From: Pseudokineococcus lusitanus | Lineage (GTDB): Bacteria; Actinomycetota; Actinomycetes; Actinomycetales; Quadrisphaeraceae | DNA length: 64,000 nucleotides | Reading direction: 5' to 3' | Assembly (NCBI RefSeq): GCF_003751265.1 | Contig: NZ_RJKN01000005.1 | Span: 248,001 to 312,000, forward strand | Shown here: positions 1 through 64,000 of the stretch, in pieces | How the letters are laid out: each line of letters opens with the position of its first letter | How positions within the stretch are numbered: the first letter of the stretch is position 1 | Notes under the pieces: model-generated | Seen by the model: the letters and a program-made list of their open reading frames with translations, nothing else | Told to the model about the DNA's origin: nothing | The model's database searches: none | Program-made: the position numbers and the translations under genes

Positions 1-2
1 AC

Positions 3-1952
3 GCCGAACGGCGGGCGTGGGCGGCAGCGGCCGAGGACGGCGGCCGCCCCCGCACCCCCCGCGGCATCGGCGGCGCCCAGCGCGCGCTCGCCGAGGTCCG
101 CGCCGAGCTGACCCTGCTCGAGCCGGTCGTCGTCCCGACGCGCGACGGCAGCCTCCGCGGTGCCGACCTCGACGCGCTCTCGGCCCGGCTCACCGCCCTC
201 GCGACCGACGAGGACGCCCGGGGCGACCTCCCCGCCCGGGTCGACGTGCTCGTGCACCTCGGGGGGCTGGGGCTCGGCGCCCTCGTGGCGGACCTGCGGG
301 CCCGGGCGCTCGACGGCGGGGCGGCGGCCGACGAGGTGCGCCTCGCGGTGCGGGCGTCGGCGCTCGAGCTGGCACGCTCGCGCGGCGTCCTCGACGACGT
401 GCTGCCCGGACGGGCGGACGACGCCCGCGCCCTCCTCGTCGCCGGGACCGCGGACGCCCGTGCCCGGGCCGCCGCCGGTCTCGTGGCCGCCCTCGCGGCG
501 CCCTCCGACGCCGCCCCGCCGCCCGACGTCCGCGGCGCCTCCGCGCTCGCCCTGCCGCGGCGGGCGGGCGCCCTCGACGGCCCCGACGGCGCGGTGGACC
601 TCGTCGTCCTCCTCGACGCCCACGCGGTCGGCCTCCCCGAGGCGGCCCTCGCGCTGGCCCGGGGGACGCAGGTCCTCGTCGTCGGCGACCCCGCCGGGCC
701 CCCGCCGGGCGCGGGCGTCGTCGGCTCGCCCGCCGCCGAGCACCCGGGCGCCGGGGCGCGCGCGGGCGCTTGGTCCGCGCTGGCCGGCGCGCTCGACGAG
801 CGGGCGCTGGGCGGGCGGCACCGCCTGCCGCGCCAGCTCCTGCCCGTCCTCGCCGCCGTCCGTGCCGAGCAGGGCGACGACGCCGGGACCGACCGTGCCG
901 GGGACGCGTCGACCCAGGGCGTGCCGCCGCGGGGCGTCCCGACCCCGCCCGGCGCCCGCCCGGTCGAGCTGCGGTCCGTGGACGGCCGCGGCCGCGCCGG
1001 CGACGACGGCGTGGTGCACAGCGTCGACGCGGAGGTCTCCGCCGTCGTCGACGTCGTCCTCGCCGCGCTGCTCGAGGACCCCTCGCGCTCGCTCGGTGTC
1101 GTGGCGGTGACCCGCGAGCACGCCCGCCGCACCGCCGACGCGCTGCGCCGCGCGGTCGCCGAGGACCCCGCCGTGACGCGGGCCCTCGCCGCCGCGCCCC
1201 GGAGCGAGCCGCTCGTCGTCACCGACGTGGGCCGCGCGCAGGGCTGCGTCCGCGACGTCCTCGTGCTGTCGACGGCCTTCGCCCCCACGGAGCGGGGCCG
1301 CGTGCTCAGCTCCTTCGGCCCGCTCGACGCGGCCGCGGGGGCGGCGGCGCTGGCCGACGCCGCCGCGGGCGCCCGCCGCCGGCTGGTCGTCGTGTCGTGC
1401 CTCGACCCGGCGGCGCTGGAGGCCGAGCGGCTGCGGACCCCCGGCGCCCGGGCGCTGCGCGCCCTCCTCGTCGCCGCGGCGGAGGCCACGGCCACGGACG
1501 ACCGGCCCGAGGTGCCGCCCGCGGACGCGCTCCCGGCGGCGCCCGCCGTGCCGGCGCCGGGCGACGACGCCGCCACGGCGCTGGCCGCCCACGCGGACGG
1601 CGACCCCGACGCGGCGGACCCGCTGCTCGCCGCGCTCGTGCGCCACCTGCGGGCCGCGGGGGCCGCCGTCGTGCCGGCGCGGGCACCCGGGGACCCCGAC
1701 CTCGCCGCGGTGCTCGCGGACGGGCGCTCCGTCGCCGTCCTGCCGGACGCGCGGCCCGTCCCCGCGGGCGACGGCGCCGCGGCCGTCCGCGTCGCCGCGG
1801 CGGACCCGCTGCGGCGGCTGGCGGAGGCGGACGCCCTGCGGGCGGCCGGCTGGTCGGTCGTGCACGTGGCCGCGAGCGAGCTCCTCGTCGACCCGGCCGC
1901 CGTCGCGGCCCGGGTCGTCGCGGCCGCGCGGGCGCCGTGGGCGGCGGCGTGA
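3..1952 (+). CDS. Large superfamily I helicase/ATPase-like protein, C-terminal part (5' end outside window)
   Basis: The frame is open from the first base, so the N-terminus lies upstream; about 649 residues are visible. It is very rich in Ala, Arg, Asp and Val. Near window residues 405-460 there is a stretch reading VVTDVGRAQGCVRDVLVLST followed by a serine/phenylalanine segment and a VVVSC strand. This resembles the final helicase motifs (V/VI, the RxQG...D.V..S pattern) of the giant actinobacterial SF1 'AAA/helicase-related' proteins. The last 120 residues look like the restriction-endonuclease-like or DUF tail found there. Walker A/B lie outside the window, so activity cannot be judged. 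The stop overlaps the next start (GTGA), so the two are probably co-translated. Family call is moderate; coding status is sure. Confidence 0.6.
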   Translation, partial: AERRAWAAAAEDGGRPRTPRGIGGAQRALAEVRAELTLLEPVVVPTRDGSLRGADLDALSARLTALATDEDARGDLPARVDVLVHLGGLGLGALVADLRARALDGGAAADEVRLAVRASALELARSRGVLDDVLPGRADDARALLVAGTADARARAAAGLVAALAAPSDAAPPPDVRGASALALPRRAGALDGPDGAVDLVVLLDAHAVGLPEAALALARGTQVLVVGDPAGPPPGAGVVGSPAAEHPGAGARAGAWSALAGALDERALGGRHRLPRQLLPVLAAVRAEQGDDAGTDRAGDASTQGVPPRGVPTPPGARPVELRSVDGRGRAGDDGVVHSVDAEVSAVVDVVLAALLEDPSRSLGVVAVTREHARRTADALRRAVAEDPAVTRALAAAPRSEPLVVTDVGRAQGCVRDVLVLSTAFAPTERGRVLSSFGPLDAAAGAAALADAAAGARRRLVVVSCLDPAALEAERLRTPGARALRALLVAAAEATATDDRPEVPPADALPAAPAVPAPGDDAATALAAHADGDPDAADPLLAALVRHLRAAGAAVVPARAPGDPDLAAVLADGRSVAVLPDARPVPAGDGAAAVRVAAADPLRRLAEADALRAAGWSVVHVAASELLVDPAAVAARVVAAARAPWAAA

Positions 1953-2188
1953 GCGGCGACGGCACGGGCGCCCCGGAGCCGGGGGCCGCGCCGGGGGCCG
2001 CGGACGGCCGGCGCGCCGGCCACGGGCCGTCGGGGCCCGCCCCGGCGGCGCCGCGGGCGCCCCGGGACGACGACGACGCGCCCGTCCTCCCGCGCTCGGC
2101 GGGGGAGGACAGCGCCCGCGCCTGGGGCGACGACGAGCGCGGCGACGACGACGAGCGCTTCCTCCGCGAGCGGCCGCCGCACTGGTGA
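1949..2188 (+). CDS. Small conserved-type acidic protein (79 aa) coupled to the helicase
   Basis: It starts at the GTG that shares GTGA with the stop of the upstream gene, a sign of translational coupling. The first 45 residues are Gly/Ala/Pro-rich and low-complexity. The last 35 are acidic with several Asp/Glu-Arg repeats and end in RERPPHW just before the stop. A short protein ending in RPPHW-like residues behind this kind of helicase is, as I recall, common in actinobacteria, but I know no function for it. There is no signal peptide or membrane segment. An earlier in-frame GTG at 1937 is possible. A longer frame upstream is a shadow of the helicase gene. Confidence 0.55.
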   Translation: MSGDGTGAPEPGAAPGAADGRRAGHGPSGPAPAAPRAPRDDDDAPVLPRSAGEDSARAWGDDERGDDDERFLRERPPHW

Positions 2189-2239
2189 GGTGCGCCGGCC
2201 GCCCGCGGGCGGACGCCCCGCCCCGGCGGGGGAGGGGGC

Positions 2240-2644
2240 TCAGGGCTCCCGGCGCTGCTGCTCCGCCTGCGCGCGGAGCAGGTCGCGGATCTCCTGCAGC
2301 AGGAGGATGTCCTCGCTGGGCGCCGCGACCTCGGGCTCGACCCCCTGCTTGCGGAGGGCCAGCAGGCGGTTCATCGGGACGACGATGAGGAAGTAGATGA
2401 CCGCCGCGACGATGACGAAGTTGATGAGCGCTGCGACGGTCGTCCCCAGGACGACGCGGCCGTCGCCGATGTCGAAGCCCAACCCGCTCATGTCGGGCTG
2501 CTGGAAGATGGCGGCGATGAAGCCGCCGATGACGTCGGTGGCCAGCGCCGTGACGACCGCGGTGAACGCCGCGCCGATGACGACGGCGATGGCCAGGTCG
2601 ATGACGTTGCCGCGCAGCAGGAAGTCCTTGAACCCCTTGATCAT
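2240..2644 (-). CDS. mscL: Large-conductance mechanosensitive channel MscL
   Basis: MscL forms a homopentameric inner-membrane pore that opens under membrane tension and vents solutes after hypo-osmotic shock. The 134-residue product has the family length. The N-terminus MIKGFKDFLLRGNVIDLAIA is the classic amphipathic helix plus start of TM1, with the conserved RGNV-DLA core. TM2 is around residues 72-98, and a charged C-terminal helix (SEDILLLQEIRDLLR) follows. I chose the ATG at 2644 because a GGAG lies 5 nt upstream; the GTG two codons earlier (2650) is less well placed. It is transcribed alone, facing the helicase gene; about 50 bp between them hold no obvious hairpin. Confidence 0.96.
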   Translation of the reverse strand: MIKGFKDFLLRGNVIDLAIAVVIGAAFTAVVTALATDVIGGFIAAIFQQPDMSGLGFDIGDGRVVLGTTVAALINFVIVAAVIYFLIVVPMNRLLALRKQGVEPEVAAPSEDILLLQEIRDLLRAQAEQQRREP

Positions 2645-2777
2645 GCCCACTCCAGTGCTCGGGTGGGCCCGGCGTCCGCACGGGCCGTCGGGAGGCTAGG
2701 ACCCCGCGGGCGCCGGTGGGGCCCTCCGGCGACGACCTCCGGACGACCTCCCCGGACCCCCGCGCCGGCCGGGCCGC

Positions 2778-3523
2778 TCAGGGCGGCGCCGCGGGCGGCA
2801 GCAGCGCCAGGACGAGCGAGCCGCCCGTCGCCGTGACGGCGGCGACCTCCGCCGCCTCGCCCCGGGCGACGGCGAGCACCACGACGCCGGGCGTGCCCCC
2901 GCCCGCGGGCAGCAGCCCGGTGCCCCCGGCCGCCGCCGGCACGTCGAGGACGACGGCGCCCCGGGCCACGACGACGGCGGCGCCCGCTGCGGCGATCCCG
3001 TCGACCGACCCGCCCGCGTCCCAGGCGGGGGCCGCCGGCGGGGCGAGGACGTCGACGGCGTCCCCGGCACGGACGAGCGCCCCGGTGGCGCCGCCGACGG
3101 GGACGGCGAGGGCCACCTGCCCGGCCGGGGCGCCGACGAGGAGGCCGGGGCCGCCGAGGCGGGCGTCGGTGAGGAGCTCGCCGGACCGGACCGCCGAGGT
3201 CAGCCGGGCGCCGAGGACGGCGCCGTCGTCGGCGGGCCCGAGGGCCCCCGCGGGCGCGACGGCCGCCGGCACGGGCACGCGGACGAGGTCGGCCGCGGCG
3301 AGCACGTGGCCGGCCGGCAGGTCGGCGGCCGCGGCGAGGAGCAGCGGGGCCGCGGGCGGCGTCGGGCGCACGGCGTGGACGGCGACGCCGGCCGCGGCGG
3401 CGAGCAGCAGGGCGGCGACCAGACGGCGGGCGAGCGGGTGGGGGCGCCCCCGACCGCGGCCACGACGTCCGCCGCGCCGCCGCCGGTCCCGCGGCGCCGT
3501 CCCCGCCGTCCCCCCTCGTCCAC
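2778..3523 (-). CDS. SAF-domain (CpaB/RcpC-like) membrane-anchored protein; start codon missing in frame
   Basis: The readable product has an Arg-rich cytoplasmic start, one TM helix (LVAALLLAAAAGVAVHAV), then an SAF domain beginning LLLAAAADLPAGHVLAAADL and ending LLPPAAPP. SAF proteins of this size in actinobacteria sit near Flp/Tad pilus genes or, as here, beside mscL and fmdB; the role is unknown. Oddity: in this frame there is no ATG, GTG or TTG before the TM helix. A good GTG lies at 3523 but in another frame; one extra base in the C6 run at 3510-3515 would join it to the SAF frame. So this is a frameshifted gene, a sequence error, or a gene using a non-standard start. The first normal in-frame start (GTG near 3373) would cut off the TM. 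Confidence 0.7.
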
Positions 3524-3621
3524 GCCGCGACGCTAGGTCGCCGCGGCCGCCCCCGGGCCGGTGGCGGGCAGCCCTGTGGACGGCGGCGCCACGGCGCGGG
3601 CGGTGCGCGCCGCGCGTGCGG

Positions 3622-4035
3622 TCAGGAGGTGGAGGAGGACCCGTTGCCGGAGGACGACGAGGACGTCGACGCCGACCCCCCGCCGGAGGAGCTGCTGCCG
3701 GAGGAGCCGCCCGACGACGAGCCGCCCGACGACGAGCCCTCGCCCGAGGAGCTGCTCCCGGAGCTCGAGCCGCCCCCGGAGGAGGACGTCTCGCCCGCGC
3801 CCCCGGACGACGACGTCCCGGAACCGCCGGACGAGGAGCCCGAGCCCGAGCCCGAGCCGGTGCGGGAGTCGTTGCGGTAGAAGCCCGACCCCTTGAAGAC
3901 GACGCCGACGCTGCTGAAGACCTTGCGCAGCCGTCCGCCGCAGGTGGGGCACTCGGTGAGGCTCGGGTCGCTGAACGACTGCTGCGCCTCCAGGGGCGTG
4001 TCGCAGTCCCGGCAGCGGTAGGCGTAGGTGGGCAC
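3622..4035 (-). CDS. FmdB-family zinc-ribbon protein with long Ser/Gly tail
   Basis: This is a 137-residue protein. Residues 1-60 form the FmdB/CxxC_CxxC_SSSS domain: VPTYAYRCRDCD at the start, then TECPTCGG, giving two CxxC pairs for one zinc ion, followed by VFSSVGVVFKGSGFY. The last 70 residues are almost pure Ser and Gly with a few Glu/Thr, longer than in most relatives. The start is GTG 4035, with GGAGG 5 nt upstream; longer forms reaching 4128 would run into the CIRCE element. Function in the family is not established; some members are called putative regulators. The CIRCE repeat 87 bp upstream suggests HrcA heat-shock control. Confidence 0.85.
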   Translation of the reverse strand: MPTYAYRCRDCDTPLEAQQSFSDPSLTECPTCGGRLRKVFSSVGVVFKGSGFYRNDSRTGSGSGSGSSSGGSGTSSSGGAGETSSSGGGSSSGSSSSGEGSSSGGSSSGGSSGSSSSGGGSASTSSSSSGNGSSSTS

Positions 4036-4121
4036 GAGGGCCTCCAGCGGTGGAGCGCCGGGCGGGGTGCGGCCCGGCGCGGTCGGGGCGGGGCGCCCGG
4101 CGGCGGCCCGGGCGTCGGCGG

Positions 4122-4148
4122 CTGGCACTCGCCCTCCGCGAGTGCCAA
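4122..4148. promoter_or_regulatory. CIRCE element (HrcA operator) between fmdB and the acylase gene
   Basis: The site reads CTGGCACTC, nine bases, GAGTGCCAA. The arms pair 8 of 9 and the 9-nt spacer is exactly that of CIRCE (TTAGCACTC-N9-GAGTGCTAA), the operator of the heat-shock repressor HrcA. It lies 87 bp upstream of the fmdB start on the minus strand and 87 bp upstream of the acylase start on the plus strand. The acylase has its own -10 at 4224, so fmdB is the likelier target. CIRCE normally marks groES/groEL and hrcA-dnaK operons, neither of which is here. Confidence 0.8.
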
Positions 4149-4223
4149 TGATAGCCCCGCGCGCGAGCCCCGCCGACCCGCCGGGGCGCCCCTCGGCACC
4201 CGGGTCCGAGGGGGCCGCACGGC

Positions 4224-4229
4224 TACCCT
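4224..4229 (+). promoter_or_regulatory. -10 box of a leaderless promoter (acylase gene)
   Basis: TACCCT ends 6 nt before the GTG at 4236. With transcription starting about 7 nt after a -10 box, the mRNA would begin at the start codon. No Shine-Dalgarno is present. The same arrangement recurs at many genes in this window. Confidence 0.6.
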
Positions 4230-4235
4230 CGCGCC

Positions 4236-6884
4236 GTGTCGCGCACCCGTTCCGCCGGTCTCGTCGCCCTCGTCGCCCTGCTCGTGGTCGCGCTGGTGGC
4301 GACGGCGGCCGTCGTGGTCCTCGTGCGCCGGCCGCTGCCGCAGACGTCCGGCGAGCTCGTGCTCGCGGGCCTGTCCGGGCCGGTCCAGGTGCTGCGCGAC
4401 GACCGCGGCGTGCCGACGGTGGTCGCCGACGACCCGGAGGACCTCTTCCGGGCCCAGGGCTTCGTCCACGCCCAGGACCGCTTCTTCCAGATGGACCTGC
4501 GCCGCCACGTCACCGCCGGCCGCCTCGCCGAGCTCGTCGGGGACGCCCCCGAGGCGGTCGAGGCGGACGTCGTCGTCCGCACCCTCGGCTGGCGCCGCGT
4601 CGCCGAGGAGGAGCTGCCGCTCCTCGCGCCCGAGACCCGGACGTACCTCCAGGCGTACGCCGACGGCGTCAACGCCTACGTCGACGGCCGCTCGCCCGGC
4701 GAGCTGTCGGCGGCGTACACGGCGCTCGGCGTGCGCGGCGACCTGCCGCCCGTCGAGGCGTGGACGCCGGTGGACTCCCTCGCCTGGCTCAAGGCCATGG
4801 CGTGGTCGCTGCGCGCCAACTACGACGAGGAGCTGGCGCGGGCCGCGGCGTACGGCGCGGTCGGCGACGTCGCCCTCGTCGAGCAGCTCTTCCCGTCCCC
4901 GACCGCCGCGGACGCCCCGCCGGTCGTCCTCGGCCCGGGCGACACCACGCCGGCCGCGGCCACCCGCCCGGCCGACGGCCCGCTGCCCGCGGCGGACCCC
5001 GAGGCCGCCGTCGCGGCCGCGCTCGCGGACCCGTCCGCCCCGGTGGCGGCGACGGGGCGGGCCGCCGCGAGCGTCACGGCGGTCCTCGACCGCTACGCCG
5101 GGCTCGGCGCCGGGGGCGCCGACGGGCTGGGCTCCAACGCCTGGGCCGTGGCCGGCACCCACACCGAGAGCGGGGCGCCGATGCTGGCGGGCGACCCGCA
5201 CCTCGCCGTCTCCTTCCCCTCGACGTGGTCGCAGGTGCACCTGCGGTGCCGCGAGCGCAGCGCGGCGTGCCCCTTCGACGTCGCCGGCTTCTCCTTCGCC
5301 GGGATGCCCGGCGTCGTCGTCGGCCGCACGCCCGAGGTGGCCTGGAGCCTCACCAACACCGGCGCCGACGTCTCCGACCTCTTCCTCGAGCGGGTGCGCG
5401 ACGGCAGCGCCCTCGTCGCGGGGGAGGAGGTCCCGCTCGAGACGCGCACCGAGACCATCGAGGTCGCGGGCGCCGACCCCGTCGCCATCACCGTCCGGAG
5501 CAGCGGGCACGGCCCGCTGCTGTCCGACGCCGTCCCGGCCCTCGCGGCCGCCGGCCGCCGCGCGCCGGTGCCGGAGACCGCGCCCGCCGCGGGCGACGCC
5601 GGCTACGCCGTCGCGCTGCGGTGGACCGCCCTGACGCCCGGCCGCTCGATGGACGCCGTCTTCGCGCTCGGCGCGGTCACGGGCTGGGAGGACTTCCGCG
5701 AGGCGGCCTCGCTGCTCGAGGTGCCGGGGCAGACCCTCGTCTACGCGGACACGACGCGGGTGGGCTACCAGGTCACCGGCAGCGTCCCCGTCCGCCAGCG
5801 CGGCACCGGGCTCGGCCAGCAGGACGGCACGTGGCCGCGACCGGGCTGGGACCCGGCCTACGACTGGGCCGGCACGGTCCCCTTCGAGGACCTCCCCTCC
5901 GCCGTCGACCCCGCCGACGGGCTCGTCGTCAGCGCCAACCAGCAGGCCACGGCCGACGGGCCGGCCCTCTCGCAGGACCTCGACCAGGGCTACCGGGCGG
6001 CGCGCATCCGGGCCGCGCTCGAGGCCCAGGTCTCCGAGGGCCGGCCGATCACCGTCGAGGACATGGCGGCGCTGCAGGGCGACGACGTCGACCCCTTCGC
6101 CGAGGTGCTCGTGCCCGCGCTGCTGTCCGCGCCGCTGCCCAGCGGCGACGGCACGACGGCGGAGCAGCGCGACTTCACCCGCGAGGCGACCGCGCTGCTG
6201 CGCGGCTGGGACGGCAGCACGCCCCCGGACTCGGCGGCGGCGGCCTACTACTACGCCGTCTGGTCCAACGTCCTGCGCCTCACCTTCGCCGACCAGCTCC
6301 CGGACGTGGCGCAGCCCTCCGGCGGCAGCCGCTGGTACACGGTCGTCGGACGGCTGCTCGAGGACCCCGACAGCCCGTGGTGGGACGACGCGACGACGCC
6401 GGCCGTCGTGGAGACGCGCGACCAGGTCCTCGGCCGCGCCCTCGTCGACGCGCGCCTGGAGCTGACCGCGAAGCTCGGGGCGGACCCGCAGGAGTGGCAG
6501 TGGGGCCGGCTGCACCGCCTCACCCTGCGCAACCAGGTCCTCGGCACCGACGGCGTCCCCGCGCCCGTCCGCTCGCTGTTCACCGCGGGCCCCGTCGAGC
6601 TGGGCGGCAGCGGCTCGGTCGTGGACGCGACGTCGTGGGACGCGCGGCGCGGGTACGACGTCGTGGCGCTGCCCTCGCTGCGGATGGTCGTGGACATGGG
6701 CGACGCCGACGCCGGCCGGTGGGTCGACGTCGCGGGCGTCAGCGAGCACCCCTGGAGCGGGCACCGCACCGACCAGCTGGAGACCTACGCCGAGGGAGGC
6801 TCCTTCCCGTGGGCCTTCACGCCCGAGGGCGTGGCCGCGGCGGCGCGGGACGAGCTGACGCTGGTGCCGCGGCCCCAGGGCTGA
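4236..6884 (+). CDS. Penicillin acylase-family (S45) N-terminal nucleophile hydrolase, membrane-anchored
   Basis: The 882-residue product starts with a signal anchor (residues 8-30). The alpha-chain region opens with VQVLRDDRGVPTVVADDPED and QGFVHAQDRFFQMDLRR, typical of S45 acylases. At residue 300 the motif GLGSNAWAV gives the Ser that becomes the N-terminal nucleophile after autocleavage; it is followed by GDPHLAVSFPSTW. The Asn of the oxyanion hole probably lies in VVSANQQATADG. The family cleaves amide bonds in penicillins, acyl-homoserine lactones or other N-acyl compounds; the substrate cannot be told. Actinobacterial members with a membrane anchor are common. Expression is probably leaderless from TACCCT at 4224. 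It stands alone, divergent from fmdB. Confidence 0.88.
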   Translation: MSRTRSAGLVALVALLVVALVATAAVVVLVRRPLPQTSGELVLAGLSGPVQVLRDDRGVPTVVADDPEDLFRAQGFVHAQDRFFQMDLRRHVTAGRLAELVGDAPEAVEADVVVRTLGWRRVAEEELPLLAPETRTYLQAYADGVNAYVDGRSPGELSAAYTALGVRGDLPPVEAWTPVDSLAWLKAMAWSLRANYDEELARAAAYGAVGDVALVEQLFPSPTAADAPPVVLGPGDTTPAAATRPADGPLPAADPEAAVAAALADPSAPVAATGRAAASVTAVLDRYAGLGAGGADGLGSNAWAVAGTHTESGAPMLAGDPHLAVSFPSTWSQVHLRCRERSAACPFDVAGFSFAGMPGVVVGRTPEVAWSLTNTGADVSDLFLERVRDGSALVAGEEVPLETRTETIEVAGADPVAITVRSSGHGPLLSDAVPALAAAGRRAPVPETAPAAGDAGYAVALRWTALTPGRSMDAVFALGAVTGWEDFREAASLLEVPGQTLVYADTTRVGYQVTGSVPVRQRGTGLGQQDGTWPRPGWDPAYDWAGTVPFEDLPSAVDPADGLVVSANQQATADGPALSQDLDQGYRAARIRAALEAQVSEGRPITVEDMAALQGDDVDPFAEVLVPALLSAPLPSGDGTTAEQRDFTREATALLRGWDGSTPPDSAAAAYYYAVWSNVLRLTFADQLPDVAQPSGGSRWYTVVGRLLEDPDSPWWDDATTPAVVETRDQVLGRALVDARLELTAKLGADPQEWQWGRLHRLTLRNQVLGTDGVPAPVRSLFTAGPVELGGSGSVVDATSWDARRGYDVVALPSLRMVVDMGDADAGRWVDVAGVSEHPWSGHRTDQLETYAEGGSFPWAFTPEGVAAAARDELTLVPRPQG

Positions 6885-6941
6885 CCCCGGCGGCGCGCGT
6901 CGTCGCGCCGCGCGACGGCCGCGGGGAGCAGGATGCGCGCC

Positions 6942-8567
6942 GTGGAGGTCGCGGTCGCCGTCGTCGCCGCGGGCACGCTCGCCGTGGCCCTCGCCGCCGC
7001 GGCCGCCCCCCGGCTCGGCCTGCCGGCGCCGCTCGTCCTCCTGGCGCTGGGCGTCGTCGTCAGCGTCCTGCCCTTCGTGCCCGTCGTCAGCGTGCCGCCG
7101 GAGCTCGTCCTCACCGGGATCCTGCCCGCGCTCCTCTACGCGGCCGCCGTGTCCGTGCCGGCCATGGACCTGAGGCGCGACGCCGCGGCCGTCAGCGCGC
7201 TGTCCGTCGTCCTCGTCCTCGTGTCCGCGCTCGTCGTCGGGGCGGTCCTGACGCTCCTGGTCCCCGGGCTGCCCTACGCCTGGGGCGTCGCCGTCGGGGC
7301 CGTCGTCAGCCCGACGGACGCCGTCGCCACCGCGGTCGTCCGACGCTCGGGCGTCTCCCACCGGGTCACCGCGATCATGGAGGGCGAGAGCCTCCTCAAC
7401 GACGCTTCGGCGCTCGTGCTCGTCCGTGCGGCCGTCGCCGCGGCGGCCGGGGCCGTGTCCTTCTGGGGCGTCGCCGGGCAGTTCGTCTGGACCGTCGTGG
7501 CCGCGGTGGCGGTCGGGCTCCTCGCCGGGCACGGCTCGCTGCGCCTGCGCGCCCGGCTGGACGACCCGACGGTGACGACGGCCGTCTCCTTCACGACGCC
7601 CTTCGTCGCCGCGCTGCCGGCCGAGGCCGTCGGCGGGTCCGGTCTCGTCGCCGCCGTCGTGGCGGGGCTCGTCGTCGGGCGGAACGCGCCGCGCCTCCTG
7701 GGCCCCCAGCACCGGCGGAGCGAGACGGAGAACTGGGCCACCGTCTCCCTCGTGCTCGAGGGCGCCGTCTTCCTCCTCATGGGCCTGGAGATCGCCGGCA
7801 TCGTCGACGCCGCGGGCGGCGTCGGGGTCGTCGGGCGGGCGCTCGGCATCGCCGCCGTCGTCCTCGTCGTCGTGCTCGCGGTGCGGGCGGCCGTCGTCGT
7901 CCCGTTGCTCGGCGGCATGCACCTGGGGACGCGGCGGGTGCTGCGCGCCCGCGGCCGGGTGGAGGACCTGCACCGGCGGCTCCTCGAGGGCGAGGAGGTC
8001 GAGCTGCAGCTGCGCCGCCGCGGCGACGACCGCCCGGTCGACCCCGCGCGGCTCGGCCGGCGCCTGCAGTCGGTGCTCGCCGGGATCGACTACCTCGCCG
8101 CGTACCCGCTCGGGCCCCGGGAGGGCGCGGTCGTCGTGTGGGCGGGCATGCGCGGCGCGGTGACGGTGGCGGCCGCGCAGACGCTGCCCACGGGCGCGGA
8201 CGGCCCCGAGGACCGCTCGCTGCTGCTGCTCGTGGCCTTCGGCGTCGCCGCCCTGTCGCTCGTGGTCCAGGGCGGCACGCTCGGCACGGCGCTGCGGTGG
8301 CTGCGGCCGGCGGCGGAGGACCCGGCGTCCGCGGCCGAGGAGAGGGCCGCCGTCCTGCGCCTCGTGCGCGGGGTGGCCGAGGGCGTCGCGGCGCGGCCGG
8401 ACGAGCCCGCGAAGCAGCACCGGCTGCGCCAGCTGCGGGCCTCGCGCGTGGCGCTGCTCGACGCCCGCGACCTCGGGGTGCACGACGCCGAGGTGCTCGG
8501 CGCGGTGCTGGACGCCGTCGACGCCGAGCAGGTGGCGCTCGAGCTGCGGGGCGGGCCGGCGGGCTGA
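6942..8567 (+). CDS. CPA1-family Na+/H+ antiporter
   Basis: About 541 residues. The first 400 have 11-12 hydrophobic segments with the CPA1 core: VSPTDAVATAVV and IMEGESLLNDASALVL, which carry the ion-binding acidic residues. The last 150 residues are a charged cytoplasmic tail (regulatory in this family, as in NhaP/YjcE relatives). It exchanges Na+ or K+ for H+ and supports pH and salt homeostasis. I prefer GTG 6942: CAGGAT at 6929-6934 sits 7 nt before it, like the other leaderless starts here. The ATG at 6933 would overlap that box. It converges with the folate gene, with 7 bp between the stops. Confidence 0.9.
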   Translation: MEVAVAVVAAGTLAVALAAAAAPRLGLPAPLVLLALGVVVSVLPFVPVVSVPPELVLTGILPALLYAAAVSVPAMDLRRDAAAVSALSVVLVLVSALVVGAVLTLLVPGLPYAWGVAVGAVVSPTDAVATAVVRRSGVSHRVTAIMEGESLLNDASALVLVRAAVAAAAGAVSFWGVAGQFVWTVVAAVAVGLLAGHGSLRLRARLDDPTVTTAVSFTTPFVAALPAEAVGGSGLVAAVVAGLVVGRNAPRLLGPQHRRSETENWATVSLVLEGAVFLLMGLEIAGIVDAAGGVGVVGRALGIAAVVLVVVLAVRAAVVVPLLGGMHLGTRRVLRARGRVEDLHRRLLEGEEVELQLRRRGDDRPVDPARLGRRLQSVLAGIDYLAAYPLGPREGAVVVWAGMRGAVTVAAAQTLPTGADGPEDRSLLLLVAFGVAALSLVVQGGTLGTALRWLRPAAEDPASAAEERAAVLRLVRGVAEGVAARPDEPAKQHRLRQLRASRVALLDARDLGVHDAEVLGAVLDAVDAEQVALELRGGPAG

Positions 8568-8574
8568 GCCGCCG

Positions 8575-9210
8575 TCAGGAGCGGTCGAGGTGGAGCAGCC
8601 GGGTCGGCGTCGCCACGTGCGCGACCCGGACGTCGTGCGGCTCGGCGGGGACCGGCTCCACCGCCGCGTCGAGCACCTCGTCGTCGTGGAGGAGGGCCAC
8701 GGTGGGCGGCAGCCAGCCGCGGCGGCGGCGCAGGTCGTCGAGCGCGCGGTCGTAGTAGCCGCCCCCGCGGCCGAGGCGCCGGCCGGCGGTGTCGACGGCG
8801 AGGGCCGGGACGACGACCAGCTCGACGGCGGCCAGGGCGCCCGGGCCGAGGTCCGGGCCGGGGGACGCCGCCGCCCCGGGCGGCACCGGCCCGCCCGCGG
8901 CCGGGACGCGGGCCGCCCCCCAGCCGAGGCGGACACCGCCGCCGTCGCGGCCGTCGTGGGTGACGGGCAGGAGCACCGTGCAGCCGCGCTCGGCGAGCAG
9001 CGCCAGCAGCGGGCCGGTGCCGGGCTCGGAGCCGAGCGAGGCGTAGCAGGCGACGACGCCGCCGTCGGGCAGCAGGCCGCTGCCGAGCAGGACGTCGGGG
9101 AGGGCGGCCGCCACCGCGGCGCGCTCGGCGTCCGGGCGCTCCCGCCGGCGCCCGAGGACGGCGCGCCGGAGGCCGTCCTTCGTCCGCCCGGTGGCCGCCG
9201 CGGTCTCCAC
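8575..9210 (-). CDS. 5-formyltetrahydrofolate cyclo-ligase
   Basis: It converts 5-formyl-THF to 5,10-methenyl-THF with ATP. The 211-residue product has the N-terminal basic helix (GRTKDGLRRAVLGRRRER), the middle VACYASLGSEPGT segment, and the hallmark GRRLGRGGGYYDRAL loop near residue 150, which binds ATP and folate. Length fits the family. The start is GTG 9210: CAGACT lies 7 nt upstream as a leaderless -10 and translation upstream of it has no homology-like content. It is divergent from galU, the usual actinobacterial arrangement, with 72 bp between the starts. Confidence 0.93.
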   Translation of the reverse strand: METAAATGRTKDGLRRAVLGRRRERPDAERAAVAAALPDVLLGSGLLPDGGVVACYASLGSEPGTGPLLALLAERGCTVLLPVTHDGRDGGGVRLGWGAARVPAAGGPVPPGAAASPGPDLGPGALAAVELVVVPALAVDTAGRRLGRGGGYYDRALDDLRRRRGWLPPTVALLHDDEVLDAAVEPVPAEPHDVRVAHVATPTRLLHLDRS

Positions 9211-9269
9211 GGGCGGCAGTCTGCTCGCCCGGCCGTGGCTCCCGCCAGCCCCGGGGGCGGTGCCGCGGC

Positions 9270-9275
9270 TAGCCT
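9270..9275 (+). promoter_or_regulatory. -10 box of leaderless galU promoter
   Basis: TAGCCT ends 7 nt before the galU ATG at 9283, with no Shine-Dalgarno between. This matches the leaderless pattern seen across the window. Confidence 0.6.
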
Positions 9276-9282
9276 GCGCCGC

Positions 9283-10203
<921 letters not shown>

Positions 10204-11557
10204 GCGGCCCGCGGCGCCTCGAGGACCACCTGGCGGTCGTCCTCGAGGGCGCGGACCCGCTGCCGCCCCGGCGGCTGCCGCTGCTCGAGGCCCTCGACCT
10301 CGTCCTCGCCGAGGACGTCGTCGCCGGGATGTCGCTGCCGCGCTTCGACGGCTCGTCGATGGACGGCTACGCCGTGCTCGCGGCCGACGTGGCGGGGGCG
10401 AGCGACGACGCGCCGGTCGTCCTCGACGTCACGGGCGACGTCCCGGCGGGGGCGGCGGACGTGCCGCCGCTCGCGCCCGGGCGCGCCGTCCGCGTCATGA
10501 CCGGCGCCACCGTGCCGGTGGCGGAGGGCGCCGCCGCGGCCGACGTCGCCGTCGTCCAGGTCGAGTGGACCGACGCCGCCCAGACCGGGCCCGCCCCCGC
10601 GCGCGTGGCGGTGCGCCGACCCGTCGGGCCCGGCCGCAACGTGCGGCGGGCCGGCGAGGACGTCGAGGAGGGCGAGACGGTCCTGCGGGCGGGGGAGCGG
10701 CTCTCGCCGCGCCACCTCGGGCTGCTGGCGTCGCTCGGCCGCCCCGCGGTCCTCGTCCACCCGCGGCCGCGCGTCCTCGTGCTGTCCACGGGCACCGAGG
10801 TCGTCGAGCCCGGGGAGCCGCTGGGCCCCGGGCAGATCCACGACTCCAACTCCACCGTGCTCGTCGCGGCCTGCCGTGAGGCCGGGGCGGACGCCCGCCG
10901 CGTGCGCGCCGTCGAGGACGAGCCCGAGCGCCTGCTCGCGGCCCTCGCGCCGGAGCTGGCCGGCGCGGACCTCGTCCTCACGACCGGCGGCGTGAGCGCC
11001 GGGGCGTACGAGGTCGTCAAGGAGGCGCTGTCCCGGCCGCTGCCGGGCGGGGCGGGCGGCGCCGACGGCCCCGCGGTCGACTTCGTCCGGGTGGCGATGC
11101 AGCCGGGCGGGCCGCAGGGCTCCGGCTGGCTCGCCGCGCCCGACGGCCGCCGGGTCCGCGTGCTGACGCTGCCGGGGAACCCGGTCAGCGCGTACGTCTC
11201 CTTCGAGGCCTTCGTGCGGCCGTGGCTGCGTCGCGTCCTCGGCGAGGTGGAGCTGCAGCGCCCCCTGGTCGAGGCGGTCGTCGACCGCGGCTGGCGCTCG
11301 GTCGAGGGCAAGCGGCAGCTCTACCGGGTGCGGCTGGAGCGGGACCACGACGGCGTCGCCCACGTCGGCGCCATCGGCGGGCCGGGCAGCCACCTCGTCG
11401 CCGACCTCGTGACGGCGACGGCGCTCGCCGTCGTCCCCGAGGAGGTGACGGACGTGCGGCCCGGTGACACGCTGGCCTGCATGCTGCTGGAGCGCGGGTC
11501 GACCGCCGTCACGGGGCCGCCGCGGCCCACGACCACGGAGCCCGGGGGGCCCGTCGC

Positions 11558-12028
11558 GTGAGCGGCCTCACCCACCTCGACGACCGCGGGCAGGCCCGCA
11601 TGGTCGATGTCTCCGCCAAGGACGTCACCGTCCGCACCGCCAGCGCCGCCGGCCGGGTGCTGTGCGCGCCCGAGGTCGTCGCCGCGCTGCGGGGCGAGGG
11701 CGTGCCCAAGGGCGACGCGCTCGCCGTCGCCCGGCTCGCCGGCCTCCAGGCCGCCAAGCGGACGCCGGACCTCGTGCCGCTCGCCCACCCCGTCGCCGTC
11801 CACGCCGTCGAGGTCGACGTCGAGGTCACCGACGAGGGCGTCGAGATCACCGCGACCGTCCGGACGGCCGACCGCACCGGCGTCGAGATGGAGGCGCTGA
11901 CGTGCGTCGCCGTCGCGGGGCTGGCGCTCGTCGACATGGTCAAGGCGCTCGACCGCGGCGCCGTCATCACGGACGTGCGGGTCACCGCCAAGTCCGGCGG
12001 GCGCTCCGGGTCGTGGACGCGTGGCTGA
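11558..12028 (+). CDS. moaC: Cyclic pyranopterin monophosphate synthase MoaC
   Basis: With MoaA it converts GTP-derived 3',8-cyclo-7,8-dihydro-GTP into cyclic pyranopterin monophosphate. The 156-residue product shows all family blocks: LTHLDDRGQARMVDVS, KRTPDLVPLAHPV (the catalytic loop), EMEALTCVAVAGLALVDM and KALDRGAVI. It starts at GTG 11558 within the moeA stop (GTGA) and its end overlaps mog by 8 nt, so the three are tightly coupled. No moaA, moaE or moaD is in the window. Confidence 0.96.
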   Translation: MSGLTHLDDRGQARMVDVSAKDVTVRTASAAGRVLCAPEVVAALRGEGVPKGDALAVARLAGLQAAKRTPDLVPLAHPVAVHAVEVDVEVTDEGVEITATVRTADRTGVEMEALTCVAVAGLALVDMVKALDRGAVITDVRVTAKSGGRSGSWTRG

Positions 12029-12539
12029 GCAGCGCGCCGGCGCCGTCGTCGTCGCCTCGACCCGGGCGGCGCGCGGCCTCTACGCCGACGAGACGGGGCC
12101 CCTGCTCGTCGAGGGCCTGCGGGCGATGGGCCTGGCCGTGGGCGACGCCGTCGTCGTCGAGGACGGCGACGCCGTGGGGGAGGCCCTGCGGGCCGCGCTC
12201 GCCGCGGGCGCCGACGTCGTCCTCACGACCGGCGGCACCGGCCTGACGCCGCGCGACCTCACCCCCGAGCAGACCGCGCCCCTGCTCGACCGCGAGCTGC
12301 CCGGCCTCGCCGAGGCCCTGCGGGCGCGGGGGCGCGAGACGGGCGTCCCGACGTCGTCGCTGTCGCGGGGGCTGGCCGGGACGGCGGGCCGTGCGCTCGT
12401 CGTCAACCTCCCCGGCTCGCCGGGCGGGTGCCGCGACGGCCTCGCCGTGCTGGCCGAGGTGCTGCCCCACGCCCTCGACCAGGTGGCGGGCGGCGACCAC
12501 GACCGGGCCGCCGCGACGTCGGGGGGCCCGGCGGCGTGA
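12021..12539 (+). CDS. mog: Molybdopterin adenylyltransferase (MogA/MoaB)
   Basis: It adenylates molybdopterin before metal insertion by MoeA. The 172-residue product shows VVVASTRAARGLYADETGP at the start, the conserved TTGGTGLTPRDLTPEQT loop near residue 73 and NLPGSPGG near residue 132, which bind molybdopterin. The GTG start lies 8 nt inside moaC, so translation is coupled. The last 20 residues are an Ala/Gly-rich tail. MogA versus MoaB naming cannot be settled from sequence alone. Confidence 0.92.
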   Translation: MAEQRAGAVVVASTRAARGLYADETGPLLVEGLRAMGLAVGDAVVVEDGDAVGEALRAALAAGADVVLTTGGTGLTPRDLTPEQTAPLLDRELPGLAEALRARGRETGVPTSSLSRGLAGTAGRALVVNLPGSPGGCRDGLAVLAEVLPHALDQVAGGDHDRAAATSGGPAA

Positions 12540-12558
12540 GCACGTCGGGGCCGGGCCG

Positions 12559-13164
12559 GTGAGCGGCTGGCCGGTCGAGCTCCGCAGCGGCGACGTCACG
12601 CTGCGGCCGCTGCGCCGCGGGGACCGGACGGCGTGGGCGCGGCTGCGCTCGGCCAACGCCGGGTGGCTGGAGCGGTGGGAGGCGACGCCGCCCGCCGGGT
12701 CGAGCGCGCCGCCGTCCTTCCCGGCGATGGTCCGCGAGCTGCGGACGCAGGCGCGCCAGGGCCACGCGCTGCCCTTCGTCGTCGAGCACCACGGCCGGAT
12801 GGTCGGCCAGCTCACCGTCGCCGGGATCACGTGGGGCTCGCTGCGGTCCGGCACGGTCGGGTACTGGGTGGACCGCCGCGTCGCGGGCCGCGGGATCATG
12901 CCGACCGCCGTCGCGCTCGTCACCGACCACTGCTTCCGCTCGCTCGGCCTCCACCGCGTCGAGGTCAACATCCGCCCGGAGAACGCGCCGAGCCTGCGCG
13001 TCGTCGAGAAGCTCGGCTTCCGCGACGAGGGCCTGCGCCGCGCGTACCTCCACATCGACGGCGCGTGGCGCGACCACCGCACCTTCGCCCTCGTGGCCGA
13101 GGAGGTGCCGGAGGGCCTGCTCGCCCGCTGGCTCGCGGCCCGCCCCCCGCACCGGTCCTCGTAG
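12559..13164 (+). CDS. GNAT acetyltransferase, RimJ/RimL type
   Basis: The 201-residue product has the RimJ/RimL plan: LRPLRRGDRTAWARLRS at the start, VGQLTVAGITWGSLRSGTVG in the core, YWVDRRVAGRGIMPTAVAL (the acetyl-CoA pyrophosphate loop, RxxGxG/A type), then RVEVNIRPENAPSLRVVEKLGF and the YLHIDGAWRDH end. Relatives acetylate N-termini of ribosomal proteins; the substrate here is unknown. The gene follows mog by 19 bp, and in actinobacteria it often closes the galU-mog cluster. GTG 12559 is chosen because homology starts right after it. Confidence 0.9.
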   Translation: MSGWPVELRSGDVTLRPLRRGDRTAWARLRSANAGWLERWEATPPAGSSAPPSFPAMVRELRTQARQGHALPFVVEHHGRMVGQLTVAGITWGSLRSGTVGYWVDRRVAGRGIMPTAVALVTDHCFRSLGLHRVEVNIRPENAPSLRVVEKLGFRDEGLRRAYLHIDGAWRDHRTFALVAEEVPEGLLARWLAARPPHRSS

Positions 13165-13237
13165 CCTCCCGTCGACCCGGGCGGCCCCCGAGCGGGTCGT
13201 CGTGGCCTGTCGTCGCAGGGGAGCGCCTCGCGACGCA
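13165..13237. other. Start of a 405-bp gene-free stretch
   Basis: From the GNAT stop to 13569 I find no convincing gene. The first 70 bases hold nothing recognisable. The middle is the six-unit array described next. The last 85 bases carry the promoter of the following membrane protein (TACCGT at 13557-13562). Confidence 0.6.
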
Positions 13238-13483
13238 CCCTGTCGGCACTTCGTCGCCGAAGTGCGCCTTCGGGCGCCCTGTGTAGGCAGTCCGTCGCCG
13301 AAGTGCGCTGTGAGGCGCGCTGTGTCGGCAGTTCGTCGCCGAAGTGCGCCCTGGGGCGCACTGTGTCGGCAGTTCGTCGCCGAAGTGCGCCGTGGGGCGC
13401 GCTGGGTCGGCAGTTCGTCGCCGAAGACCGGCCGGGGACGCTCCCTGCCGGCACTTCGTCGCCGAAGACCGCCGCGGGGGAGG
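13238..13483. repeat. Six tandem 41-bp units, each with a CTTCG-tcgc-CGAAG dyad
   Basis: Unit starts are 13238, 13279, 13320, 13361, 13402 and 13443, exactly 41 bp apart. Units 3 and 4 differ at 2 of 41 positions; units 1, 5 and 6 are more diverged at their ends. Each carries TTCGTCGCCGAAG or a one-base variant; in unit 1 the dyad is perfect (GCACTTCG, four bases, CGAAGTGC). Units 5 and 6 have CGAAGACC instead of CGAAGTGC. The period is not a multiple of three, and frames differ from unit to unit, so it is not a coding repeat. It sits between the GNAT gene and a leaderless membrane-protein promoter about 75 bp downstream. Confidence 0.9.
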
Positions 13484-13556
13484 TGGGTGGTGGGGCCTGT
13501 CACCGCCGCGCCCGGGCGCGGCGGCGCGCCTCCCGGGGCGCGGGGGAGCGCCCGCC

Positions 13557-13562
13557 TACCGT
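13557..13562 (+). promoter_or_regulatory. -10 box, leaderless promoter of the membrane protein gene
   Basis: TACCGT ends 7 nt before ATG 13570, with no Shine-Dalgarno. It lies 74 bp after the last 41-bp repeat unit. Confidence 0.55.
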
Positions 13563-13569
13563 CCGTGAC

Positions 13570-14631
13570 ATGGACGGCGGGGCGACGGCGGCGCTGCTGG
13601 TCCTGGCGGTCCTCCTCGTCGGCGTGCCGCGCATGAGCCGCCGCCGCGCGGAGCTCGGCAGCTGGCACGCCGCCGGCCGCGGCGACGCCGAGACGGCCCC
13701 GCGCGCCGTCCCCCTCGCCTCCCGCACCCCCCTGCGGCGTGCCCTCCCCGGCCGCCGGGACACCGCCGCGCGCGAGGTGGCGACGCCGGCCGTGGCCGGG
13801 GCGACGGTCCTCGCCCCGGGGACGGGCCTGCGGCGCGCGACGCCCGGCGCGCGGGTGCTCGTCCGGCGCTCCGCCGTCCCGCGCCCCCGGTGCGCGCCCG
13901 GCTCGAGCAGCCGCCCCGTCCTCGCGGGCCGCCCGGCGACGCCGCTCGAGGGCTCGTCGGACCTCATCGTCGTCGCCGGCACGGCCGTCGAGACCCCCCT
14001 CGAGGCCCCGTTCGAGGCGCCGGTCGCGACCACCGTCGCCGCCGTGCCGGCCGTCGACGACGTCCGCGCGTCCGACGTCGTCCCCGCCCGCCCCGCGGGG
14101 ACGGCCCCCGGCGTCCCCGCCCCGCGTCGTGCGCCGTCGTCGCGCACCGCGGCCCCGGCGGGCGGCGCCCGGCCCGTCGGCCGCGTCGACGGGCCCGTCC
14201 GCCACCTCGTGCGGCTCGGCACCACCGCGGCCGCCGCCCTCCTCGTGGGCGTCCTCGCCGTGCTCGGTGTCGTCCCCGCCCCGGCCGCCGCGCTGCTGCC
14301 GCTGCTCCTCGCCGCCGACGTCGTCGTGCTCCGCCGCCGCGCCGTCCGCACCCGGGCCGCCGCCCGCGAGCGGGCCCGTCGCGCCCGGTCGGCCGCGCCG
14401 CCCGCGGCGGTCGCCGACGTCGCCGCGCCCGCCCCCGCCCCCGCCGCGGCGCCGGCCCCCCGGACCGGCGCCGTCACCGGGCTCCTGCCCTCGCTCGCCG
14501 ACCTCCGCGCCGCCGCCGCGGCCGACGCCGCCCCGGGCCTGCGCGGGCCCGCCACGGCCCCGCGCCCGGCGCCGGTCGAGGAGCCCGCCCGCCCCGCGCG
14601 TCCGGCCCGGCGGCGCCGCCGCTCGGCCTGA
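13570..14631 (+). CDS. Membrane protein with long Ala/Pro/Arg-rich loops (unknown function)
   Basis: A 353-residue protein that I do not recognise by function. Residues 3-18 form one TM helix. Residues 20-205 are a basic, Ala/Pro/Thr-rich stretch with little order. Residues 215-260 form two closely spaced TM helices, followed by RRRAVRTRAAARERARRARSA. The tail is Ala/Pro-rich with one ordered piece (TGLLPSLADLRAAAAADA) and ends in a poly-Arg cluster. Proteins of this type stand behind the GNAT gene in other actinobacteria. The ATG is preceded by a leaderless -10. Composition-driven overlap frames make the interior hard to check, but the frame and stop are clear. Confidence 0.75.
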   Translation: MDGGATAALLVLAVLLVGVPRMSRRRAELGSWHAAGRGDAETAPRAVPLASRTPLRRALPGRRDTAAREVATPAVAGATVLAPGTGLRRATPGARVLVRRSAVPRPRCAPGSSSRPVLAGRPATPLEGSSDLIVVAGTAVETPLEAPFEAPVATTVAAVPAVDDVRASDVVPARPAGTAPGVPAPRRAPSSRTAAPAGGARPVGRVDGPVRHLVRLGTTAAAALLVGVLAVLGVVPAPAAALLPLLLAADVVVLRRRAVRTRAAARERARRARSAAPPAAVADVAAPAPAPAAAPAPRTGAVTGLLPSLADLRAAAAADAAPGLRGPATAPRPAPVEEPARPARPARRRRRSA

Positions 14632-14674
14632 GCCGACGCCCGGCCACGGTGCGCGACGGGCCGTCCGGCGCTGG

Positions 14675-14680
14675 TAGTGT
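14675..14680 (+). promoter_or_regulatory. -10 box of the tRNA-Ala promoter
   Basis: TAGTGT lies 22 bp before the mature tRNA 5' end, a normal distance for a short tRNA leader. Confidence 0.45.
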
Positions 14681-14702
14681 CTGGCACGCCCTCCGGGGCA
14701 CC

Positions 14703-14775
14703 GGGGCTGTGGCGCAGCTGGTAGCGCACCTCGTTCGCAACGAGGGGGTCAGGGGTTCGAGTCCCCTCAGCTCCA
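14703..14775 (+). tRNA. tRNA-Ala (anticodon CGC)
   Basis: A full cloverleaf can be drawn. The acceptor stem GGGGCTG pairs with CAGCTCC (one G-U). The D arm is GCGC with loop and GCGC. The anticodon stem CCTCG/CGAGG holds loop TTCGCAA, giving anticodon CGC for codon GCG. The T arm AGGGG-TTCGAGT-CCCCT is perfect. Discriminator is A; CCA is not encoded. A strong hairpin follows. Confidence 0.97.
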
Positions 14776-14797
14776 CCCCACCGCGGGCCCGCCCGCA

Positions 14798-14834
14798 GCA
14801 CCGAGAGCCCCTGCCACGGCAGGGGCTCTCGTGC
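14798..14834 (+). terminator. Terminator hairpin after tRNA-Ala
   Basis: A 13-bp perfect stem (CGAGAGCCCCTGC and its complement) closes a CACG loop between 14802 and 14831, with three more pairs outside one bulged C. There is no T tract, as usual for such high-GC terminators. Confidence 0.8.
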
Positions 14835-14897
14835 GTCCGGGGGTCGGGCGGCCGTCGTCGCCTCGCGCCGGGCGGCCCCGGCGGCGAGGGTGGTCGC

Positions 14898-15704
14898 ATG
14901 ACGACACCGACGTCCGACCCCACCGGCCTGCCCGGCCCCACCGCGACGCTGCCCGGCGGGGGATCCATCCCGCTGCTCGGCCTCGGCACGTGGCAGTCCG
15001 AGGGCGACGACTGCTACCGCTCGGTCCTCCACGCGCTGCAGGTGGGCTACCGCCACATCGACACGGCCACCGGCTACGGCAACGAGGACCAGGTGGGGCG
15101 CGCCCTCGCCGACTCCGGGGTGCCGCGCGAGGACGTCTTCGTCACGACGAAGCTGCCGCCGGACCAGGTCGACGACGCCCGCGCCGTGCTCGCCCGCTCG
15201 CTCGACCTCCTCGGCACGTCCTACGTCGACCTCTGGCTCATCCACTGGCCGCCGAACGGCGAGGCCCGTCCCGACGTCTGGGAGCACGTGCTCGCCGCCC
15301 GCGCCGAGGGGCAGACGCGGGACGCCGGCGTCAGCAACTACAGCACCGCGCAGGTCGACGAGCTCGTGAGCGCCACGGGGACGGCGCCGGCCGTCAACCA
15401 GGTGCCGTGGGCGCCCGCGCTCCACGACGCGCAGTTCCTCGCCGAGTCCCGCGAGCGCGGCGTCGTCGTCGAGGGCTACAGCCCCTTCAAGAAGACGGAC
15501 ATGAGCGACGCCGTCCTCCGGGAGATCGCCCGCGGCCACGGCGTCACGCCGCAGCAGGTCGTCCTGCGCTGGCACCTCGAGCACGGCGTCGTCGTCATCC
15601 CCAAGTCGGTGACGCCCGAGCGCATCGAGGCGAACGCGGACGTCTTCGGCTTCGCCCTCACGCCCGACGAGGTGCGCCGCGTGGACGGCATCGCCCCCGC
15701 CTGA
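14898..15704 (+). CDS. Aldo/keto reductase (AKR5-like)
   Basis: An NADPH-dependent carbonyl reductase of 268 residues with the (beta/alpha)8 plan. The catalytic tetrad is visible: Asp and Tyr in HIDTATGYGNEDQVGRAL (residues 54-71), Lys in VFVTTKLPP near 82, and His in VDLWLIHWPPN near 115. The cofactor end is VVIPKSVTPERIEAN near residue 235, with Lys and Arg for the NADPH phosphate. It resembles 2,5-diketo-gluconate reductase-type enzymes; the substrate is unknown. The ATG at 14898 follows a GCGAGGGTGG stretch that may act as a weak ribosome site. It converges with the mannosyltransferase gene. Confidence 0.92.
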   Translation: MTTPTSDPTGLPGPTATLPGGGSIPLLGLGTWQSEGDDCYRSVLHALQVGYRHIDTATGYGNEDQVGRALADSGVPREDVFVTTKLPPDQVDDARAVLARSLDLLGTSYVDLWLIHWPPNGEARPDVWEHVLAARAEGQTRDAGVSNYSTAQVDELVSATGTAPAVNQVPWAPALHDAQFLAESRERGVVVEGYSPFKKTDMSDAVLREIARGHGVTPQQVVLRWHLEHGVVVIPKSVTPERIEANADVFGFALTPDEVRRVDGIAPA

Positions 15705-15720
15705 CCCGTCGTCCGACGAC

Positions 15721-15817
15721 AGCAGGCGCCTGCTCCGGCCCCCGACGCCCTCGGGGACGCGGACGGGCGCCTGCTCTCGTCCCGGAGGGGGCCAGGGGCG
15801 AGGGCAGGCGCCTGCTC
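15721..15817. repeat. Three palindromes GCAGGCGCCTGC about 41 bp apart
   Basis: The core is a perfect 12-bp palindrome. Copy 1 is at 15722-15733 (extended to 14 bp), copy 2 is an imperfect form at 15764-15775, copy 3 is at 15804-15815; each is followed by TC. The spacing is 42 and 40 bp, close to the 41-bp period of the array at 13238, though the sequences are unrelated. They lie between two convergent genes and may act as a bidirectional terminator or a protein-binding array. Confidence 0.75.
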
Positions 15818-15849
15818 GCGTCGGGTGGTGGGGCGCGTCGGGGCAGGGC

Positions 15850-17469
15850 TCAGATCCAGCTCGGCAGCCACATCCGCCAGCGCCAGTGCTCCAGCGGGAT
15901 GGTCTGCGCCGTCCAGACCGGCCAGAAGAAGGCCGCCGCCAGCACCGCGGCGACGACGACGGCGCCCGCCACGAGTGCGCCCGCCCGCCGACGCCGGGGG
16001 GAGGCCGTCGACGACCCGAGCACCATCCCCAGCACCATCGTCAGGGCGAGGGCGACGTACGGGGACAGGGCCACCGTGTAGAAGGTGTAGGTCGTCCGCT
16101 CGGGGTAGAGGAACCACGGCAGGTACAGCCCCGCGACGGGCGCGAGGACGGCGCCCGCGCGCCAGTCCCGCCCCAGGGCCCACACGCCGACGAGGACGAC
16201 GAGCGCGGCGGCGCCGCCCCACCACACGACCGGGTTGCCCAGCGCGGTGACCGCCTGCGAGCAGGACTGGACGTCGCAGCCGTCGACGCCGAGGCCGGGG
16301 GCCTCGTAGTAGAAGGACGTCGGCCGGCCCTGCACGAGCCACGACTCCGGGCTCGACTCGTAGGGGTGCGGGCTGCCGAGGCCGACGTGGAACGTGTACA
16401 TGTCGACGTGGAACTTCCACAGCGACGCCAGCGGGTCGGGGAGCCACGGCAGGTAGCCGGGGTTCTCGGCCGCGTACTGCCGCAGGTGGGCGCCCGTGCT
16501 CGCGAACCAGCCGGCCCACGAGGCGAGGTAGGTGGCCCCCGCCACGGCGAGCATCCCGACGGCCGCGGGCACCCCGTCCTTGACGACGCCGCCCACCGCC
16601 CAGTGCCGGACGCCGGCGGCCCGCCGCGCGCCGCAGTCCCACAGGACGCTCGCGAGGCCGAGGGCGGCGAAGGCGTAGAGCCCGGACCACTTCGTGCCGA
16701 CCGCCAGCCCGAGGCACACGGCCGCGACGAGCCGCCAGGGCCGGGCGAGCAGCCACGGGCCCGCCCCCACCAGCGCCCTCTCCGGCAGGCCGGCGACGCG
16801 CCGCGCCAGCCGGGCCCGGGAGGCGTCGCGGTCGAGCACGAGGGCGGCGACGGCGGCGAGGACGAAGAAGGACAGGGCGACGTCGAGCAGCCCCGTCCGC
16901 GAGAGGACGAGGTGCTGGCCGTCGACGGCCAGGAGCAGGCCGGCCGTCGAGCCGAGCAGCGTGGAGGAGAAGAGGCGGCGACCCAGCCGGGCGACGAGGA
17001 GCACCGACAGCGTGCCGGTCACGGCGGCGCCGAGGCGCCAGCCGGCCGGGTCGTCCGAGCCGAGCAGGAGCTGCCCCAGCGCCAGCACCCACTTGCCGAC
17101 GGGCGGGTGCACGGGGAACTCGGCCTCGTCGAGGGGGGCGGGGCTGCCGGCGGCGAAGGCCGCGTCGGCCCCCTCCGGCCACCGCAGCTCGTAGCCGGCG
17201 ACGAGGTAGGAGTAGGCCTGCTTGACGTAGTACGTCTCGTCGAAGACGAGCGTCGTCGGGCGGCCCAGGTCCCACAGCCGGAGGACGGCCGCGAGGGCGG
17301 TGACGAGGAGCGGACCCACCCAGCCCCACACGACGTCGGTGGGCGTGCGGCCGACGAGGCGCTCGCGGAGCACGGCGGCCCGGGCGACGACGGCGGCCCG
17401 TCGCGGCGCCCCGTCCGGGTCGGGCCCCGGCGGCCCCGCCGCCGTCGGCGCGGCCGTGCTCGTCGTCAC
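15850..17469 (-). CDS. Dolichyl/polyprenyl-phosphate-mannose protein mannosyltransferase (GT39)
   Basis: It transfers mannose from polyprenyl-phosphate-mannose to Ser/Thr of exported proteins. The 539-residue protein has about ten TM helices. The catalytic acidic pair is in LVFDETYYVKQAYSYL near residue 65 (DE of the first periplasmic loop), and HPPVGKWVLALGQ, GTKWSGLYAFAALG, HPYESSPESWL and YYEAPG are typical PMT blocks. The start is GTG 17469, 7 nt after a TAGGCT box on the minus strand, so it is probably leaderless. It is divergent from rsmI, the standard actinobacterial pairing. Secreted Ser/Thr-rich proteins in this window (Rpf linker, lipoproteins) are plausible substrates. Confidence 0.94.
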   Translation of the reverse strand: MTTSTAAPTAAGPPGPDPDGAPRRAAVVARAAVLRERLVGRTPTDVVWGWVGPLLVTALAAVLRLWDLGRPTTLVFDETYYVKQAYSYLVAGYELRWPEGADAAFAAGSPAPLDEAEFPVHPPVGKWVLALGQLLLGSDDPAGWRLGAAVTGTLSVLLVARLGRRLFSSTLLGSTAGLLLAVDGQHLVLSRTGLLDVALSFFVLAAVAALVLDRDASRARLARRVAGLPERALVGAGPWLLARPWRLVAAVCLGLAVGTKWSGLYAFAALGLASVLWDCGARRAAGVRHWAVGGVVKDGVPAAVGMLAVAGATYLASWAGWFASTGAHLRQYAAENPGYLPWLPDPLASLWKFHVDMYTFHVGLGSPHPYESSPESWLVQGRPTSFYYEAPGLGVDGCDVQSCSQAVTALGNPVVWWGGAAALVVLVGVWALGRDWRAGAVLAPVAGLYLPWFLYPERTTYTFYTVALSPYVALALTMVLGMVLGSSTASPRRRRAGALVAGAVVVAAVLAAAFFWPVWTAQTIPLEHWRWRMWLPSWI

Positions 17470-17563
17470 CCGGCGCAGCCTAGGTGGGCGACCCGCGCGC
17501 GCGGGCGTGCTCCGCCGCGCCGGCCCGGGCGACCACCCGCGCGGCGGCTGCGAGGATGCGGGC

Positions 17564-18526
17564 GTGCGCGACGACGAGCCGGACCTGGCGGCGGGGGGCG
17601 CCGCCGACGACCCCGACGCCGCCGCGACGGAGGACGACCTCGAGGCGCACCTCGCCCCCGTCGCGCCCCGGGCCGGGGGCCGGCTCCTCCTCGCGGCGAC
17701 GCCCATCGGCGACGCCCGCGACGCGCCGCCCCGCCTCGCGCACGTGCTGGGCACCGCCGAGCTCGTGCTCGCCGAGGACACCCGCCGGCTGCGGCGGCTG
17801 CTGCGGGCCCTCGGCGTCGAGCCCCGCGGCCGCGTCGTCTCCTGCCACGAGCACAACGAGGCGGAGCGGGCCGACGACGTCGTCGCGGTCGTCCGCGCCG
17901 GCGGCACCGCCGTCCTCGTCAGCGACGCCGGCATGCCGGCCGTCAGCGACCCGGGCTTCCGGCTCGTCCAGGCGCTCGTCGCGGCCGACCTCGCGGTCAG
18001 CGCCGTGCCGGGGCCGTCGGCGGTGCTCACCGCCCTCGCCGTCTCCGGGCTGCCGACCGACCGCTTCACCTTCGAGGGCTTCCTGCCGCGCAAGGACGGC
18101 GACCGCCGCCGCGTCCTCGGCGACCTCGTGGACGAGCGCCGGACGATGGTCTTCTTCGAGTCCCCGCACCGCCTCGGGGCCTCGCTCGCCGTCCTGGCCG
18201 AGCTCTTCGGCGGTGACCGCCCCGCCGCGGTGTGCCGCGAGCTGACGAAGACCTACGAGGAGGTCGTCCGCGACGACCTCGACGGCCTCGTCGCCTGGTC
18301 CGACCGCACCCTCCTCGGCGAGATCACCCTCGTCGTCGGCGGGGCGCCTCGTCGGACCCGGTCGCCGGAGGAGCTGCTCGCGCTCGTCCTCGACCGGGTG
18401 TCGGCGGGGGAGCGGACCAAGGACGCCGCCCGCGCCGTCGCCGCCGAGCACGGCGCGGCCGGCCGCGAGCTGTACGCCGCCGCCGTGGCCGCGCGCAAGG
18501 AGGCCGCCGGCCCGTCCGCGCGGTGA
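17564..18526 (+). CDS. rsmI: 16S rRNA (cytidine1402-2'-O)-methyltransferase
   Basis: RsmI 2'-O-methylates C1402 in the decoding centre with SAM. The 320-residue product begins with about 50 acidic, low-complexity residues. The tetrapyrrole-methylase-like fold follows: RLLLAATPIGDARDAPPR, VLAEDTRRLRRLLRALG, VSCHEHNEAERA, LVSDAGMPAVSDPGFRLV and VPGPSAVLTALAVSGLP. The C-terminal domain includes TKTYEEVVRDDL and GEITLVVGG. GTG 17564 is chosen: GAGGAT lies 6 nt upstream, in the -10 position seen at other leaderless genes. The divergent neighbour is the mannosyltransferase. Confidence 0.95.
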   Translation: MRDDEPDLAAGGAADDPDAAATEDDLEAHLAPVAPRAGGRLLLAATPIGDARDAPPRLAHVLGTAELVLAEDTRRLRRLLRALGVEPRGRVVSCHEHNEAERADDVVAVVRAGGTAVLVSDAGMPAVSDPGFRLVQALVAADLAVSAVPGPSAVLTALAVSGLPTDRFTFEGFLPRKDGDRRRVLGDLVDERRTMVFFESPHRLGASLAVLAELFGGDRPAAVCRELTKTYEEVVRDDLDGLVAWSDRTLLGEITLVVGGAPRRTRSPEELLALVLDRVSAGERTKDAARAVAAEHGAAGRELYAAAVAARKEAAGPSAR

Positions 18527-18556
18527 GCCTCACCGGCCCGTCGGCACGGGCAGGAC

Positions 18557-18562
18557 TACCCT
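18557..18562 (+). promoter_or_regulatory. -10 box, leaderless promoter of the aminotransferase
   Basis: TACCCT ends 6 nt before ATG 18569, with no Shine-Dalgarno. Confidence 0.6.
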
Positions 18563-18568
18563 CCCGCC

Positions 18569-19759
18569 ATGGAGTTCCGCCGCATCCCGGGCCTGCCGCC
18601 GTACGTCTTCACGATCATCGACTCGCTGAAGATCGAGGCCCGGCGAGCCGGTCGCGACGTGGTGGACCTCGGCTTCGGCAACCCCGACATCCCCTCGCCC
18701 GAGCTGACGGTCGAGAAGCTCGCGGAGGCGGCGCACAACACCCGCAACCACCGGTACTCGTCCTCGCGCGGCCTCCCGAAGCTCCGGCAGGCCGTCGCCG
18801 ACCTCTACCGGCGCAAGTTCGACGTCGAGCTGGACCCGGACACCGAGGTGCTCAACACCATCGGCGCCAAGGAGGGCTTCAGCCACCTCATGTGGGTGCT
18901 GCTGCAGGCCGGCGACGCCGCGCTCGTGCCCTCGCCGAGCTACCCCATCCACATCTGGGGGCCCTACTTCGCGGGCGCCGACGCCCGCCAGGTGTCCCTC
19001 AACGGCCCCGAGGGCCCCAGCGGCAAGGCCTACGTCGACAACGTCATGGAGGCGTGGGAGCTGGGCTGGCCCAAGCCGCGCGTCGTCGTCCTGTCCTTCC
19101 CGCACAACCCGACGACGGCGACGATCGACCTGCCCGACCTCCAGCGCCTCGTCGACTGGGCGCGGGAGCGCGACGTCGTCCTCGTCCACGACTTCGCCTA
19201 CTCCGACACGGCCTTCGACGGCTGGACGCCGCCGTCGATCCTCCAGTGCGAGGGCGCCAAGGAGTGCGCCGTCGAGCTGTACTCGATGACGAAGTCCTTC
19301 TCCATGGCCGGCTGGCGCGTGGCCTTCCTCGTGGGCAACCGCGAGGTCGTCGGCGCGCTGGCCAAGCTCAAGAGCTACCTGGACTACGGCACCTTCCAGC
19401 CCATCCAGATCGCGGCCACCGTCACGCTCAACGAGGCCCAGGACTACCCCCGCGAGGTCAACGCGGTCTACGAGTCCCGGCGCAACGCGCTCGTCGAGGG
19501 CCTCAACCGGGCGGGCTGGCCGCTGCCGGCGCCGCGGGGGACCATGTTCGCCTGGGCGCGGATCCCCGAGCCGTACGCGGAGATGGGGTCCATCGAGTTC
19601 GCCAAGCACATCATCACCGAGTGCGACGTGGCGGTCTCGCCGGGCGTCGGCTTCGGCCCCGAGGGCGACGACTACGTGCGCTTCGCGCTCATCGAGAACG
19701 AGCAGCGGATCGCGCAGGCCGCCCGGCAGCTGCGCAAGGGGCTCGTCAAGCTGGGCTGA
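18569..19759 (+). CDS. Class I/II PLP aminotransferase, AlaC-like
   Basis: A fold-type I transaminase of 396 residues. VVDLGFGNPDIPSPE opens the substrate domain, RYSSSRGLPKLRQAV follows, and SFPHNPTTATIDL holds the PLP-contacting Asn. The Schiff-base Lys is in ELYSMTKSFSMAGWRVAFLVG near residue 243, and the C-terminal Arg in DDYVRFALIENEQR binds the substrate carboxylate. The start MEFRRIPGLPPYVFTIIDSLK matches the AlaC/YfdZ alanine transaminase group rather than AspC. The likely role is alanine or broad amino-acid transamination. Transcription seems leaderless; a hairpin terminator follows at 19783. Confidence 0.92.
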   Translation: MEFRRIPGLPPYVFTIIDSLKIEARRAGRDVVDLGFGNPDIPSPELTVEKLAEAAHNTRNHRYSSSRGLPKLRQAVADLYRRKFDVELDPDTEVLNTIGAKEGFSHLMWVLLQAGDAALVPSPSYPIHIWGPYFAGADARQVSLNGPEGPSGKAYVDNVMEAWELGWPKPRVVVLSFPHNPTTATIDLPDLQRLVDWARERDVVLVHDFAYSDTAFDGWTPPSILQCEGAKECAVELYSMTKSFSMAGWRVAFLVGNREVVGALAKLKSYLDYGTFQPIQIAATVTLNEAQDYPREVNAVYESRRNALVEGLNRAGWPLPAPRGTMFAWARIPEPYAEMGSIEFAKHIITECDVAVSPGVGFGPEGDDYVRFALIENEQRIAQAARQLRKGLVKLG

Positions 19760-19782
19760 GCCCGCCGGGCCGCGCCACCTCC

Positions 19783-19818
19783 CGAGCACCGCCAGGGCCG
19801 ACGGTCCGGCGGTGCTCG
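19783..19818 (+). terminator. Terminator hairpin after the aminotransferase
   Basis: An 11-bp perfect stem, CGAGCACCGCC with its complement, encloses 14 bases. It lies 24 bp after the stop. Confidence 0.75.
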
Positions 19819-19995
19819 CCCTGCGTGATGGGCGATGACTCGTCGTCACGGAGCGCTGGCGCTCAACGCCTCCGACGGACCGTCGGTTCCGCGGATCGGT
19901 GAGATTGATCCGGTCGTGACCCTCCCGCAACGGGCACTTGGGTGCTTATGGTCACCGACGGCGCGCCCGACCCGGACGCCGACCTGAGGAGACCC
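19819..19995 (+). promoter_or_regulatory. Promoter and leader region of the M6 protease
   Basis: A possible -10 is TATGGT at 19947-19952, giving a leader of about 35 nt. A small inverted repeat, GGATC with GATCC, lies at about 19893-19911 upstream. The region is less G+C-rich than the rest. GAGGAG at 19985-19990 is a clear ribosome site for ATG 19996. Confidence 0.45.
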
Positions 19996-22398
19996 ATGCG
20001 CAAGCTGACCTGTGGAGCGGTGGGGATGGCGCTCGGCGCCGGCCTGCTGGCCACCGCCGCCGTCCCGGCCACCGCCGCCCCGGACACCGGCCTCGGCACG
20101 ACGGCCGCGACGGCCACCCCGTCCGCCGCGCCGCTCGACGACCGGCCCCACCCCCTGGAGGAGAAGCGCCGCGCGCTGCGCGAGACCGCCATCACCGGTG
20201 TGCTCGAGGGCGAGCTCACCCCCCAGCGCATCGGCGGCAGCACCGTCGTCAAGGTCGGCGACGAGGCCGCCCCGGCGGCCGCCGCCACGACCACCCAGCG
20301 CCGCGGCGAGCGCGCGGCCGCCGCCCAGGGCCAGTACGTCGAGCTCGCGCGCGAGAGCACCGACAAGATCTTCGTGATCCTCGCCGAGTTCGGCGACGAG
20401 CGGCACCCGGACTACCCGGACGCCGACACCGACCCGGACACCGCCGGCCCGACGCGCTTCGACGGACCGCGGCACAACGAGATCCCCGAGCCCGACCGCA
20501 GCGTCGACAACTCGACGATCTGGCAGGCCGACTTCGACAAGGCCCACTACGAGGACATCTACTTCGCGGACGACGAGGGCGACGAGTCGCTCAAGACGTA
20601 CTACGAGACCCAGTCCTCGGGCCGCTACAGCGTCGACGGCACGGTCAGCGACTGGGTGCGTGTCAAGTACAACGCCGCGCGCTACGGCCGCGAGGACGCC
20701 TCGACGTGGAACCTCATCCAGGACGCCGTCAACCAGTGGGTGGCCGACCAGGAGGCCGCGGGCGTCAGCGACGCGGACATCGCCGCGCAGCTCGCCGAGT
20801 ACGACCAGCAGGACCGCTACGACTACGACGGCGACGGCGACTTCAACGAGCCCGACGGCTACATCGACCACTTCCAGATCGTCCACGCGGGCGGCGGCGA
20901 GGAGGACGGCGACCCGACCTACGGCGAGGACGCCATCTGGTCGCACCGCTGGTACGCCTTCGGCACCGACCAGGGCAAGACCGGTCCGGAGGAGAACAAG
21001 CTCGGCGGCGCCCAGATCGGCGACACCGGCGTGTGGGTCGGCGACTACACGATCCAGCCGGAGAACGGCGGCTACTCGGTCTTCGCGCACGAGTACGGCC
21101 ACGACCTCGGCCTGCCGGACAACTACGACACGGCGGGCGGCAACAACAACGTCGAGTACTGGTCGCTCATGGGCCAGAGCCGTCTCTCGGGGGCGGACGA
21201 GCCCATCGGCTCGCGCGCCGGCGACCTCGGCGCCTGGGAGAAGCTGCAGCTCGGCTGGCTCGACTACGAGACCGTCACCGCCGGCGAGAAGCGCTCCATG
21301 ACCCTCGGGCCGCAGGAGTACAACACCGAGGACGCCCAGGGCGTCGTCGTCGTGCTGCCCGACAAGGAGGTCACCACCGAGCTGGGCGAGCCCGCCGCCG
21401 GCGACCGCCAGTGGTGGTCCGGCTCGGGCGACGACCTGGCCAACACCCTCGGCGCGACGGCCGACCTCACCGGTGCGACGTCGGCGACGCTGTCGATGCA
21501 GTCCCGGTGGTCCATCGAGGAGGAGTACGACTACCTCTACGTCCAGGCCTCGACCGACGGCGGCCGCAACTGGACGTCGCTGGCCGGCACGGCCGACGGC
21601 GAGGACTTCGGCACGGACGCCTCCGGCTCGCCCGCCATCGACGGCGAGCAGGAGGAGTGGGTCGACGTCGAGGTGCCCCTCGACGCCTACGTCGGCGCGC
21701 CCGTCGAGCTCCGGCTGCTGTACCGCACCGACGGCGGCCTGGCGCTGCCCGGCTTCTTCGCCGACGACATCACGCTGACCGTCGACGGGGAGGTCGTCCT
21801 CGCGGACGGCGCGGAGGACCCCGACGCCTCGGTCCTCGAGCTCGACGGCTTCACGTCCGTGGGCGCCACGTCGACGGAGGAGTACGACAACTTCTACGTC
21901 GCCGGCCACCGCAGCTACGTCTCCTACGACCAGTACCTGCGGACGGGCCCGTACAACTTCGGCTGGGCCTCCACCCGCCCGGACTGGGTCGAGCACTTCC
22001 CGTACCAGACGGGCCTGCTCGTCACGTACTGGGACACCTCGCAGGTCGACAACAACGTCAGCCAGCACCCCGGTGAGGGCCGCAACCTCATCGTCGACGC
22101 CCACGCGCGGCCGATGGCCAACATCGAGGGCGACTACTGGCGGACGCGCATCCAGTCCTACGACGCGCCCTTCTCGACGCGGAAGGCCGACAGCTTCACC
22201 CTCCACGTCGACGGGAAGCCGAGCTACGTCCGCGGCCAGGCCGCGGCGCGGACGTTCGACGACACGAAGAAGTACTTCTACGACGAGTTCCCCGCGGGCG
22301 GCACCAAGCTCCCGGCGACCGGCACGAAGATCCGTGTCGCGTCCGAGGACGGCACGTCGATGAAGATCCGCGTCACCGGCCCGACCGTCACGGACTGA
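19996..22398 (+). CDS. Secreted M6-family (immune inhibitor A-like) zinc metalloprotease
   Basis: An 800-residue exported protease. Residues 1-28 are a signal peptide ending AVPATAA-AP. A propeptide of about 100 residues follows. The catalytic domain starts around FVILAEFGD, and the zinc site is HEYGHDLGLPDNYD near residue 365 (HExxH with Asp/His downstream). A MAM/LamG-like beta-sandwich domain follows with DYLYVQASTDGGRNWTSLAG, a pattern typical of InhA C-terminal parts. A DxDxDG calcium-like loop, DYDGDGDFNEPDGYID, lies near residue 275. InhA proteases degrade host or environmental proteins. Codon use and composition fit the neighbours but it is richer in Asp, Tyr and Asn. It starts at ATG 19996 behind GAGGAG. 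Confidence 0.93.
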   Translation: MRKLTCGAVGMALGAGLLATAAVPATAAPDTGLGTTAATATPSAAPLDDRPHPLEEKRRALRETAITGVLEGELTPQRIGGSTVVKVGDEAAPAAAATTTQRRGERAAAAQGQYVELARESTDKIFVILAEFGDERHPDYPDADTDPDTAGPTRFDGPRHNEIPEPDRSVDNSTIWQADFDKAHYEDIYFADDEGDESLKTYYETQSSGRYSVDGTVSDWVRVKYNAARYGREDASTWNLIQDAVNQWVADQEAAGVSDADIAAQLAEYDQQDRYDYDGDGDFNEPDGYIDHFQIVHAGGGEEDGDPTYGEDAIWSHRWYAFGTDQGKTGPEENKLGGAQIGDTGVWVGDYTIQPENGGYSVFAHEYGHDLGLPDNYDTAGGNNNVEYWSLMGQSRLSGADEPIGSRAGDLGAWEKLQLGWLDYETVTAGEKRSMTLGPQEYNTEDAQGVVVVLPDKEVTTELGEPAAGDRQWWSGSGDDLANTLGATADLTGATSATLSMQSRWSIEEEYDYLYVQASTDGGRNWTSLAGTADGEDFGTDASGSPAIDGEQEEWVDVEVPLDAYVGAPVELRLLYRTDGGLALPGFFADDITLTVDGEVVLADGAEDPDASVLELDGFTSVGATSTEEYDNFYVAGHRSYVSYDQYLRTGPYNFGWASTRPDWVEHFPYQTGLLVTYWDTSQVDNNVSQHPGEGRNLIVDAHARPMANIEGDYWRTRIQSYDAPFSTRKADSFTLHVDGKPSYVRGQAAARTFDDTKKYFYDEFPAGGTKLPATGTKIRVASEDGTSMKIRVTGPTVTD

Positions 22399-22403
22399 GG
22401 ACG

Positions 22404-22449
22404 CCGCACCACCGCACCACCGCACCACCGCACCACCGCACCACCGCAC
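22404..22449. repeat. 8-bp microsatellite, CCGCACCA x5.75
   Basis: Five exact copies at 22404-22443 are followed by CCGCAC. The run starts 6 bp after the M6 protease stop and ends just before the terminator hairpin, so it is in the 3' UTR. Confidence 0.9.
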
Positions 22450-22453
22450 GGAC

Positions 22454-22488
22454 GGAGGGCCCCGGCGACGACGTCGCCGGGGCCCTCC
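22454..22488. terminator. Bidirectional terminator hairpin
   Basis: A 15-bp perfect stem (GGAGGGCCCCGGCGA and its complement) closes a 5-base loop. It serves the convergent M6 protease and alpha/beta hydrolase genes. Confidence 0.85.
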
Positions 22489-22521
22489 CGCGTCCCGGGC
22501 CGTGCCCGCCGGGGGCTGCGC

Positions 22522-23394
22522 TCAGCCCTCGACGTGCGCGCAGAACCGGTCGAGCGCGTCGGCGAAGACCTCCGGCTGCTCGGAGTGCACCCAGTGCCCC
22601 GCCCCCTTGACCCGCAGCAGCCGGACGCGGGGGAAGAGCTCCTCCATCCGCGGCCGGTCGGCGTCCATGACGTAGGTCGAGGTGGCGCCCGACACCCACA
22701 GCACCGGGCCGTCGTAGCGCGCACCCGGCGGCGGGTCGGGGAAGCCGCGCAGCGCCTCGAGCCCCTCCTCGATGACGGGGAGGTTGAGCGCCCAGCGCCA
22801 GCCGGGCGCCCCGGGGGCGGGGGAGGGCACGCGCAGCAGGCTCTGGAGGAGGAAGCCGCGGACGGCGTCGGACGGGACGGCGGCGCGCAGCGCGTCGTGC
22901 GCGTCCTCCCGGCTCGTCAGCGCGGCGAGGTCGAGGCCCCGCATCGCCCGGACGAAGTCGCGGAAGGGCGTCGCCTCCTCGTCCGGGTCGTCGGTCCGGC
23001 CGCCGCTGGAGGGGTAGGTGACGGGGGCGACGTCGACGACGACGAGCGCCCGCAGGAGGTCCGGCCGGCGCAGCGCGAGCTGCATGGCGACCTTGCCGCC
23101 CATGGAGTGGCCCACGAGGACGACGGGGTCGTCCGGGGCGCCGAGGGCCTCGAGCTCGGCGCCCAGCGTCGCGGCCATGGCGACGTAGTCGACCTCCTCC
23201 GTCCACGGCGACGTCCCGTGGTCCGGCAGGTCGAGCGTCGTCACGCGCCGTGGGCGGGCGGCGAGCCGGCGCGCGACCGCGCTCCAGTTCTTGCCCTGCC
23301 CGAAGAGGCCGTGCACGAGCGCGACCCGCGGGCCCGCCCCGCCCGTCGTCCGCGCCGCCAGCCGCCGCCCGTCCACCTGCTCGCCCGTGCTCAC
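22522..23394 (-). CDS. Alpha/beta-fold hydrolase (YbfF-like esterase)
   Basis: The 290-residue product has VALVHGLFGQGKNWSAVARRLA (oxyanion loop HGLFG) near residue 25, the nucleophile elbow VLVGHSMGGKVAMQLAL near residue 95, and the catalytic His in VKGAGHWVHSEQPEVFAD near residue 265. The arrangement and the GxNWxxxA start fit the YbfF/EPHX-type small-ester hydrolases. The substrate is unknown. GTG 23394 is the only good start; a weak -10 (TGGGCT) lies about 6 nt upstream. It is divergent from the lipoprotein gene with 56 bp between starts. Confidence 0.9.
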   Translation of the reverse strand: MSTGEQVDGRRLAARTTGGAGPRVALVHGLFGQGKNWSAVARRLAARPRRVTTLDLPDHGTSPWTEEVDYVAMAATLGAELEALGAPDDPVVLVGHSMGGKVAMQLALRRPDLLRALVVVDVAPVTYPSSGGRTDDPDEEATPFRDFVRAMRGLDLAALTSREDAHDALRAAVPSDAVRGFLLQSLLRVPSPAPGAPGWRWALNLPVIEEGLEALRGFPDPPPGARYDGPVLWVSGATSTYVMDADRPRMEELFPRVRLLRVKGAGHWVHSEQPEVFADALDRFCAHVEG

Positions 23395-23450
23395 CCGGCG
23401 AGCCCACCACAGGTGCGGAACCGCGGCGGGTCGGGCGGCGTCCGACCGCC

Positions 23451-23963
23451 GTGCGCACCACCCCCCGGACCCCCGCCGCCCTCGCCGTCGTCGCCGTGCT
23501 GGCCGCCCTCGGCGCCGGGTGCGGCGCCCCCGCCCCCGCCCCGGCGGCGCCGTCCGTGACGACGTCGGCGCCCTCGCCGACGACCGACGCCCCGGGGACG
23601 CAGGATGGTGACGTGGCGACCGACCAGCCCCCGACCGACCCGACGACCCCGCCGCCGACGACCCCGCCGCCGAGCCGCGGCGCCTCGCCGTCCCTGCCGC
23701 TCCTCCCGCGGCCCACCGCCCCGCCGACCGCGCCCACCGACGTGCCGCGGCCGACGCGGTACGAGGGCGCCGTCGTCGAGCCGTCGGCGCCCGGGTGCGT
23801 CGAGATGGAGGTCGGCGGGCAGCGGTTCACCCTCCTGCTGCCCGAGGGCACCGAGGTGGCCGTCGGCGACCGGCTCGTCGTGCGGGGCACCCCGCGGCCC
23901 ACCGAGCGCGCGACCGGGTGCGCGGGCACGCAGGTCGCCGTCGACGAGGTCCGCACCGCCTGA
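23451..23963 (+). CDS. Secreted lipoprotein, Pro/Thr-rich, unknown function
   Basis: A 170-residue protein I do not recognise. The signal peptide is followed by a lipobox, AALGAGC, with Cys at residue 24, so it should be lipid-anchored outside the membrane. Residues 26-95 are Pro/Thr/Ser-rich, a likely O-mannosylated spacer. Residues 100-170 form a small beta-rich domain (YEGAVVEPSAPGCVEMEVGG, FTLLLPEGTEVAVGDRLVV), which looks like an OB-type or barrel fold. It contains three cysteines that could form one disulfide. The GTG start has no clear ribosome site. It precedes metG by 66 bp. Confidence 0.75.
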   Translation: MRTTPRTPAALAVVAVLAALGAGCGAPAPAPAAPSVTTSAPSPTTDAPGTQDGDVATDQPPTDPTTPPPTTPPPSRGASPSLPLLPRPTAPPTAPTDVPRPTRYEGAVVEPSAPGCVEMEVGGQRFTLLLPEGTEVAVGDRLVVRGTPRPTERATGCAGTQVAVDEVRTA

Positions 23964-24016
23964 GCGCCCACCGCCGGGCGCCGGCGGGCGCGGCGGGACG
24001 GGCCGTCGCGCGTCAC

Positions 24017-24022
24017 TACCCT
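24017..24022 (+). promoter_or_regulatory. -10 box, leaderless metG promoter
   Basis: TACCCT ends 7 nt before ATG 24030 with no Shine-Dalgarno. Confidence 0.6.
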
Positions 24023-24029
24023 GGCGACC

Positions 24030-25844
24030 ATGACCCACGTCCTCGCTGCGGTGGCCTGGCCCTACGCCAACGGTCCCCGCCACATCGGCCACGTCGCCGG
24101 GTTCGGCGTCCCCTCCGACGTCTTCGCGCGGCAGCAGCGGATGGCGGGGCACGACGTCCTCATGGTGTCCGGCACCGACGAGCACGGGACGCCGATCCTC
24201 GTGCAGGCCGAGCGCGAGGGCGTCACCCCGCAGGCGCTCGCCGACCGCTACAACCGGGTCATCGCCGAGGACCTCCAGGCCCTGGGCCTGTCCTACGACC
24301 TCTTCACCCGGACGACGACGCGCAACCACCACGCCGTCGTCCAGGAGATGTTCCGCACCGTCCACCGCAACGGCTACCTCGTCGAGACGACGACGATGGG
24401 CGCCGTCTCGCCGTCGACCGGCCGCACGCTGCCGGACCGCTACATCGAGGGCACCTGCCCGATCTGCGGGTACGACGGCGCCCGCGGCGACCAGTGCGAC
24501 AACTGCGGCAACCAGCTCGACCCCGTCGAGCTGAAGAACCCCGTCAGCCGCATCAACGGCGAGACGCCGCGCTTCGTCGAGAGCCAGCACTTCATGCTCG
24601 ACCTGCCCGCGCTGGCCGAGGCGGTGGGGGAGTGGCTCGGGACGAAGACGGGCTCGGCGTCCTGGCGGCCCAACGTCCTCGGCTTCAGCCGCAACCTCCT
24701 CGAGGAGATCCGGCCCCGCGCCATCACGCGCGACATCGACTGGGGCATCCCCGTCCCGCTGCCCGGGTGGCAGGAGAACCCGACGAAGCGGCTCTACGTG
24801 TGGTTCGACGCCGTCGTCGGCTACCTGTCGGCGAGCATCGAGTGGGCGCGCCGCAGCGGCGACCCCGAGGCGTGGCGACCCTTCTGGGGGCCCGAGGCGC
24901 GCGGCGCCTACTTCATGGGCAAGGACAACATCGTCTTCCACTCGCTCGTCTGGCCGGCCGAGCTGCTCGGCTACGCCGGCAAGGGCTCCCGCGGCGGGGA
25001 GCCCGGCGTCTACGGCGACCTCGCGCTGCCGTCGGAGGTGGTCGCCAGCGAGTTCCTCACGATGGAGGGCAAGCAGTTCTCCTCCAGCCGCGGCGTCGTC
25101 ATCTACGTCCGCGACGTCCTCGCGCGGTACCAGCCGGACGCGCTGCGCTACTTCCTGTCCGCCGCCGGGCCGGAGAACGCCGACACCGACTTCACGTGGC
25201 GCGAGCTGCGCCGTCGGACCAACGACGAGCTCGTCGCGGGCTGGGGCAACCTCGTCAACCGCACCGCCAACCTCATCCACAAGAACGTCGGGGCGGTCCC
25301 GGAGGCGGGGGAGCTGACGCCGGAGGACCGCACGCTGCTCGCGGCGACGTCCGGCGCCTTCGACGTCGTCGGCGACCTCGTGGCCACGCACCGCCAGAAG
25401 CAGGGGCTCGCCGAGGCCATGCGGACGGTGGGCGAGGTCAACAAGTACCTCTCGGACCAGGCGCCGTGGGCGCTGCGGACGAGCGACCCCGAGCGGATGC
25501 GGACGGTCCTGCACGTCGCGGCGCAGGGCATCTCGGACTGCCGCACCCTGCTGGGGCCGTACCTGCCGCACAGCGCGCAGGCCGTCCACGAGGTCATGGG
25601 CGGCACCGGCGTCGTCTCGCCGATGCCCGAGCTCGTCGACGTCGAGGACCTCGACGGCGGCACGCCGTACCCCGTGCTGCGGACCCCCGCGGCGGACGGC
25701 GGCGCGGGCACGCCGGCGTGGGGCTCGGTCCCCGTCGTCCCGGGCACGCCCGTCGGCAAGCCCTCGCCCGTGTTCCGCAAGATCGAGGACGAGGACGTCG
25801 AGGCCGAGCTCGAGCGGCTGCGCGGCGAGGCCGCCGGTGGCTGA
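24030..25844 (+). CDS. metG: Methionyl-tRNA synthetase
   Basis: It charges tRNA-Met. The 604-residue product carries HIGH at residues 18-21, the zinc knuckle [18 protein letters not shown] near residue 148, the methionine pocket region [16 protein letters not shown], and the KMSKS-equivalent GKQFSSSRG near residue 348. The anticodon-binding helices follow. The EMAP/Trbp111 tail of longer enzymes is absent. Expression appears leaderless. Its end overlaps tatD by 8 nt, the usual actinobacterial metG-tatD-rpf-rsmA-ispE order. Confidence 0.97.
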
Positions 25845-26817
25845 GGCCGGCGGCACGGGGCCCGGCGGCTGCGCCGCGGAGGACGCCGTCCCCGGGCCCG
25901 CCGGCGCCGCGACCGCCCCGCCCCGCGCCCGCTCGGGCACGGGGCCCGACGGCCGCCGTCGCGACCGCTCGTGGCCGCCCGCCCCCGAGCCGCTGCCCGT
26001 GCCCGTCGTCGACGACCACACCCACCTCGACATCGCCGACGGGCCCGGCGCGGACGCGGGGGCCGAGGGCCACCGCGGCGTCGAGGAGCTGCTCGCGCTG
26101 GCCGCCGCCGCCGGCGTGCCCCGCGCCGTCCAGATCGGCTGCGACCTCCCGGCCGCGCGCTGGACCGTCGAGGTCGTGCAGCGCCACCCGCAGCTGCTCG
26201 GCGGCGTCGCCCTCCACCCCAACGAGGCCCCGCTGCTCGCCGCCCGCGGCGAGCTCGACGCGGCGCTCGAGGAGATCGGGCGGCTCGCGCGCGCCGACCG
26301 CGTCCGCGTCGTCGGCGAGACCGGCATGGACACCTTCCGCACGGACGCCGGGGACGCCGCCGCGCTCGCCGCGCAGGAGGAGTCGTTCCGGGCGCACGTG
26401 CGGCTGGCGAACGACCTCGGGCTGCCCGTGCAGGTGCACGACCGGGACGCCCACGCCGACGTCCTGCGGGTGCTCGCGGAGGAGCGGGCCGAGCGGGTCG
26501 TCCTCCACTGCTTCTCCGGCGACGTCGACATGGCCCGCGAGTGCGTGCGGCGGGGCTACTGGCTCTCCTTCGCCGGGACCGTGACCTTCGGCAACGCGGG
26601 GGGCCTCCGCAGCGCGCTCGCCGTCGTGCCGCCGGAGCGGGTGCTCCTCGAGACGGACGCGCCCTTCCTCACGCCGGCGCCGTACCGCGGACGGCCCAAC
26701 GCGAGCTACCTCCTGCCGCACACCGCCCGGGTCGTCGCCGAGGTGCTCGACGTCCCGCTGGAGCGCCTGTGCGAGACCGTCTCCGCCACCGCGGAGGAGC
26801 TCTACGGGCCCTGGTGA
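25837..26817 (+). CDS. TatD-family metal-dependent DNase/hydrolase
   Basis: A TIM-barrel hydrolase of 326 residues. Metal ligands are visible: [12 protein letters not shown] near residue 65, GETGMDTF near 163 (Glu), VQVHDRDAH near 204, VVLHCFSGD near 225 and [16 protein letters not shown] near 275. The first 55 residues are an unusual Gly/Ala/Pro/Arg-rich extension. TatD homologues act as 3'-5' exonucleases in DNA repair; the true substrate is uncertain. GTG 25837 overlaps the metG stop, so the two are coupled. Confidence 0.92.
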
Positions 26818-26884
26818 CCGGCTCCCCGGGCCGCGGGCCGGGCGGGTGACGCCCCCGCGCGTCGGCTTGCGCGGCGGGCAGGGG

Positions 26885-27076
26885 TGTGACATCAGGTCTC
26901 GGATCGGTTACGGTCCCTCGGTCAGCCGGGGCTGGGGAAGGCTCCGGGCTGCACCTCCCGCGACGACGCGACCCTGCCGTACCCACCCCGTGGGGGTGGC
27001 ACGCAGGGTCCGCTGCCGCGCGCCCGGGTGCGCCCTCCTCCTCGCGAGCGTCCGGACAGCGCGACGTCAGGACCTC
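26885..27076 (+). promoter_or_regulatory. rpf promoter and structured 5' leader
   Basis: The -10 is probably TACGGT near 26908, giving a leader of about 160 nt. In it, 26970-27010 folds into a two-part hairpin: GACCCTGC pairs with GCAGGGTC, and inside it CCACCCC pairs with GGGGTGG. A TGTGA half-site near 26884 recalls CRP/Cmr sites, but the second half is poor. I looked for the c-di-AMP (ydaO) riboswitch known upstream of actinobacterial rpf genes and found no match to its conserved core. AGGA at 27069-27072 is the ribosome site for ATG 27077. Confidence 0.5.
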
Positions 27077-28390
27077 ATGACCTCCTCCGCCACCCCGCCC
27101 TCCTCGCCCGCCGAGCCGACGGACGCGGCGCTGCCGACCCGTCGCGGCCGCCGGGTCGCCGTCCGCACCGTCCAGGGCGCCGCGCTGGTCGCGCTGCTCG
27201 GCGGTGCCGCGGTCTACGCCGCCGGCTCGACCACGGTCGAGCTCGACGTCGACGGCGTCAGCCAGGAGGTGCGCCTCTTCGGCGGTGACGTCGAGGACGT
27301 CCTCGCCGAGGGCGGCGTCGAGCTGGGGCCGCGCGACGTCGTCGCCCCCGCCGTCGACGGCCGGGTCGAGGACGGCGGCACCGTCGTCGTCCGCCACGCC
27401 CGCGAGCTCGAGCTCACGGTCGACGGCCGCACGACGACGCACTGGACGACGGCGCTGACGCTCGACGAGGCGCTCGACGACCTCGGCGTCCGCTCCGAGG
27501 GCGCCGCCCTCACCGCGTCCCGCTCGATGGCGCTCGGCCGCGACGGCGGGTCCGTCTCGATGATCACGCCGAAGGGCGTCCGCGTCGTCGCCGACGGCGA
27601 GGCCACCGAGTACACGAGCACCGCCGCCACCGTCGGCGACCTCCTCGACGAGGCCGGCGTCGTCGTCGGCGGGACGGACACCGTCTCCGCCGACACCGCG
27701 GCGCCGCTCGAGAACGGCCTCACGGTCACGGTCGTCCGCGTCCTGACGACCGAGGTCGCCGAGGAGGGCGCCATCGCCTTCGAGACGGTGCGCCGCGAGA
27801 CCGACGACCTCTTCGAGGGGCAGACCCGGGTCGACGCCGCCGGCGACGAGGGCACGCACCGCGTGACCTTCCGCCAGACGACGCACGACGGCCAGGTCGT
27901 CTCCAAGGCCGTCGTCTCCGACGTCGTCACCGAGGAGCCGGAGACGCGCGTCGTCCTCGTCGGCACCAAGGAGCGCCCCGCGCCGGAGCCCGAGCCGGAG
28001 CCCGCGCGCCAGTCCTCCTCGAGCTCCTCGTCGTCCTCGTCCTCGTCGTCCTCCTCCGGCTCGTCGTCCTCGGGCTCGTCCTCGTCCTCCTCGGACGACG
28101 ACGAGGAGGAGAGCGAGCAGCGCCCGTCGACGCCGTCCTCCTCGACCCCGAGCGGCAGCGCCTGGGACCGCCTCGCGCAGTGCGAGTCCGGCGGCAACTG
28201 GTCCATCAACACCGGCAACGGCTACTACGGCGGCCTGCAGTTCAGCGCCCAGACGTGGCGCGCCTACGGCGGCTCGGGCCTCCCGCACGAGAACAGCCGC
28301 GAGCAGCAGATCGCCGTCGCGGAGAAGGTCCGCGCCGCGCGCGGCGGCTACGGCGACTGGCCGTCCTGCTCGCGCAAGCTGGGGCTGTGA
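27077..28390 (+). CDS. rpf: Resuscitation-promoting factor (DUF348-G5-Rpf)
   Basis: A secreted muralytic enzyme that helps dormant or spore-like cells to regrow. The 437-residue product has a TM/signal segment at 28-46, three DUF348 repeats (residues 50-210), a G5 domain (225-300), a Ser-only/Asp-Glu linker (about 312-355), and the Rpf lysozyme-like domain from 360: [20 protein letters not shown], in which Glu in CESGGNW is catalytic. The C-terminus has the second Cys of the disulfide (WPSCSRKLG). The domain order matches RpfB of Mycobacterium. The poly-Ser tract is a good target for the protein mannosyltransferase of this window. Confidence 0.95.
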
Positions 28391-28439
28391 CCTCCGCCGT
28401 GCCGCACCGCACCGCCCTCCGGACCGGCGGGACGACCCG

Positions 28440-29387
28440 CTGAGCGGAGAGCTCGTCGACGGGCCCCGGGAGCGCACCGCGCTCCTGGGGCCCGTCGACG
28501 TCCGTGCCCTCGCCGGACGCCTCGGCGTGCGGCCCACGAAGACGCTCGGCCAGAACTTCGTCACCGACGCCGGGACGGTGCGCCGCATCGTCCGGCGTGC
28601 CGGCGTCGGCCCCGAGGACGTCGTCCTGGAGGTCGGCCCGGGGCTCGGGTCGCTCACGCTGGCGCTGCTCGAGGAGGCCGCCGGCGTCGTCGCCGTCGAG
28701 GTCGACCCGGTGCTGGCCGCCGAGCTGCCCCGCACCGTCGCCGCCCGGCGCGGCGCCGACGAGGCGGTCCCGCCGCGCCTCGCGGTGCTCGGCGCCGACG
28801 CCCTCCGCGTCGGCCCCGAGGACGTGCTCGGCGCCGGGGCGGGGACGCCGACGGCGCTCGTGGCCAACCTCCCCTACAACGTCGCCGTCCCCGTGCTGCT
28901 CGTGCTGCTGCAGCGCCTGCCGTCGCTGCGGTCGGCGCTCGTCATGGTCCAGGCGGAGGTGGCCGAGCGGCTGGCCGCCGAGCCGGGGAGCCGCGCCTAC
29001 GGCGTCCCGTCCGTCAAGGCGGCCTGGTACGGCGACGTCGAGCGCGCCGGGGCTGTGGGGCGCACGGTCTTCTGGCCGGCCCCCAACGTCGACTCGGGGC
29101 TCGTGGCGCTGCGGCGTCGTGAGCCCCCGGCGAGCACCGCCGGTCGCGAGGCCGTCTTCGCCGTCGTCGACGCCGCCTTCGCGCAGCGGCGCAAGACGCT
29201 GCGCGCGGCGCTCGCCGGCTGGGCGGGCAGCGCCGCCCGGGCCGAGGAGGCCCTGCGGGCGGCCGGCGTCGACCCGGGGCTCCGGGGCGAGCGCCTCGAC
29301 GTCGCCGGCTTCGTGGCCGTGGCCGACGCGGGCCACGACGTGCTGGGCCTCGCCGCGCCCGCCGGGCGCGACGTCCTGCCCGGCTGA
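28440..29387 (+). CDS. rsmA: 16S rRNA dimethyladenosine transferase KsgA
   Basis: It dimethylates A1518 and A1519 of 16S rRNA during 30S assembly. The SAM motif is [14 protein letters not shown], the acidic loop VAVEVDP follows, and the NLPYNV motif IV is near residue 142. Start problem: the only normal in-frame start is GTG 28527 (286 residues), but the preceding residues [20 protein letters not shown] belong to the conserved N-terminus of actinobacterial KsgA. The only in-frame candidate before them is CTG 28440, preceded by ACCCG. From CTG the protein has 315 residues. A 21-bp hairpin lies inside this 5' part. I list the long form; 28527 is the fallback. Confidence 0.85.
28455..28499 (+). 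terminator. Terminator-strength hairpin inside the 5' end of rsmA
   Basis: The left arm 28455-28475 and right arm 28479-28499 pair over 21 bp with one G-U and an ACC loop. It follows the rpf stop by 65 bp and so could end the rpf transcript, yet the same bases encode residues 6-20 of the long KsgA form. Confidence 0.8.
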
Positions 29388-29448
29388 CGCCCGCACGGCG
29401 GCGGGTGCCACCTCGCGGCAGGGCCGTGCCGGGCGTCCGGGGCTCGCC

Positions 29449-29454
29449 TAGGGT
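29449..29454 (+). promoter_or_regulatory. -10 box, leaderless ispE promoter
   Basis: TAGGGT ends 7 nt before GTG 29462, with no Shine-Dalgarno. Confidence 0.6.
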
Positions 29455-29461
29455 CACGCGC

Positions 29462-30499
29462 GTGGGGGACGGTCTGCGCGTGCTGCCCGGTGGTGAGCCG
29501 GACGACGGCGGCGACCCCGCGGGCGCGGGCCCGGCCGAGGTCGTCGACGGCGACGACCGGCCCCGTCGCGTCCCGCCCGGCACGCCGGTCACGGCCCGCG
29601 CGCCCGGCAAGGTCAACCTCGCGCTGCGCGTCGGCGGGCTGCGGCCGGACCGCTCGCACGAGCTGGTCACGGTCTTCGAGGCCGTGGCGCTGCACGAGGA
29701 CGTGCGCGCCGTGCCGTGCGCCCGCCTCGAGTGCGCCGTCGCCGGCGAGGGCGCGGAGGGGCTGCCGACCGACGAGCGCAACCTCGCCGTCCGCGCCGCG
29801 CTGCTGCTGGCCGAGCGCGCCGGCGTCCCGCCGCGGGTGCGGCTGGAGATCACCAAGCAGGTCCCGGTGGCGGGCGGCATGGCCGGCGGCAGCGCCGACG
29901 CCGCGGCGGCCCTCGTGGCGTGCGACGCGCTGTGGGGCACCGGTCTCGGTCGCGACGACCTCCTCGCGCTCGGGGCCGAGCTGGGCGCCGACGTGCCCTT
30001 CGCGCTCGTCGGCGGCACGGCGGTCGGGACGGGGCGCGGGGAGCGGGTCGTGCCGGCCCTCGCCCGCGGCACCCGCTCGTGGGTCCTCGCCCTCGCCGGG
30101 CAGGGGCTGTCCACGCCCGCGGTGTTCGGCGAGCTCGACCGGCAGCGCGCCGCGGCCGGGGACGGCGACCCCGCGGTGGGGGAGGAGGACGTCCGCGACC
30201 TCCTCGTGGCGCTCGCCGCCGGCGATCCCGCCGCCGTCGGCGCGGCGCTCGTCAACGACCTCGAGGCGCCGGCGCTGTCCCTCGCGCCCGCCCTCGCCCG
30301 GACGCTCGAGGTGGGCCGGGAGGCCGGCGCCCTGGCCGCGCTCGTGTCCGGCTCCGGGCCGACGACGGCCTTCCTCGTCGCCGACCGGGAGCAGGGGCTC
30401 GACGTCGCCGTCGCGCTCACCGCCTCCGGCGCCGCGGCCGACGTGCGGCGCGTGCACGGGCCCGCGCCCGGCGCGCGGCTCGTCGACGTCGCGCGCTGA
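29462..30499 (+). CDS. ispE: 4-diphosphocytidyl-2-C-methyl-D-erythritol kinase
   Basis: A GHMP kinase of the MEP isoprenoid pathway that phosphorylates CDP-ME. The 345-residue product starts with 35 acidic residues, then TARAPGKVNLALRVGG (substrate Lys) and the ATP loop KQVPVAGGMAGGSADAAAAL near residue 140 (the PxxxGLGGGSSDA pattern). ELGADVPFALVGGTAVGTGRGE and the end motif ALVSGSGPTTAFLV are typical. GTG 29462 is chosen because of the TAGGGT box 7 nt upstream. Order rsmA-ispE-ABC-F is usual in actinobacteria. Confidence 0.95.
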   Translation: MGDGLRVLPGGEPDDGGDPAGAGPAEVVDGDDRPRRVPPGTPVTARAPGKVNLALRVGGLRPDRSHELVTVFEAVALHEDVRAVPCARLECAVAGEGAEGLPTDERNLAVRAALLLAERAGVPPRVRLEITKQVPVAGGMAGGSADAAAALVACDALWGTGLGRDDLLALGAELGADVPFALVGGTAVGTGRGERVVPALARGTRSWVLALAGQGLSTPAVFGELDRQRAAAGDGDPAVGEEDVRDLLVALAAGDPAAVGAALVNDLEAPALSLAPALARTLEVGREAGALAALVSGSGPTTAFLVADREQGLDVAVALTASGAAADVRRVHGPAPGARLVDVAR

Positions 30500-30566
30500 C
30501 CGGTCGCCGGGCGGGCCGCCCCGCGGCGGTACGGCGGGCCCCGGGGCGTGCGGGAGACTGGAGCCC

Positions 30567-32411
30567 GTGGCGCACCTCATCAACGCGGAGCAGGTCTCCG
30601 TCGTCCTCGGCGCCCGCGACGTGCTCGCGGGCGTCTCCCTCGGCCTCGACGACGGCGACCGCGTCGGCGTCGTCGGCCGCAACGGCGACGGGAAGTCGAC
30701 GCTCCTGCGCGTCCTCACCGGGGAGCACACGCCGGACGGCGGCCGCGTGACCCGCACCCGCGGCGTGCGGGTCGGCGTCCTGCCGCAGGCGGACGACCCG
30801 GACGCCACCGGCACCGTCCGGCACCTCGTCGTCGGCGACGCCGAGGACCACGCGTGGGCGGGGGACGCCCGGGTCCGCGACGTCGTCTCCGGCCTCCTCG
30901 ACGACATCCAGGTCAGCGTGCCCGGCGGCCTCGACGCGCCCCTGTCGACGCTGTCCGGCGGGCAGCGCCGCCGTGCCGCCCTCGCGGCGGTGCTCGTGGG
31001 CGACCACGACCTCGTCGTCCTCGACGAGCCGACCAACCACCTCGACGTCGAGGGCGTGGCCTGGCTCGCCGAGCACCTGCGACGCCGCTGGCCCGCGGGC
31101 CGCGGTGCGCTCCTCGTCGTCACGCACGACCGGTGGTTCCTCGACGCCGTCTGCGACGAGACGTGGGAGGTCACCGGCGGCGGGGTCGAGCGGTACGACG
31201 GCGGGTACGCCGCCTACGTCCTCGCCCGCGCCGAGCGGGCGCGGGTGGCCCAGGTGACGGCGGACCGGCAGGCCAACCTCCTCCGCAAGGAGCTCGCGTG
31301 GCTGCGGCGGGGCGCGCCCGCCCGGACGAGCAAGCCGAAGTTCCGCCTCGACGCCGCGGCCGCGCTCGTCGCGTCCGAGCCGCCGCCCCGCGAGACCGCC
31401 GACCTCACCTCCACGGCGAGCGCCCGGCTGGGCAAGGACGTCCTCGACCTCGAGGACGTCGTCCTGCGCGTGCCCTCGCCCGACGGCGGGGCGCCCCGGA
31501 CGCTGCTCGACGGCGTGACGTGGCGGCTGGCGCCGGGGGAGCGGGTCGGGGTCGTCGGCGTCAACGGCGCGGGCAAGACCACCGTGCTGCGCCTGCTGAC
31601 CGGCGAGCTGGAGCCCGACGCGGGCCGCGTGCGCCGGGGGAAGACGGTGCGCGTCGCCGTCCTGTCGCAGTCGCTGCACGAGCTGGCCGAGGTGGCCGAC
31701 CTGCGGGCGCTCGAGGCGGTCGAGCGGGAGCGGCGCGAGATCCTCGTCGACGGCAAGCCGGTGAGCGCGAGCTCCCTCGTCGAGCGCCTCGGCTTCACCC
31801 GCGACCGCGCGTGGACGCCGGTCGGCGAGCTCTCCGGCGGCGAGCGGCGCCGGCTCCAGCTGCTGCGGCTGCTCGTGCACGAGCCGAACGTGCTGCTCCT
31901 CGACGAGCCGACGAACGACCTCGACACGGACGTCCTGGCCTCGGTCGAGGACGTCCTCGACGGCTTCCGCGGGACCCTCGTCGTCGTGTCGCACGACCGG
32001 TACTTGCTCGAGCGCACCACCGACCACCAGGTCGCCCTCCTCGGCGACGGCCACCTGCGCGACCTGCCCGGCGGCGTCGAGGAGTACCTGGCCCTGAGGG
32101 CCGGCGTCCACGCCGCCCCGGTCGGCGGGGTGCTGCCGGGCGTGGCGACGGCGGGCGACGCCGCGGCCGCGACGGCGGCCGCGGGCGGCCCCTCCGCCGC
32201 CGACGTCCGCGCCGCGCGCAAGGAGGTCTCCCGGCTCGAGCGCCGCCTGGAGAAGCTGCAGACGAGCGAGGCGGGCCTGCTGGCCCGGATGGCCGACGCG
32301 GCCGCCGACCACGCCGCCGTCACGGCCCTCGACGCCGAGCTCCGCGCCGTCGTCGCCGAGCGCGAGCAGGTCGAGGAGGCCTGGCTCGAGGCCGCCGAGA
32401 CCGCCGGCTGA
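30567..32411 (+). CDS. ABC-F family ATPase (Uup/EttA-like)
   Basis: A soluble twin-ATPase of 614 residues that works on the ribosome rather than in transport. Domain 1: Walker A GRNGDGKST near residue 37, signature LSGGQRRR, Walker B LVVLDEPTNHLD. Domain 2: GVNGAGKTT near residue 338, LSGGERRR, VLLLDEPTNDLD. The interdomain linker carries RKELAWLRRGAPARTSKPK, the P-site tRNA-interaction motif region. The C-terminal 60 residues form a coiled coil (EVSRLERRLEKLQTS), as in Uup. Start GTG 30567 follows GAGACT by 7 nt. The gene behind ispE is a usual actinobacterial ABC-F; a link to resistance is not shown. Confidence 0.93.
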   Translation: MAHLINAEQVSVVLGARDVLAGVSLGLDDGDRVGVVGRNGDGKSTLLRVLTGEHTPDGGRVTRTRGVRVGVLPQADDPDATGTVRHLVVGDAEDHAWAGDARVRDVVSGLLDDIQVSVPGGLDAPLSTLSGGQRRRAALAAVLVGDHDLVVLDEPTNHLDVEGVAWLAEHLRRRWPAGRGALLVVTHDRWFLDAVCDETWEVTGGGVERYDGGYAAYVLARAERARVAQVTADRQANLLRKELAWLRRGAPARTSKPKFRLDAAAALVASEPPPRETADLTSTASARLGKDVLDLEDVVLRVPSPDGGAPRTLLDGVTWRLAPGERVGVVGVNGAGKTTVLRLLTGELEPDAGRVRRGKTVRVAVLSQSLHELAEVADLRALEAVERERREILVDGKPVSASSLVERLGFTRDRAWTPVGELSGGERRRLQLLRLLVHEPNVLLLDEPTNDLDTDVLASVEDVLDGFRGTLVVVSHDRYLLERTTDHQVALLGDGHLRDLPGGVEEYLALRAGVHAAPVGGVLPGVATAGDAAAATAAAGGPSAADVRAARKEVSRLERRLEKLQTSEAGLLARMADAAADHAAVTALDAELRAVVAEREQVEEAWLEAAETAG

Positions 32412-32422
32412 CCCCCTCCACG

Positions 32423-32444
32423 CCCCCCTCCGCGACGAGGGGGC
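32423..32444. terminator. Bidirectional terminator hairpin
   Basis: CCCCCTC at 32424-32430 pairs with GAGGGGG at 32437-32443 over a 6-base loop, between the convergent ABC-F and monooxygenase-like genes. Confidence 0.65.
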
Positions 32445-32460
32445 CGCGGGGGCAGGTGGG

Positions 32461-33120
32461 TCAGGAGGGGCGGCGACGGCGCCAGGGCGGCGGCTCGGCG
32501 TCGAGGAACCACTGCAGGCGGCGGGTGGCCCAGGGGAGGGCGAGGTACGTCATCACCGGGGTCATGAGCGTCGTCGTCACGACCACGCGGAGCCACAGCG
32601 GGACGTGGTCGGCGATCGCGGCGCCGAGCGTGAGGTTGACGAGCAGGGACAGGGGCAGGAAGACCGAGTAGATGACGAGGGCCTGGCGCCAGCGCGGGGG
32701 GCGGCGCGGGCGGTCCGCGAGGCCCTCGGCCCCGACGACGACGCCGTCCGCGGCGTCGAACCATCCCTCGATGCCGGTGCGGCGCTCGGTGCGCGTGGGC
32801 CGGACGGTGCCGGGGGCGCCGGCGAGCCACCAGAGCCGCTCAGGGGAGCCCTCCCACCGCGCGAGCGCGTCCTCGTCGGCGAAGCGGTAGAGCATGTGCC
32901 ACTCGCGGGAGTCCACGGCGCCGCGGACCCACCCGGCGCCGAGGAAGCCCGGCGCGCTCTCGGCGAGGCGGGCCCCGGCGCTGACCCACGTCATCATCTC
33001 GAGGCGCTGGCCGGGGTCGGCGACGCGCGTCGTCGCGACGGTGACGGGCTCGGGCGTCGTCGCGGGCGGGACGACGTCGTCGGGGCGGTCGGCGTGCGGC
33101 ACGCGCCCAGTGTCCGGCAT
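32461..33120 (-). CDS. Antibiotic biosynthesis monooxygenase-like (ABM) domain protein with two TM helices
   Basis: A 219-residue protein. Residues 20-110 match the ABM ferredoxin-like fold: PVTVATTRVADPGQRLEMMTWVSAG is its first strand, GFLGAGWVRGAVDSREWHMLYRF follows. Residues 145-200 hold two TM helices (ALVIYSVFLPLSLLVNLTLG and VVVTTTLMTPVMTYLALP), with a WRRRR end. Such fused ABM-TM proteins are common in bacteria; function is unknown and enzymatic activity unproven. ATG 33120 begins just before the ordered part. The MarR gene lies upstream on the same strand with 38 bp between, so they may be co-transcribed. Confidence 0.85.
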   Translation of the reverse strand: MPDTGRVPHADRPDDVVPPATTPEPVTVATTRVADPGQRLEMMTWVSAGARLAESAPGFLGAGWVRGAVDSREWHMLYRFADEDALARWEGSPERLWWLAGAPGTVRPTRTERRTGIEGWFDAADGVVVGAEGLADRPRRPPRWRQALVIYSVFLPLSLLVNLTLGAAIADHVPLWLRVVVTTTLMTPVMTYLALPWATRRLQWFLDAEPPPWRRRRPS

Positions 33121-33158
33121 GCGGGACGGTGCCGGGGACCGGGCGCCTGACCTGGGGC

Positions 33159-33674
33159 TCAGCCCTCGTCGAGGCCGCGGGAGATGCGGCGCAGGACGTC
33201 GGCCAGCGCCTGCTGCTGCGGCGCGTCGAGCCCCGCGAGCAGCTGCCGCTCCCGCACGAGGAGGTCGGCCATGGCGGCGTCGACTCTGGACGCGCCTGCG
33301 GGCGTCAACCGCACGAGGACGCCGCGGCGGTCGCCCGGGTCGGGGTGACGCTCGACGAGGCCGGCGGCGACGAGCCGGTCGACCCGGTTGGTCATCGTCC
33401 CGCTCGTCACGAGCGTCGAGGCGACGAGCCGCCCCGGCGTCAGCTGGTGCGGGTGGCCGGCCCGGCGCAGCGCGGACAGGACGTCGAAGGACCACGCCTC
33501 GAGGTCGTGCTCGGCGAAGGCCGCCCGGCGGGCGAGGTCGAGCTGGCGGGAGAGCCGGCTGACGCGCGAGAGCACCTGCAGCGGAGAGACGTCCAGGTCC
33601 GGCCGCTCGCGCCGCCAGGCCGCGACGATGCGGTCGACCTCGTCGGGCCCGCCGCCCCCCGCCTCGTCCGCCAC
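33159..33674 (-). CDS. MarR-family transcriptional regulator
   Basis: A 171-residue winged-helix regulator. WSFDVLSALRRAGHPHQLTPGRLVA holds the first HTH helices, and TSGTMTNRVDRLVAAGLVERHPDPGDRRGVLVRLT is the recognition helix plus the wing (Asp-Arg-Arg pattern). Start GTG 33674 follows a TAGCAT box by 7 nt on the minus strand, so the message is probably leaderless. A 14-bp palindrome, TCTCGACGTCGAGA, sits 10 bp upstream of the -10, in the right place for autoregulation. The downstream ABM-like gene is the likely co-regulated target. Confidence 0.93.
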   Translation of the reverse strand: MADEAGGGGPDEVDRIVAAWRRERPDLDVSPLQVLSRVSRLSRQLDLARRAAFAEHDLEAWSFDVLSALRRAGHPHQLTPGRLVASTLVTSGTMTNRVDRLVAAGLVERHPDPGDRRGVLVRLTPAGASRVDAAMADLLVRERQLLAGLDAPQQQALADVLRRISRGLDEG

Positions 33675-33696
33675 GCCGTCGATGCTAGCCGCGGTG

Positions 33697-33710
33697 TCTC
33701 GACGTCGAGA
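33697..33710. promoter_or_regulatory. Putative MarR operator
   Basis: TCTCGACGTCGAGA is a perfect 14-bp palindrome, followed after two bases by another TCTCGACG half. It lies just upstream of the marR -10 at 33682-33687. The spacing and type fit MarR-family operators. Confidence 0.7.
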
Positions 33711-33773
33711 TTCTCGACGCCCTCCGCCTCCGCCTCCGCCCCGGTCCGCGGCGGCCCCCGCCACCCCGCCCCT

Positions 33774-33841
33774 CTCCCGACGTGCGACCTCGTCGGGCCG
33801 CGGGAGCGCTCACCCGGCCCGACGAGGTCGCACGTCGGGAG
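33774..33841. repeat. 26-bp perfect inverted repeat with 16-bp loop
   Basis: Arms 33774-33799 and 33816-33841 are fully complementary. It lies between the end of the maoC gene (minus strand) and the marR promoter, so it may be the terminator of the fabG4-maoC operon, but the arms are much longer than the other terminators here (11-16 bp). From 33842 to 33988 there are G-rich runs with a repeated GGGGGGACGTGG and no gene. Confidence 0.9.
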
Positions 33842-33988
33842 GGGGGACGTGGTCGACAGGGGGGACGTGGCGGGGGAGGGGACGCGGCGGAGAGGACGAG
33901 GGGCGGGCGGGCGCGGTGGGTCGAGTCGAGGGAAGGAGGGGCGGGGCGGACGCGGCGTGAGAGCGGACGATGCGGCGGACGGGGCCGC

Positions 33989-34936
33989 TCAGGCGCCGGG
34001 CACGACGTCGGCGACGAGGTGCGGCTCGCCGTCGCGCTCGCGCCGGACGGCGAGCAGCAGCGAGCCGTCCTCGCGGCGGTGCCAGCCGTGGACGGCGCGG
34101 CCGGGGACGAGGAGGGGCTTGCGGAAGCGGGCGTCGACGACGCCCGTCACCGGGGCGCGGCCCTGCAGGTCGCCGAGCGCGCGGGCCAGCGTCCACATGC
34201 CGTGGGCCAGCGGCCGGGGGAAGCCGAGCGCCCGCGCCGCGAGCGCCGAGGTGTGCAGCGGGTTGGGGTCGCCCGCCACCGCGGCGTACGCGCGGCCGGT
34301 GCCGGCGGGGACGTCCCACCGGACGACGCCGTCCGGCAGCGGCCCGCGGAGCGCCGCGTCGACCCCGCCGTCCGTCGTCGACGGCGCCCCGCCGTCCGTC
34401 GTCGACGGCGCCCCGCCGTCCGGCGCCTGGCGGCTCGTCGACGGCGGCCCGCCGCCCGCCCCCGGCTCGCGGCGCAGGTAGGTGCTCGTCCCGCGCCAGA
34501 CGACCTCGCCCCCGGCCTCCGCGGTCGCCACGAGGTCCACCTGCCGACCCCGGCGGTGGGGGCGGAGGTCGCGGGCCGCGACGCGCAGCGCCAGCACCTC
34601 GCGCGGGTCGACGGGACGCAGCACCTCGAGCCGCTGCGCGAGGTGGACGAGGCCCACGGGCGCGAGCGGGAAGCCCGGCCCGAGCAGCAGCCGCGCCTGG
34701 GCGCCCCACGTGAGGACGTGGAGGTAGCAGGCGGGCAGCGCGGCGCCCGGGCGCACGTGGCACACCCGCCCCCAGGCGTCGAGGTGCGCGGGGTCCACGC
34801 GGACGTCCGGCACGAGCACCGGGCCCGCCGGCAGCGCCCGACCGCGGCCCCGCCGCAGGACGGCGGCCGCGAGCGTCCGGCGCGTCGGCGCGAGGGGCAG
34901 CGGCCCCGGCCCGGCACCGGGGACGGGCCCGCTCAT
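33989..34936 (-). CDS. MaoC-type double-hotdog (R)-3-hydroxyacyl dehydratase, HtdX-like
   Basis: It hydrates/dehydrates (R)-3-hydroxyacyl thioesters in lipid metabolism. The 315-residue product has an N-terminal hotdog (residues 30-150), a variable Pro/Gly/Thr linker (155-190) and a C-terminal hotdog with the active motif VAGDPNPLHTSALAARALG near residue 215 (Asp and His), followed by PLAHGMWTLA. ATG 34936 shares ATGA with the fabG stop, so the two genes are translationally coupled. In Mycobacterium the same set is fabG4-htdX (Rv0242c-Rv0241c) divergent from fadA2 (Rv0243). A 24-bp tandem duplication lies in the linker. Confidence 0.92.
   Translation of the reverse strand: MSGPVPGAGPGPLPLAPTRRTLAAAVLRRGRGRALPAGPVLVPDVRVDPAHLDAWGRVCHVRPGAALPACYLHVLTWGAQARLLLGPGFPLAPVGLVHLAQRLEVLRPVDPREVLALRVAARDLRPHRRGRQVDLVATAEAGGEVVWRGTSTYLRREPGAGGGPPSTSRQAPDGGAPSTTDGGAPSTTDGGVDAALRGPLPDGVVRWDVPAGTGRAYAAVAGDPNPLHTSALAARALGFPRPLAHGMWTLARALGDLQGRAPVTGVVDARFRKPLLVPGRAVHGWHRREDGSLLLAVRRERDGEPHLVADVVPGA
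34367..34414. repeat. 24-bp tandem duplication in the maoC linker
   Basis: Two exact 24-bp units (34367-34390, 34391-34414) plus a degenerate third encode PSTTDGGA repeats between the two hotdog folds. The period keeps the frame, so it is a harmless linker expansion. Confidence 0.85.
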
Positions 34937-36420
34937 GCGCCGAGGAGGTTCTGCCCGCACACGCGGAGCACCTGGCCGTTGACCGCCGCGGACGCGGGCT
35001 CCGCGAACCAGGCCACCACCTCGGCGACGTCGACGGGCAGGCCGCCCTGCCCCAGCGACGACAGCCGCCGGCCGAGCTGCCGGTTGAGCGCGGGGACGGC
35101 GGCCGTCATCCGGGTCTCGACGAAGCCGGGCGCCACCGCGTTGACCGTGGCGCCGACCTCGGCCGCCCGCGGCGCGAGGGCGTCGACGAGGCCGATGACG
35201 CCGGCCTTCGAGGCGGCGTAGCTCGTCTGCCCGTCGTTGCCGGCGATCCCGGCCAGGGACGAGACCCCGACCACGCGGCCGCCGCGGTGCAGGCGCCCGG
35301 TGGCGAGCAGGTGCTCGGTCAGCCGCAGCGGCGCGGCCACGTTGACCTCGAGGACGGACGCGAAGGCGTCCGGCCGCATGTTGCGCAGGCGGCGGTCGCG
35401 CGTGATGCCGGCGTTGTGGACGACGACGTCGAGGCCGCCGACGGCGTCGGCCCGCTCCCCGAGCCGGTCGGGCGCCAGGTCCGACGTCACGTCGAGGACG
35501 AAGGGCTCGCCGCCGACCTCGCGCGCCGTCGCCGCGAGGACGTCGGCCGCGGCCGGCACGTCGGCGAGGACGACGCGGGCGCCGCGGGCCGCGAGCAGCT
35601 GCGCCGTCGCCGCGCCGATCCCGCGCGCCGCGCCGGTGACGAGCGCCGTGCGGCCCTCGAGCGGGCGGGAGCCGCGGGCGAGGTCGTCGTCCGGGAGGTC
35701 GCCGACCGGGTCGGCGAGCCGGACGACCTGCCCGCTGACGAAGGCCGAGCGCCCGGACAGGAGGAAGCGCAGCGCGCCGCCGAGGCCCGCCGCGCCGCCG
35801 CCGGACAGCAGCACGAGCTGAACCGTGCGTCCGCCGCCGACCTCCTTGCCGAGCGAGCGGGTGAAGCCCTCGAGGGCCCGCTGCGCCACCCGCGTCGCGG
35901 CGTCCGCGCCGTCGGGGAGCCGGTCGGGGTCGAGCCCGAGGACGACGACGTGGGCGCCGCGCGCCAGGCGGCGGAGCCGGGGGGCGAGGGCGCCGACGAG
36001 GCCGACGAGGTCGGCGGGGGAGCGGGCCGCCGTCGCGTCGACGACGACGCCGCCGAGGCGCTCGGTGCCGTCGTCGTCCCCGGGGAGCAGGACCCGGGCG
36101 CCGGCGGCGGCCACCGCGGCGGCGGCCGCCGCACCGGCGTCACGGGGTGCCGCGTCCCCGCCGCCCACCGGGACGAGACCCGTGACGAGCACCGGGCCGG
36201 GCGCGAGCGGGGCGCCCGGCGCGTCGCGCCGCAGCGGCGCCGGGTCCGGCAGGCCGAGCCCGGGGACGACCTTGCGCCCCAGGGCGGACCGCGCGAAGTC
36301 GGCGTAGCGGTCGGCGGGGGCGTCGTCGTCGCCGGACGGCCCGGAGGACGCGGCCGCGCCGGTCCGGCCGGGGAGGACGCCGCGCAGGGCGCCGGTCAGG
36401 GGTCCGCTGCCTCGCTGCAT
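34933..36420 (-). CDS. fabG4: High-molecular-weight 3-ketoacyl reductase (FabG4 type)
   Basis: An NAD(H)-linked beta-ketoacyl reductase of 495 residues. The C-terminal half is a complete SDR: ALVTGAARGIGAATAQLLAARG near residue 265, VVHNAGITRDR, and the Ser-Tyr-Lys triad in GVSSLAGIAGNDGQTSYAASKAGVI. The N-terminal 240 residues form a degenerate flavodoxin-like domain, the mark of FabG4 against 250-residue FabG. ATG 36420 lies 6 nt after TAGCGT, so it is leaderless. The operon continues into maoC. It is divergent from the thiolase gene with a shared palindrome at 36452. Confidence 0.93.
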   Translation of the reverse strand: MQRGSGPLTGALRGVLPGRTGAAASSGPSGDDDAPADRYADFARSALGRKVVPGLGLPDPAPLRRDAPGAPLAPGPVLVTGLVPVGGGDAAPRDAGAAAAAAVAAAGARVLLPGDDDGTERLGGVVVDATAARSPADLVGLVGALAPRLRRLARGAHVVVLGLDPDRLPDGADAATRVAQRALEGFTRSLGKEVGGGRTVQLVLLSGGGAAGLGGALRFLLSGRSAFVSGQVVRLADPVGDLPDDDLARGSRPLEGRTALVTGAARGIGAATAQLLAARGARVVLADVPAAADVLAATAREVGGEPFVLDVTSDLAPDRLGERADAVGGLDVVVHNAGITRDRRLRNMRPDAFASVLEVNVAAPLRLTEHLLATGRLHRGGRVVGVSSLAGIAGNDGQTSYAASKAGVIGLVDALAPRAAEVGATVNAVAPGFVETRMTAAVPALNRQLGRRLSSLGQGGLPVDVAEVVAWFAEPASAAVNGQVLRVCGQNLLGA

Positions 36421-36451
36421 GCCACGACGCTACCCCTGTCCGGGCTGGGAA

Positions 36452-36467
36452 GTTACCCGTGAGTAAC
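36452..36467. promoter_or_regulatory. Bidirectional operator between fabG4 and the thiolase gene
   Basis: GTTACCCGTGAGTAAC is a palindrome with arms GTTAC/GTAAC. The fabG4 -10 (TAGCGT, complement at 36427-36432) and the thiolase -10 (CACAGT at 36487-36492) place both -35 regions on its two edges. One regulator, most likely TetR-type, could block both promoters. Confidence 0.65.
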
Positions 36468-36498
36468 ACCGCGGCCGCGGTCGTGGCACAGTGACGCC

Positions 36499-37812
36499 AT
36501 GGCAGCCCCTTCGCGCCCGGCGGCCTTCGGCCGCGTCGCCGCGCCGCGCCCCGTCGCCGTCGTCGCCGGCACCCGGATCCCCTTCTCGAAGGCGGGCCGC
36601 GCCTACGCCGCCGCGTCCGCCGAGGAGATGCTCACCGCCTCCCTCGACGGCCTCGCACGCCGGGCCGGGCTCGTCGGCGAGCGCCTCGACGCCGTCGTCG
36701 CGGGCGCCGTCGTCCGCCACAGCCGCGACCTCGTGCTGACGCGCGAGGCCGTGCTCGGCTCGGTGCTCGACCCGACCACCCCGGCGTGGGACGTCGGCCA
36801 GGCCTGCGGGACCGGTCTGCAGGCCGCGGTCACGGTGGCGGACGGGATCGCCCTGGGGCGCTACGAGGTGGGCGTCGCCGGCGGCAGCGACACGGTGTCG
36901 GACGCGCCCGTCGTCGTCTCCGAGCCGCTGCGCCGGGCGCTCCTGCGGGCGCGCGGGGCGCGGTCGGCGGCGGCGCGGCTGCAGGCCTTCGCGGGCGTGC
37001 GGCCCCGCGACCTGCTCCCCGTGGCGCCGCGCACCACCGAGGCCCGCACCGGGCTGTCGATGGGCGAGCACCAGGCCCGGACCACGCTGGAGTGGGGCAT
37101 CACCCGCGAGGCGCAGGACGAGCTGGCGCTCGCGAGCCACCACCGGCTCGAGGCGGCGTACGCGAGCGGCTTCCTCGACGACCTCGTCGTGCCGCACCGC
37201 GGCCTCGAGCGCGACGACGTCCTGCGGCCCGGGCTCACGGCCGAGCAGCTGGCCCGCCTGCGCCCGGTCTTCGGGCGCGGGGAGACGGCGACGACGACGG
37301 CCGGCAACGCCACGCCGCTCACGGACGGCGCGGCCGTCGTCCTGCTCGCCTCCGACGCGTGGGCCGCGGACCGGGGCCTGGAGCCGCTGGCGCACCTCGT
37401 CGACACCGAGACGACGGCGGTCGACCACGTCTCGGGCGCCGAGGGGCTGCTCATGGCCCCCGTCGGCGCGGTGGCCCGCCTCCTCGACCGCCACGGCCTC
37501 GGGCTCGACGACCTCGACGTCCTCGAGGTGCACGAGGCCTTCGCGGGCCAGGTGCTGACGACGCTGGCGGCCCTCGCGGACCCGGCGTACTGCCGCGTGC
37601 GGCTCGGCCGCGCCGAGCCCTTCGGCGAGGTCGACCGGGCGCGCCTCAACCCCCACGGCGGCTCGCTGGCCGCCGGGCACCCCTTCGCCGCGACCGGCGC
37701 CCGGGTCCTGGCCTCGGCGGCCAAGGCCCTCGCCGTGCGCGGCGGCGGGCGTGCGCTCGTGTCGGTCTGCGCCGCGGGCGGTCAGGGGGTCGTGGCGCTC
37801 CTCGAGCGCTGA
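36499..37812 (+). CDS. Acetyl-CoA acyltransferase (thiolase, FadA2-like)
   Basis: The 437-residue thiolase splits 3-ketoacyl-CoA with CoA. The acylated Cys is in WDVGQACGTGLQAAV near residue 99; His in LEVHEAFAGQV and GGSLAAGHPFAATGARV, and the second Cys in VSVCAAGGQGV complete the site. Length and motifs fit the FadI/FadA2 group. It starts at ATG 36499, 6 nt after CACAGT, so it is probably leaderless. The 3' end overlaps the tetR 3' end by 31 bp on the other strand. Confidence 0.94.
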   Translation: MAAPSRPAAFGRVAAPRPVAVVAGTRIPFSKAGRAYAAASAEEMLTASLDGLARRAGLVGERLDAVVAGAVVRHSRDLVLTREAVLGSVLDPTTPAWDVGQACGTGLQAAVTVADGIALGRYEVGVAGGSDTVSDAPVVVSEPLRRALLRARGARSAAARLQAFAGVRPRDLLPVAPRTTEARTGLSMGEHQARTTLEWGITREAQDELALASHHRLEAAYASGFLDDLVVPHRGLERDDVLRPGLTAEQLARLRPVFGRGETATTTAGNATPLTDGAAVVLLASDAWAADRGLEPLAHLVDTETTAVDHVSGAEGLLMAPVGAVARLLDRHGLGLDDLDVLEVHEAFAGQVLTTLAALADPAYCRVRLGRAEPFGEVDRARLNPHGGSLAAGHPFAATGARVLASAAKALAVRGGGRALVSVCAAGGQGVVALLER

Positions 37813-38483
37813 GGCCGCACGCCGCCGGCGGGCCGGACGAGCGGGACCTCGCCCGTGACCTCGCGCGGCGTCGCCTCGAGGTGGGACAGGCCGTTCCACG
37901 AGAGGTTGACGAGGTGCGCGGCCACGACGGCCTTCGGCGGCTCGCGCGTGTCGAGCCACCACTGGCCGGTCAGCGCCACCATGCCGACGAGCATCTGCGC
38001 GTACATGGGCGCGGCGTCGGCCGGCAGCCCCTGCTTGGCCATCTCGCGCACCATGAGGTGCTCGACCTGGCGGGCGATGTCGGAGATGAGGGTGGCGAAG
38101 GTGCCGCCCGTCGACGCGACGGGGGCGTCCCGCACGAGGATCCGGAAGCCCTCGGCGTTCTCCTCGACGTAGTCGAGCAGGCTCAGCGCCGCCCGCTCGA
38201 GCACCGCCCGCGGGTGGAGGCCCGAGACGTCGAGGGCGTCGGTCATCGTGCCCAGGAGGACCGCCGTCTCCCGCTCGACGACCGTGCGGTACAGGCCCTC
38301 CTTGCCGCCGAAGTGCTCGTAGACGACGGGCTTGGAGACGCCGGCGCGGGCCGCCACCTCCTCGACGCTGGCGCCGTCGACGCCGCGCTCGGCGAAGAGC
38401 GTGCGGCCGACGTCGAGCAGCTGCTCCCGCCGCTCCGCGCCCGTCATGCGGGCGCGGCGGGGGAGCGGGGCGCCGACGGTCAC
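37782..38483 (-). CDS. TetR-family transcriptional regulator
   Basis: A 233-residue repressor. The N-terminal HTH is clear: EQLLDVGRTLFAERGVDGAS, VEEVAARAGVSKPVVYEHFGGKEGLYRTVV. The C-terminal part holds the helical ligand domain. GTG 38483 lies 6 nt after GAGGAT on the minus strand, in the usual -10 position; ATG 38447 (MTGAERREQLL) is another possible start. It sits between the thiolase and the desaturase genes and may control them; two dyad operators at 36452 and 39533 are candidate sites. Confidence 0.92.
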   Translation of the reverse strand: MTVGAPLPRRARMTGAERREQLLDVGRTLFAERGVDGASVEEVAARAGVSKPVVYEHFGGKEGLYRTVVERETAVLLGTMTDALDVSGLHPRAVLERAALSLLDYVEENAEGFRILVRDAPVASTGGTFATLISDIARQVEHLMVREMAKQGLPADAAPMYAQMLVGMVALTGQWWLDTREPPKAVVAAHLVNLSWNGLSHLEATPREVTGEVPLVRPAGGVRPQRSRSATTP

Positions 38484-38518
38484 GGCCCCATCCTCGCGCG
38501 CGGGGCGGCGGGCCGGGC

Positions 38519-38551
38519 GGGCCGCGGCGCCCCGGGGGACGGCCGCGGCCC
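38519..38551 (-). terminator. Terminator hairpin after the desaturase gene
   Basis: GGGCCGCGGC at 38519-38528 pairs with its complement at 38542-38551 over 13 bases, 12 bp past the desaturase stop. Confidence 0.65.
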
Positions 38552-38563
38552 GCGTCCCGGCGC

Positions 38564-39532
38564 TCAGGCCTGCTCGCCCGTGCGGGCGGCGCGGCGCGCG
38601 GCCGCCTCCTCGCGCCGGGTGACGAAGCGGGTGGCCGTCTCGTCCAGCTTCCCCATGAACTCCGCCAGCTCGAGCCGCGCCTTCTCGCCGCGCGGGCCGA
38701 GGTCGGTGCGCTCGAACACCTTCCAGAAGCGCAGGACCGGCATGAGGACGTCGTCGTGGTGGAGCTTGAGGTCGTAGATGCCGGCCTTGGCGATCATCAT
38801 CGACGACCGGGCGAAGCCGGTCATGCCGGCGCCCGGCATCGCGAAGGTCATGACCTCGTCGCGGATGGCCTCCATCGTCTCGTCGGGCGCGCGCTCGAAG
38901 GCCGCGGCCATGAGGTTCCGGTAGAAGACCATGTGGAGGTTCTCGTCCTTGGCCACGCGGGCGAGCAGCTGCTCGGCGACGGGGCAGCCGGTGGCACGGC
39001 CGGTGTTCCGGTGGCTCACGCGGGTGGCGAGCTCCTGGAACGACACGTAGGCGATGGTCTGGAGCATGCCCTTGTCGCCGTTGTCGTAGCCGGCCGTCAT
39101 GTGCTCCATGCGGAGCTTCTCGAGCTCGACGGGGTCGGAGCCGCGGGTGACCACGAGGTAGTCGCGCAGGGCGATGCCGTGGCGGCCCTCCTCGGCGGTC
39201 CAGAGGCCGACCCACTGCCCCCACGCGCCGTCGCGGCCGAAGCTCGTCGCGATCTCGCGGTGGTAGCTGGGGAGGTTGTCCTCGGTGAGGAGGTTGACGA
39301 CCATCGACGTCCGCGCGACCGGGTCGAGGCGCGAGTCGCCGGGCTCCCAGTCCGTCCCGCCGAGGTAGGCGAAGTTCTGCCCCTCGCTCCACGGCACGTA
39401 GTCGTGGGGGTTCCAGGCCGTCGTCACCTTGAGGTGGCGCTCGAGGTTCTCGGCGACGACCGGCTCGAGGTCGCGCAGGAGGCGGGACTGGAGCTCCGCC
39501 TCGGCGTCCGGGCTGTGCGTGGTGGTGGTCAC
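38564..39532 (-). CDS. Acyl-ACP desaturase (DesA-like, ferritin-like di-iron)
   Basis: It introduces a double bond into acyl-ACP chains. The 322-residue product shows the di-iron ligands LLTEDNLPSYHREI, GLWTAEEGRHGIALRDYL and ARVAKDENLHMVFYRNL, which carry the Glu and ExxH residues of soluble plant-type desaturases. It resembles mycobacterial DesA1/DesA2. GTG 39532 lies 7 nt after TACGGT, so the message is leaderless; the operator dyads at 39533 overlap this box. Membrane fluidity control is the likely role. Confidence 0.93.
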   Translation of the reverse strand: MTTTTHSPDAEAELQSRLLRDLEPVVAENLERHLKVTTAWNPHDYVPWSEGQNFAYLGGTDWEPGDSRLDPVARTSMVVNLLTEDNLPSYHREIATSFGRDGAWGQWVGLWTAEEGRHGIALRDYLVVTRGSDPVELEKLRMEHMTAGYDNGDKGMLQTIAYVSFQELATRVSHRNTGRATGCPVAEQLLARVAKDENLHMVFYRNLMAAAFERAPDETMEAIRDEVMTFAMPGAGMTGFARSSMMIAKAGIYDLKLHHDDVLMPVLRFWKVFERTDLGPRGEKARLELAEFMGKLDETATRFVTRREEAAARRAARTGEQA

Positions 39533-39561
39533 CTACGGAACCGTAACCTACGCATCCGTAG
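39533..39561. promoter_or_regulatory. Double-dyad operator at the desaturase promoter
   Basis: Two adjacent dyads: TACGGAACCGTA (39534-39545) and CTACGCATCCGTAG (39548-39561). The first contains the -10 and touches the start codon. Bound protein would block RNA polymerase. The TACG-type half-sites are typical for TetR regulators; the tetR gene is next to this one. Confidence 0.75.
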
Positions 39562-39662
39562 CCTCGCCCGTCCGAGCGACCGCGACGCCTGGGAGCTCCC
39601 TGGCAAGGGCCTGGCCGTGCGGCCCGCCCCGGCCGTCCCGTGGGGGCCCGGGACCAGCCCGG

Positions 39663-39668
39663 TAGCGT
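39663..39668 (+). promoter_or_regulatory. -10 box of the tRNA-Gln promoter
   Basis: TAGCGT lies 15 bp before the tRNA 5' end. Confidence 0.45.
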
Positions 39669-39683
39669 CGGCGGCGCGGGCGG

Positions 39684-39755
39684 TCCCCCGTGGTCCAACG
39701 GCAGGACGCCGCTCTTTGGAAGCGTGAGATCGAGGTTCGAGTCCTCGCGGGGGAG
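39684..39755 (+). tRNA. tRNA-Gln (anticodon TTG)
   Basis: Acceptor TCCCCCG pairs with CGGGGGA; discriminator G, and CCA is encoded right after (39756-39758). The anticodon stem CCGCT/AGCGT holds loop CTTTGGA, giving TTG for codon CAA. The T arm is GAGGTTCGAGTCCTC. The opening T and terminal A are typical of bacterial tRNA-Gln. Confidence 0.95.
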
Positions 39756-39871
39756 CCACCCGGGCAGCGGACCGCGCCGTCCGCGGGCGGTAGGGTCGCC
39801 GCGGTCCGACGCCGCGACCACGGCCCCGAGGGCCGGTGAGTCCCCGACCCCCGCGCAAGGAGCCCGCTCGC

Positions 39872-41419
39872 GTGAGCAGCACCCGGCCCAGCGCCGTCGT
39901 CGTCCTCGCCGCGGGCGAGGGCACCCGGATGCGATCGGCCACCCCCAAGGTCCTGCACCCGCTCGCCGGCCGCACCCTGCTGGGGCACGCGCTCGCCACG
40001 GCCCGCGGCGCGCACCCGGAGCGCGTCGTCGTCGTCGTGCGGCACGCGCGCGAGCAGGTCGTCGAGGCGGCCCGGGCGGCGGACCCGGACGTCGTCGTCG
40101 CCGACCAGGACGACGTCCCCGGCACGGGCCGCGCCGTCGTCTGCGCGCTCGACGCCCTCCGGGCCGTCGCGGGCGAGCCGTCCGGCGTCGTCGTCGTCAC
40201 GTGCGGGGACACGCCGCTGCTGGGCGCCGCGACCCTCGAGGGCCTCGTCGACGAGCACGTGCGGACCGGCAGCGCCGTGACGCTGCTCACCGCCGTCCTG
40301 CCCGACGCCACCGGCTACGGCCGGGTGCTGCGCGGCGCCGACGGGGGCGTGGAGCGCGTCGTCGAGCACAAGGACGCGACGGACGACGAGCGCGCGGTCC
40401 GCGAGGTCAACAGCGGCGTCTACGCCTTCGACGCCGCCGTCCTCGTCGACGCCCTCGGCCGCGTCGGCCGCGACAACGCCCAGGGCGAGGTCTACCTCAC
40501 CGACGTCGTCGGCATCGCCCGCGCGGACGGCCGTGCCGTCGCCGGGCTGCCGGTCGACGACGTCGCCCAGACCGAGGGCGTCAACGACCGGGTGCAGCTG
40601 GCCCGCGCGGGCGCCGAGCTCAACCGCCGCCTGCTCGAGGGGTGGATGCGGGCGGGCGTCACCGTCGTGGACCCCGCGAGCACCTGGGTCGACGTCGACG
40701 TCGAGCTCGCGCCGGACGTCCGCCTCGAGCCCGAGGTGCAGCTGCGCGGCGGGACGCGCGTGGAGACCGGGGCCGTCGTCGGGCCGTCGACCACGCTCGA
40801 CCGCTGCGTCGTCCGCGCCGGCGCCACCGTCGTCCGGACGCACGGCACGGGCGCGGAGGTGGGGGAGGGCGCCAGCGTCGGCCCCTTCAGCTACCTGCGG
40901 CCCGGCACCCGCCTCGGCGCCGACGGCAAGATCGGCGCCTACGTCGAGACGAAGGACGCCGTCATCGGCGCCGGCTCGAAGGTGCCGCACCTGTCCTACG
41001 TCGGCGACGCCGAGATCGGCGTCGGCACCAACGTCGGCGCGGCCACGGTCACCGTCAACTACGACGGGGTCCGCAAGCACCGGACCCGCATCGGCGACCA
41101 CGTCCGCATCGGCAGCGACACCATGCTCGTCGCGCCGGTCGCGGTGGGCGACGGCGCCTACACCGCGGCGGGCTCCGTCATCGACGCGGACGTGCCCCCG
41201 GGCGCCATCGGCGTCGCGCGCGCCCGCCAGCGCGTCGTCGAGGGCTGGGTCGAGCGCCGCCGGGCCGGGAGCCCCTCCGCGCTCGCCGCCGCCCGCGCCA
41301 GGACCGCCGGGGACGCCCCGGACGACGACGGGGCGGCCGGCAGCACCGACGGCACCGAGACCACCCGGCCCCCCGCGGGCCGGGACGACACCCACGGCAC
41401 ACCAGGAGCGCACTCATGA
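39872..41419 (+). CDS. glmU: Bifunctional UDP-GlcNAc pyrophosphorylase / GlcN-1-P acetyltransferase
   Basis: It makes UDP-GlcNAc for peptidoglycan. The 515-residue product has the uridylyltransferase signature LAAGEGTRMRSATPKVLHPL near residue 13 and CGDTPLL near 112. The left-handed beta-helix acetyltransferase from residue 255 includes GPFSYLRPGTRLGADGKIGAYVE and NVGAATVTVNYDG. The last 70 residues are a low-complexity Asp/Gly/Thr tail seen in actinobacterial GlmU. GTG 39872 is preceded by AAGGAG 9 nt upstream. prs follows with an ATGA overlap. Confidence 0.96.
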   Translation: MSSTRPSAVVVLAAGEGTRMRSATPKVLHPLAGRTLLGHALATARGAHPERVVVVVRHAREQVVEAARAADPDVVVADQDDVPGTGRAVVCALDALRAVAGEPSGVVVVTCGDTPLLGAATLEGLVDEHVRTGSAVTLLTAVLPDATGYGRVLRGADGGVERVVEHKDATDDERAVREVNSGVYAFDAAVLVDALGRVGRDNAQGEVYLTDVVGIARADGRAVAGLPVDDVAQTEGVNDRVQLARAGAELNRRLLEGWMRAGVTVVDPASTWVDVDVELAPDVRLEPEVQLRGGTRVETGAVVGPSTTLDRCVVRAGATVVRTHGTGAEVGEGASVGPFSYLRPGTRLGADGKIGAYVETKDAVIGAGSKVPHLSYVGDAEIGVGTNVGAATVTVNYDGVRKHRTRIGDHVRIGSDTMLVAPVAVGDGAYTAAGSVIDADVPPGAIGVARARQRVVEGWVERRRAGSPSALAAARARTAGDAPDDDGAAGSTDGTETTRPPAGRDDTHGTPGAHS

Positions 41420-42393
41420 CGGGCATCAGGGCGACCGGCGAGAAGCGTCTGGTCCTCGTCAGCGGACGGGCGCACCCGGCGCTGGCGGAGGAGGTGGCCG
41501 AGCACCTGGGCGTCGAGCTCGTCCCGACGTCGGCGTACGACTTCGCCAACGGCGAGATCTACGTGCGCTTCGGGGAGTCGGTGCGCGGGGCGGACGCCTT
41601 CGTCCTCCAGAGCCACACGGCGCCGATCAACCAGTGGCTCATGGAGCAGCTGCTCATGGTCGACGCCCTCAAGCGCGCCTCGGCCAAGCGCACGACCGTC
41701 GTGGCGCCGTTCTTCCCGTACGCCCGGCAGGACAAGAAGCACCGCGGCCGCGAGCCGATCTCCTCGCGCCTCGTCTCGGACATGTTCAAGACGGCGGGCG
41801 CCAACCGCCTCATGAGCGTCGACCTGCACACGGCCCAGATCCAGGGCTTCTTCGACGGGCCCGTCGACCACCTCTGGGCCATGCCGCTGCTGGCCGACCA
41901 CATCGCCTCGCGGGTCGACCGCGAGCAGCTCACCGTCGTCTCGCCCGACGCCGGCCGCGTGCGCCTGGCCGACCAGTGGTCGGACCGCCTCGGCGCCCCG
42001 CTGGCCATCATCCACAAGCGGCGCGACCCCACGGTGCCGAACCAGGTCAAGGTGCACGAGCTCGTCGGCGAGGTCGAGGGCCGCACCTGCGTGCTCGTCG
42101 ACGACATGATCGACACCGGCGGGACGATCGTGCAGGCCGCCGAGGCCCTCGTCGAGAACGGCGCCGCGCAGGTCCTCGTGGCGGCGACGCACGCCGTCCT
42201 CTCGGGGCCCGCGGCGGAGCGGCTGCGCGACAGCCCGGTCGCCGAGCTCGTGACGACGAACACGCTGCCGATCCCCGACGAGCGCCGCTTCCCCCAGCTC
42301 ACCGAGCTGTCCATCGCGCCGCTGCTGGCCCGCGCCATCCGCGCGGTCTTCGACGAGGGCTCGGTCACGAGCCTCTTCGACGGCAACAGCTGA
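41416..42393 (+). CDS. prs: Ribose-phosphate pyrophosphokinase
   Basis: It makes PRPP from ribose-5-phosphate and ATP for nucleotides, His, Trp and cofactors. The 325-residue product shows the flexible loop FPYARQDKKHRGREPISS, the signature SVDLHTAQIQGFFDGPVDHL, VSPDAGRVRLA, and the PRPP loop VLVDDMIDTGGTI. ATG 41416 overlaps the glmU stop, and AGGAG at 41404 is a good ribosome site. The glmU-prs pair is usual; rrf2 and tauE between prs and rplY are not. Confidence 0.97.
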   Translation: MTGIRATGEKRLVLVSGRAHPALAEEVAEHLGVELVPTSAYDFANGEIYVRFGESVRGADAFVLQSHTAPINQWLMEQLLMVDALKRASAKRTTVVAPFFPYARQDKKHRGREPISSRLVSDMFKTAGANRLMSVDLHTAQIQGFFDGPVDHLWAMPLLADHIASRVDREQLTVVSPDAGRVRLADQWSDRLGAPLAIIHKRRDPTVPNQVKVHELVGEVEGRTCVLVDDMIDTGGTIVQAAEALVENGAAQVLVAATHAVLSGPAAERLRDSPVAELVTTNTLPIPDERRFPQLTELSIAPLLARAIRAVFDEGSVTSLFDGNS

Positions 42394-42409
42394 GCGGGGC
42401 GGAGCAGCA

Positions 42410-42874
42410 GTGCGGCTGACCGCCAAGACCGACTACGCCCTGAGGGCGGTGTGCCAGCTCGCGTCCCGCCCCGGCGGGGCCACGAGCGACCGCATCTCCG
42501 AGGCGGAGGGCATCCCGCAGCGCTTCCTCGAGGCGATCCTGCGGGACCTGCGGCGCGCCGGGCTCGTGACGAGCCGGCGCGGCCCCGACGGCGGGCACGC
42601 GCTCGCCGTCGACGCCGAGACGCTCACCGTCGCGGACGTCATCCGCGCCATCGACGGTCCGCTCGCGCTCGTGCGCAACCTGCGCCCCGAGCAGCTCGAC
42701 TACCGCGGAGCCTCGACGGCCCTGCAGGACGTCTGGGTGGCGCTGCGGGCGGGCGAGCGGGCGATCCTCGAGGCGACGACCGTCGCCATGGTCGTGCGCG
42801 ACGAGCTGCCCGAGGTCGTCCTCGACCGCCTGCCGGAGCGGCGTCCGCCGTACGAGATCGGCCTCGACATCTGA
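42410..42874 (+). CDS. Rrf2-family transcriptional regulator without Fe-S cysteines
   Basis: A 154-residue winged-helix regulator, MRLTAKTDYALRAVCQLA at the start and IPQRFLEAILRDLRRAGLVTSRRGPDGGHAL for the recognition helix and wing. IscR and NsrR bind a cluster with three Cys near residues 90-110; here that segment has none, and the only Cys is residue 15. It therefore belongs with the CymR/YwgB type, which senses partners or metabolites. The next gene is a TauE-type sulfur-anion permease, so sulfur control is a reasonable guess. GTG 42410 follows GGAG. It lies 16 bp after prs. Confidence 0.9.
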   Translation: MRLTAKTDYALRAVCQLASRPGGATSDRISEAEGIPQRFLEAILRDLRRAGLVTSRRGPDGGHALAVDAETLTVADVIRAIDGPLALVRNLRPEQLDYRGASTALQDVWVALRAGERAILEATTVAMVVRDELPEVVLDRLPERRPPYEIGLDI

Positions 42875-42895
42875 CCTGCCGCACCGGGACCCCGA

Positions 42896-42932
42896 GGGCC
42901 CGTCGTCCCGCATGCCGGGACGGCGGGCCCTT
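42896..42932 (+). terminator. Terminator hairpin after rrf2
   Basis: GGGCCCGTCGTCCCG pairs with the 15 bases at 42916-42930 (one G-U) around loop CATGC, followed by TT. Confidence 0.8.
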
Positions 42933-43011
42933 CCCCTTGTGCACCACCCCGTCGGGGGAGTGAGGTACGTCTCGTTCCCGAGTGTTCTGGTCGACAAAGT
43001 GGAGTGACGAC

Positions 43012-43932
43012 GTGCGCGGATGGATCGTCCTGGCCCTCGTGGGCCTCGCGGCGCAGCTGGTCGACGGCAGCCTCGGCATGGCCTACGGCGTCACCTCGAC
43101 GACGCTGCTCATCGCGACCGGCACCTCGCCGGCCCTCGCCTCGGCGTCGGTGCACCTCGCCGAGATCGGGACGACGCTCGCGTCGGGCGCCTCGCACTGG
43201 AAGTTCGGCAACGTCGACTGGAAGATCGTCGGCCGGCTGGCGATCCCCGGCGGCGTGGGCGCCTTCCTCGGGGCCACCGTCCTGTCGCGGCTGTCGACGG
43301 AGTCCGCGGCCCCCTACATGGCGGGCGTGCTGCTGGCGCTCGGCGTCTACGTGGCGATCCGCTTCTCCACCGGCTCGCTGCAGCGGCGCCCGGGCAAGGT
43401 CCGCTCGCGCTTCCTGCTGCCCGTCGGCCTCTTCGGCGGCTTCCTCGACGCCAGCGGCGGTGGCGGCTGGGGCCCCGTGGCCACGCCCGCCCTCCTCACC
43501 ACCGGCAAGGTCGAGCCGCGCAAGGTCGTCGGCACCGTCGACACCTCGGAGTTCGTCGTGGCCGTCTCGGCCAGCGTCGGCTTCCTGCTCGGCCTCGGCT
43601 CCGAGGCGCTCGACCCGATGATCGTCTCGGCCCTGCTCGTGGGCGGCGTCATCGCCGCCCCGGTGGCCGCCTTCATCGTCCGGTACATGCCCGCCCGCGT
43701 GCTCGGCGCCGCGGTGGGCGGCCTCATCATCCTCACCAACTCGCGGACGCTCCTGCGCACCTTCGACGTCGAGGCGACGGCCGGCCCGGTCGTCTACCCG
43801 CTGCTCGCCCTCCTGTGGGTGGCCGCGATCGTCTACACGGTGCGGCGCCACCGCCGCGAGAAGGCCGCCGGCGTCGACGGCTGGAAGGCCGCGCCGGAGG
43901 ACGAGCGCGAGCTCGAGCCCGCCGCGCGCTGA
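43012..43932 (+). CDS. Sulfite exporter TauE/SafE-family membrane protein
   Basis: A 306-residue protein with about eight TM helices in two repeats ([19 protein letters not shown]... and [20 protein letters not shown]...). The GGGxWGP motif is typical of TauE/SafE. The family exports sulfite, sulfoacetate or related anions. The C-terminus is charged. GTG 43012 is preceded by GGAG at 8 nt. The neighbouring Rrf2 regulator and the sulfate-activation genes 4 kb downstream support a sulfur role. A 34-bp perfect palindrome follows as terminator. Confidence 0.9.
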
Positions 43933-43958
43933 CACCCGCCCCGCCCGGGGCGCACGAC

Positions 43959-43992
43959 CGACGGGCCGGTCCCCCGGGGGACCGGCCCGTCG
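43959..43992. terminator. 34-bp perfect palindrome, terminator after tauE
   Basis: CGACGGGCCGGTCCCCC is followed directly by its complement (43976-43992). It ends the rrf2-tauE unit and stands before the rplY promoter. Confidence 0.8.
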
Positions 43993-44055
43993 GCGCGCCA
44001 CCGGGCGGGCGCCGGCCGCGTGGTCGGCCCGGTGGGGCCGTGGCCGCGGGGCGGC

Positions 44056-44232
44056 TATGCTCCTGCGGTTGCCTCGGCGAGGGAGGCGTGCCGGCCGTGC
44101 CGGACGCCCCCGCACTCGACGCGGTGGTCGCGGCGCCCCGGCGCCCGCGGGCCGTCCGCGCGGGTCGTCGCAGGCCCGGCCGAGGGCCGACCACCGCAGC
44201 AGAGCCACCCCGAGCGACACAGGAGCACCCCC
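44056..44232 (+). promoter_or_regulatory. rplY: rplY promoter and 165-nt structured leader
   Basis: The -10 is TATGCT at 44056-44061. A leader of about 165 nt follows. GCGGTGGTCG at 44121-44130 pairs with CGACCACCGC at 44188-44197 and encloses 57 bases with further GC-rich pairing. Such leaders of r-protein genes often bind their own product; here this is inference. AGGAG at 44221-44225 is the ribosome site. Confidence 0.5.
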
Positions 44233-44901
44233 ATGGCCGACGAGATCCACCTCAGCGCCGAGACGCGCACCGAGTTCGGCAAGGGCGCCGCCCGCCGCAT
44301 CCGCCGGGCCAGCAAGATCCCCGCCGTCGTCTACGGCCACGGCGAGGACCCGCGCCACGTCACCCTCCCCGGCCACCAGACGATGCTCGCCGTCAAGCGC
44401 GAGAACGCCGTCCTCACGCTGGACGTCGAGGGCACCGAGGTCCTCGCCCTCGTCAAGGACGTGCAGCGCGAGCCCCGCCGCCGCGAGATCGAGCACGTGG
44501 ACCTCGTCCTCGTGCGCCGCGGCGAGAAGGTCGAGGTGGAGATCGCCGTCCACGTCGACGGCGAGCCCGCGCCGGAGACCGTCGTCACCGTCGAGTACCA
44601 GACGCTCACCCTCGAGGTCGACGCCCTGCGCATCCCCGAGGGCGTCACCGTGTCCGTCGAGGGCGCCGAGCCCGGCACCCAGGTCCTCGCCGGCCAGGTG
44701 TCCCTGCCCCGGGGCGCGACCCTCGTCACCGACCCCGAGACGCTCGTCGTCAACGTGGCCGCGGCCCGCACGGCCGAGGACCTCGAGGCCGACCTCGCCG
44801 AGGCCGAGAGCGAGCTCGGCATCGAGCGCGACGAGTCCGACGCCGACGCCGAGGCCGCCGCGGAGGACGCCCCGGCGGCCCCCGCCGCCGACGAGTCCTG
44901 A
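44233..44901 (+). CDS. rplY: 50S ribosomal protein L25/general stress protein Ctc
   Basis: It binds 5S rRNA. The 222-residue product has the L25 domain (residues 1-92, [37 protein letters not shown]) and the TL5 C-terminal beta domain (residues 95-185, [21 protein letters not shown]). The last 35 residues are very acidic (Glu/Asp/Ala), common in actinobacterial L25. pth follows within 8 bp, the standard pairing. Confidence 0.95.
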
Positions 44902-44909
44902 GGCCCGCG

Positions 44910-45572
44910 GTGCGCGCGAGCGCACCGGGGCCCGTGCCCGACAGCCAGGGCCCCTCCGCCGCGGCGGAGGGGCCCTGGCTCGTCGTCGGGCTCGGCAACC
45001 CCGGTCCCGAGTACGCCGCGACCCGGCACAACGTCGGCCAGATGGTCCTCGACGTCCTCGCGGCGCGCGGCGGCGCCACCTTCCGCTCGGCGCGCGGCGC
45101 CGGCGGGGCGAAGGCCGCCGTGGCGCAGGTCCGGCTCGGCGTGCTCCCGGGCGGCCGGCCCGGCCCCGCCGTCGTCCTCGGCAAGCCGTCGTCCTACATG
45201 AACCTGTCCGGCGGTCCCGTCGCCGCCCTGGCGCGCTTCCACTCGGTGCCGCCGGGGCGCGTGGCCGTCGTCCACGACGAGCTGGACCTCCCCGGCGACG
45301 TCGTCCGCCTCAAGCGGGGCGGTGGCGAGGGCGGCCACAACGGCCTGCGCGACATCTCCAAGGCGCTCGGCACGCGCGACTACGTCCGGGTCCGCGTCGG
45401 CATCGACCGCCCGCCCGGCCGCCAGGACCCGGCCGACTACGTGCTGCGGCCCTTCGGCACGGCCGAGCGCCGGGACCTGCCGGTGCTGCTCGAGGAGGCG
45501 GCCGACGCCGTCGAGCTCCTCGTCCTCCACGGGCTCGAGGCGGCGCAGCAGCAGGTGCACGCCCCGCGCTGA
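44910..45572 (+). CDS. pth: Peptidyl-tRNA hydrolase
   Basis: It frees tRNA from stalled peptidyl-tRNA. The 220-residue product shows [22 protein letters not shown] near residue 24 (catalytic His in RHNVG), [20 protein letters not shown] and [14 protein letters not shown]. No start exists between the palindrome and the conserved core, so translation must begin at GTG 44910 or GTG 44934. The first 22 residues ([12 protein letters not shown] included) are therefore encoded by the 38-bp palindrome at 44943. Confidence 0.94.
44943..44980 (+). terminator. 38-bp perfect palindrome inside the 5' end of pth
   Basis: AGCCAGGGCCCCTCCGCCG (44943-44961) is followed by its exact complement (44962-44980). 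It starts 41 bp after the rplY stop and looks like its terminator, yet it is read as pth codons. Confidence 0.85.
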
Positions 45573-45577
45573 CGCGG

Positions 45578-45604
45578 CACCGGCCCCGCACCGCGGGGCC
45601 GGTG
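45578..45604 (+). terminator. Terminator hairpin after pth
   Basis: CACCGGCCCCGC pairs with its complement at 45593-45604 around loop ACC, 5 bp after the stop. From 45605 to 45803 lies the promoter region of the next gene: a GTCAC-N5-GTGAC-like dyad near 45604 and a possible -10, TACGGT near 45765. Confidence 0.8.
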
Positions 45605-45803
45605 TCACGCACGGTGACCCGCGACCGACGTCGCGGGACCTATGTCCGGCTCGGGCGGAAGGTCCCGCTCCCGCCCCGGGGCCCGCGTCACCGGGACGGT
45701 CCGGCGCTGGCCCGAGCGGGTGGTGGTCTCCCGGAACCCTGCCCACCGCCCGTCACCGCCGCGTACGGTCGGCGGGCCGGTGAGGGACGTGGGAGAGGGA
45801 CGG

Positions 45804-47459
45804 ATGAGCGCAGCGACCGAGGACGGGGCCCTCGCGGGGATCGGCCTGCCGGGCAGCACCTCTGCCGACGTGGTCCCCGAGGCCGCCCCGGGCGCGCTGC
45901 GCGTCCCCGGCGCCCGCGTCGCCGGCGACGACGAGGTCGCCGCGGAGCGCCGCGGCCACGCCGCCGTCGACCGCCGACCCTGGACCGACCGCACGCCCTT
46001 CGAGCGCGACGGCTCCTGCCCCGACGAGGTCGCCCGCGCGGCGGCCCGCCGGCGGTCCGCCTGGACCACCCCCCTCGTGCGCCGCGCGCTGCTCGGCGAC
46101 GGCCTCGTCGCCGGCGTCGTCGTCGCGGCCACCGTCGTGTCCCTGCGTGCCGTCGGCACCGACGTGGAGGCGCACGCCGTGGCCCTCGCGGGGCTGCTCG
46201 CCGCGGCCGTCTGGGTCGGGGCGCTCGGCGCGCTGCGCGGCTACGAGTGGAGGCGCCTCGGCGACGGGGTCGAGGAGTTCTCCAGCGTCCTGCGCGCCGC
46301 CGTGGCGGTCGTGGCGGGGCTCGGCGTCGTCGCCTTCAGCCTCCAGCTCCTGCTCCCGCGCCGGCTCGTCCTCGTGGCGGTCCCGCTCGTCGCGCTGCTC
46401 ACCTGCTGGCACCGCTACCGCCTGCGCCACCACCTGCGGACCTCGCGGGCCCGGGGCGACGTGCCCGCGCTGCGCACCCTCGTCGTCGGCGACGCCTCGA
46501 GCGTCACGGAGATGCTCGGCGACCTGCGGCGCAGCCAGGGCCACGCCATGTCCGTCGTCGGCGTCTGCACGCCGGACCCCGCCTCCTGGGAGGGCGGGGC
46601 CGACGGCTCCGGCCCGGCCGCCGTCGGCGCCGTGGCCACCGTGCCGCAGGCGGTCGTCGACCACGACGTCGACGTCGTCGTCGTGGTCGGGTCCCACCTG
46701 TCCGGCGGGGCGCTCCGGCGCCTGTCGTGGGCCCTCGAGAGCACGGGGGCCGACCTCGTCGTCGCCCCGGGCCTCGTCGAGGTGACGGGCCCCGCGCTGC
46801 AGCTGCGGCCGGCCGCCGGCCTGTCGCTCCTCCACGTCGAGCGCCCCTCGGCGCGCTCCGGCCGCATGCTCGGCAAGACCGTGCTGGACCGGGTCCTCGG
46901 CAGCGCGCTGCTGCTCGCCGCCTCGCCGGTCCTGCTCGGGGCCGCCCTGGCCGTGCGGGTGACGACCCGTGGTCCCGCCTTCTACGCCCAGGAGCGCGTC
47001 GGCGTCGACGGCAGCACCTTCACGATGTACAAGCTGCGCACCATGGTCGTGGGCGCCGACTCGATGGTCGACGACCTCGTGGCGCTCAGCGACCGCGACG
47101 GCCTCATGTTCAAGATGCGCTCCGACCCCCGGGTGACCCCGGTGGGCAAGGTCCTGCGCCGGCTCTCCCTCGACGAGCTGCCCCAGCTGTGGAACGTCGT
47201 CCGCGGCGACATGTCGCTCGTCGGGCCGCGGCCCCCGCTGCCGCGCGAGTACGACGGCTACCACGACTCCGTGCACCTGCGCCTGCGCGTGCGCCCCGGC
47301 ATCACGGGCCTGTGGCAGGTCAGCGGCCGCGCGGACCTGTCGTGGGAGGAGTCGATGCGGCTGGACCTGCGCTACGTCGACAACTGGTCGATCGCCATGG
47401 ACCTCCAGATCCTCTGGAAGACCGGCCGGGCCGTGCTGGGGCGCTCGGGCGCCTACTGA
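45804..47459 (+). CDS. Exopolysaccharide polyprenyl glycosylphosphotransferase (WbaP/CpsE type)
   Basis: It starts glycan assembly by moving a sugar-1-phosphate onto undecaprenyl phosphate. The 551-residue product has 85 disordered residues, four or five TM helices (95-210), a Rossmann-like CoA_binding_3 domain (VPALRTLVVGDASSVTEML), one TM helix near 370, and the catalytic sugar-transferase domain: FYAQERVGVDGSTFTMYKLRTM, LDELPQLWNVVRGDMSLVGP, RPGITGLWQVSGR. ATG 45804 follows GAGAGGGA. It is the first gene of a surface-glycan block. Regulation is not visible beyond the promoter region. Confidence 0.95.
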   Translation: MSAATEDGALAGIGLPGSTSADVVPEAAPGALRVPGARVAGDDEVAAERRGHAAVDRRPWTDRTPFERDGSCPDEVARAAARRRSAWTTPLVRRALLGDGLVAGVVVAATVVSLRAVGTDVEAHAVALAGLLAAAVWVGALGALRGYEWRRLGDGVEEFSSVLRAAVAVVAGLGVVAFSLQLLLPRRLVLVAVPLVALLTCWHRYRLRHHLRTSRARGDVPALRTLVVGDASSVTEMLGDLRRSQGHAMSVVGVCTPDPASWEGGADGSGPAAVGAVATVPQAVVDHDVDVVVVVGSHLSGGALRRLSWALESTGADLVVAPGLVEVTGPALQLRPAAGLSLLHVERPSARSGRMLGKTVLDRVLGSALLLAASPVLLGAALAVRVTTRGPAFYAQERVGVDGSTFTMYKLRTMVVGADSMVDDLVALSDRDGLMFKMRSDPRVTPVGKVLRRLSLDELPQLWNVVRGDMSLVGPRPPLPREYDGYHDSVHLRLRVRPGITGLWQVSGRADLSWEESMRLDLRYVDNWSIAMDLQILWKTGRAVLGRSGAY

Positions 47460-47567
47460 CCCGGGCGGTGCCGCGCCGGCGCGGCCGTGGACGGGCGCGC
47501 CGCGGCGGCGCGCGGTACTGGCAGGGTGCCCCCGGGCGCGAGCGCGCCCCCGGTCGCCCGCTCGACT

Positions 47568-47596
47568 CCCGACCGTCCCGGTCGGGTGAGTAGGGT
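47568..47596 (+). promoter_or_regulatory. cysQDN promoter with adjacent dyad
   Basis: TAGGGT at 47591-47596 fits a -10, giving a 48-nt leader. Directly upstream CCCGACCG-TCC-CGGTCGGG (47568-47586) is a perfect dyad in the -35 region. It could be the terminator of the previous gene or an operator for sulfur control. Confidence 0.5.
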
Positions 47597-47650
47597 CCGG
47601 GCAGCAGCAGCCGTCCGCCGGGTCGTCCGGCCGTGCGCCCGAGGAGCCCC

Positions 47651-48487
47651 ATGCCCGGCAGTCCCGACGCCGCCCTGGCCCGCGCCGTCGCCGAGGAGGC
47701 CGGCGCCGCGCTGCTGGCCCTGCGCGCGGAGATGCTCGCCGCCGGCGCCGAGCCGGCCGCGCTGCGGGCCGCGGGCGACCGCCGGTCGCAGGAGGTCATC
47801 GCGGCCCGGCTCGCCGCCGAGCGCCCCGACGACGCCGTCCTGTCCGAGGAGGCGGCCGACGACCCGGCCCGGCTGACCGCCCGCCGCGTCTGGGTCGTCG
47901 ACCCGCTCGACGGCACGCGGGAGTACGGCGAGGCGGCGCCGTCCGCGGACGCGCCGGCGGGGCGCACCGACTGGGCCGTGCACGTGGCCCTGTGGGAGGA
48001 CGGCGACCTCGTCGCCGGGGCCGTCGCGCTGCCCGCCCGGGGGCTCGTCCACACGAGCGACCCCGCGCCCGCCCGGCCCTCGGGCGACCCGCCGGTCCTC
48101 CGGCTCGCCGTCAGCCGCTCCCGCCCGCCCGCCTTCGTCACGCGGCTCGCCGACGAGCTGGGCGCCGAGCTCGTGCCCATGGGGTCCGCCGGCGTCAAGG
48201 CGACCGCCGTCCTGCGCGACGAGGTCGACGCGTACGTCCACGCCGGCGGCCAGTACGAGTGGGACTCGGCGGCCCCGGTCGCCGTCGCCCGGGCCGCCGG
48301 GCTGCGGACGAGCCGCGTCGACGGCTCCCCGCTGCGCTACAACCGACCCGACCCGCTGCTGCCCGACCTCGTGGTGGCACGCCCGGAGGTGGCCGACGTC
48401 GTGCTCGCGGCGCTGGCCCGCCTCGCCCCCCGGGCGGGGGCCGCTGCGGCCGCCGCCCCCGAGCACCCCGCGGAGGCACCGCGATGA
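47651..48487 (+). CDS. cysQ: 3'(2'),5'-bisphosphate nucleotidase CysQ
   Basis: It hydrolyses PAP, the by-product of PAPS-using enzymes, to AMP. The 278-residue product is of the inositol-phosphatase superfamily: VLSEEAADDPARL (metal Glu), VWVVDPLDGTREYGE (DPLDGT signature near residue 82), and HAGGQYEWDSAAPVAVARAAG near residue 200 (EWD motif). ATG 47651 follows GAGGAG. cysD starts inside its stop (ATGA), so the products are made together. Confidence 0.92.
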   Translation: MPGSPDAALARAVAEEAGAALLALRAEMLAAGAEPAALRAAGDRRSQEVIAARLAAERPDDAVLSEEAADDPARLTARRVWVVDPLDGTREYGEAAPSADAPAGRTDWAVHVALWEDGDLVAGAVALPARGLVHTSDPAPARPSGDPPVLRLAVSRSRPPAFVTRLADELGAELVPMGSAGVKATAVLRDEVDAYVHAGGQYEWDSAAPVAVARAAGLRTSRVDGSPLRYNRPDPLLPDLVVARPEVADVVLAALARLAPRAGAAAAAAPEHPAEAPR

Positions 48488-49404
48488 CGTCCACGACGAC
48501 GGCCGGGCGCTACCAGCTCAGCCAGCTCGCGGCCCTGGAGTCGGAGGCGATCTTCGTCATCCGCGAGGTCGTCGCCGAGCTCGAGCGGCCCGTCCTGCTG
48601 TTCTCCGGCGGCAAGGACTCCCTCGTCATGCTGCGGCTGGCCGAGAAGGCCTTCGCGCCGGCGCCGGTGCCCTTCCCCGTGCTCCACGTCGACACCGGCC
48701 ACAACTTCGCCGAGGTGCTCGAGACCCGCGACCGCCGCGCCGCCGAGCTGGGCGTCCAGCTCGTCGTCGCGAGCGTCCAGGACGCGCTGGACCGCGGGCT
48801 CGTCAGCGAGCCGCCGGACGGCACCCGCAACCGCATCCAGACGCCGGTGCTCCTCGAGGCGCTCGAGAAGGGCGGCTACACGGCGATCTTCGGCGGCGCC
48901 CGGCGCGACGAGGACAAGGCCCGGGCCAAGGAGCGGGTCTTCAGCTTCCGCGACGACTTCGGCCAGTGGGACCCGAAGAACCAGCGGCCGGAGCTCTGGT
49001 CGCTCTACAACGGCCGGATCCACCCCGGCGAGAGCATCCGGGTCTTCCCGCTGTCCAACTGGACCGAGCTGGACATCTGGAGCTACATCGCCGCCGAGGG
49101 CCTCGAGCTGCCGAGCATCTACTACGCCCACGAGCGCGAGGTCTTCGAGCGCGGCGGCATGCTCTTCGCCGTCCACGACGTCTGCCGCCCCCGCGAAGGC
49201 GAGGAGGTCTTCACCGCCCGCGTGCGCTACCGCACGGTCGGCGACGCCAGCCTCACCGCCGCGGTCCGCTCCGACGCGGCCACCGCCGCGGAGATCGTCG
49301 CGGAGGTGGCGACCACCCGGGTCACCGAGCGCGGCGCGACCCGGGGCGACGACCGGTTCAGCGAGGCCGCCATGGAGGACCGCAAGCGCGAGGGGTACTT
49401 CTGA
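48484..49404 (+). CDS. cysD: Sulfate adenylyltransferase subunit 2
   Basis: With CysN it forms APS from sulfate and ATP. The 306-residue product has the PP-loop LLFSGGKDSLVMLRLAEKA near residue 40, HVDTGHNFAEVLE, GARRDEDKARAKERVFS and PLSNWTELDIWSYI, all typical of CysD. It overlaps cysQ by 4 nt and cysN by one base. Confidence 0.97.
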   Translation: MTSTTTAGRYQLSQLAALESEAIFVIREVVAELERPVLLFSGGKDSLVMLRLAEKAFAPAPVPFPVLHVDTGHNFAEVLETRDRRAAELGVQLVVASVQDALDRGLVSEPPDGTRNRIQTPVLLEALEKGGYTAIFGGARRDEDKARAKERVFSFRDDFGQWDPKNQRPELWSLYNGRIHPGESIRVFPLSNWTELDIWSYIAAEGLELPSIYYAHEREVFERGGMLFAVHDVCRPREGEEVFTARVRYRTVGDASLTAAVRSDAATAAEIVAEVATTRVTERGATRGDDRFSEAAMEDRKREGYF

Positions 49405-50711
49405 TGAGCACCACGGGCACCACGGGCACCGACGACGAGGCAGCCCTCGTCCACCGCGGCGCGGACCTGCTGAGGTTCGCGACGGCCGGCTCCGTCGACG
49501 ACGGGAAGAGCACCCTCATCGGGCGCCTGCTCCTCGACAGCAAGACCGTCTTCGAGGACCAGCTGGCCTCGGTCGAGCGCGCGAGCCGCGACCGCGGGGA
49601 CGAGTACACGAACCTCGCGCTGCTCACCGACGGCCTGCGGGCCGAGCGGGAGCAGGGCATCACCATCGACGTGGCCTACCGCTACTTCGCGACGCCGCGG
49701 CGGAAGTTCATCATCGCCGACACGCCGGGGCACGTGCAGTACACGCGGAACATGGTCACCGGGGCCTCGACGGCCGACCTCGCGCTCGTCCTCGTCGACG
49801 CGCGCAAGGGCCTCGTCGAGCAGTCGCGGCGGCACGCCTTCCTCGCGACGCTGCTCCAGGTCCCGCACCTCGTGCTCGTCGTCAACAAGATGGACCTCGT
49901 CGACTTCGACGAGGAGGTGTTCCGCCGCATCCGCGACGAGTTCACCGACTTCGCCGCGCGCCTGGAGGTCCACGACGTCCAGGTGGTCCCCGTCTCGGCG
50001 CTCGAGGGCGACAACGTCGTGAGCCGGTCCGCGCGGACCCCCTGGTACGAGGGCCCGAGCCTCCTGCACCACCTCGAGAACGTCCACGTGGCGGGGGACC
50101 GGAACCTCGTCGACACCCGCTTCCCGGTGCAGTACGTCATCCGCCCCCAGTCCGGGCGGCACCGCGACTACCGCGGGTACGCCGGCCAGGTGGCGGGCGG
50201 CGTCCTCAGGCCCGGCGACGAGGTGATGGTGCTGCCGTCCGGCCTCACCACGCGGATCGCCGGCATCGACACCGCGGACGGGCCCGTGGCGGAGGCCTTC
50301 CCGCCGATGTCGGTCGTCGTGCGGCTCGAGGACGAGCTCGACGTGAGCCGCGGCGACATGGTCTGCCGACCGCACAACGCCCCGACGCCGACGCAGGACG
50401 TCGACGCGATGGTCTGCTGGATGGACGAGAGCGCCCCTCTCGCACCGGGTCGCAAGTACGCCGTCAAGCACACGACGCGGAGCGCGCGCGCCGTCGTCAA
50501 GGAGGTGCAGTACCGCCTGGACACGGACACGCTCCACCGCGACGAGTCCGCCGACCGCCTGGGCCTCAACGACATCGGCCGGGTCCGGCTGCGGACGACG
50601 ACGCCCCTGCTGGCCGACGAGTACCGCCGCAACCGCACGACCGGCGGCTTCGTCCTCGTCGACGAGGCGACCAACCGGACGGTGGGCGCCGGGATGATCA
50701 CCTCCGCCTGA
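49404..50711 (+). CDS. cysN: Sulfate adenylyltransferase subunit 1 (GTPase)
   Basis: The GTPase drives APS synthesis. The 435-residue product carries GSVDDGKSTLIGRLL (P loop), ADTPGHVQYTRNMVTGAS, VVNKMDLVDF, then EF-Tu-like domains II and III. The start is ATG 49404 in TGATG with the cysD stop. It ends without the CysC (APS kinase) domain that mycobacterial CysNC has, and no cysC follows in the window. The APS made may go to PAPS by a kinase elsewhere, or to APS reductase. Confidence 0.97.
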   Translation: MSTTGTTGTDDEAALVHRGADLLRFATAGSVDDGKSTLIGRLLLDSKTVFEDQLASVERASRDRGDEYTNLALLTDGLRAEREQGITIDVAYRYFATPRRKFIIADTPGHVQYTRNMVTGASTADLALVLVDARKGLVEQSRRHAFLATLLQVPHLVLVVNKMDLVDFDEEVFRRIRDEFTDFAARLEVHDVQVVPVSALEGDNVVSRSARTPWYEGPSLLHHLENVHVAGDRNLVDTRFPVQYVIRPQSGRHRDYRGYAGQVAGGVLRPGDEVMVLPSGLTTRIAGIDTADGPVAEAFPPMSVVVRLEDELDVSRGDMVCRPHNAPTPTQDVDAMVCWMDESAPLAPGRKYAVKHTTRSARAVVKEVQYRLDTDTLHRDESADRLGLNDIGRVRLRTTTPLLADEYRRNRTTGGFVLVDEATNRTVGAGMITSA

Positions 50712-50962
50712 CCCCGGGCCGGCGCGGGCGGGCGGAACCCGTGCCGAGGGCTCAACTCCCGGGCGTCGCCTGCCGACAGGACGGGTGACCACCGGTGCGC
50801 GCGTGGTCGCGATCAGGTGACGGTCCGTGAGCAACCGCTGCGGGCGCCGTCACCCGTCGTTAGCCTGCTGGTCACCTCGAGGGCCGGGGCAGCGCGAGAG
50901 GTGGGCCGCGCCAGCGCGTCCTGCACGGACGGGTGGTCACGCACCCACGGAGGAGGACGGCT
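50712..50962 (+). promoter_or_regulatory. Intergenic region with dyad and promoter before the glycosyltransferase
   Basis: GGTGACGG at 50816-50823 pairs with CCGTCACC at 50847-50854. TAGCCT at 50861-50866 is a probable -10, giving a leader of about 90 nt. GGAGGA near 50949 is the ribosome site for GTG 50963. I see no gene here. Confidence 0.45.
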
Positions 50963-52219
50963 GTGCGCCTGTCGATGATGGGGACCCGCGGGGTCCCCGC
51001 CCGCTACGGCGGCTTCGAGACCTGCGTCGAGGAGGTCGGCCGCCGCCTGGTGGAGAAGGGCCACGACGTCGTCGTCTACTGCCGCGGCGCCGAGGCCGAC
51101 GACCGGCCCGACGAGCACCTGGGCATGCGCCTCGTCCACCTGCCGGCGCTGCGCCGTCGCTCGCTGGAGACGCTGAGCCACACCGGCCTGTCCGTCGGCC
51201 ACCTCCTCCAGGACGTCCCCGACGTCGCCTTCGTCTTCAACGCCGCCAACGCGCCGCTCCTGCCGGTGCTGCGCGCCCGCGGCGTCCCCGTCGTCACCCA
51301 CGTCGACGGCCTGGAGTGGCAGCGCGCCAAGTGGGCAGGGGCCGGTCGCCGCTACTACCGCGCCGCGGAGCAGCTCGCGGTGCGCTGGTCGGACGCGCTC
51401 GTCGCCGACGCCGAGGGCATCCGCGACTACTACCGCGCCTCCTTCGGGGCGCCCACGACGCTCATCTCCTACGGCGCACCGCTCGTCGGCGCGCGCACCG
51501 GCGGCCTCGACGGCACCGGGCTCGAGCCCGGCGGCTACCACCTCGTCGTCGCGCGCTTCGAGCCCGAGAACCACGTCCGCGAGGTCGTCGAGGGCTACGT
51601 CCGCAGCGGCGCCCGCCGGCCGCTCGTCGTCGTGGGCTCCGCGCCCTACGCCGACGAGTACACGCGGTCGGTGCACGCGGCCGCCGACGCGCGCGTGCGC
51701 TTCCTCGGCGGCGTGTGGGACCAGGACCTCCTCGACCAGCTGTACGCCGGGTCGTTGACGTACCTCCACGGCCACTCGGTCGGCGGCACGAACCCGTCCC
51801 TGCTGCGCGCCATGGGCGCCGCCGCCGCGACGTCCGCCTACGACGTGTCCTTCAACCGCGAGGTGCTGCGCGGCCACGGCCGCTTCTTCCGGACGCCGGC
51901 CGACGTCGCCGCCCTCGTCGAGGCCGCCGAGGCGGACCCCGAGGGCACCCGGGCGCGGGGCCGCGACACGCGGGACCGCGCGCTCGACTACGACTGGGAC
52001 GACGTCGCCGACGCCTACGAGCGCCTCGCGCAGGAGACCGCGGCCCGGGGCGCGCTGCGGCGCCGCCCCAGCGGCCGCCGTCTCGTCGAGGTGACCGGCG
52101 ACCCGGCCGAGCACGCGGTCGCCGAGGTCCGCGGCGTGCCCGCCCCCCGGACCGCCGGCGACGCCGCCGTCGACGCCCCCCGCGCCTCCGCCCTCCGCCA
52201 CCCCCGGGGCCGGTCGTGA
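50963..52219 (+). CDS. DUF1972 glycosyltransferase (rhamnosyltransferase-like, GT4)
   Basis: The 418-residue product begins RLSMMGTRGVPARYGGFETCVEEVGRRL, the DUF1972 hallmark, followed by VFNAANAPLLPVLRARGVP and a GT4-type C-terminal Rossmann domain with HGHSVGGTNPSLLRAMG (the E-x7-E-like sugar-nucleotide site). The last 60 residues are low-complexity. It probably adds a sugar in surface-glycan synthesis. It starts at GTG 50963 behind GGAGGA and overlaps the next gene by GTGA. Confidence 0.9.
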   Translation: MRLSMMGTRGVPARYGGFETCVEEVGRRLVEKGHDVVVYCRGAEADDRPDEHLGMRLVHLPALRRRSLETLSHTGLSVGHLLQDVPDVAFVFNAANAPLLPVLRARGVPVVTHVDGLEWQRAKWAGAGRRYYRAAEQLAVRWSDALVADAEGIRDYYRASFGAPTTLISYGAPLVGARTGGLDGTGLEPGGYHLVVARFEPENHVREVVEGYVRSGARRPLVVVGSAPYADEYTRSVHAAADARVRFLGGVWDQDLLDQLYAGSLTYLHGHSVGGTNPSLLRAMGAAAATSAYDVSFNREVLRGHGRFFRTPADVAALVEAAEADPEGTRARGRDTRDRALDYDWDDVADAYERLAQETAARGALRRRPSGRRLVEVTGDPAEHAVAEVRGVPAPRTAGDAAVDAPRASALRHPRGRS

Positions 52220-52980
52220 GCGCCCCGGGCCGCACGACGGCCCCCGGCCGCGAGTCCTACGGCGACGTCGTCCGCCGCCTCGCCGTCGCCCAGAAGAGCG
52301 GCCGCGGCGCGCCCGCCTGGTCCCGCTACGTCAACCGCCCGCTGGGGCGCCGGTTCGCCGCGGCGGCGTACCTGCTGGGCCGCACGCCGAACCAGGTGAC
52401 GGCGCTCAGCGGGCTCGCCTCCTTCACGGGCATCGCCGTCCTGGCCCTCGCGCCCCGCTCGTGGGCCGTGGGCGTCCTCGTCGCCGTGCTGCTCGTCCTC
52501 GGGTACGCGCTCGACGCCGCCGACGGGCAGCTCGCCCGCCTGCGCGGCGGGGGCTCGCCGGCGGGGGAGTGGCTCGACCACATGGTCGACTGCGCCAAGA
52601 TCAGCTCGCTGCACCTCGCCGTGCTCGTCAGCACCTGGCGCGCGGCGGAGGACGGCGGGCTGCCGCTCGGCTGGGCGCTCCTGCCGATGGCCTTCACGGT
52701 CGTGGCCGCCGTCTCCTTCTTCGCGCAGATCCTCAACGAGCAGCTGCGCAGGGCGCACGGCGTCGAGCGGGCCCGCCTCGACCAGGGCTCCTCGCCGCTG
52801 CGCAGCCTCCTCGCCACGCCGACCGACTACGGGCTGCTCTGCGTGGTCTTCGTCCTGCTCGGCAGCGACGTCCTCTTCACGGCCGGCTACGGCCTGCTCC
52901 TCGCGGGCAGCGCCGGCTACCTCGCCCTCGCCCTCGTGAAGTGGTTCCGCGAGATGGACGCGCTCGGCCGCCGCGCGTGA
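52216..52980 (+). CDS. CDP-alcohol phosphatidyltransferase-family membrane enzyme
   Basis: The 254-residue membrane protein shows the family motif DAADGQLARLRGGGSPAGEW followed by LDHMVD (D-x2-D-G-x2-A-R-x8-G-x3-D-x3-D) near residue 100, and about six TM helices. The family links a CDP-alcohol to another alcohol, as in phospholipid or wall-polymer head-group transfer. The partner here is unknown; the context suggests glycan or lipid modification. It is coupled to both neighbours by GTGA overlaps. Confidence 0.9.
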   Translation: MSAPGRTTAPGRESYGDVVRRLAVAQKSGRGAPAWSRYVNRPLGRRFAAAAYLLGRTPNQVTALSGLASFTGIAVLALAPRSWAVGVLVAVLLVLGYALDAADGQLARLRGGGSPAGEWLDHMVDCAKISSLHLAVLVSTWRAAEDGGLPLGWALLPMAFTVVAAVSFFAQILNEQLRRAHGVERARLDQGSSPLRSLLATPTDYGLLCVVFVLLGSDVLFTAGYGLLLAGSAGYLALALVKWFREMDALGRRA

Positions 52981-53663
52981 CCGCCCTCGTGGGACGCCGC
53001 GCGGCGGCGGCCGCCCTCGCCGCCCTGCTCGCCCTGCCCCTGGCGGCGTGCTCGAGCGGGGACGACGCCGCCCCGGCGCCCCCGTCGTCCGCCGCGCCGA
53101 CGGGCGCGGTCCCCACGGCAGGGCCCTCGGCGTCCTCGACGACCACGCCCGCCGACCCGACGGCGGCGCCCCCGACCGACGGGTCGACCCCCGTGCCGGA
53201 GGACCCCGCGACGGACGACGGCACGGGCGGCTCGTCCGACGGGCCGCCCCTCGCGGACCCGCGCCCCACCGCCGCCGTGGAGACGCTCCCGCCCGTCCCG
53301 GCGGGGGAGGACGCGGCCCTGTCCGACGGGGTCGTCGTCCGCGTCCTCGACGTGCGGCAGGAGGAGGTGACCGCCACGGCGCCCGGCGACGTGGGCGGGC
53401 CGGCCGCCCTCGTGCGCCTCACCGCGCGCAACGGGTCCGACGCCGAGGCCGACCTCACGGGGCTCGCGGTCACCGCGGCGGTGGACGGTGCCCCCGCCCC
53501 GCCGCTCACGGTCGAGCAGGCGTCGCTGCTGGGCGGGACGCTCGCCCCCGGGGCCACGGCCGAGGGGACCTACGTCTTCGGCCTCGGTGACGGCGACCTC
53601 TCGACGCTCGTCGTCGACGTGTCGTCCGGCACCTCGAGCACCGTGGTGCGCGTCGAGCCCTGA
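52977..53663 (+). CDS. Secreted lipoprotein with DUF4352-like beta domain
   Basis: A 228-residue lipoprotein: signal peptide with lipobox LAACS, Cys at residue 25, then a Pro/Thr/Ser/Asp spacer (28-100), and an Ig-like domain (residues 110-228) with VVVRVLDVRQEEVTA and VRLTARNGSDAEADLTGLAV, the DUF4352 pattern. The role is unknown. GTG 52977 overlaps the previous stop. It closes the three-gene coupled set that begins with the glycosyltransferase. Confidence 0.8.
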   Translation: MTALVGRRAAAAALAALLALPLAACSSGDDAAPAPPSSAAPTGAVPTAGPSASSTTTPADPTAAPPTDGSTPVPEDPATDDGTGGSSDGPPLADPRPTAAVETLPPVPAGEDAALSDGVVVRVLDVRQEEVTATAPGDVGGPAALVRLTARNGSDAEADLTGLAVTAAVDGAPAPPLTVEQASLLGGTLAPGATAEGTYVFGLGDGDLSTLVVDVSSGTSSTVVRVEP

Positions 53664-53717
53664 CCCCCGCCGGAGGACGACCTGGGGAAAGCGGGCGGAC
53701 CGGTCGTCACTGACCGT

Positions 53718-53723
53718 TACCGT
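53718..53723 (+). promoter_or_regulatory. -10 box of the first giant surface protein gene
   Basis: TACCGT, about 45 nt before the transcription-to-translation start at 53775. GGGGGA at about 53766 serves as ribosome site. Confidence 0.45.
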
Positions 53724-53774
53724 GGTGCTTCGACGTCGGCTCGGGCCGGCGCGCGCCGAGGGACCGGGGGAACG

Positions 53775-56700
53775 GTGGACGCACGCGGACGCACCACGAC
53801 CACGCGCGACGGCAGGACCGCCAGGTCCCGACGGCGGGCGGCCGCGGTGGCCGTCGCCGCCGTCGCGCTCGTCGCCGGGGGCACGGCCCCCGTCGTCGCC
53901 GCCCCGGGCGCCGCCACGGCGTCGGCGACCTCCGGGGCCGCCTCCTCGGCGACGACCGCCGAGCTGCCGCAGCCGGTCACGGCCGACGCGCTGCCGACGG
54001 TGCAGGTCGACGGGGTCGTCTGGGACGTCCTCGTCGTCGGCGACCGCGCCTACGCCACCGGCTCCTTCAAGAACGCCCGCCCGGCCGGCGCCGCCCCGGG
54101 GACCCAGCAGACGCCCCGCAGCAACATCCTCGCCTTCGACGTGCGCACCGGGGCGCTCCTGCCCGGCTTCACGGCCTCGCTCGACGCGCAGGGCCTCGCG
54201 CTCGAGGCCTCCGCGGACGGCTCGCGGATCTTCGTGGCGGGCGACTTCACCCGCGTCAACGGCGTCGCGCGCTCGCGCGTCGCGGCCCTCGACCCGGCCA
54301 CGGGCGCCCTCGTCACGGGCTTCCGCGCGGACGCCAACGCCCGGGTCCGGGCGCTCGCGGTCAAGGGCAGCACCCTCTACCTCGGCGGCATCTTCACGAC
54401 CGTGAACGGCCAGTCGCGCACCCGCCTGGCGGCCGTCGCGGCCTCCACGGGCGGGCTCGGCGGCTGGCGGCCCTCCGCCGACGCGGAGGTCATGGACCTC
54501 GTCGCGCCGGCCACGACGGGCACCCTCGTGGCCGCCGGGCGCTTCACGACGCTCGGCGGGCAGGCGGCGCCGGGCTCCGGCGCCCTCGACGCCCTCAGCG
54601 GCGCCCCCCGCCCCTGGGCCGTCAACGGACTGCTGAAGAACAGCGGTGCCGACGCGGCCATCTGGTCGCTGACGACCGACGGCGACCAGGTCTTCGGCAC
54701 CGGCTACGACTACTACGGGCCCTACGACTTCGAGGGCTCCTTCGCCGCGCGCGCGGACGGCGGGGCGCTCGACTGGGTGGCCGGCTGCCGCGGCGACACC
54801 TACGACGTCGCGGTCGAGGGCGACGTCGTCTACACCGCGGGCCACCCGCACGACTGCGAGATGGTCGGCTCGATGCCGGAGCAGACGCCGCGCACCCACC
54901 TGCGGGCGCTCGCGACGACGCGGACCGCCACCCGGCTCAACACGTACGGGACGTACTCCGGCCGCCCGGCCCCCTCGGCGCTCCACTGGCTGCCCGCGAT
55001 GGACGTCGGCTCGGTCACCGGCCAGCGCCAGGCGGCGTGGACGGTCGACACGGGCAGCGGCTACGTCGTCATGGGCGGCGAGTTCCCCACCGTCAACGGC
55101 ACCCGCCAGGCGGGGCTCGTCCGCTTCACGACGCGCGACCGCGCCCCGCGGGCCCAGGGCCCCAACGGCTACGCCCCGCTCACGCCGACCGCGGACGCCG
55201 CGGGCCCCGGCGCCGTGCGCCTGCGCTGGCAGGCCGCCTGGGACCGCGACGACGCGACGCTGACCTACGAGCTGCTCCGCGGCGCCGCGTACTCCTCCGC
55301 GGTGGTCGTCGGGCGGCTCGAGCGATCGTCGGCCTCGTGGGACCGGCCCGTGCTGGCCCTCACGGACCGCACCGCGCCCGCCGGCAGCTCGCAGAGCTAC
55401 CGCGTCCGCGTCCGGGACGCGGACGGCAACGAGATGGTCAGCCCCACGGTCGTCGCGCAGGTGCCCGCCGGCACCGCCGCCGCGCGGACCGCCTACGGCG
55501 ACGCGGTGCTCGAGCGCGACGTCGTCGCCTACTGGCCGATGGGCGAGCCCTCCGGCACCGTCGCCCGCGACGAGGCGGGCGTCGACGACCTCGCCCTCGC
55601 GGGCGCCACCCGCGGCGTCGCGGGGGCGCCGGGCACGGGCACCGCGACCCGCCTGCCCGGCTCCGGGGCGGTGCCCGGCGCCTCGACCGTCCAGCGGCGC
55701 GGCCCGCTGCAGCTCAGCGTCGAGGCGTGGGTGCGGACGACGTCGACGCGCGGCGGCAAGCTCGTCGGCTTCGGCACGAGCCGGACGGGCGGCAGCCCCG
55801 GCGGCTACGACCGGCACCTCTACCTCTCCGACGACGGCCGCGTCGTCTTCGGCGCCTACCCGGGCGCGATCCGCACGGTGGAGAGCGGGCCCGGCCTCGC
55901 CGACGGCCGGTGGCACCACGTCGTCGGCACGCTCGGCGACGAGGGCATGACCCTCTACGTCGACGGCGCCCGGGTCGCCTCCCGCGCCGACACCACCTCC
56001 GGGGACCGCGTCGCCGGCTACTGGCGCGTCGGCGGGGACACCCTGTCCGGCTGGCCGCGGACGCCCAGCAGCACGGCGCTGGCGGGGGACGTCGACGACG
56101 TCGCCGTCTACGCCGAGGTGCTCGACGCCGCGACGGTCGCCCGCCACCACGCCCTCGGCACGGGAACGCCCGCCCCACCGCCCGCCCCGGTGGCGCCGGT
56201 GGCGAGCGCGCGGGTCACCGCGGACGGCCTCACGGTCGCGCTCGACGGCTCGGCGTCCTCCGACCCCGACGGCGAGGTGCGCTCGTGGTCGTGGGCCACC
56301 GGGGACGGCCGCACCGTCACCGGCCGCACCGCGACGCACACCTACGCGGCCGCCGGCACGTACCGGGTCACCCTCACCGTCACCGACGCGACGGGGCTCA
56401 CGGGGACGACGAGCACCGACGTCACCGTCACCGCCCCGGTCACGCCGCCGCCGGCGACGGGGCCGCTGGCCGCGGACGACTTCTCGCGCCAGGTGACGAG
56501 CGGCCTCGGGACCGCCCCGACCGGCGGGGCCTGGACCGTGTCCGGCTCGACCACCCGGTCCTCGGTGTCCGGCGGCGCCGCCCGGGTCCTCGTCGACCCC
56601 TCCCGGACGGCGGTGCTGCGCCTGCCCGGCGTCTCGGCCGCCGACGTCGACCTCGTGCAGACGGTCGCGCTCGACACCGCCGCCACCGGCGGGGGCGCGT

Positions 56701-57092
56701 ACGTCGCGCCCGTCGTGCGCCACACCGACGCGGCGGACTACCGGGTGCGGCTCCGCCTGCAGGCGGACGGGTCGACGACCGCGCTGCTCCAGCAGCGGTC
56801 CGGCACGACGGAGCGCTCGCTCGGCACCCAGGTCGTCGTCCCCGGCGTCGGCTCGGCGCCGGGCCGGTCGGTGGCGGTGCGCCTGCAGGTCACCGGCACG
56901 GCCCCCGCCCAGCTGCGCGCCAAGGTCTGGGACGCCGCCGGCGCCGAGCCCTCCGCGTGGACGCTGCAGGCGACCGACGCGTCCGCCGACGTGCAGGGCG
57001 AGGGCGCGGTGGGCCTGTCCGTGTACACCTCCGGCTCCTCGACCGCCGCCACCGCGCTCCGCTACGACGACGTCCGGGCCGTCCGCCCGTGA
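53775..57092 (+). CDS. Giant secreted propeller-FN3-LamG-PKD protein, paralog 1
   Basis: The 1105-residue exported protein has a signal peptide (cleaved near APVVAAPGAA). Residues 70-450 form a beta-propeller of repeats such as LYLGGIFTTVNGQSRTRLA and VAAGRFTTLGGQ. Residues 465-570 are FN3-like (VRLRWQAAWDRDDATLTYEL). Residues 575-795 are a LamG/concanavalin-type lectin domain (VEAWVRTTSTRGGKLVGFG, WHHVVGTLGDEGMTLYVDG). One PKD domain (810-888) and a C-terminal beta-sandwich (895-1105, DDFSRQVTSGLGTAP) follow. No sortase motif or TM end is seen. A role in adhesion or glycan binding is inferred from the domains. It is the first of three tandem relatives. Confidence 0.88.
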   Translation: MDARGRTTTTRDGRTARSRRRAAAVAVAAVALVAGGTAPVVAAPGAATASATSGAASSATTAELPQPVTADALPTVQVDGVVWDVLVVGDRAYATGSFKNARPAGAAPGTQQTPRSNILAFDVRTGALLPGFTASLDAQGLALEASADGSRIFVAGDFTRVNGVARSRVAALDPATGALVTGFRADANARVRALAVKGSTLYLGGIFTTVNGQSRTRLAAVAASTGGLGGWRPSADAEVMDLVAPATTGTLVAAGRFTTLGGQAAPGSGALDALSGAPRPWAVNGLLKNSGADAAIWSLTTDGDQVFGTGYDYYGPYDFEGSFAARADGGALDWVAGCRGDTYDVAVEGDVVYTAGHPHDCEMVGSMPEQTPRTHLRALATTRTATRLNTYGTYSGRPAPSALHWLPAMDVGSVTGQRQAAWTVDTGSGYVVMGGEFPTVNGTRQAGLVRFTTRDRAPRAQGPNGYAPLTPTADAAGPGAVRLRWQAAWDRDDATLTYELLRGAAYSSAVVVGRLERSSASWDRPVLALTDRTAPAGSSQSYRVRVRDADGNEMVSPTVVAQVPAGTAAARTAYGDAVLERDVVAYWPMGEPSGTVARDEAGVDDLALAGATRGVAGAPGTGTATRLPGSGAVPGASTVQRRGPLQLSVEAWVRTTSTRGGKLVGFGTSRTGGSPGGYDRHLYLSDDGRVVFGAYPGAIRTVESGPGLADGRWHHVVGTLGDEGMTLYVDGARVASRADTTSGDRVAGYWRVGGDTLSGWPRTPSSTALAGDVDDVAVYAEVLDAATVARHHALGTGTPAPPPAPVAPVASARVTADGLTVALDGSASSDPDGEVRSWSWATGDGRTVTGRTATHTYAAAGTYRVTLTVTDATGLTGTTSTDVTVTAPVTPPPATGPLAADDFSRQVTSGLGTAPTGGAWTVSGSTTRSSVSGGAARVLVDPSRTAVLRLPGVSAADVDLVQTVALDTAATGGGAYVAPVVRHTDAADYRVRLRLQADGSTTALLQQRSGTTERSLGTQVVVPGVGSAPGRSVAVRLQVTGTAPAQLRAKVWDAAGAEPSAWTLQATDASADVQGEGAVGLSVYTSGSSTAATALRYDDVRAVRP

Positions 57093-57114
57093 CGCCGGGA
57101 CGGTCGCCGGGCGT

Positions 57115-57130
57115 GACGGACTAGTCCGTC
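57115..57130. terminator. 16-bp palindrome after paralog 1
   Basis: GACGGACTAGTCCGTC is perfect and lies 23 bp after the stop. It may be a terminator. Confidence 0.45.
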
Positions 57131-57160
57131 CGGACCCTTCTCCGCCGAAGCCCGGCACCG

Positions 57161-57182
57161 AGCGTGACGGCCGACCTACCCT
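57161..57182 (+). promoter_or_regulatory. Promoter of paralog 2, shared block with paralog 3
   Basis: AGCGTGA (57161-57167) and TACCCT (57177-57182) are separated as in the promoter of paralog 3 (61013 and 61029); the 25-bp block differs at about five positions. Leader length is about 65 nt. GAGGAGG before ATG 57255 is the ribosome site. Confidence 0.6.
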
Positions 57183-57254
57183 CGCGCCGCGGGGCCGGGA
57201 GCGGCCGGCCCCCTCGGGACGCCCGGCCGGGAGGCCGGGCGGCGAGGAGGAGCC

Positions 57255-60200
57255 ATGGGCACCACGGGTCCCCGGCGGCGGGTGCGTCGCGCGGCACGAC
57301 GGGCGGCGGTGCTCCCGCTGCTCCTGCTCGCCCCGCTCCTCGTCGCCCCGCCGGTGACGGCCGCCCCGGCGTCGTCGTCGTCGACGTCGGCGGCCCCGGC
57401 CCCGGTGAGCGCCGACGTGCTGCCGACGGTGCAGGTCGACGGGGTGGTGTGGGACACGCTCGTCCTCGGCGGGACGGTGTACGCCACCGGCTCCTTCGCG
57501 CAGGCGCGGCCCGCCGGCGCCGCGCCGGGCACGCAGCTGACGCCGCGGTCGAACGTCCTGGCCTTCGACCTCGCGACGGGCGAGCTCCTCACCGGCTGGG
57601 ACGCGGTCCTCGACGGCCAGGGCCTCGCGCTCGCGGCGTCGGCCGACGGCAGCCGCATCTTCGTCGGCGGTGACTTCGCCGCCGTGGACGGGGTGCCCCG
57701 CAACCGCCTGGCCGCGCTGGACGCCCGCACGGGTGACCTCGTGACGGGGTGGAAGGCCAACGCCGGCGCCCGCGTCCGTGCGCTCGCCGTGAGCGGCGAC
57801 ACCCTCTACGTCGGCGGCGTCTTCACGACGCTCGCGGGCCAGGCCCGCACCCGGCTGGGAGCGGTCTCCGCCACGACGGGGGCGCCGACGACGTGGGCGC
57901 CGACCGCCGACGCCGAGGTGACGGCGCTCGCCGTGCCAGAGGGCACCGGGTCCGTCGTCGTCGCGGGCCGTTTCACGACGCTCGACGACCAGGTCGCCCG
58001 CGGCAGCGGGGCGGTCGACGCCGTCACCGGCGCGAGCCGGCCGTGGGCCGTCAACGCGACGATCCAGAACTACGGCCCGGACTCGGCGATCTACTCGCTG
58101 ACGACGAGCGGCGGCCAGGTCTTCGGCTCGGGGTACGACTTCGGCGGGCCCAGCGACTTCGAGAACACCTTCGCCGCGGACGCCGCCACGGGGACCCTGC
58201 AGTGGGTGGCCGGGTGCTACGGCGACACCTACGACACGGCTCCCGTGGGGGGCGTCCTCTACTCCGTGGGCCACCCGCACAACTGCTCGGCGATCGGTGG
58301 CAACCCCGAGACGAGCCCGCGCTCGTGGCAGCGCGCCATGGTGACGACGACGGCGCCGGCCGCGGACGGCTCGACGAACGTCGGCGGGCCCTTCCCCGGG
58401 CAGCCGCGCCCCGAGCTCCTCGCGTGGACGCCCGAGCTGGCCGCGGGCACGGTCACCGGGCAGCAGCAGGGTGCGTGGACGGTCAGCGCGACGGACGGCT
58501 ACGTCGTCCTCGGCGGCGAGTTCCCCACCGTCAACGGCGTGGCCCAGCAGGGGCTCGTCCGCTTCGTGCCCCGCGCCGCCTCCCCCCGCCGGGAGGGCCC
58601 CAACGGCTACACCGACCTGGCACCGGCCGTCACGGCCACGGCGCCGGGCGTCCTGCGGGCGTCGTGGCGCGCGGCGTACGACCGCGACGACCGCGTCCTG
58701 ACGTACGAGCTGCTCCGGGGGGAGAAGCTGTCCACGGCGACCGTCGTGGGTCGCCGCACGGCGTCCACGGCCTGGTGGTCCCGGCCGACCCTGGCCCTCT
58801 CGGACGCCACCGTCCCCGCCGGCGCCCCGCAGACCTACCGCGTGCGGGTGGCCGACGCCGACGGCAACGTCCTCGTCGGCCCGAAGGTGACCGTCGACGG
58901 CCCGGCGACCGCCGCCACGCCGAGCCCCTCCGCCGACGCGGTGGTCGCCGACGGCGCCACGGCGTACTGGCGGCTCGGCGAGCCGTCGGGCACACGCGCC
59001 TTCGACCTCGTCGGCGCCGACGACCTCGTGCTGCCGACGTCGGCCGCGCGCGGCGCCGCGGGCGTCCTGGCCGGCGACGCGGCGACGACCTTCGCGGGGA
59101 GCGGGTCGCTGCAGGGCGTCTCGACGACGGCGCAGGCCGCGCCGCAGACGTACTCCGTCGAGGCGTGGTTCCGCACGACGAGCCGCCGCGGCGGCAAGGT
59201 CGTCGGCGTCGGGAGCAGCCGGACCGGCGCCAGCGCCACGACGGACCGCAACGTCTACCTCACGAGCTCGGGCCAGCTCGTCCACGCCGTCAGCACCGGC
59301 GGCACGGTGCGCGGCGTCCAGAGCGCCGCCGCCTACAACGACGGGCGGTGGCACCACCTCGTCGCCTCGCTCGGGGCGGACGGGATGCAGCTGTCCGTCG
59401 ACGGCGTCCTCGTGGGGCGTCGGGCCGACGTGACGTCCGCCCGGTCCCTCACGGGCTACTGGCGTGTCGGCGGGGACTCGCTGTCCGGCTGGCCACTGCG
59501 GCCGGCGTCGGACGCGCTCGCCGGGACCGTCGACGAGGTGGCGGTCTACCCGACCGTGCTGACGACGGGCCAGGTGCGGTCCCACGCCGCGGCCGGCGGC
59601 CTCGCCGCCCCGAACGACGTCCCCACGGCGGTCGCGACGGTCACGCCCTCGTGGTCGTCCGTGCAGCTCGACGGCACCGCCTCGAGCGACCCCGACGGCC
59701 GGGTCGTCGCGTGGGCCTGGGACCTGGGCGACGGGTCGACGACGACCGGGGCCACGGCCCGCCACACCTACGCGGCGGCCGGCCGGTACACGGTGACCCT
59801 CGTCGTCACCGACGACCGTGGCGCCACGGCCCGCACGACCGCGGTCGTCGACGTCGTCGAGCCGCCCAACACGGCCCCCACGGCGACGGTCGCCGCGAGC
59901 ACGGGCGGCCTGGACGTCTCCCTCGACGGCAGCGGGTCGACGGACGCCGACGGCCGGGTCGTCGCGTGGGCCTGGGACCTCGGCGACGGGCAGGTGGCCG
60001 CGGGGGAGCGGGTCCGGCACACCTACGCCGCGGGCGGCACCTACGTCGTCACCCTCACGGCCACCGACGACGACGGCGCCACCGCGACCGCGAGCCGCAC
60101 CGTCGAGGTGGTCGCGCCGCCGGTGGTCCCCGCGGGGACCGTCGCCTGGGACACCTTCGCCCGCACCGTCGCCGGCGGGCTCGGCACGGCCGAGCTCGGC

Positions 60201-60779
60201 GGCGCGTGGACGACGACCGGGGCCGCGGGCGGGACCTCCGTCGACGGTGCCGCCGGGGTGCTCTCCGTGGCCGCCGGCCGTGCCGTCAGCGGCCGGCTGG
60301 CGTCCGTGGCCGCGGGGGACGTCTCGCTGACGACGACCGTGCGGCCCGACGCCCTGCCCACGGGCGGCGGCGTCTTCGTGGCGGGCGCGGTGCGGGCGGG
60401 GACCGACGGCGAGTACCGCGCCAAGGTGCGGGTGCTCGCCGACGGGTCCGTGACCCTCGGGCTGGCCCGCACCGACGGCACGGCCGAGACGACGCTGGCC
60501 GCGCCCGTGGCCGTGCCGGGGCTCGTGGTGGCGCCCGGCGCCGGCCTGCGGCTCCGCCTCGAGGCCGTGGGCACCGACCCGACGATGCTGCGGGCCCGGG
60601 CGTGGGCCGAGGGCACGGCGGAGCCGGACGGCTGGCAGCGCACGGCCACCGACGCCACGGCGTCCCGCCAGGGGCCCGGCGGCGTCGGGCTGTGGGCGTA
60701 CCTCTCCGGCTCGTCGACGGCCCCGGTCGCCCTGCGCGTCGACGACCTCGCCGCGGGCACCGGCGTCGCCCGGCGGTGA
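57255..60779 (+). CDS. Giant secreted propeller-FN3-LamG-PKD2 protein, paralog 2
   Basis: The 1174-residue protein has the same plan as paralog 1: signal peptide (residues 1-40, RRAAVLPLLLLAPLLVAPPV), propeller (50-440, with GGVFTTLAGQARTRLGAV), FN3 (455-555), LamG (560-775), but two PKD domains (790-868, 875-952), then the C-terminal sandwich (963-1174). NC and HPHNC segments in the propeller hold conserved Cys pairs. The second PKD domain resembles the first (VVAWAWDLGDG in both), so it looks like a duplication absent in paralog 1. Its C-terminus ends VDDLAAGTGVARR. It has its own promoter. Confidence 0.88.
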   Translation: MGTTGPRRRVRRAARRAAVLPLLLLAPLLVAPPVTAAPASSSSTSAAPAPVSADVLPTVQVDGVVWDTLVLGGTVYATGSFAQARPAGAAPGTQLTPRSNVLAFDLATGELLTGWDAVLDGQGLALAASADGSRIFVGGDFAAVDGVPRNRLAALDARTGDLVTGWKANAGARVRALAVSGDTLYVGGVFTTLAGQARTRLGAVSATTGAPTTWAPTADAEVTALAVPEGTGSVVVAGRFTTLDDQVARGSGAVDAVTGASRPWAVNATIQNYGPDSAIYSLTTSGGQVFGSGYDFGGPSDFENTFAADAATGTLQWVAGCYGDTYDTAPVGGVLYSVGHPHNCSAIGGNPETSPRSWQRAMVTTTAPAADGSTNVGGPFPGQPRPELLAWTPELAAGTVTGQQQGAWTVSATDGYVVLGGEFPTVNGVAQQGLVRFVPRAASPRREGPNGYTDLAPAVTATAPGVLRASWRAAYDRDDRVLTYELLRGEKLSTATVVGRRTASTAWWSRPTLALSDATVPAGAPQTYRVRVADADGNVLVGPKVTVDGPATAATPSPSADAVVADGATAYWRLGEPSGTRAFDLVGADDLVLPTSAARGAAGVLAGDAATTFAGSGSLQGVSTTAQAAPQTYSVEAWFRTTSRRGGKVVGVGSSRTGASATTDRNVYLTSSGQLVHAVSTGGTVRGVQSAAAYNDGRWHHLVASLGADGMQLSVDGVLVGRRADVTSARSLTGYWRVGGDSLSGWPLRPASDALAGTVDEVAVYPTVLTTGQVRSHAAAGGLAAPNDVPTAVATVTPSWSSVQLDGTASSDPDGRVVAWAWDLGDGSTTTGATARHTYAAAGRYTVTLVVTDDRGATARTTAVVDVVEPPNTAPTATVAASTGGLDVSLDGSGSTDADGRVVAWAWDLGDGQVAAGERVRHTYAAGGTYVVTLTATDDDGATATASRTVEVVAPPVVPAGTVAWDTFARTVAGGLGTAELGGAWTTTGAAGGTSVDGAAGVLSVAAGRAVSGRLASVAAGDVSLTTTVRPDALPTGGGVFVAGAVRAGTDGEYRAKVRVLADGSVTLGLARTDGTAETTLAAPVAVPGLVVAPGAGLRLRLEAVGTDPTMLRARAWAEGTAEPDGWQRTATDATASRQGPGGVGLWAYLSGSSTAPVALRVDDLAAGTGVARR

Positions 60780-60799
60780 CCCGACGGGGCGCCGGGGGA

Positions 60800-60819
60800 G
60801 GGGCCTCCAGGAGGTCCCC
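60800..60819 (+). terminator. Hairpin after paralog 2
   Basis: GGGGCCTCC-A-GGAGGTCCCC forms a short stem with one mismatch, 21 bp after the stop. Confidence 0.4.
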
Positions 60820-60887
60820 GTCCGCGCCGATGACCCGGGGGCGGGCACCGTCGGCCCGTCGGTGCGGCGCCCCGGGCCGCCACCGAC

Positions 60888-60930
60888 GGCCACCGCGCTG
60901 CGCGACGACGACGTCCGGGCCACCCGGCCC
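60888..60930 (+). pseudogene. Fragment of the 3' end of a lost paralog
   Basis: The 43 bases read ATALRDDDVRATRP in one frame. Paralog 1 ends ATALRYDDVRAVRP, and the DNA is alike at about 36 of 40 positions. Paralog 2 ends differently (ALRVDDLAAGTG). So this is the end of a third or fourth gene copy left by deletion or unequal crossover. No other part of that gene is found nearby. Confidence 0.7.
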
Positions 60931-61012
60931 GGAGGTCCGGGGACGGGCACCCACCTCACCGCCGGTGAGGGCATCGGCCGTCCGGGTGGCTCTGCGCTGC
61001 GTGCGATGACGC

Positions 61013-61034
61013 AGCGTGAGAGGCGACCTACTCT
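61013..61034 (+). promoter_or_regulatory. Promoter of paralog 3
   Basis: AGCGTGA (61013-61019) and TACTCT (61029-61034) match the block before paralog 2 in sequence and spacing. The leader is about 65 nt, ending with GAGGAGA before ATG 61102. Confidence 0.6.
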
Positions 61035-61101
61035 CGACAGAGCACCGGGCCGACCGGTGCCCGAGGACGGCGGGCCGGCGAGCCGGCGGCGAGGAGAAGC
61101 C

Positions 61102-64000
61102 ATGAGCACCACGGGTCACCGGCGGCGCGCCGCGCGCTGGGCGGCGGTCCTGCCGCTGCTGCTCGTCGCCCCCCTCGCGAGCCTGCCGCCCGCCACGGCG
61201 GCCACGACGACGACCACGACGGCCCCGGCGGCCGTGAGCGCCGACGTGCTGCCCACCGTCCAGGTGGACGGCGTCGTCTGGGACACGCTCGTCGTCGGCG
61301 GCACCGTCTACGACACAGGCAAGTTCGCCCAGGCGCGCCCGGCCGGCGCGGCCCCGGGCACCCAGCTGACGGCGCGGTCGAACATCCTCGCCTTCGACCT
61401 CGCGACGGGGAACCTCCTCACCACCTGGAACGCCTCGCTCGACGGGCAGGGCCTCGCGCTCGCCGCCTCGGCGGACGGCAGCCGGATCTTCGTCGGCGGC
61501 GACTTCGCCACCGTCAACGGCACCGCCCGCGCCCGGGTGGCCGCGCTCGACGCGCGCACCGGCGCGCTCGTCACCGGCTTCCGGGCCAACGCCAACGCCC
61601 GCGTCCGCGCCCTCGCCGTCCGCGGCGACACCCTCTACGTCGGCGGTATCTTCACGACGCTGGCCGGGCAGGCCCGCACGCGGCTCGGGGCCGTCTCGGC
61701 CGTCACCGGCGCCCTGACGACGTGGGCGCCCACCGCCGACGCCGAGGTCATGGCGCTCGCCGTGCCCGCCGGCACGGGCTCCGTCGTCGCCGCCGGCCGC
61801 TTCGCCACGCTCAACGGGCAGACCGCCCGGGGCAGCGGCGCCCTCGAGGCCGGGGGCACGGGCGCCTCCCGTCCCTGGGCCGCGAACGCCACCATCCAGA
61901 ACTACGGGGCCGACTCGGCGATCTACTCGCTGTCGACGAGCGGCTCCCAGGTCTTCGGCTCCGGCTACGACTACTACGGGCCGAGCGACTTCGAGAACAC
62001 CTTCGCCGCGGACGCGGCCACGGGCACCCTCCAGTGGGTCGCCGGCTGCTACGGCGACACCTACGACACCGCCCCGGTCGGCGGCGTCCTGTACTCCGTC
62101 GGGCACCCGCACAACTGCTCGGCCATCGGCGGCAACCCCGAGACGACGCCGCGCAGCTTCCAGCGCGCCATGGTGACGACGACGGCGCCGGCCGCGGACG
62201 GCTCGACCAACGTCGGCGGCCCCTTCCCGGGCCGGGCCCGTCCCGACCTCCTCGCCTGGACCCCGGACCTGGCTTCGGGCAAGGTCACCGGCCAGCAGCA
62301 GGCCGCCTGGACCGTCAGCGCCACGAGCGGCTACGTCGTCCTCGGCGGCGAGTTCCCCACCGTCAACGGCACGGCGCAGCAGGGCCTCGTCCGCTTCGCC
62401 GCGCGGGCGTCGTCGCCGCGCAAGCAGGGCCCGAACGGCTACACCGAGCTCGCGCCGACGGCCACGGCCACCGCGCCGGGGACGCTGCGGCTCGCCTGGC
62501 GCGCCGCCTTCGACCGCGACGACCGCGTCCTCACCTACGAGCTGCTCCGTGGCGAGAAGCTGAGCACCGCCACGGTCGTCGGCCGCCGCACGGCCCCCTC
62601 GGCCTGGTGGTCGCGGCCCACGCTCGCGCTGTCGGACAGCACCGCCCCCGCGGGGACGACGCAGACCTACCGCGTGCGGGTCAGCGACCCCGACGGCAAC
62701 ACCATGGTCAGCGCGACGACGACGGCGACCGCCCCGGGCTCGACCGCGACGCCCAGCCCCTACGCCGACGCCGTCCTCGCCGACGGCGCCACGTCCCTGT
62801 GGCGCCTGGGCGAGGCCTCCGGCCCGACGGCCTTCGACTCGGCCGGCGCCGACGACCTCACGCTCCCCGTGAGCGCCGTCCGCGGCGCCGACGGCGCCGT
62901 GACCGGCGACACGGCGACGACCTTCGCCGGCACCGCCGCCCTGCAGGGCGTCTCGACCGTCGCGCAGCCGGGCCCGAACACCTTCTCCGTCGAGTCGTGG
63001 GTGCGCACCACCTCGACGCAGGGCGGCAAGCTCGTCGGCTTCGGCAACAGCCGGACCGCCGGGTCCACCTCGTACGACCGGCACGTCTACATGACGCCGG
63101 GCGGCCAGCTCGTCTTCGGCGTCTACCCCGGCACCGCCCGCACCGTGCAGAGCACCGCCGCCTACAACGACGGCCGCTGGCACCACGTCGTCGCCACGCT
63201 CGGCGCGGGCGGCATGCAGCTCTACGTCGACGGCACCCTCGTCGGCGCCCGGACGGACACCACCGCGGGCCAGGCCTACACCGGCTGGTGGCACGTCGGC
63301 GGCGACACCCTGGGCGGCTGGCCGGGCCGGGGCACGCCCGACTCCCTCGCCGGCACGGTCGACGAGGTCGCCGTGTACCCGACCGTGCTGACGACCGCGC
63401 AGGTGCGCGCCCACGCCGCCGCGGGCGGCGCGGCCGCCCCCAACGACGCGCCCGTCGCCGCCGCGACGGCCACGACCTCGGGCCTGTCGGTGCAGCTCGA
63501 CGGCACCGCCTCGAGCGACCCCGACGGCCGGGTCGCCTCCTGGTCCTGGGCCCTCGGCGACGGGACGACCACGACGGGCGCGACCGCGACGCACACCTAC
63601 GCCGCGGCCGGCCGCTACACCGTCACCCTCACCGTCACCGACGACCGCGGCGCGAGCACCAGCACCACCCGCGTCGTCGAGGTCACGGCACCCGCCAACA
63701 CGGCGCCGACGGCGGCCCTCGCCGCGACGACGTCCGACCTGTCCGTGCAGCTCGACGGCACGGGCTCCGCTGACGCCGACGGCCGGGTCGTCTCGTGGAC
63801 GTGGGACCTCGGCGACGGGGAGACCGCCACCGGCGCGACGACGAGCCACACCTACTCGGCGGCCGGCCGCTACACCGTCACCCTCACCGTCGCGGACGAC
63901 GCGGGCGCCACGGCGACCGCCACCCGCACCGTCGAGGTGACGGCCCCGCCGGTCGCCCCCGCCGTCCCGGCGGGCACGGTGGCCGCCGACACCTTCACCC
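61102..64000 (+). CDS. Giant secreted propeller-FN3-LamG-PKD2 protein, paralog 3 (3' end outside window)
   Basis: About 966 residues are visible and no stop is reached. The order is as in paralog 2: signal peptide (AAVLPLLLVAPLASLPPATA), propeller (48-440), FN3 (450-550), LamG (553-771, VESWVRTTSTQGGKLVGFGN), PKD 1 (785-862) and PKD 2 (865-946). At the right edge the C-terminal sandwich begins (VPAGTVAADTFT). It is closer to paralog 2 than to paralog 1 in the propeller, with long shared stretches such as the HPHNCSAIGGNPET segment, but its LamG start matches paralog 1 better, hinting at exchange between copies. Confidence 0.87.
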   Translation, partial: MSTTGHRRRAARWAAVLPLLLVAPLASLPPATAATTTTTTAPAAVSADVLPTVQVDGVVWDTLVVGGTVYDTGKFAQARPAGAAPGTQLTARSNILAFDLATGNLLTTWNASLDGQGLALAASADGSRIFVGGDFATVNGTARARVAALDARTGALVTGFRANANARVRALAVRGDTLYVGGIFTTLAGQARTRLGAVSAVTGALTTWAPTADAEVMALAVPAGTGSVVAAGRFATLNGQTARGSGALEAGGTGASRPWAANATIQNYGADSAIYSLSTSGSQVFGSGYDYYGPSDFENTFAADAATGTLQWVAGCYGDTYDTAPVGGVLYSVGHPHNCSAIGGNPETTPRSFQRAMVTTTAPAADGSTNVGGPFPGRARPDLLAWTPDLASGKVTGQQQAAWTVSATSGYVVLGGEFPTVNGTAQQGLVRFAARASSPRKQGPNGYTELAPTATATAPGTLRLAWRAAFDRDDRVLTYELLRGEKLSTATVVGRRTAPSAWWSRPTLALSDSTAPAGTTQTYRVRVSDPDGNTMVSATTTATAPGSTATPSPYADAVLADGATSLWRLGEASGPTAFDSAGADDLTLPVSAVRGADGAVTGDTATTFAGTAALQGVSTVAQPGPNTFSVESWVRTTSTQGGKLVGFGNSRTAGSTSYDRHVYMTPGGQLVFGVYPGTARTVQSTAAYNDGRWHHVVATLGAGGMQLYVDGTLVGARTDTTAGQAYTGWWHVGGDTLGGWPGRGTPDSLAGTVDEVAVYPTVLTTAQVRAHAAAGGAAAPNDAPVAAATATTSGLSVQLDGTASSDPDGRVASWSWALGDGTTTTGATATHTYAAAGRYTVTLTVTDDRGASTSTTRVVEVTAPANTAPTAALAATTSDLSVQLDGTGSADADGRVVSWTWDLGDGETATGATTSHTYSAAGRYTVTLTVADDAGATATATRTVEVTAPPVAPAVPAGTVAADTFT

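Follow-up and report, generated by a model that had tools for sequence, protein, structure and literature searches.

The systems closest to the repeats described here are the REPs and BIMEs of other bacteria. REPs of other phyla lie between convergent and unidirectional genes, and the phyla listed for tagged REPs do not include Actinobacteria (PMC3733652). In E. coli, BIME-2 elements are bound by gyrase (PMC2817692). Our literature search found no paper on the repeats of Pseudokineococcus that are the subject of this analysis.

The window, a 64,000-nucleotide stretch of the Pseudokineococcus lusitanus genome, contains a tandem array with a 41-bp period (Table 1). A preliminary description made from the letters of this DNA had reported the period, and it is real: identity at lag 41 is 0.834, compared with a mean of 0.299 and a maximum of 0.409 in 2000 shuffles. 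The same description had placed a CTTCG-tcgc-CGAAG dyad in every unit, which holds in exact form (CTTCGTCGCCGAAG) for units 1 and 6 only, the other units having one or two changes (units 3–5 read GTTCG and unit 2 GTCCG). The altered right arm that it noted in units 5 and 6 is present (GAAGACC in place of GAAGTGC), and the outer arms of the dyad GCACTTCGTC-GCCGAAGTGC are likewise intact in units 1–4 and changed in units 5–6. A second dyad core, of the GCACTGTGTC-GGCA... type, is present in every unit, its centre lying 11 bp, or one helical turn, to the left of the CTTCG-tcgc-CGAAG dyad, and this core is the word common to the window array and its sister arrays. Its centres fall at 13244, 13285, 13326, 13367, 13408 and 13449, in steps of 41 bp; the symmetric core model used below scores only some of these six, and all six were obtained by listing. 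A unit thus described comprises a dyad core of ~20 bp and a linker of ~21 bp.

Table 1. Features of the window at and around the 41-bp array (window positions)
Feature	Positions	Strand	Basis or remark
41-bp tandem array	13234–13467	+	TRF: 5.7 copies, 83% matches, without indels
Array unit (rotated), GCACTGTGTCGGCAGTTCGTCGCCGAAGTGCGCCCTGGGGC	13234–13467	+	TRF
Six 20-bp cores of the GCACTGTGTC-GGCA... type	13235–13459	+	Core model and listing of all six
Six copies of the dyad GCACTTCGTC-GCCGAAGTGC	13246–13470	+	Each copy centred 11 bp to the right of a core
GNAT acetyltransferase gene, upstream	12559–13164	+	Pfam PF13302, E=1e-20; gene caller
353-aa gene, downstream, without Pfam family	13570–14631	+	Pfam search; gene caller
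Second 41-bp array, weak, with three copies around GCAGGCGCCTGC	about 15705–15849		Lag survey; between convergent genes

The array begins about 70 bp after the stop codon of the GNAT gene, downstream of which it had been correctly placed, and ends about 100 bp before the start of the 353-aa gene. A coding repeat was rejected, in agreement with the earlier reading, as the array sits between called genes and 41 is not divisible by 3. Elsewhere in the window, an 8-bp unit, CCGCACCA, is perfectly repeated in tandem (5.8 copies, 22404–22449) within the gap between the convergent genes 19948–22398 (+) and 22522–23394 (−).

The window array is very probably one member of a dispersed family of phased, extragenic arrays. 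All four Pseudokineococcus genomes examined, namely that of the window itself (G000) and three congeners (G001, G002 and G003), have arrays with a period of 41 bp (in some cases 42 bp) in many intergenic regions, and diverged sisters of the window array occur in G000 and G002. The core ACYNTGTCGRCA was counted 14, 0, 83 and 3 times in G000, G001, G002 and G003, respectively, compared with 0, 2, 1 and 0 for the reversed pattern, the G000 counts coming from searches and a 464-kb sample and the G001 and G003 assemblies being fragmented drafts that may be missing arrays. A longer core pattern was limited to two of 149 genomes of the order, both from Pseudokineococcus. The symmetric 20-bp core model yielded 178 core centres, and 34 arrays with at least two cores, in about 1.36 Mb, a sample that includes stretches chosen for holding arrays. 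Arrays usually comprise 2–10 cores, and the last copy is often inverted.

The arrays are placed just beyond stop codons. Where both neighbours were called (n=36, with a composition-based gene caller checked only on the window), 18 arrays lie between convergent, 15 between tandem and three between divergent genes; the expected share of gene pairs is about 16% for the convergent and 16% for the divergent orientation, so that convergent sites are in excess (18/36, p=3e-6). In G001, the arrays occupy 12 convergent, eight tandem and no divergent sites (12/20 convergent, p=1e-5). The flanking genes have no common functional theme. Beside the divergent arrays, we found genes for an aldo-keto reductase, BacA, an amidohydrolase, a 5'-3' exonuclease, a hydrolase and YaaA, and no regulator genes.

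These positions bear on the earlier proposals of a local role. Phased dyads in intergenic DNA upstream of a gene start are what an operator or loading platform serving the adjoining genes might look like. The preliminary description had set the array before a leaderless membrane-protein promoter, to which it is not tied. The same family recurs at many unrelated loci, only 3 of 56 arrays overall lie between divergent promoters, and the orthologous site is empty in both G002 and G003, where the neighbouring genes are intact and a homologous gene starts directly after the GNAT gene; this comparison covers G002 and G003, as the G001 contig breaks off too soon. We therefore regard a local operator, platform or promoter element as very improbable, contradicted as it is by the empty orthologous sites and the dispersed family. 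The search that the preliminary description had suggested, of the unit across this genome and its relatives, thus came out in favour of an intergenic repeat family and against a local regulatory array. Its ParB-type or replication-type platform finds no support in the unrelated neighbours, in the location at gene 3' ends and in convergent gaps, or in the several-fold difference in copy number between species.

The core words are largely species-specific, and in one congener, G001, the arrays are built on a nearly unrelated word with the same spacing. This word, GGACTTCGTAGCCTTCTTCC, was first met at an orthologous site, and a search with it revealed a G001-wide family. In the stretches examined, those of G001 having been chosen for the word, TTCGTAGCC has 48 copies in G001 and 0–1 in each other genome; as an unbiased figure, exact whole-genome matches to TTCGTRGCCTTCTT number at least 19 in G001 and none in G000 among the matches listed. 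G000 has one array of the G001-word type (L283). A motif-free lag survey uncovered further cores in arrays, namely CACTTCGGCAGCGAAGTG, GTGGCCACACGTCGCG and the core of the second window array. Several cores have the skeleton GC-N5-G-N-CG-N-C-N5-GC in common, which arises often by chance in this GC-rich DNA, at 56 per 64 kb; this frequency is too high for the skeleton to serve as proof of a common binder.

Comparison of orthologous sites revealed that the same positions carry different words. In the NUDIX-SurE intergenic region, G002 has a six-core array, G003 has a variant core in three copies at 42 bp, G001 has a different core, also in three copies, at 41 bp and G000 has no array, and the flanks of G001 and G003 are about 97.5% identical. 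Matching intergenic regions of G001 (L264), G002 (L076) and G003 (L106) hold a different array core in each species, and one site carries a core of the window's type in G002 and a different core in G000. Three array-bearing intergenic regions that follow one another in G001 match array-bearing regions of G002 that have different cores, and the gene between two of these regions is flanked by arrays on both sides in G003 too, with a third core. Many of these site pairs were chosen for holding arrays, and the three G002 sites lie in a sampled stretch of a contig picked for array matches, so that occupancy rates drawn from them are biased.

The spacing of the cores is far more uniform than their sequence. 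In the window's core family, 124 neighbouring-core centre spacings lie within 40–43 bp, at 41 (96), 42 (23), 40 (4) and 43 bp (1), and the centre spacing stays at about 41 bp across inverted copies; the remaining spacings are period multiples (81 and 82 bp) or values of 11, 30, 31 and 71 bp, to which the second dyad in G000 gives rise. The G001 core family has spacings of 41 (23), 42 (2), 40 (1) and 82 bp (2), the 41-bp value accounting for 23 of 28 same-strand spacings, and its inverted pairs hold one fixed distance. Between arrays, identity is 76% in the cores and 45% in the linkers (33% for shuffled linkers). Because the spacing is nearly constant although the linkers are poorly conserved, we infer that it points to a constraint on length; the fixed period could also partly reflect inheritance within each core family. 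Independently of any motif, the lag survey of intergenic DNA placed at 40–43 bp 9 of 18 matches in G000 (p=4e-7) and, in G002, 6 of 24 (p=0.003); the share in G003, 3 of 20, was not significant. All p-values given here are descriptive, as several cores and site comparisons were examined after the fact. The idea of helical phasing put forward in the preliminary description gains support from the 40–43 bp spacing over weakly conserved linkers, from the inverted copies and from the 11-, 30- and 41-bp offsets in the G000 arrays.

A universal period of 41–42 bp is not supported, since other genera of the family have periods of 36 and 53 bp besides 42 bp, and neither of the two sampled outgroup families has a peak at 40–43 bp. 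In another genus of the family (G011), ~42-bp arrays with the core CCGCAGCCGAGCGCCTGGTTGCGG lie at L105:3955-4060, L102:79-180, L288:9659-9720 and L292:8060-8279. G010 has ~53-bp intergenic repeats around TGACCGAGGTCA at L232:16478-17127 and L234:2887-3480. Within Pseudokineococcus, G002 has runs of a ~15-bp repeat at L194:1400-1720, with GGGCCCTTCCCGCAC before and GGGACGACGGGGCGC after a two-core array.

A serious competing reading, though one we hold to be doubtful, is that the arrays are selfish extragenic repeats, REP-like and without a function for the host, palindromes that spread by unspecified machinery and tandem duplication, take their 41-bp period from copying or common descent and survive beyond stop codons, where insertion harms least. 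Such repeats would account for the uneven copy number of ACYNTGTCGRCA among congeners, the empty orthologous sites of the window array, the species-specific cores at reused sites and the neighbours without functional theme; the several-fold copy-number difference and the empty site are not predicted by a needed function. REPs of other phyla also prefer the same positions (PMC3733652). Against this reading, the REP-type transposase (RAYT/Y1, PF01797) was detected in none of the four Pseudokineococcus genomes, compared with 5 of 14 control genomes, and a RAYT-driven REP was rejected on this ground. Free indel drift should moreover have widened the spacing between linkers of such low identity, and several cores of little or no resemblance have the same period.

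The bias towards convergent and downstream positions would also suit elements acting in RNA, with tandem hairpins serving, where genes converge, as bidirectional terminators or as barriers at mRNA 3' ends. Array sequences are more stably folded than their shuffles on either strand (mean z about −3.9, compared with −2.75 for control convergent regions) and, as both strands can fold, an RNA role may exist. Yet the stems give no sign of compensatory pairing (1073 Watson–Crick pairs versus 1179 in shuffled data, in a test weakened by orientation mixing), and in tandem contexts there is no excess of G-U over C-A (50 and 48, respectively). Gene ends on the array side keep strong hairpins of their own (−32 kcal/mol or better) at least as often as controls do (43% versus 28%), which led us to reject the arrays as intrinsic terminators replacing those of the genes, and at the G001 site L272 the relative G000 has a terminator-like hairpin and no array. 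Terminators, furthermore, do not need a fixed 41-bp spacing. A known RNA family was rejected as well, since no Rfam match over an array reached the gathering score, a sub-threshold match to mir-4433 over one array being recorded. We consider the RNA-level reading distinctly unlikely, and a role at the DNA level is favoured because covariation is absent, the gene ends keep their hairpins and the array-free relative of L272 has one.

As a whole, the best explanation, which we put forward tentatively and at somewhat less than an even chance, is that these REP/BIME-like extragenic palindromic arrays owe their fixed spacing to helical phasing, probably for a dimeric DNA-binding protein. A ~20-bp dyad core is repeated each 41 (or 42) bp beyond stop codons, especially between convergent genes, and the spacing would be held since the cores, four turns apart, must all lie on the same side of the helix. 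A putative dimeric protein, nucleoid-associated or topology-related, might bind neighbouring cores cooperatively at the ends of transcription units, by analogy with gyrase and IHF on E. coli BIMEs. The arrays would arise and be replaced through some copying process, and the core word would shift together with its binder. A protein-bound function taken by itself is a possibility that we also place a little below even. A satellite-like version of this proposal is rather unlikely in our estimate: here the unit length would be fixed by the helix and the word replaced at the same sites between near relatives, implying a fast-changing dimeric binder that loads at transcription-unit ends and manages, for example, supercoiling between convergent genes.

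If the phasing is functional, the arrays mark DNA-organising sites where transcription units end, and genome comparison would allow the binder to be found from the swapping of words among close relatives. If the arrays are selfish, they represent an actinobacterial class of REP-like repeats that spreads independently of the known REP transposase, and their copying and replacement become testable.

The arrays resemble REPs and BIMEs as numerous, regularly spaced extragenic palindromes of 20–40 bp at the ends of convergent or unidirectional genes, in numbers that vary between strains (PMC3733652, PMC2817692), and the many extragenic copies (34 arrays, 178 core centres) and the location both agree with that type. 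They differ in the absence of a RAYT/Y1 transposase and of kept stem pairing, in their mostly head-to-tail order at a fixed 41–42 bp, where REPs in BIMEs alternate, and in a core word that differs between close species; in action they resemble BIMEs at most. As in CGTC-tagged REPs, small palindromes lie near gene ends without a dedicated transposase (PMC3733652), but those REPs form mainly head-head dimers, their head-tail dimers being negligible, whereas in the arrays head-to-tail order dominates and the core lacks the covariation of a paired stem. Among the columns conserved in the aligned 41-bp units, neither a GTAG nor a CGTC tag is conspicuous. With CRISPRs the arrays have in common palindromic repeats at regular spacing; a CRISPR array was rejected, as it had been in the preliminary description, because the intervening stretches are not unique spacers and the linkers within an array are alike (76% identity). 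Among intergenic tandem modules, pneumococcal BOX and mycobacterial MIRU elements (~45–100 bp) vary in number as the arrays do. They have other sequences and unit lengths, and we know of no 41-bp helical phasing or swapped core words in them. We know of no bacterial intergenic repeats in which, as here, the array sequence is replaced at conserved positions while the spacing stays. A parallel, as an analogy only, is eukaryotic satellite DNA, in which a fixed unit length goes with rapidly replaced, species-specific sequence, whereas the arrays are bacterial, short and dispersed beyond genes, with no centromere.
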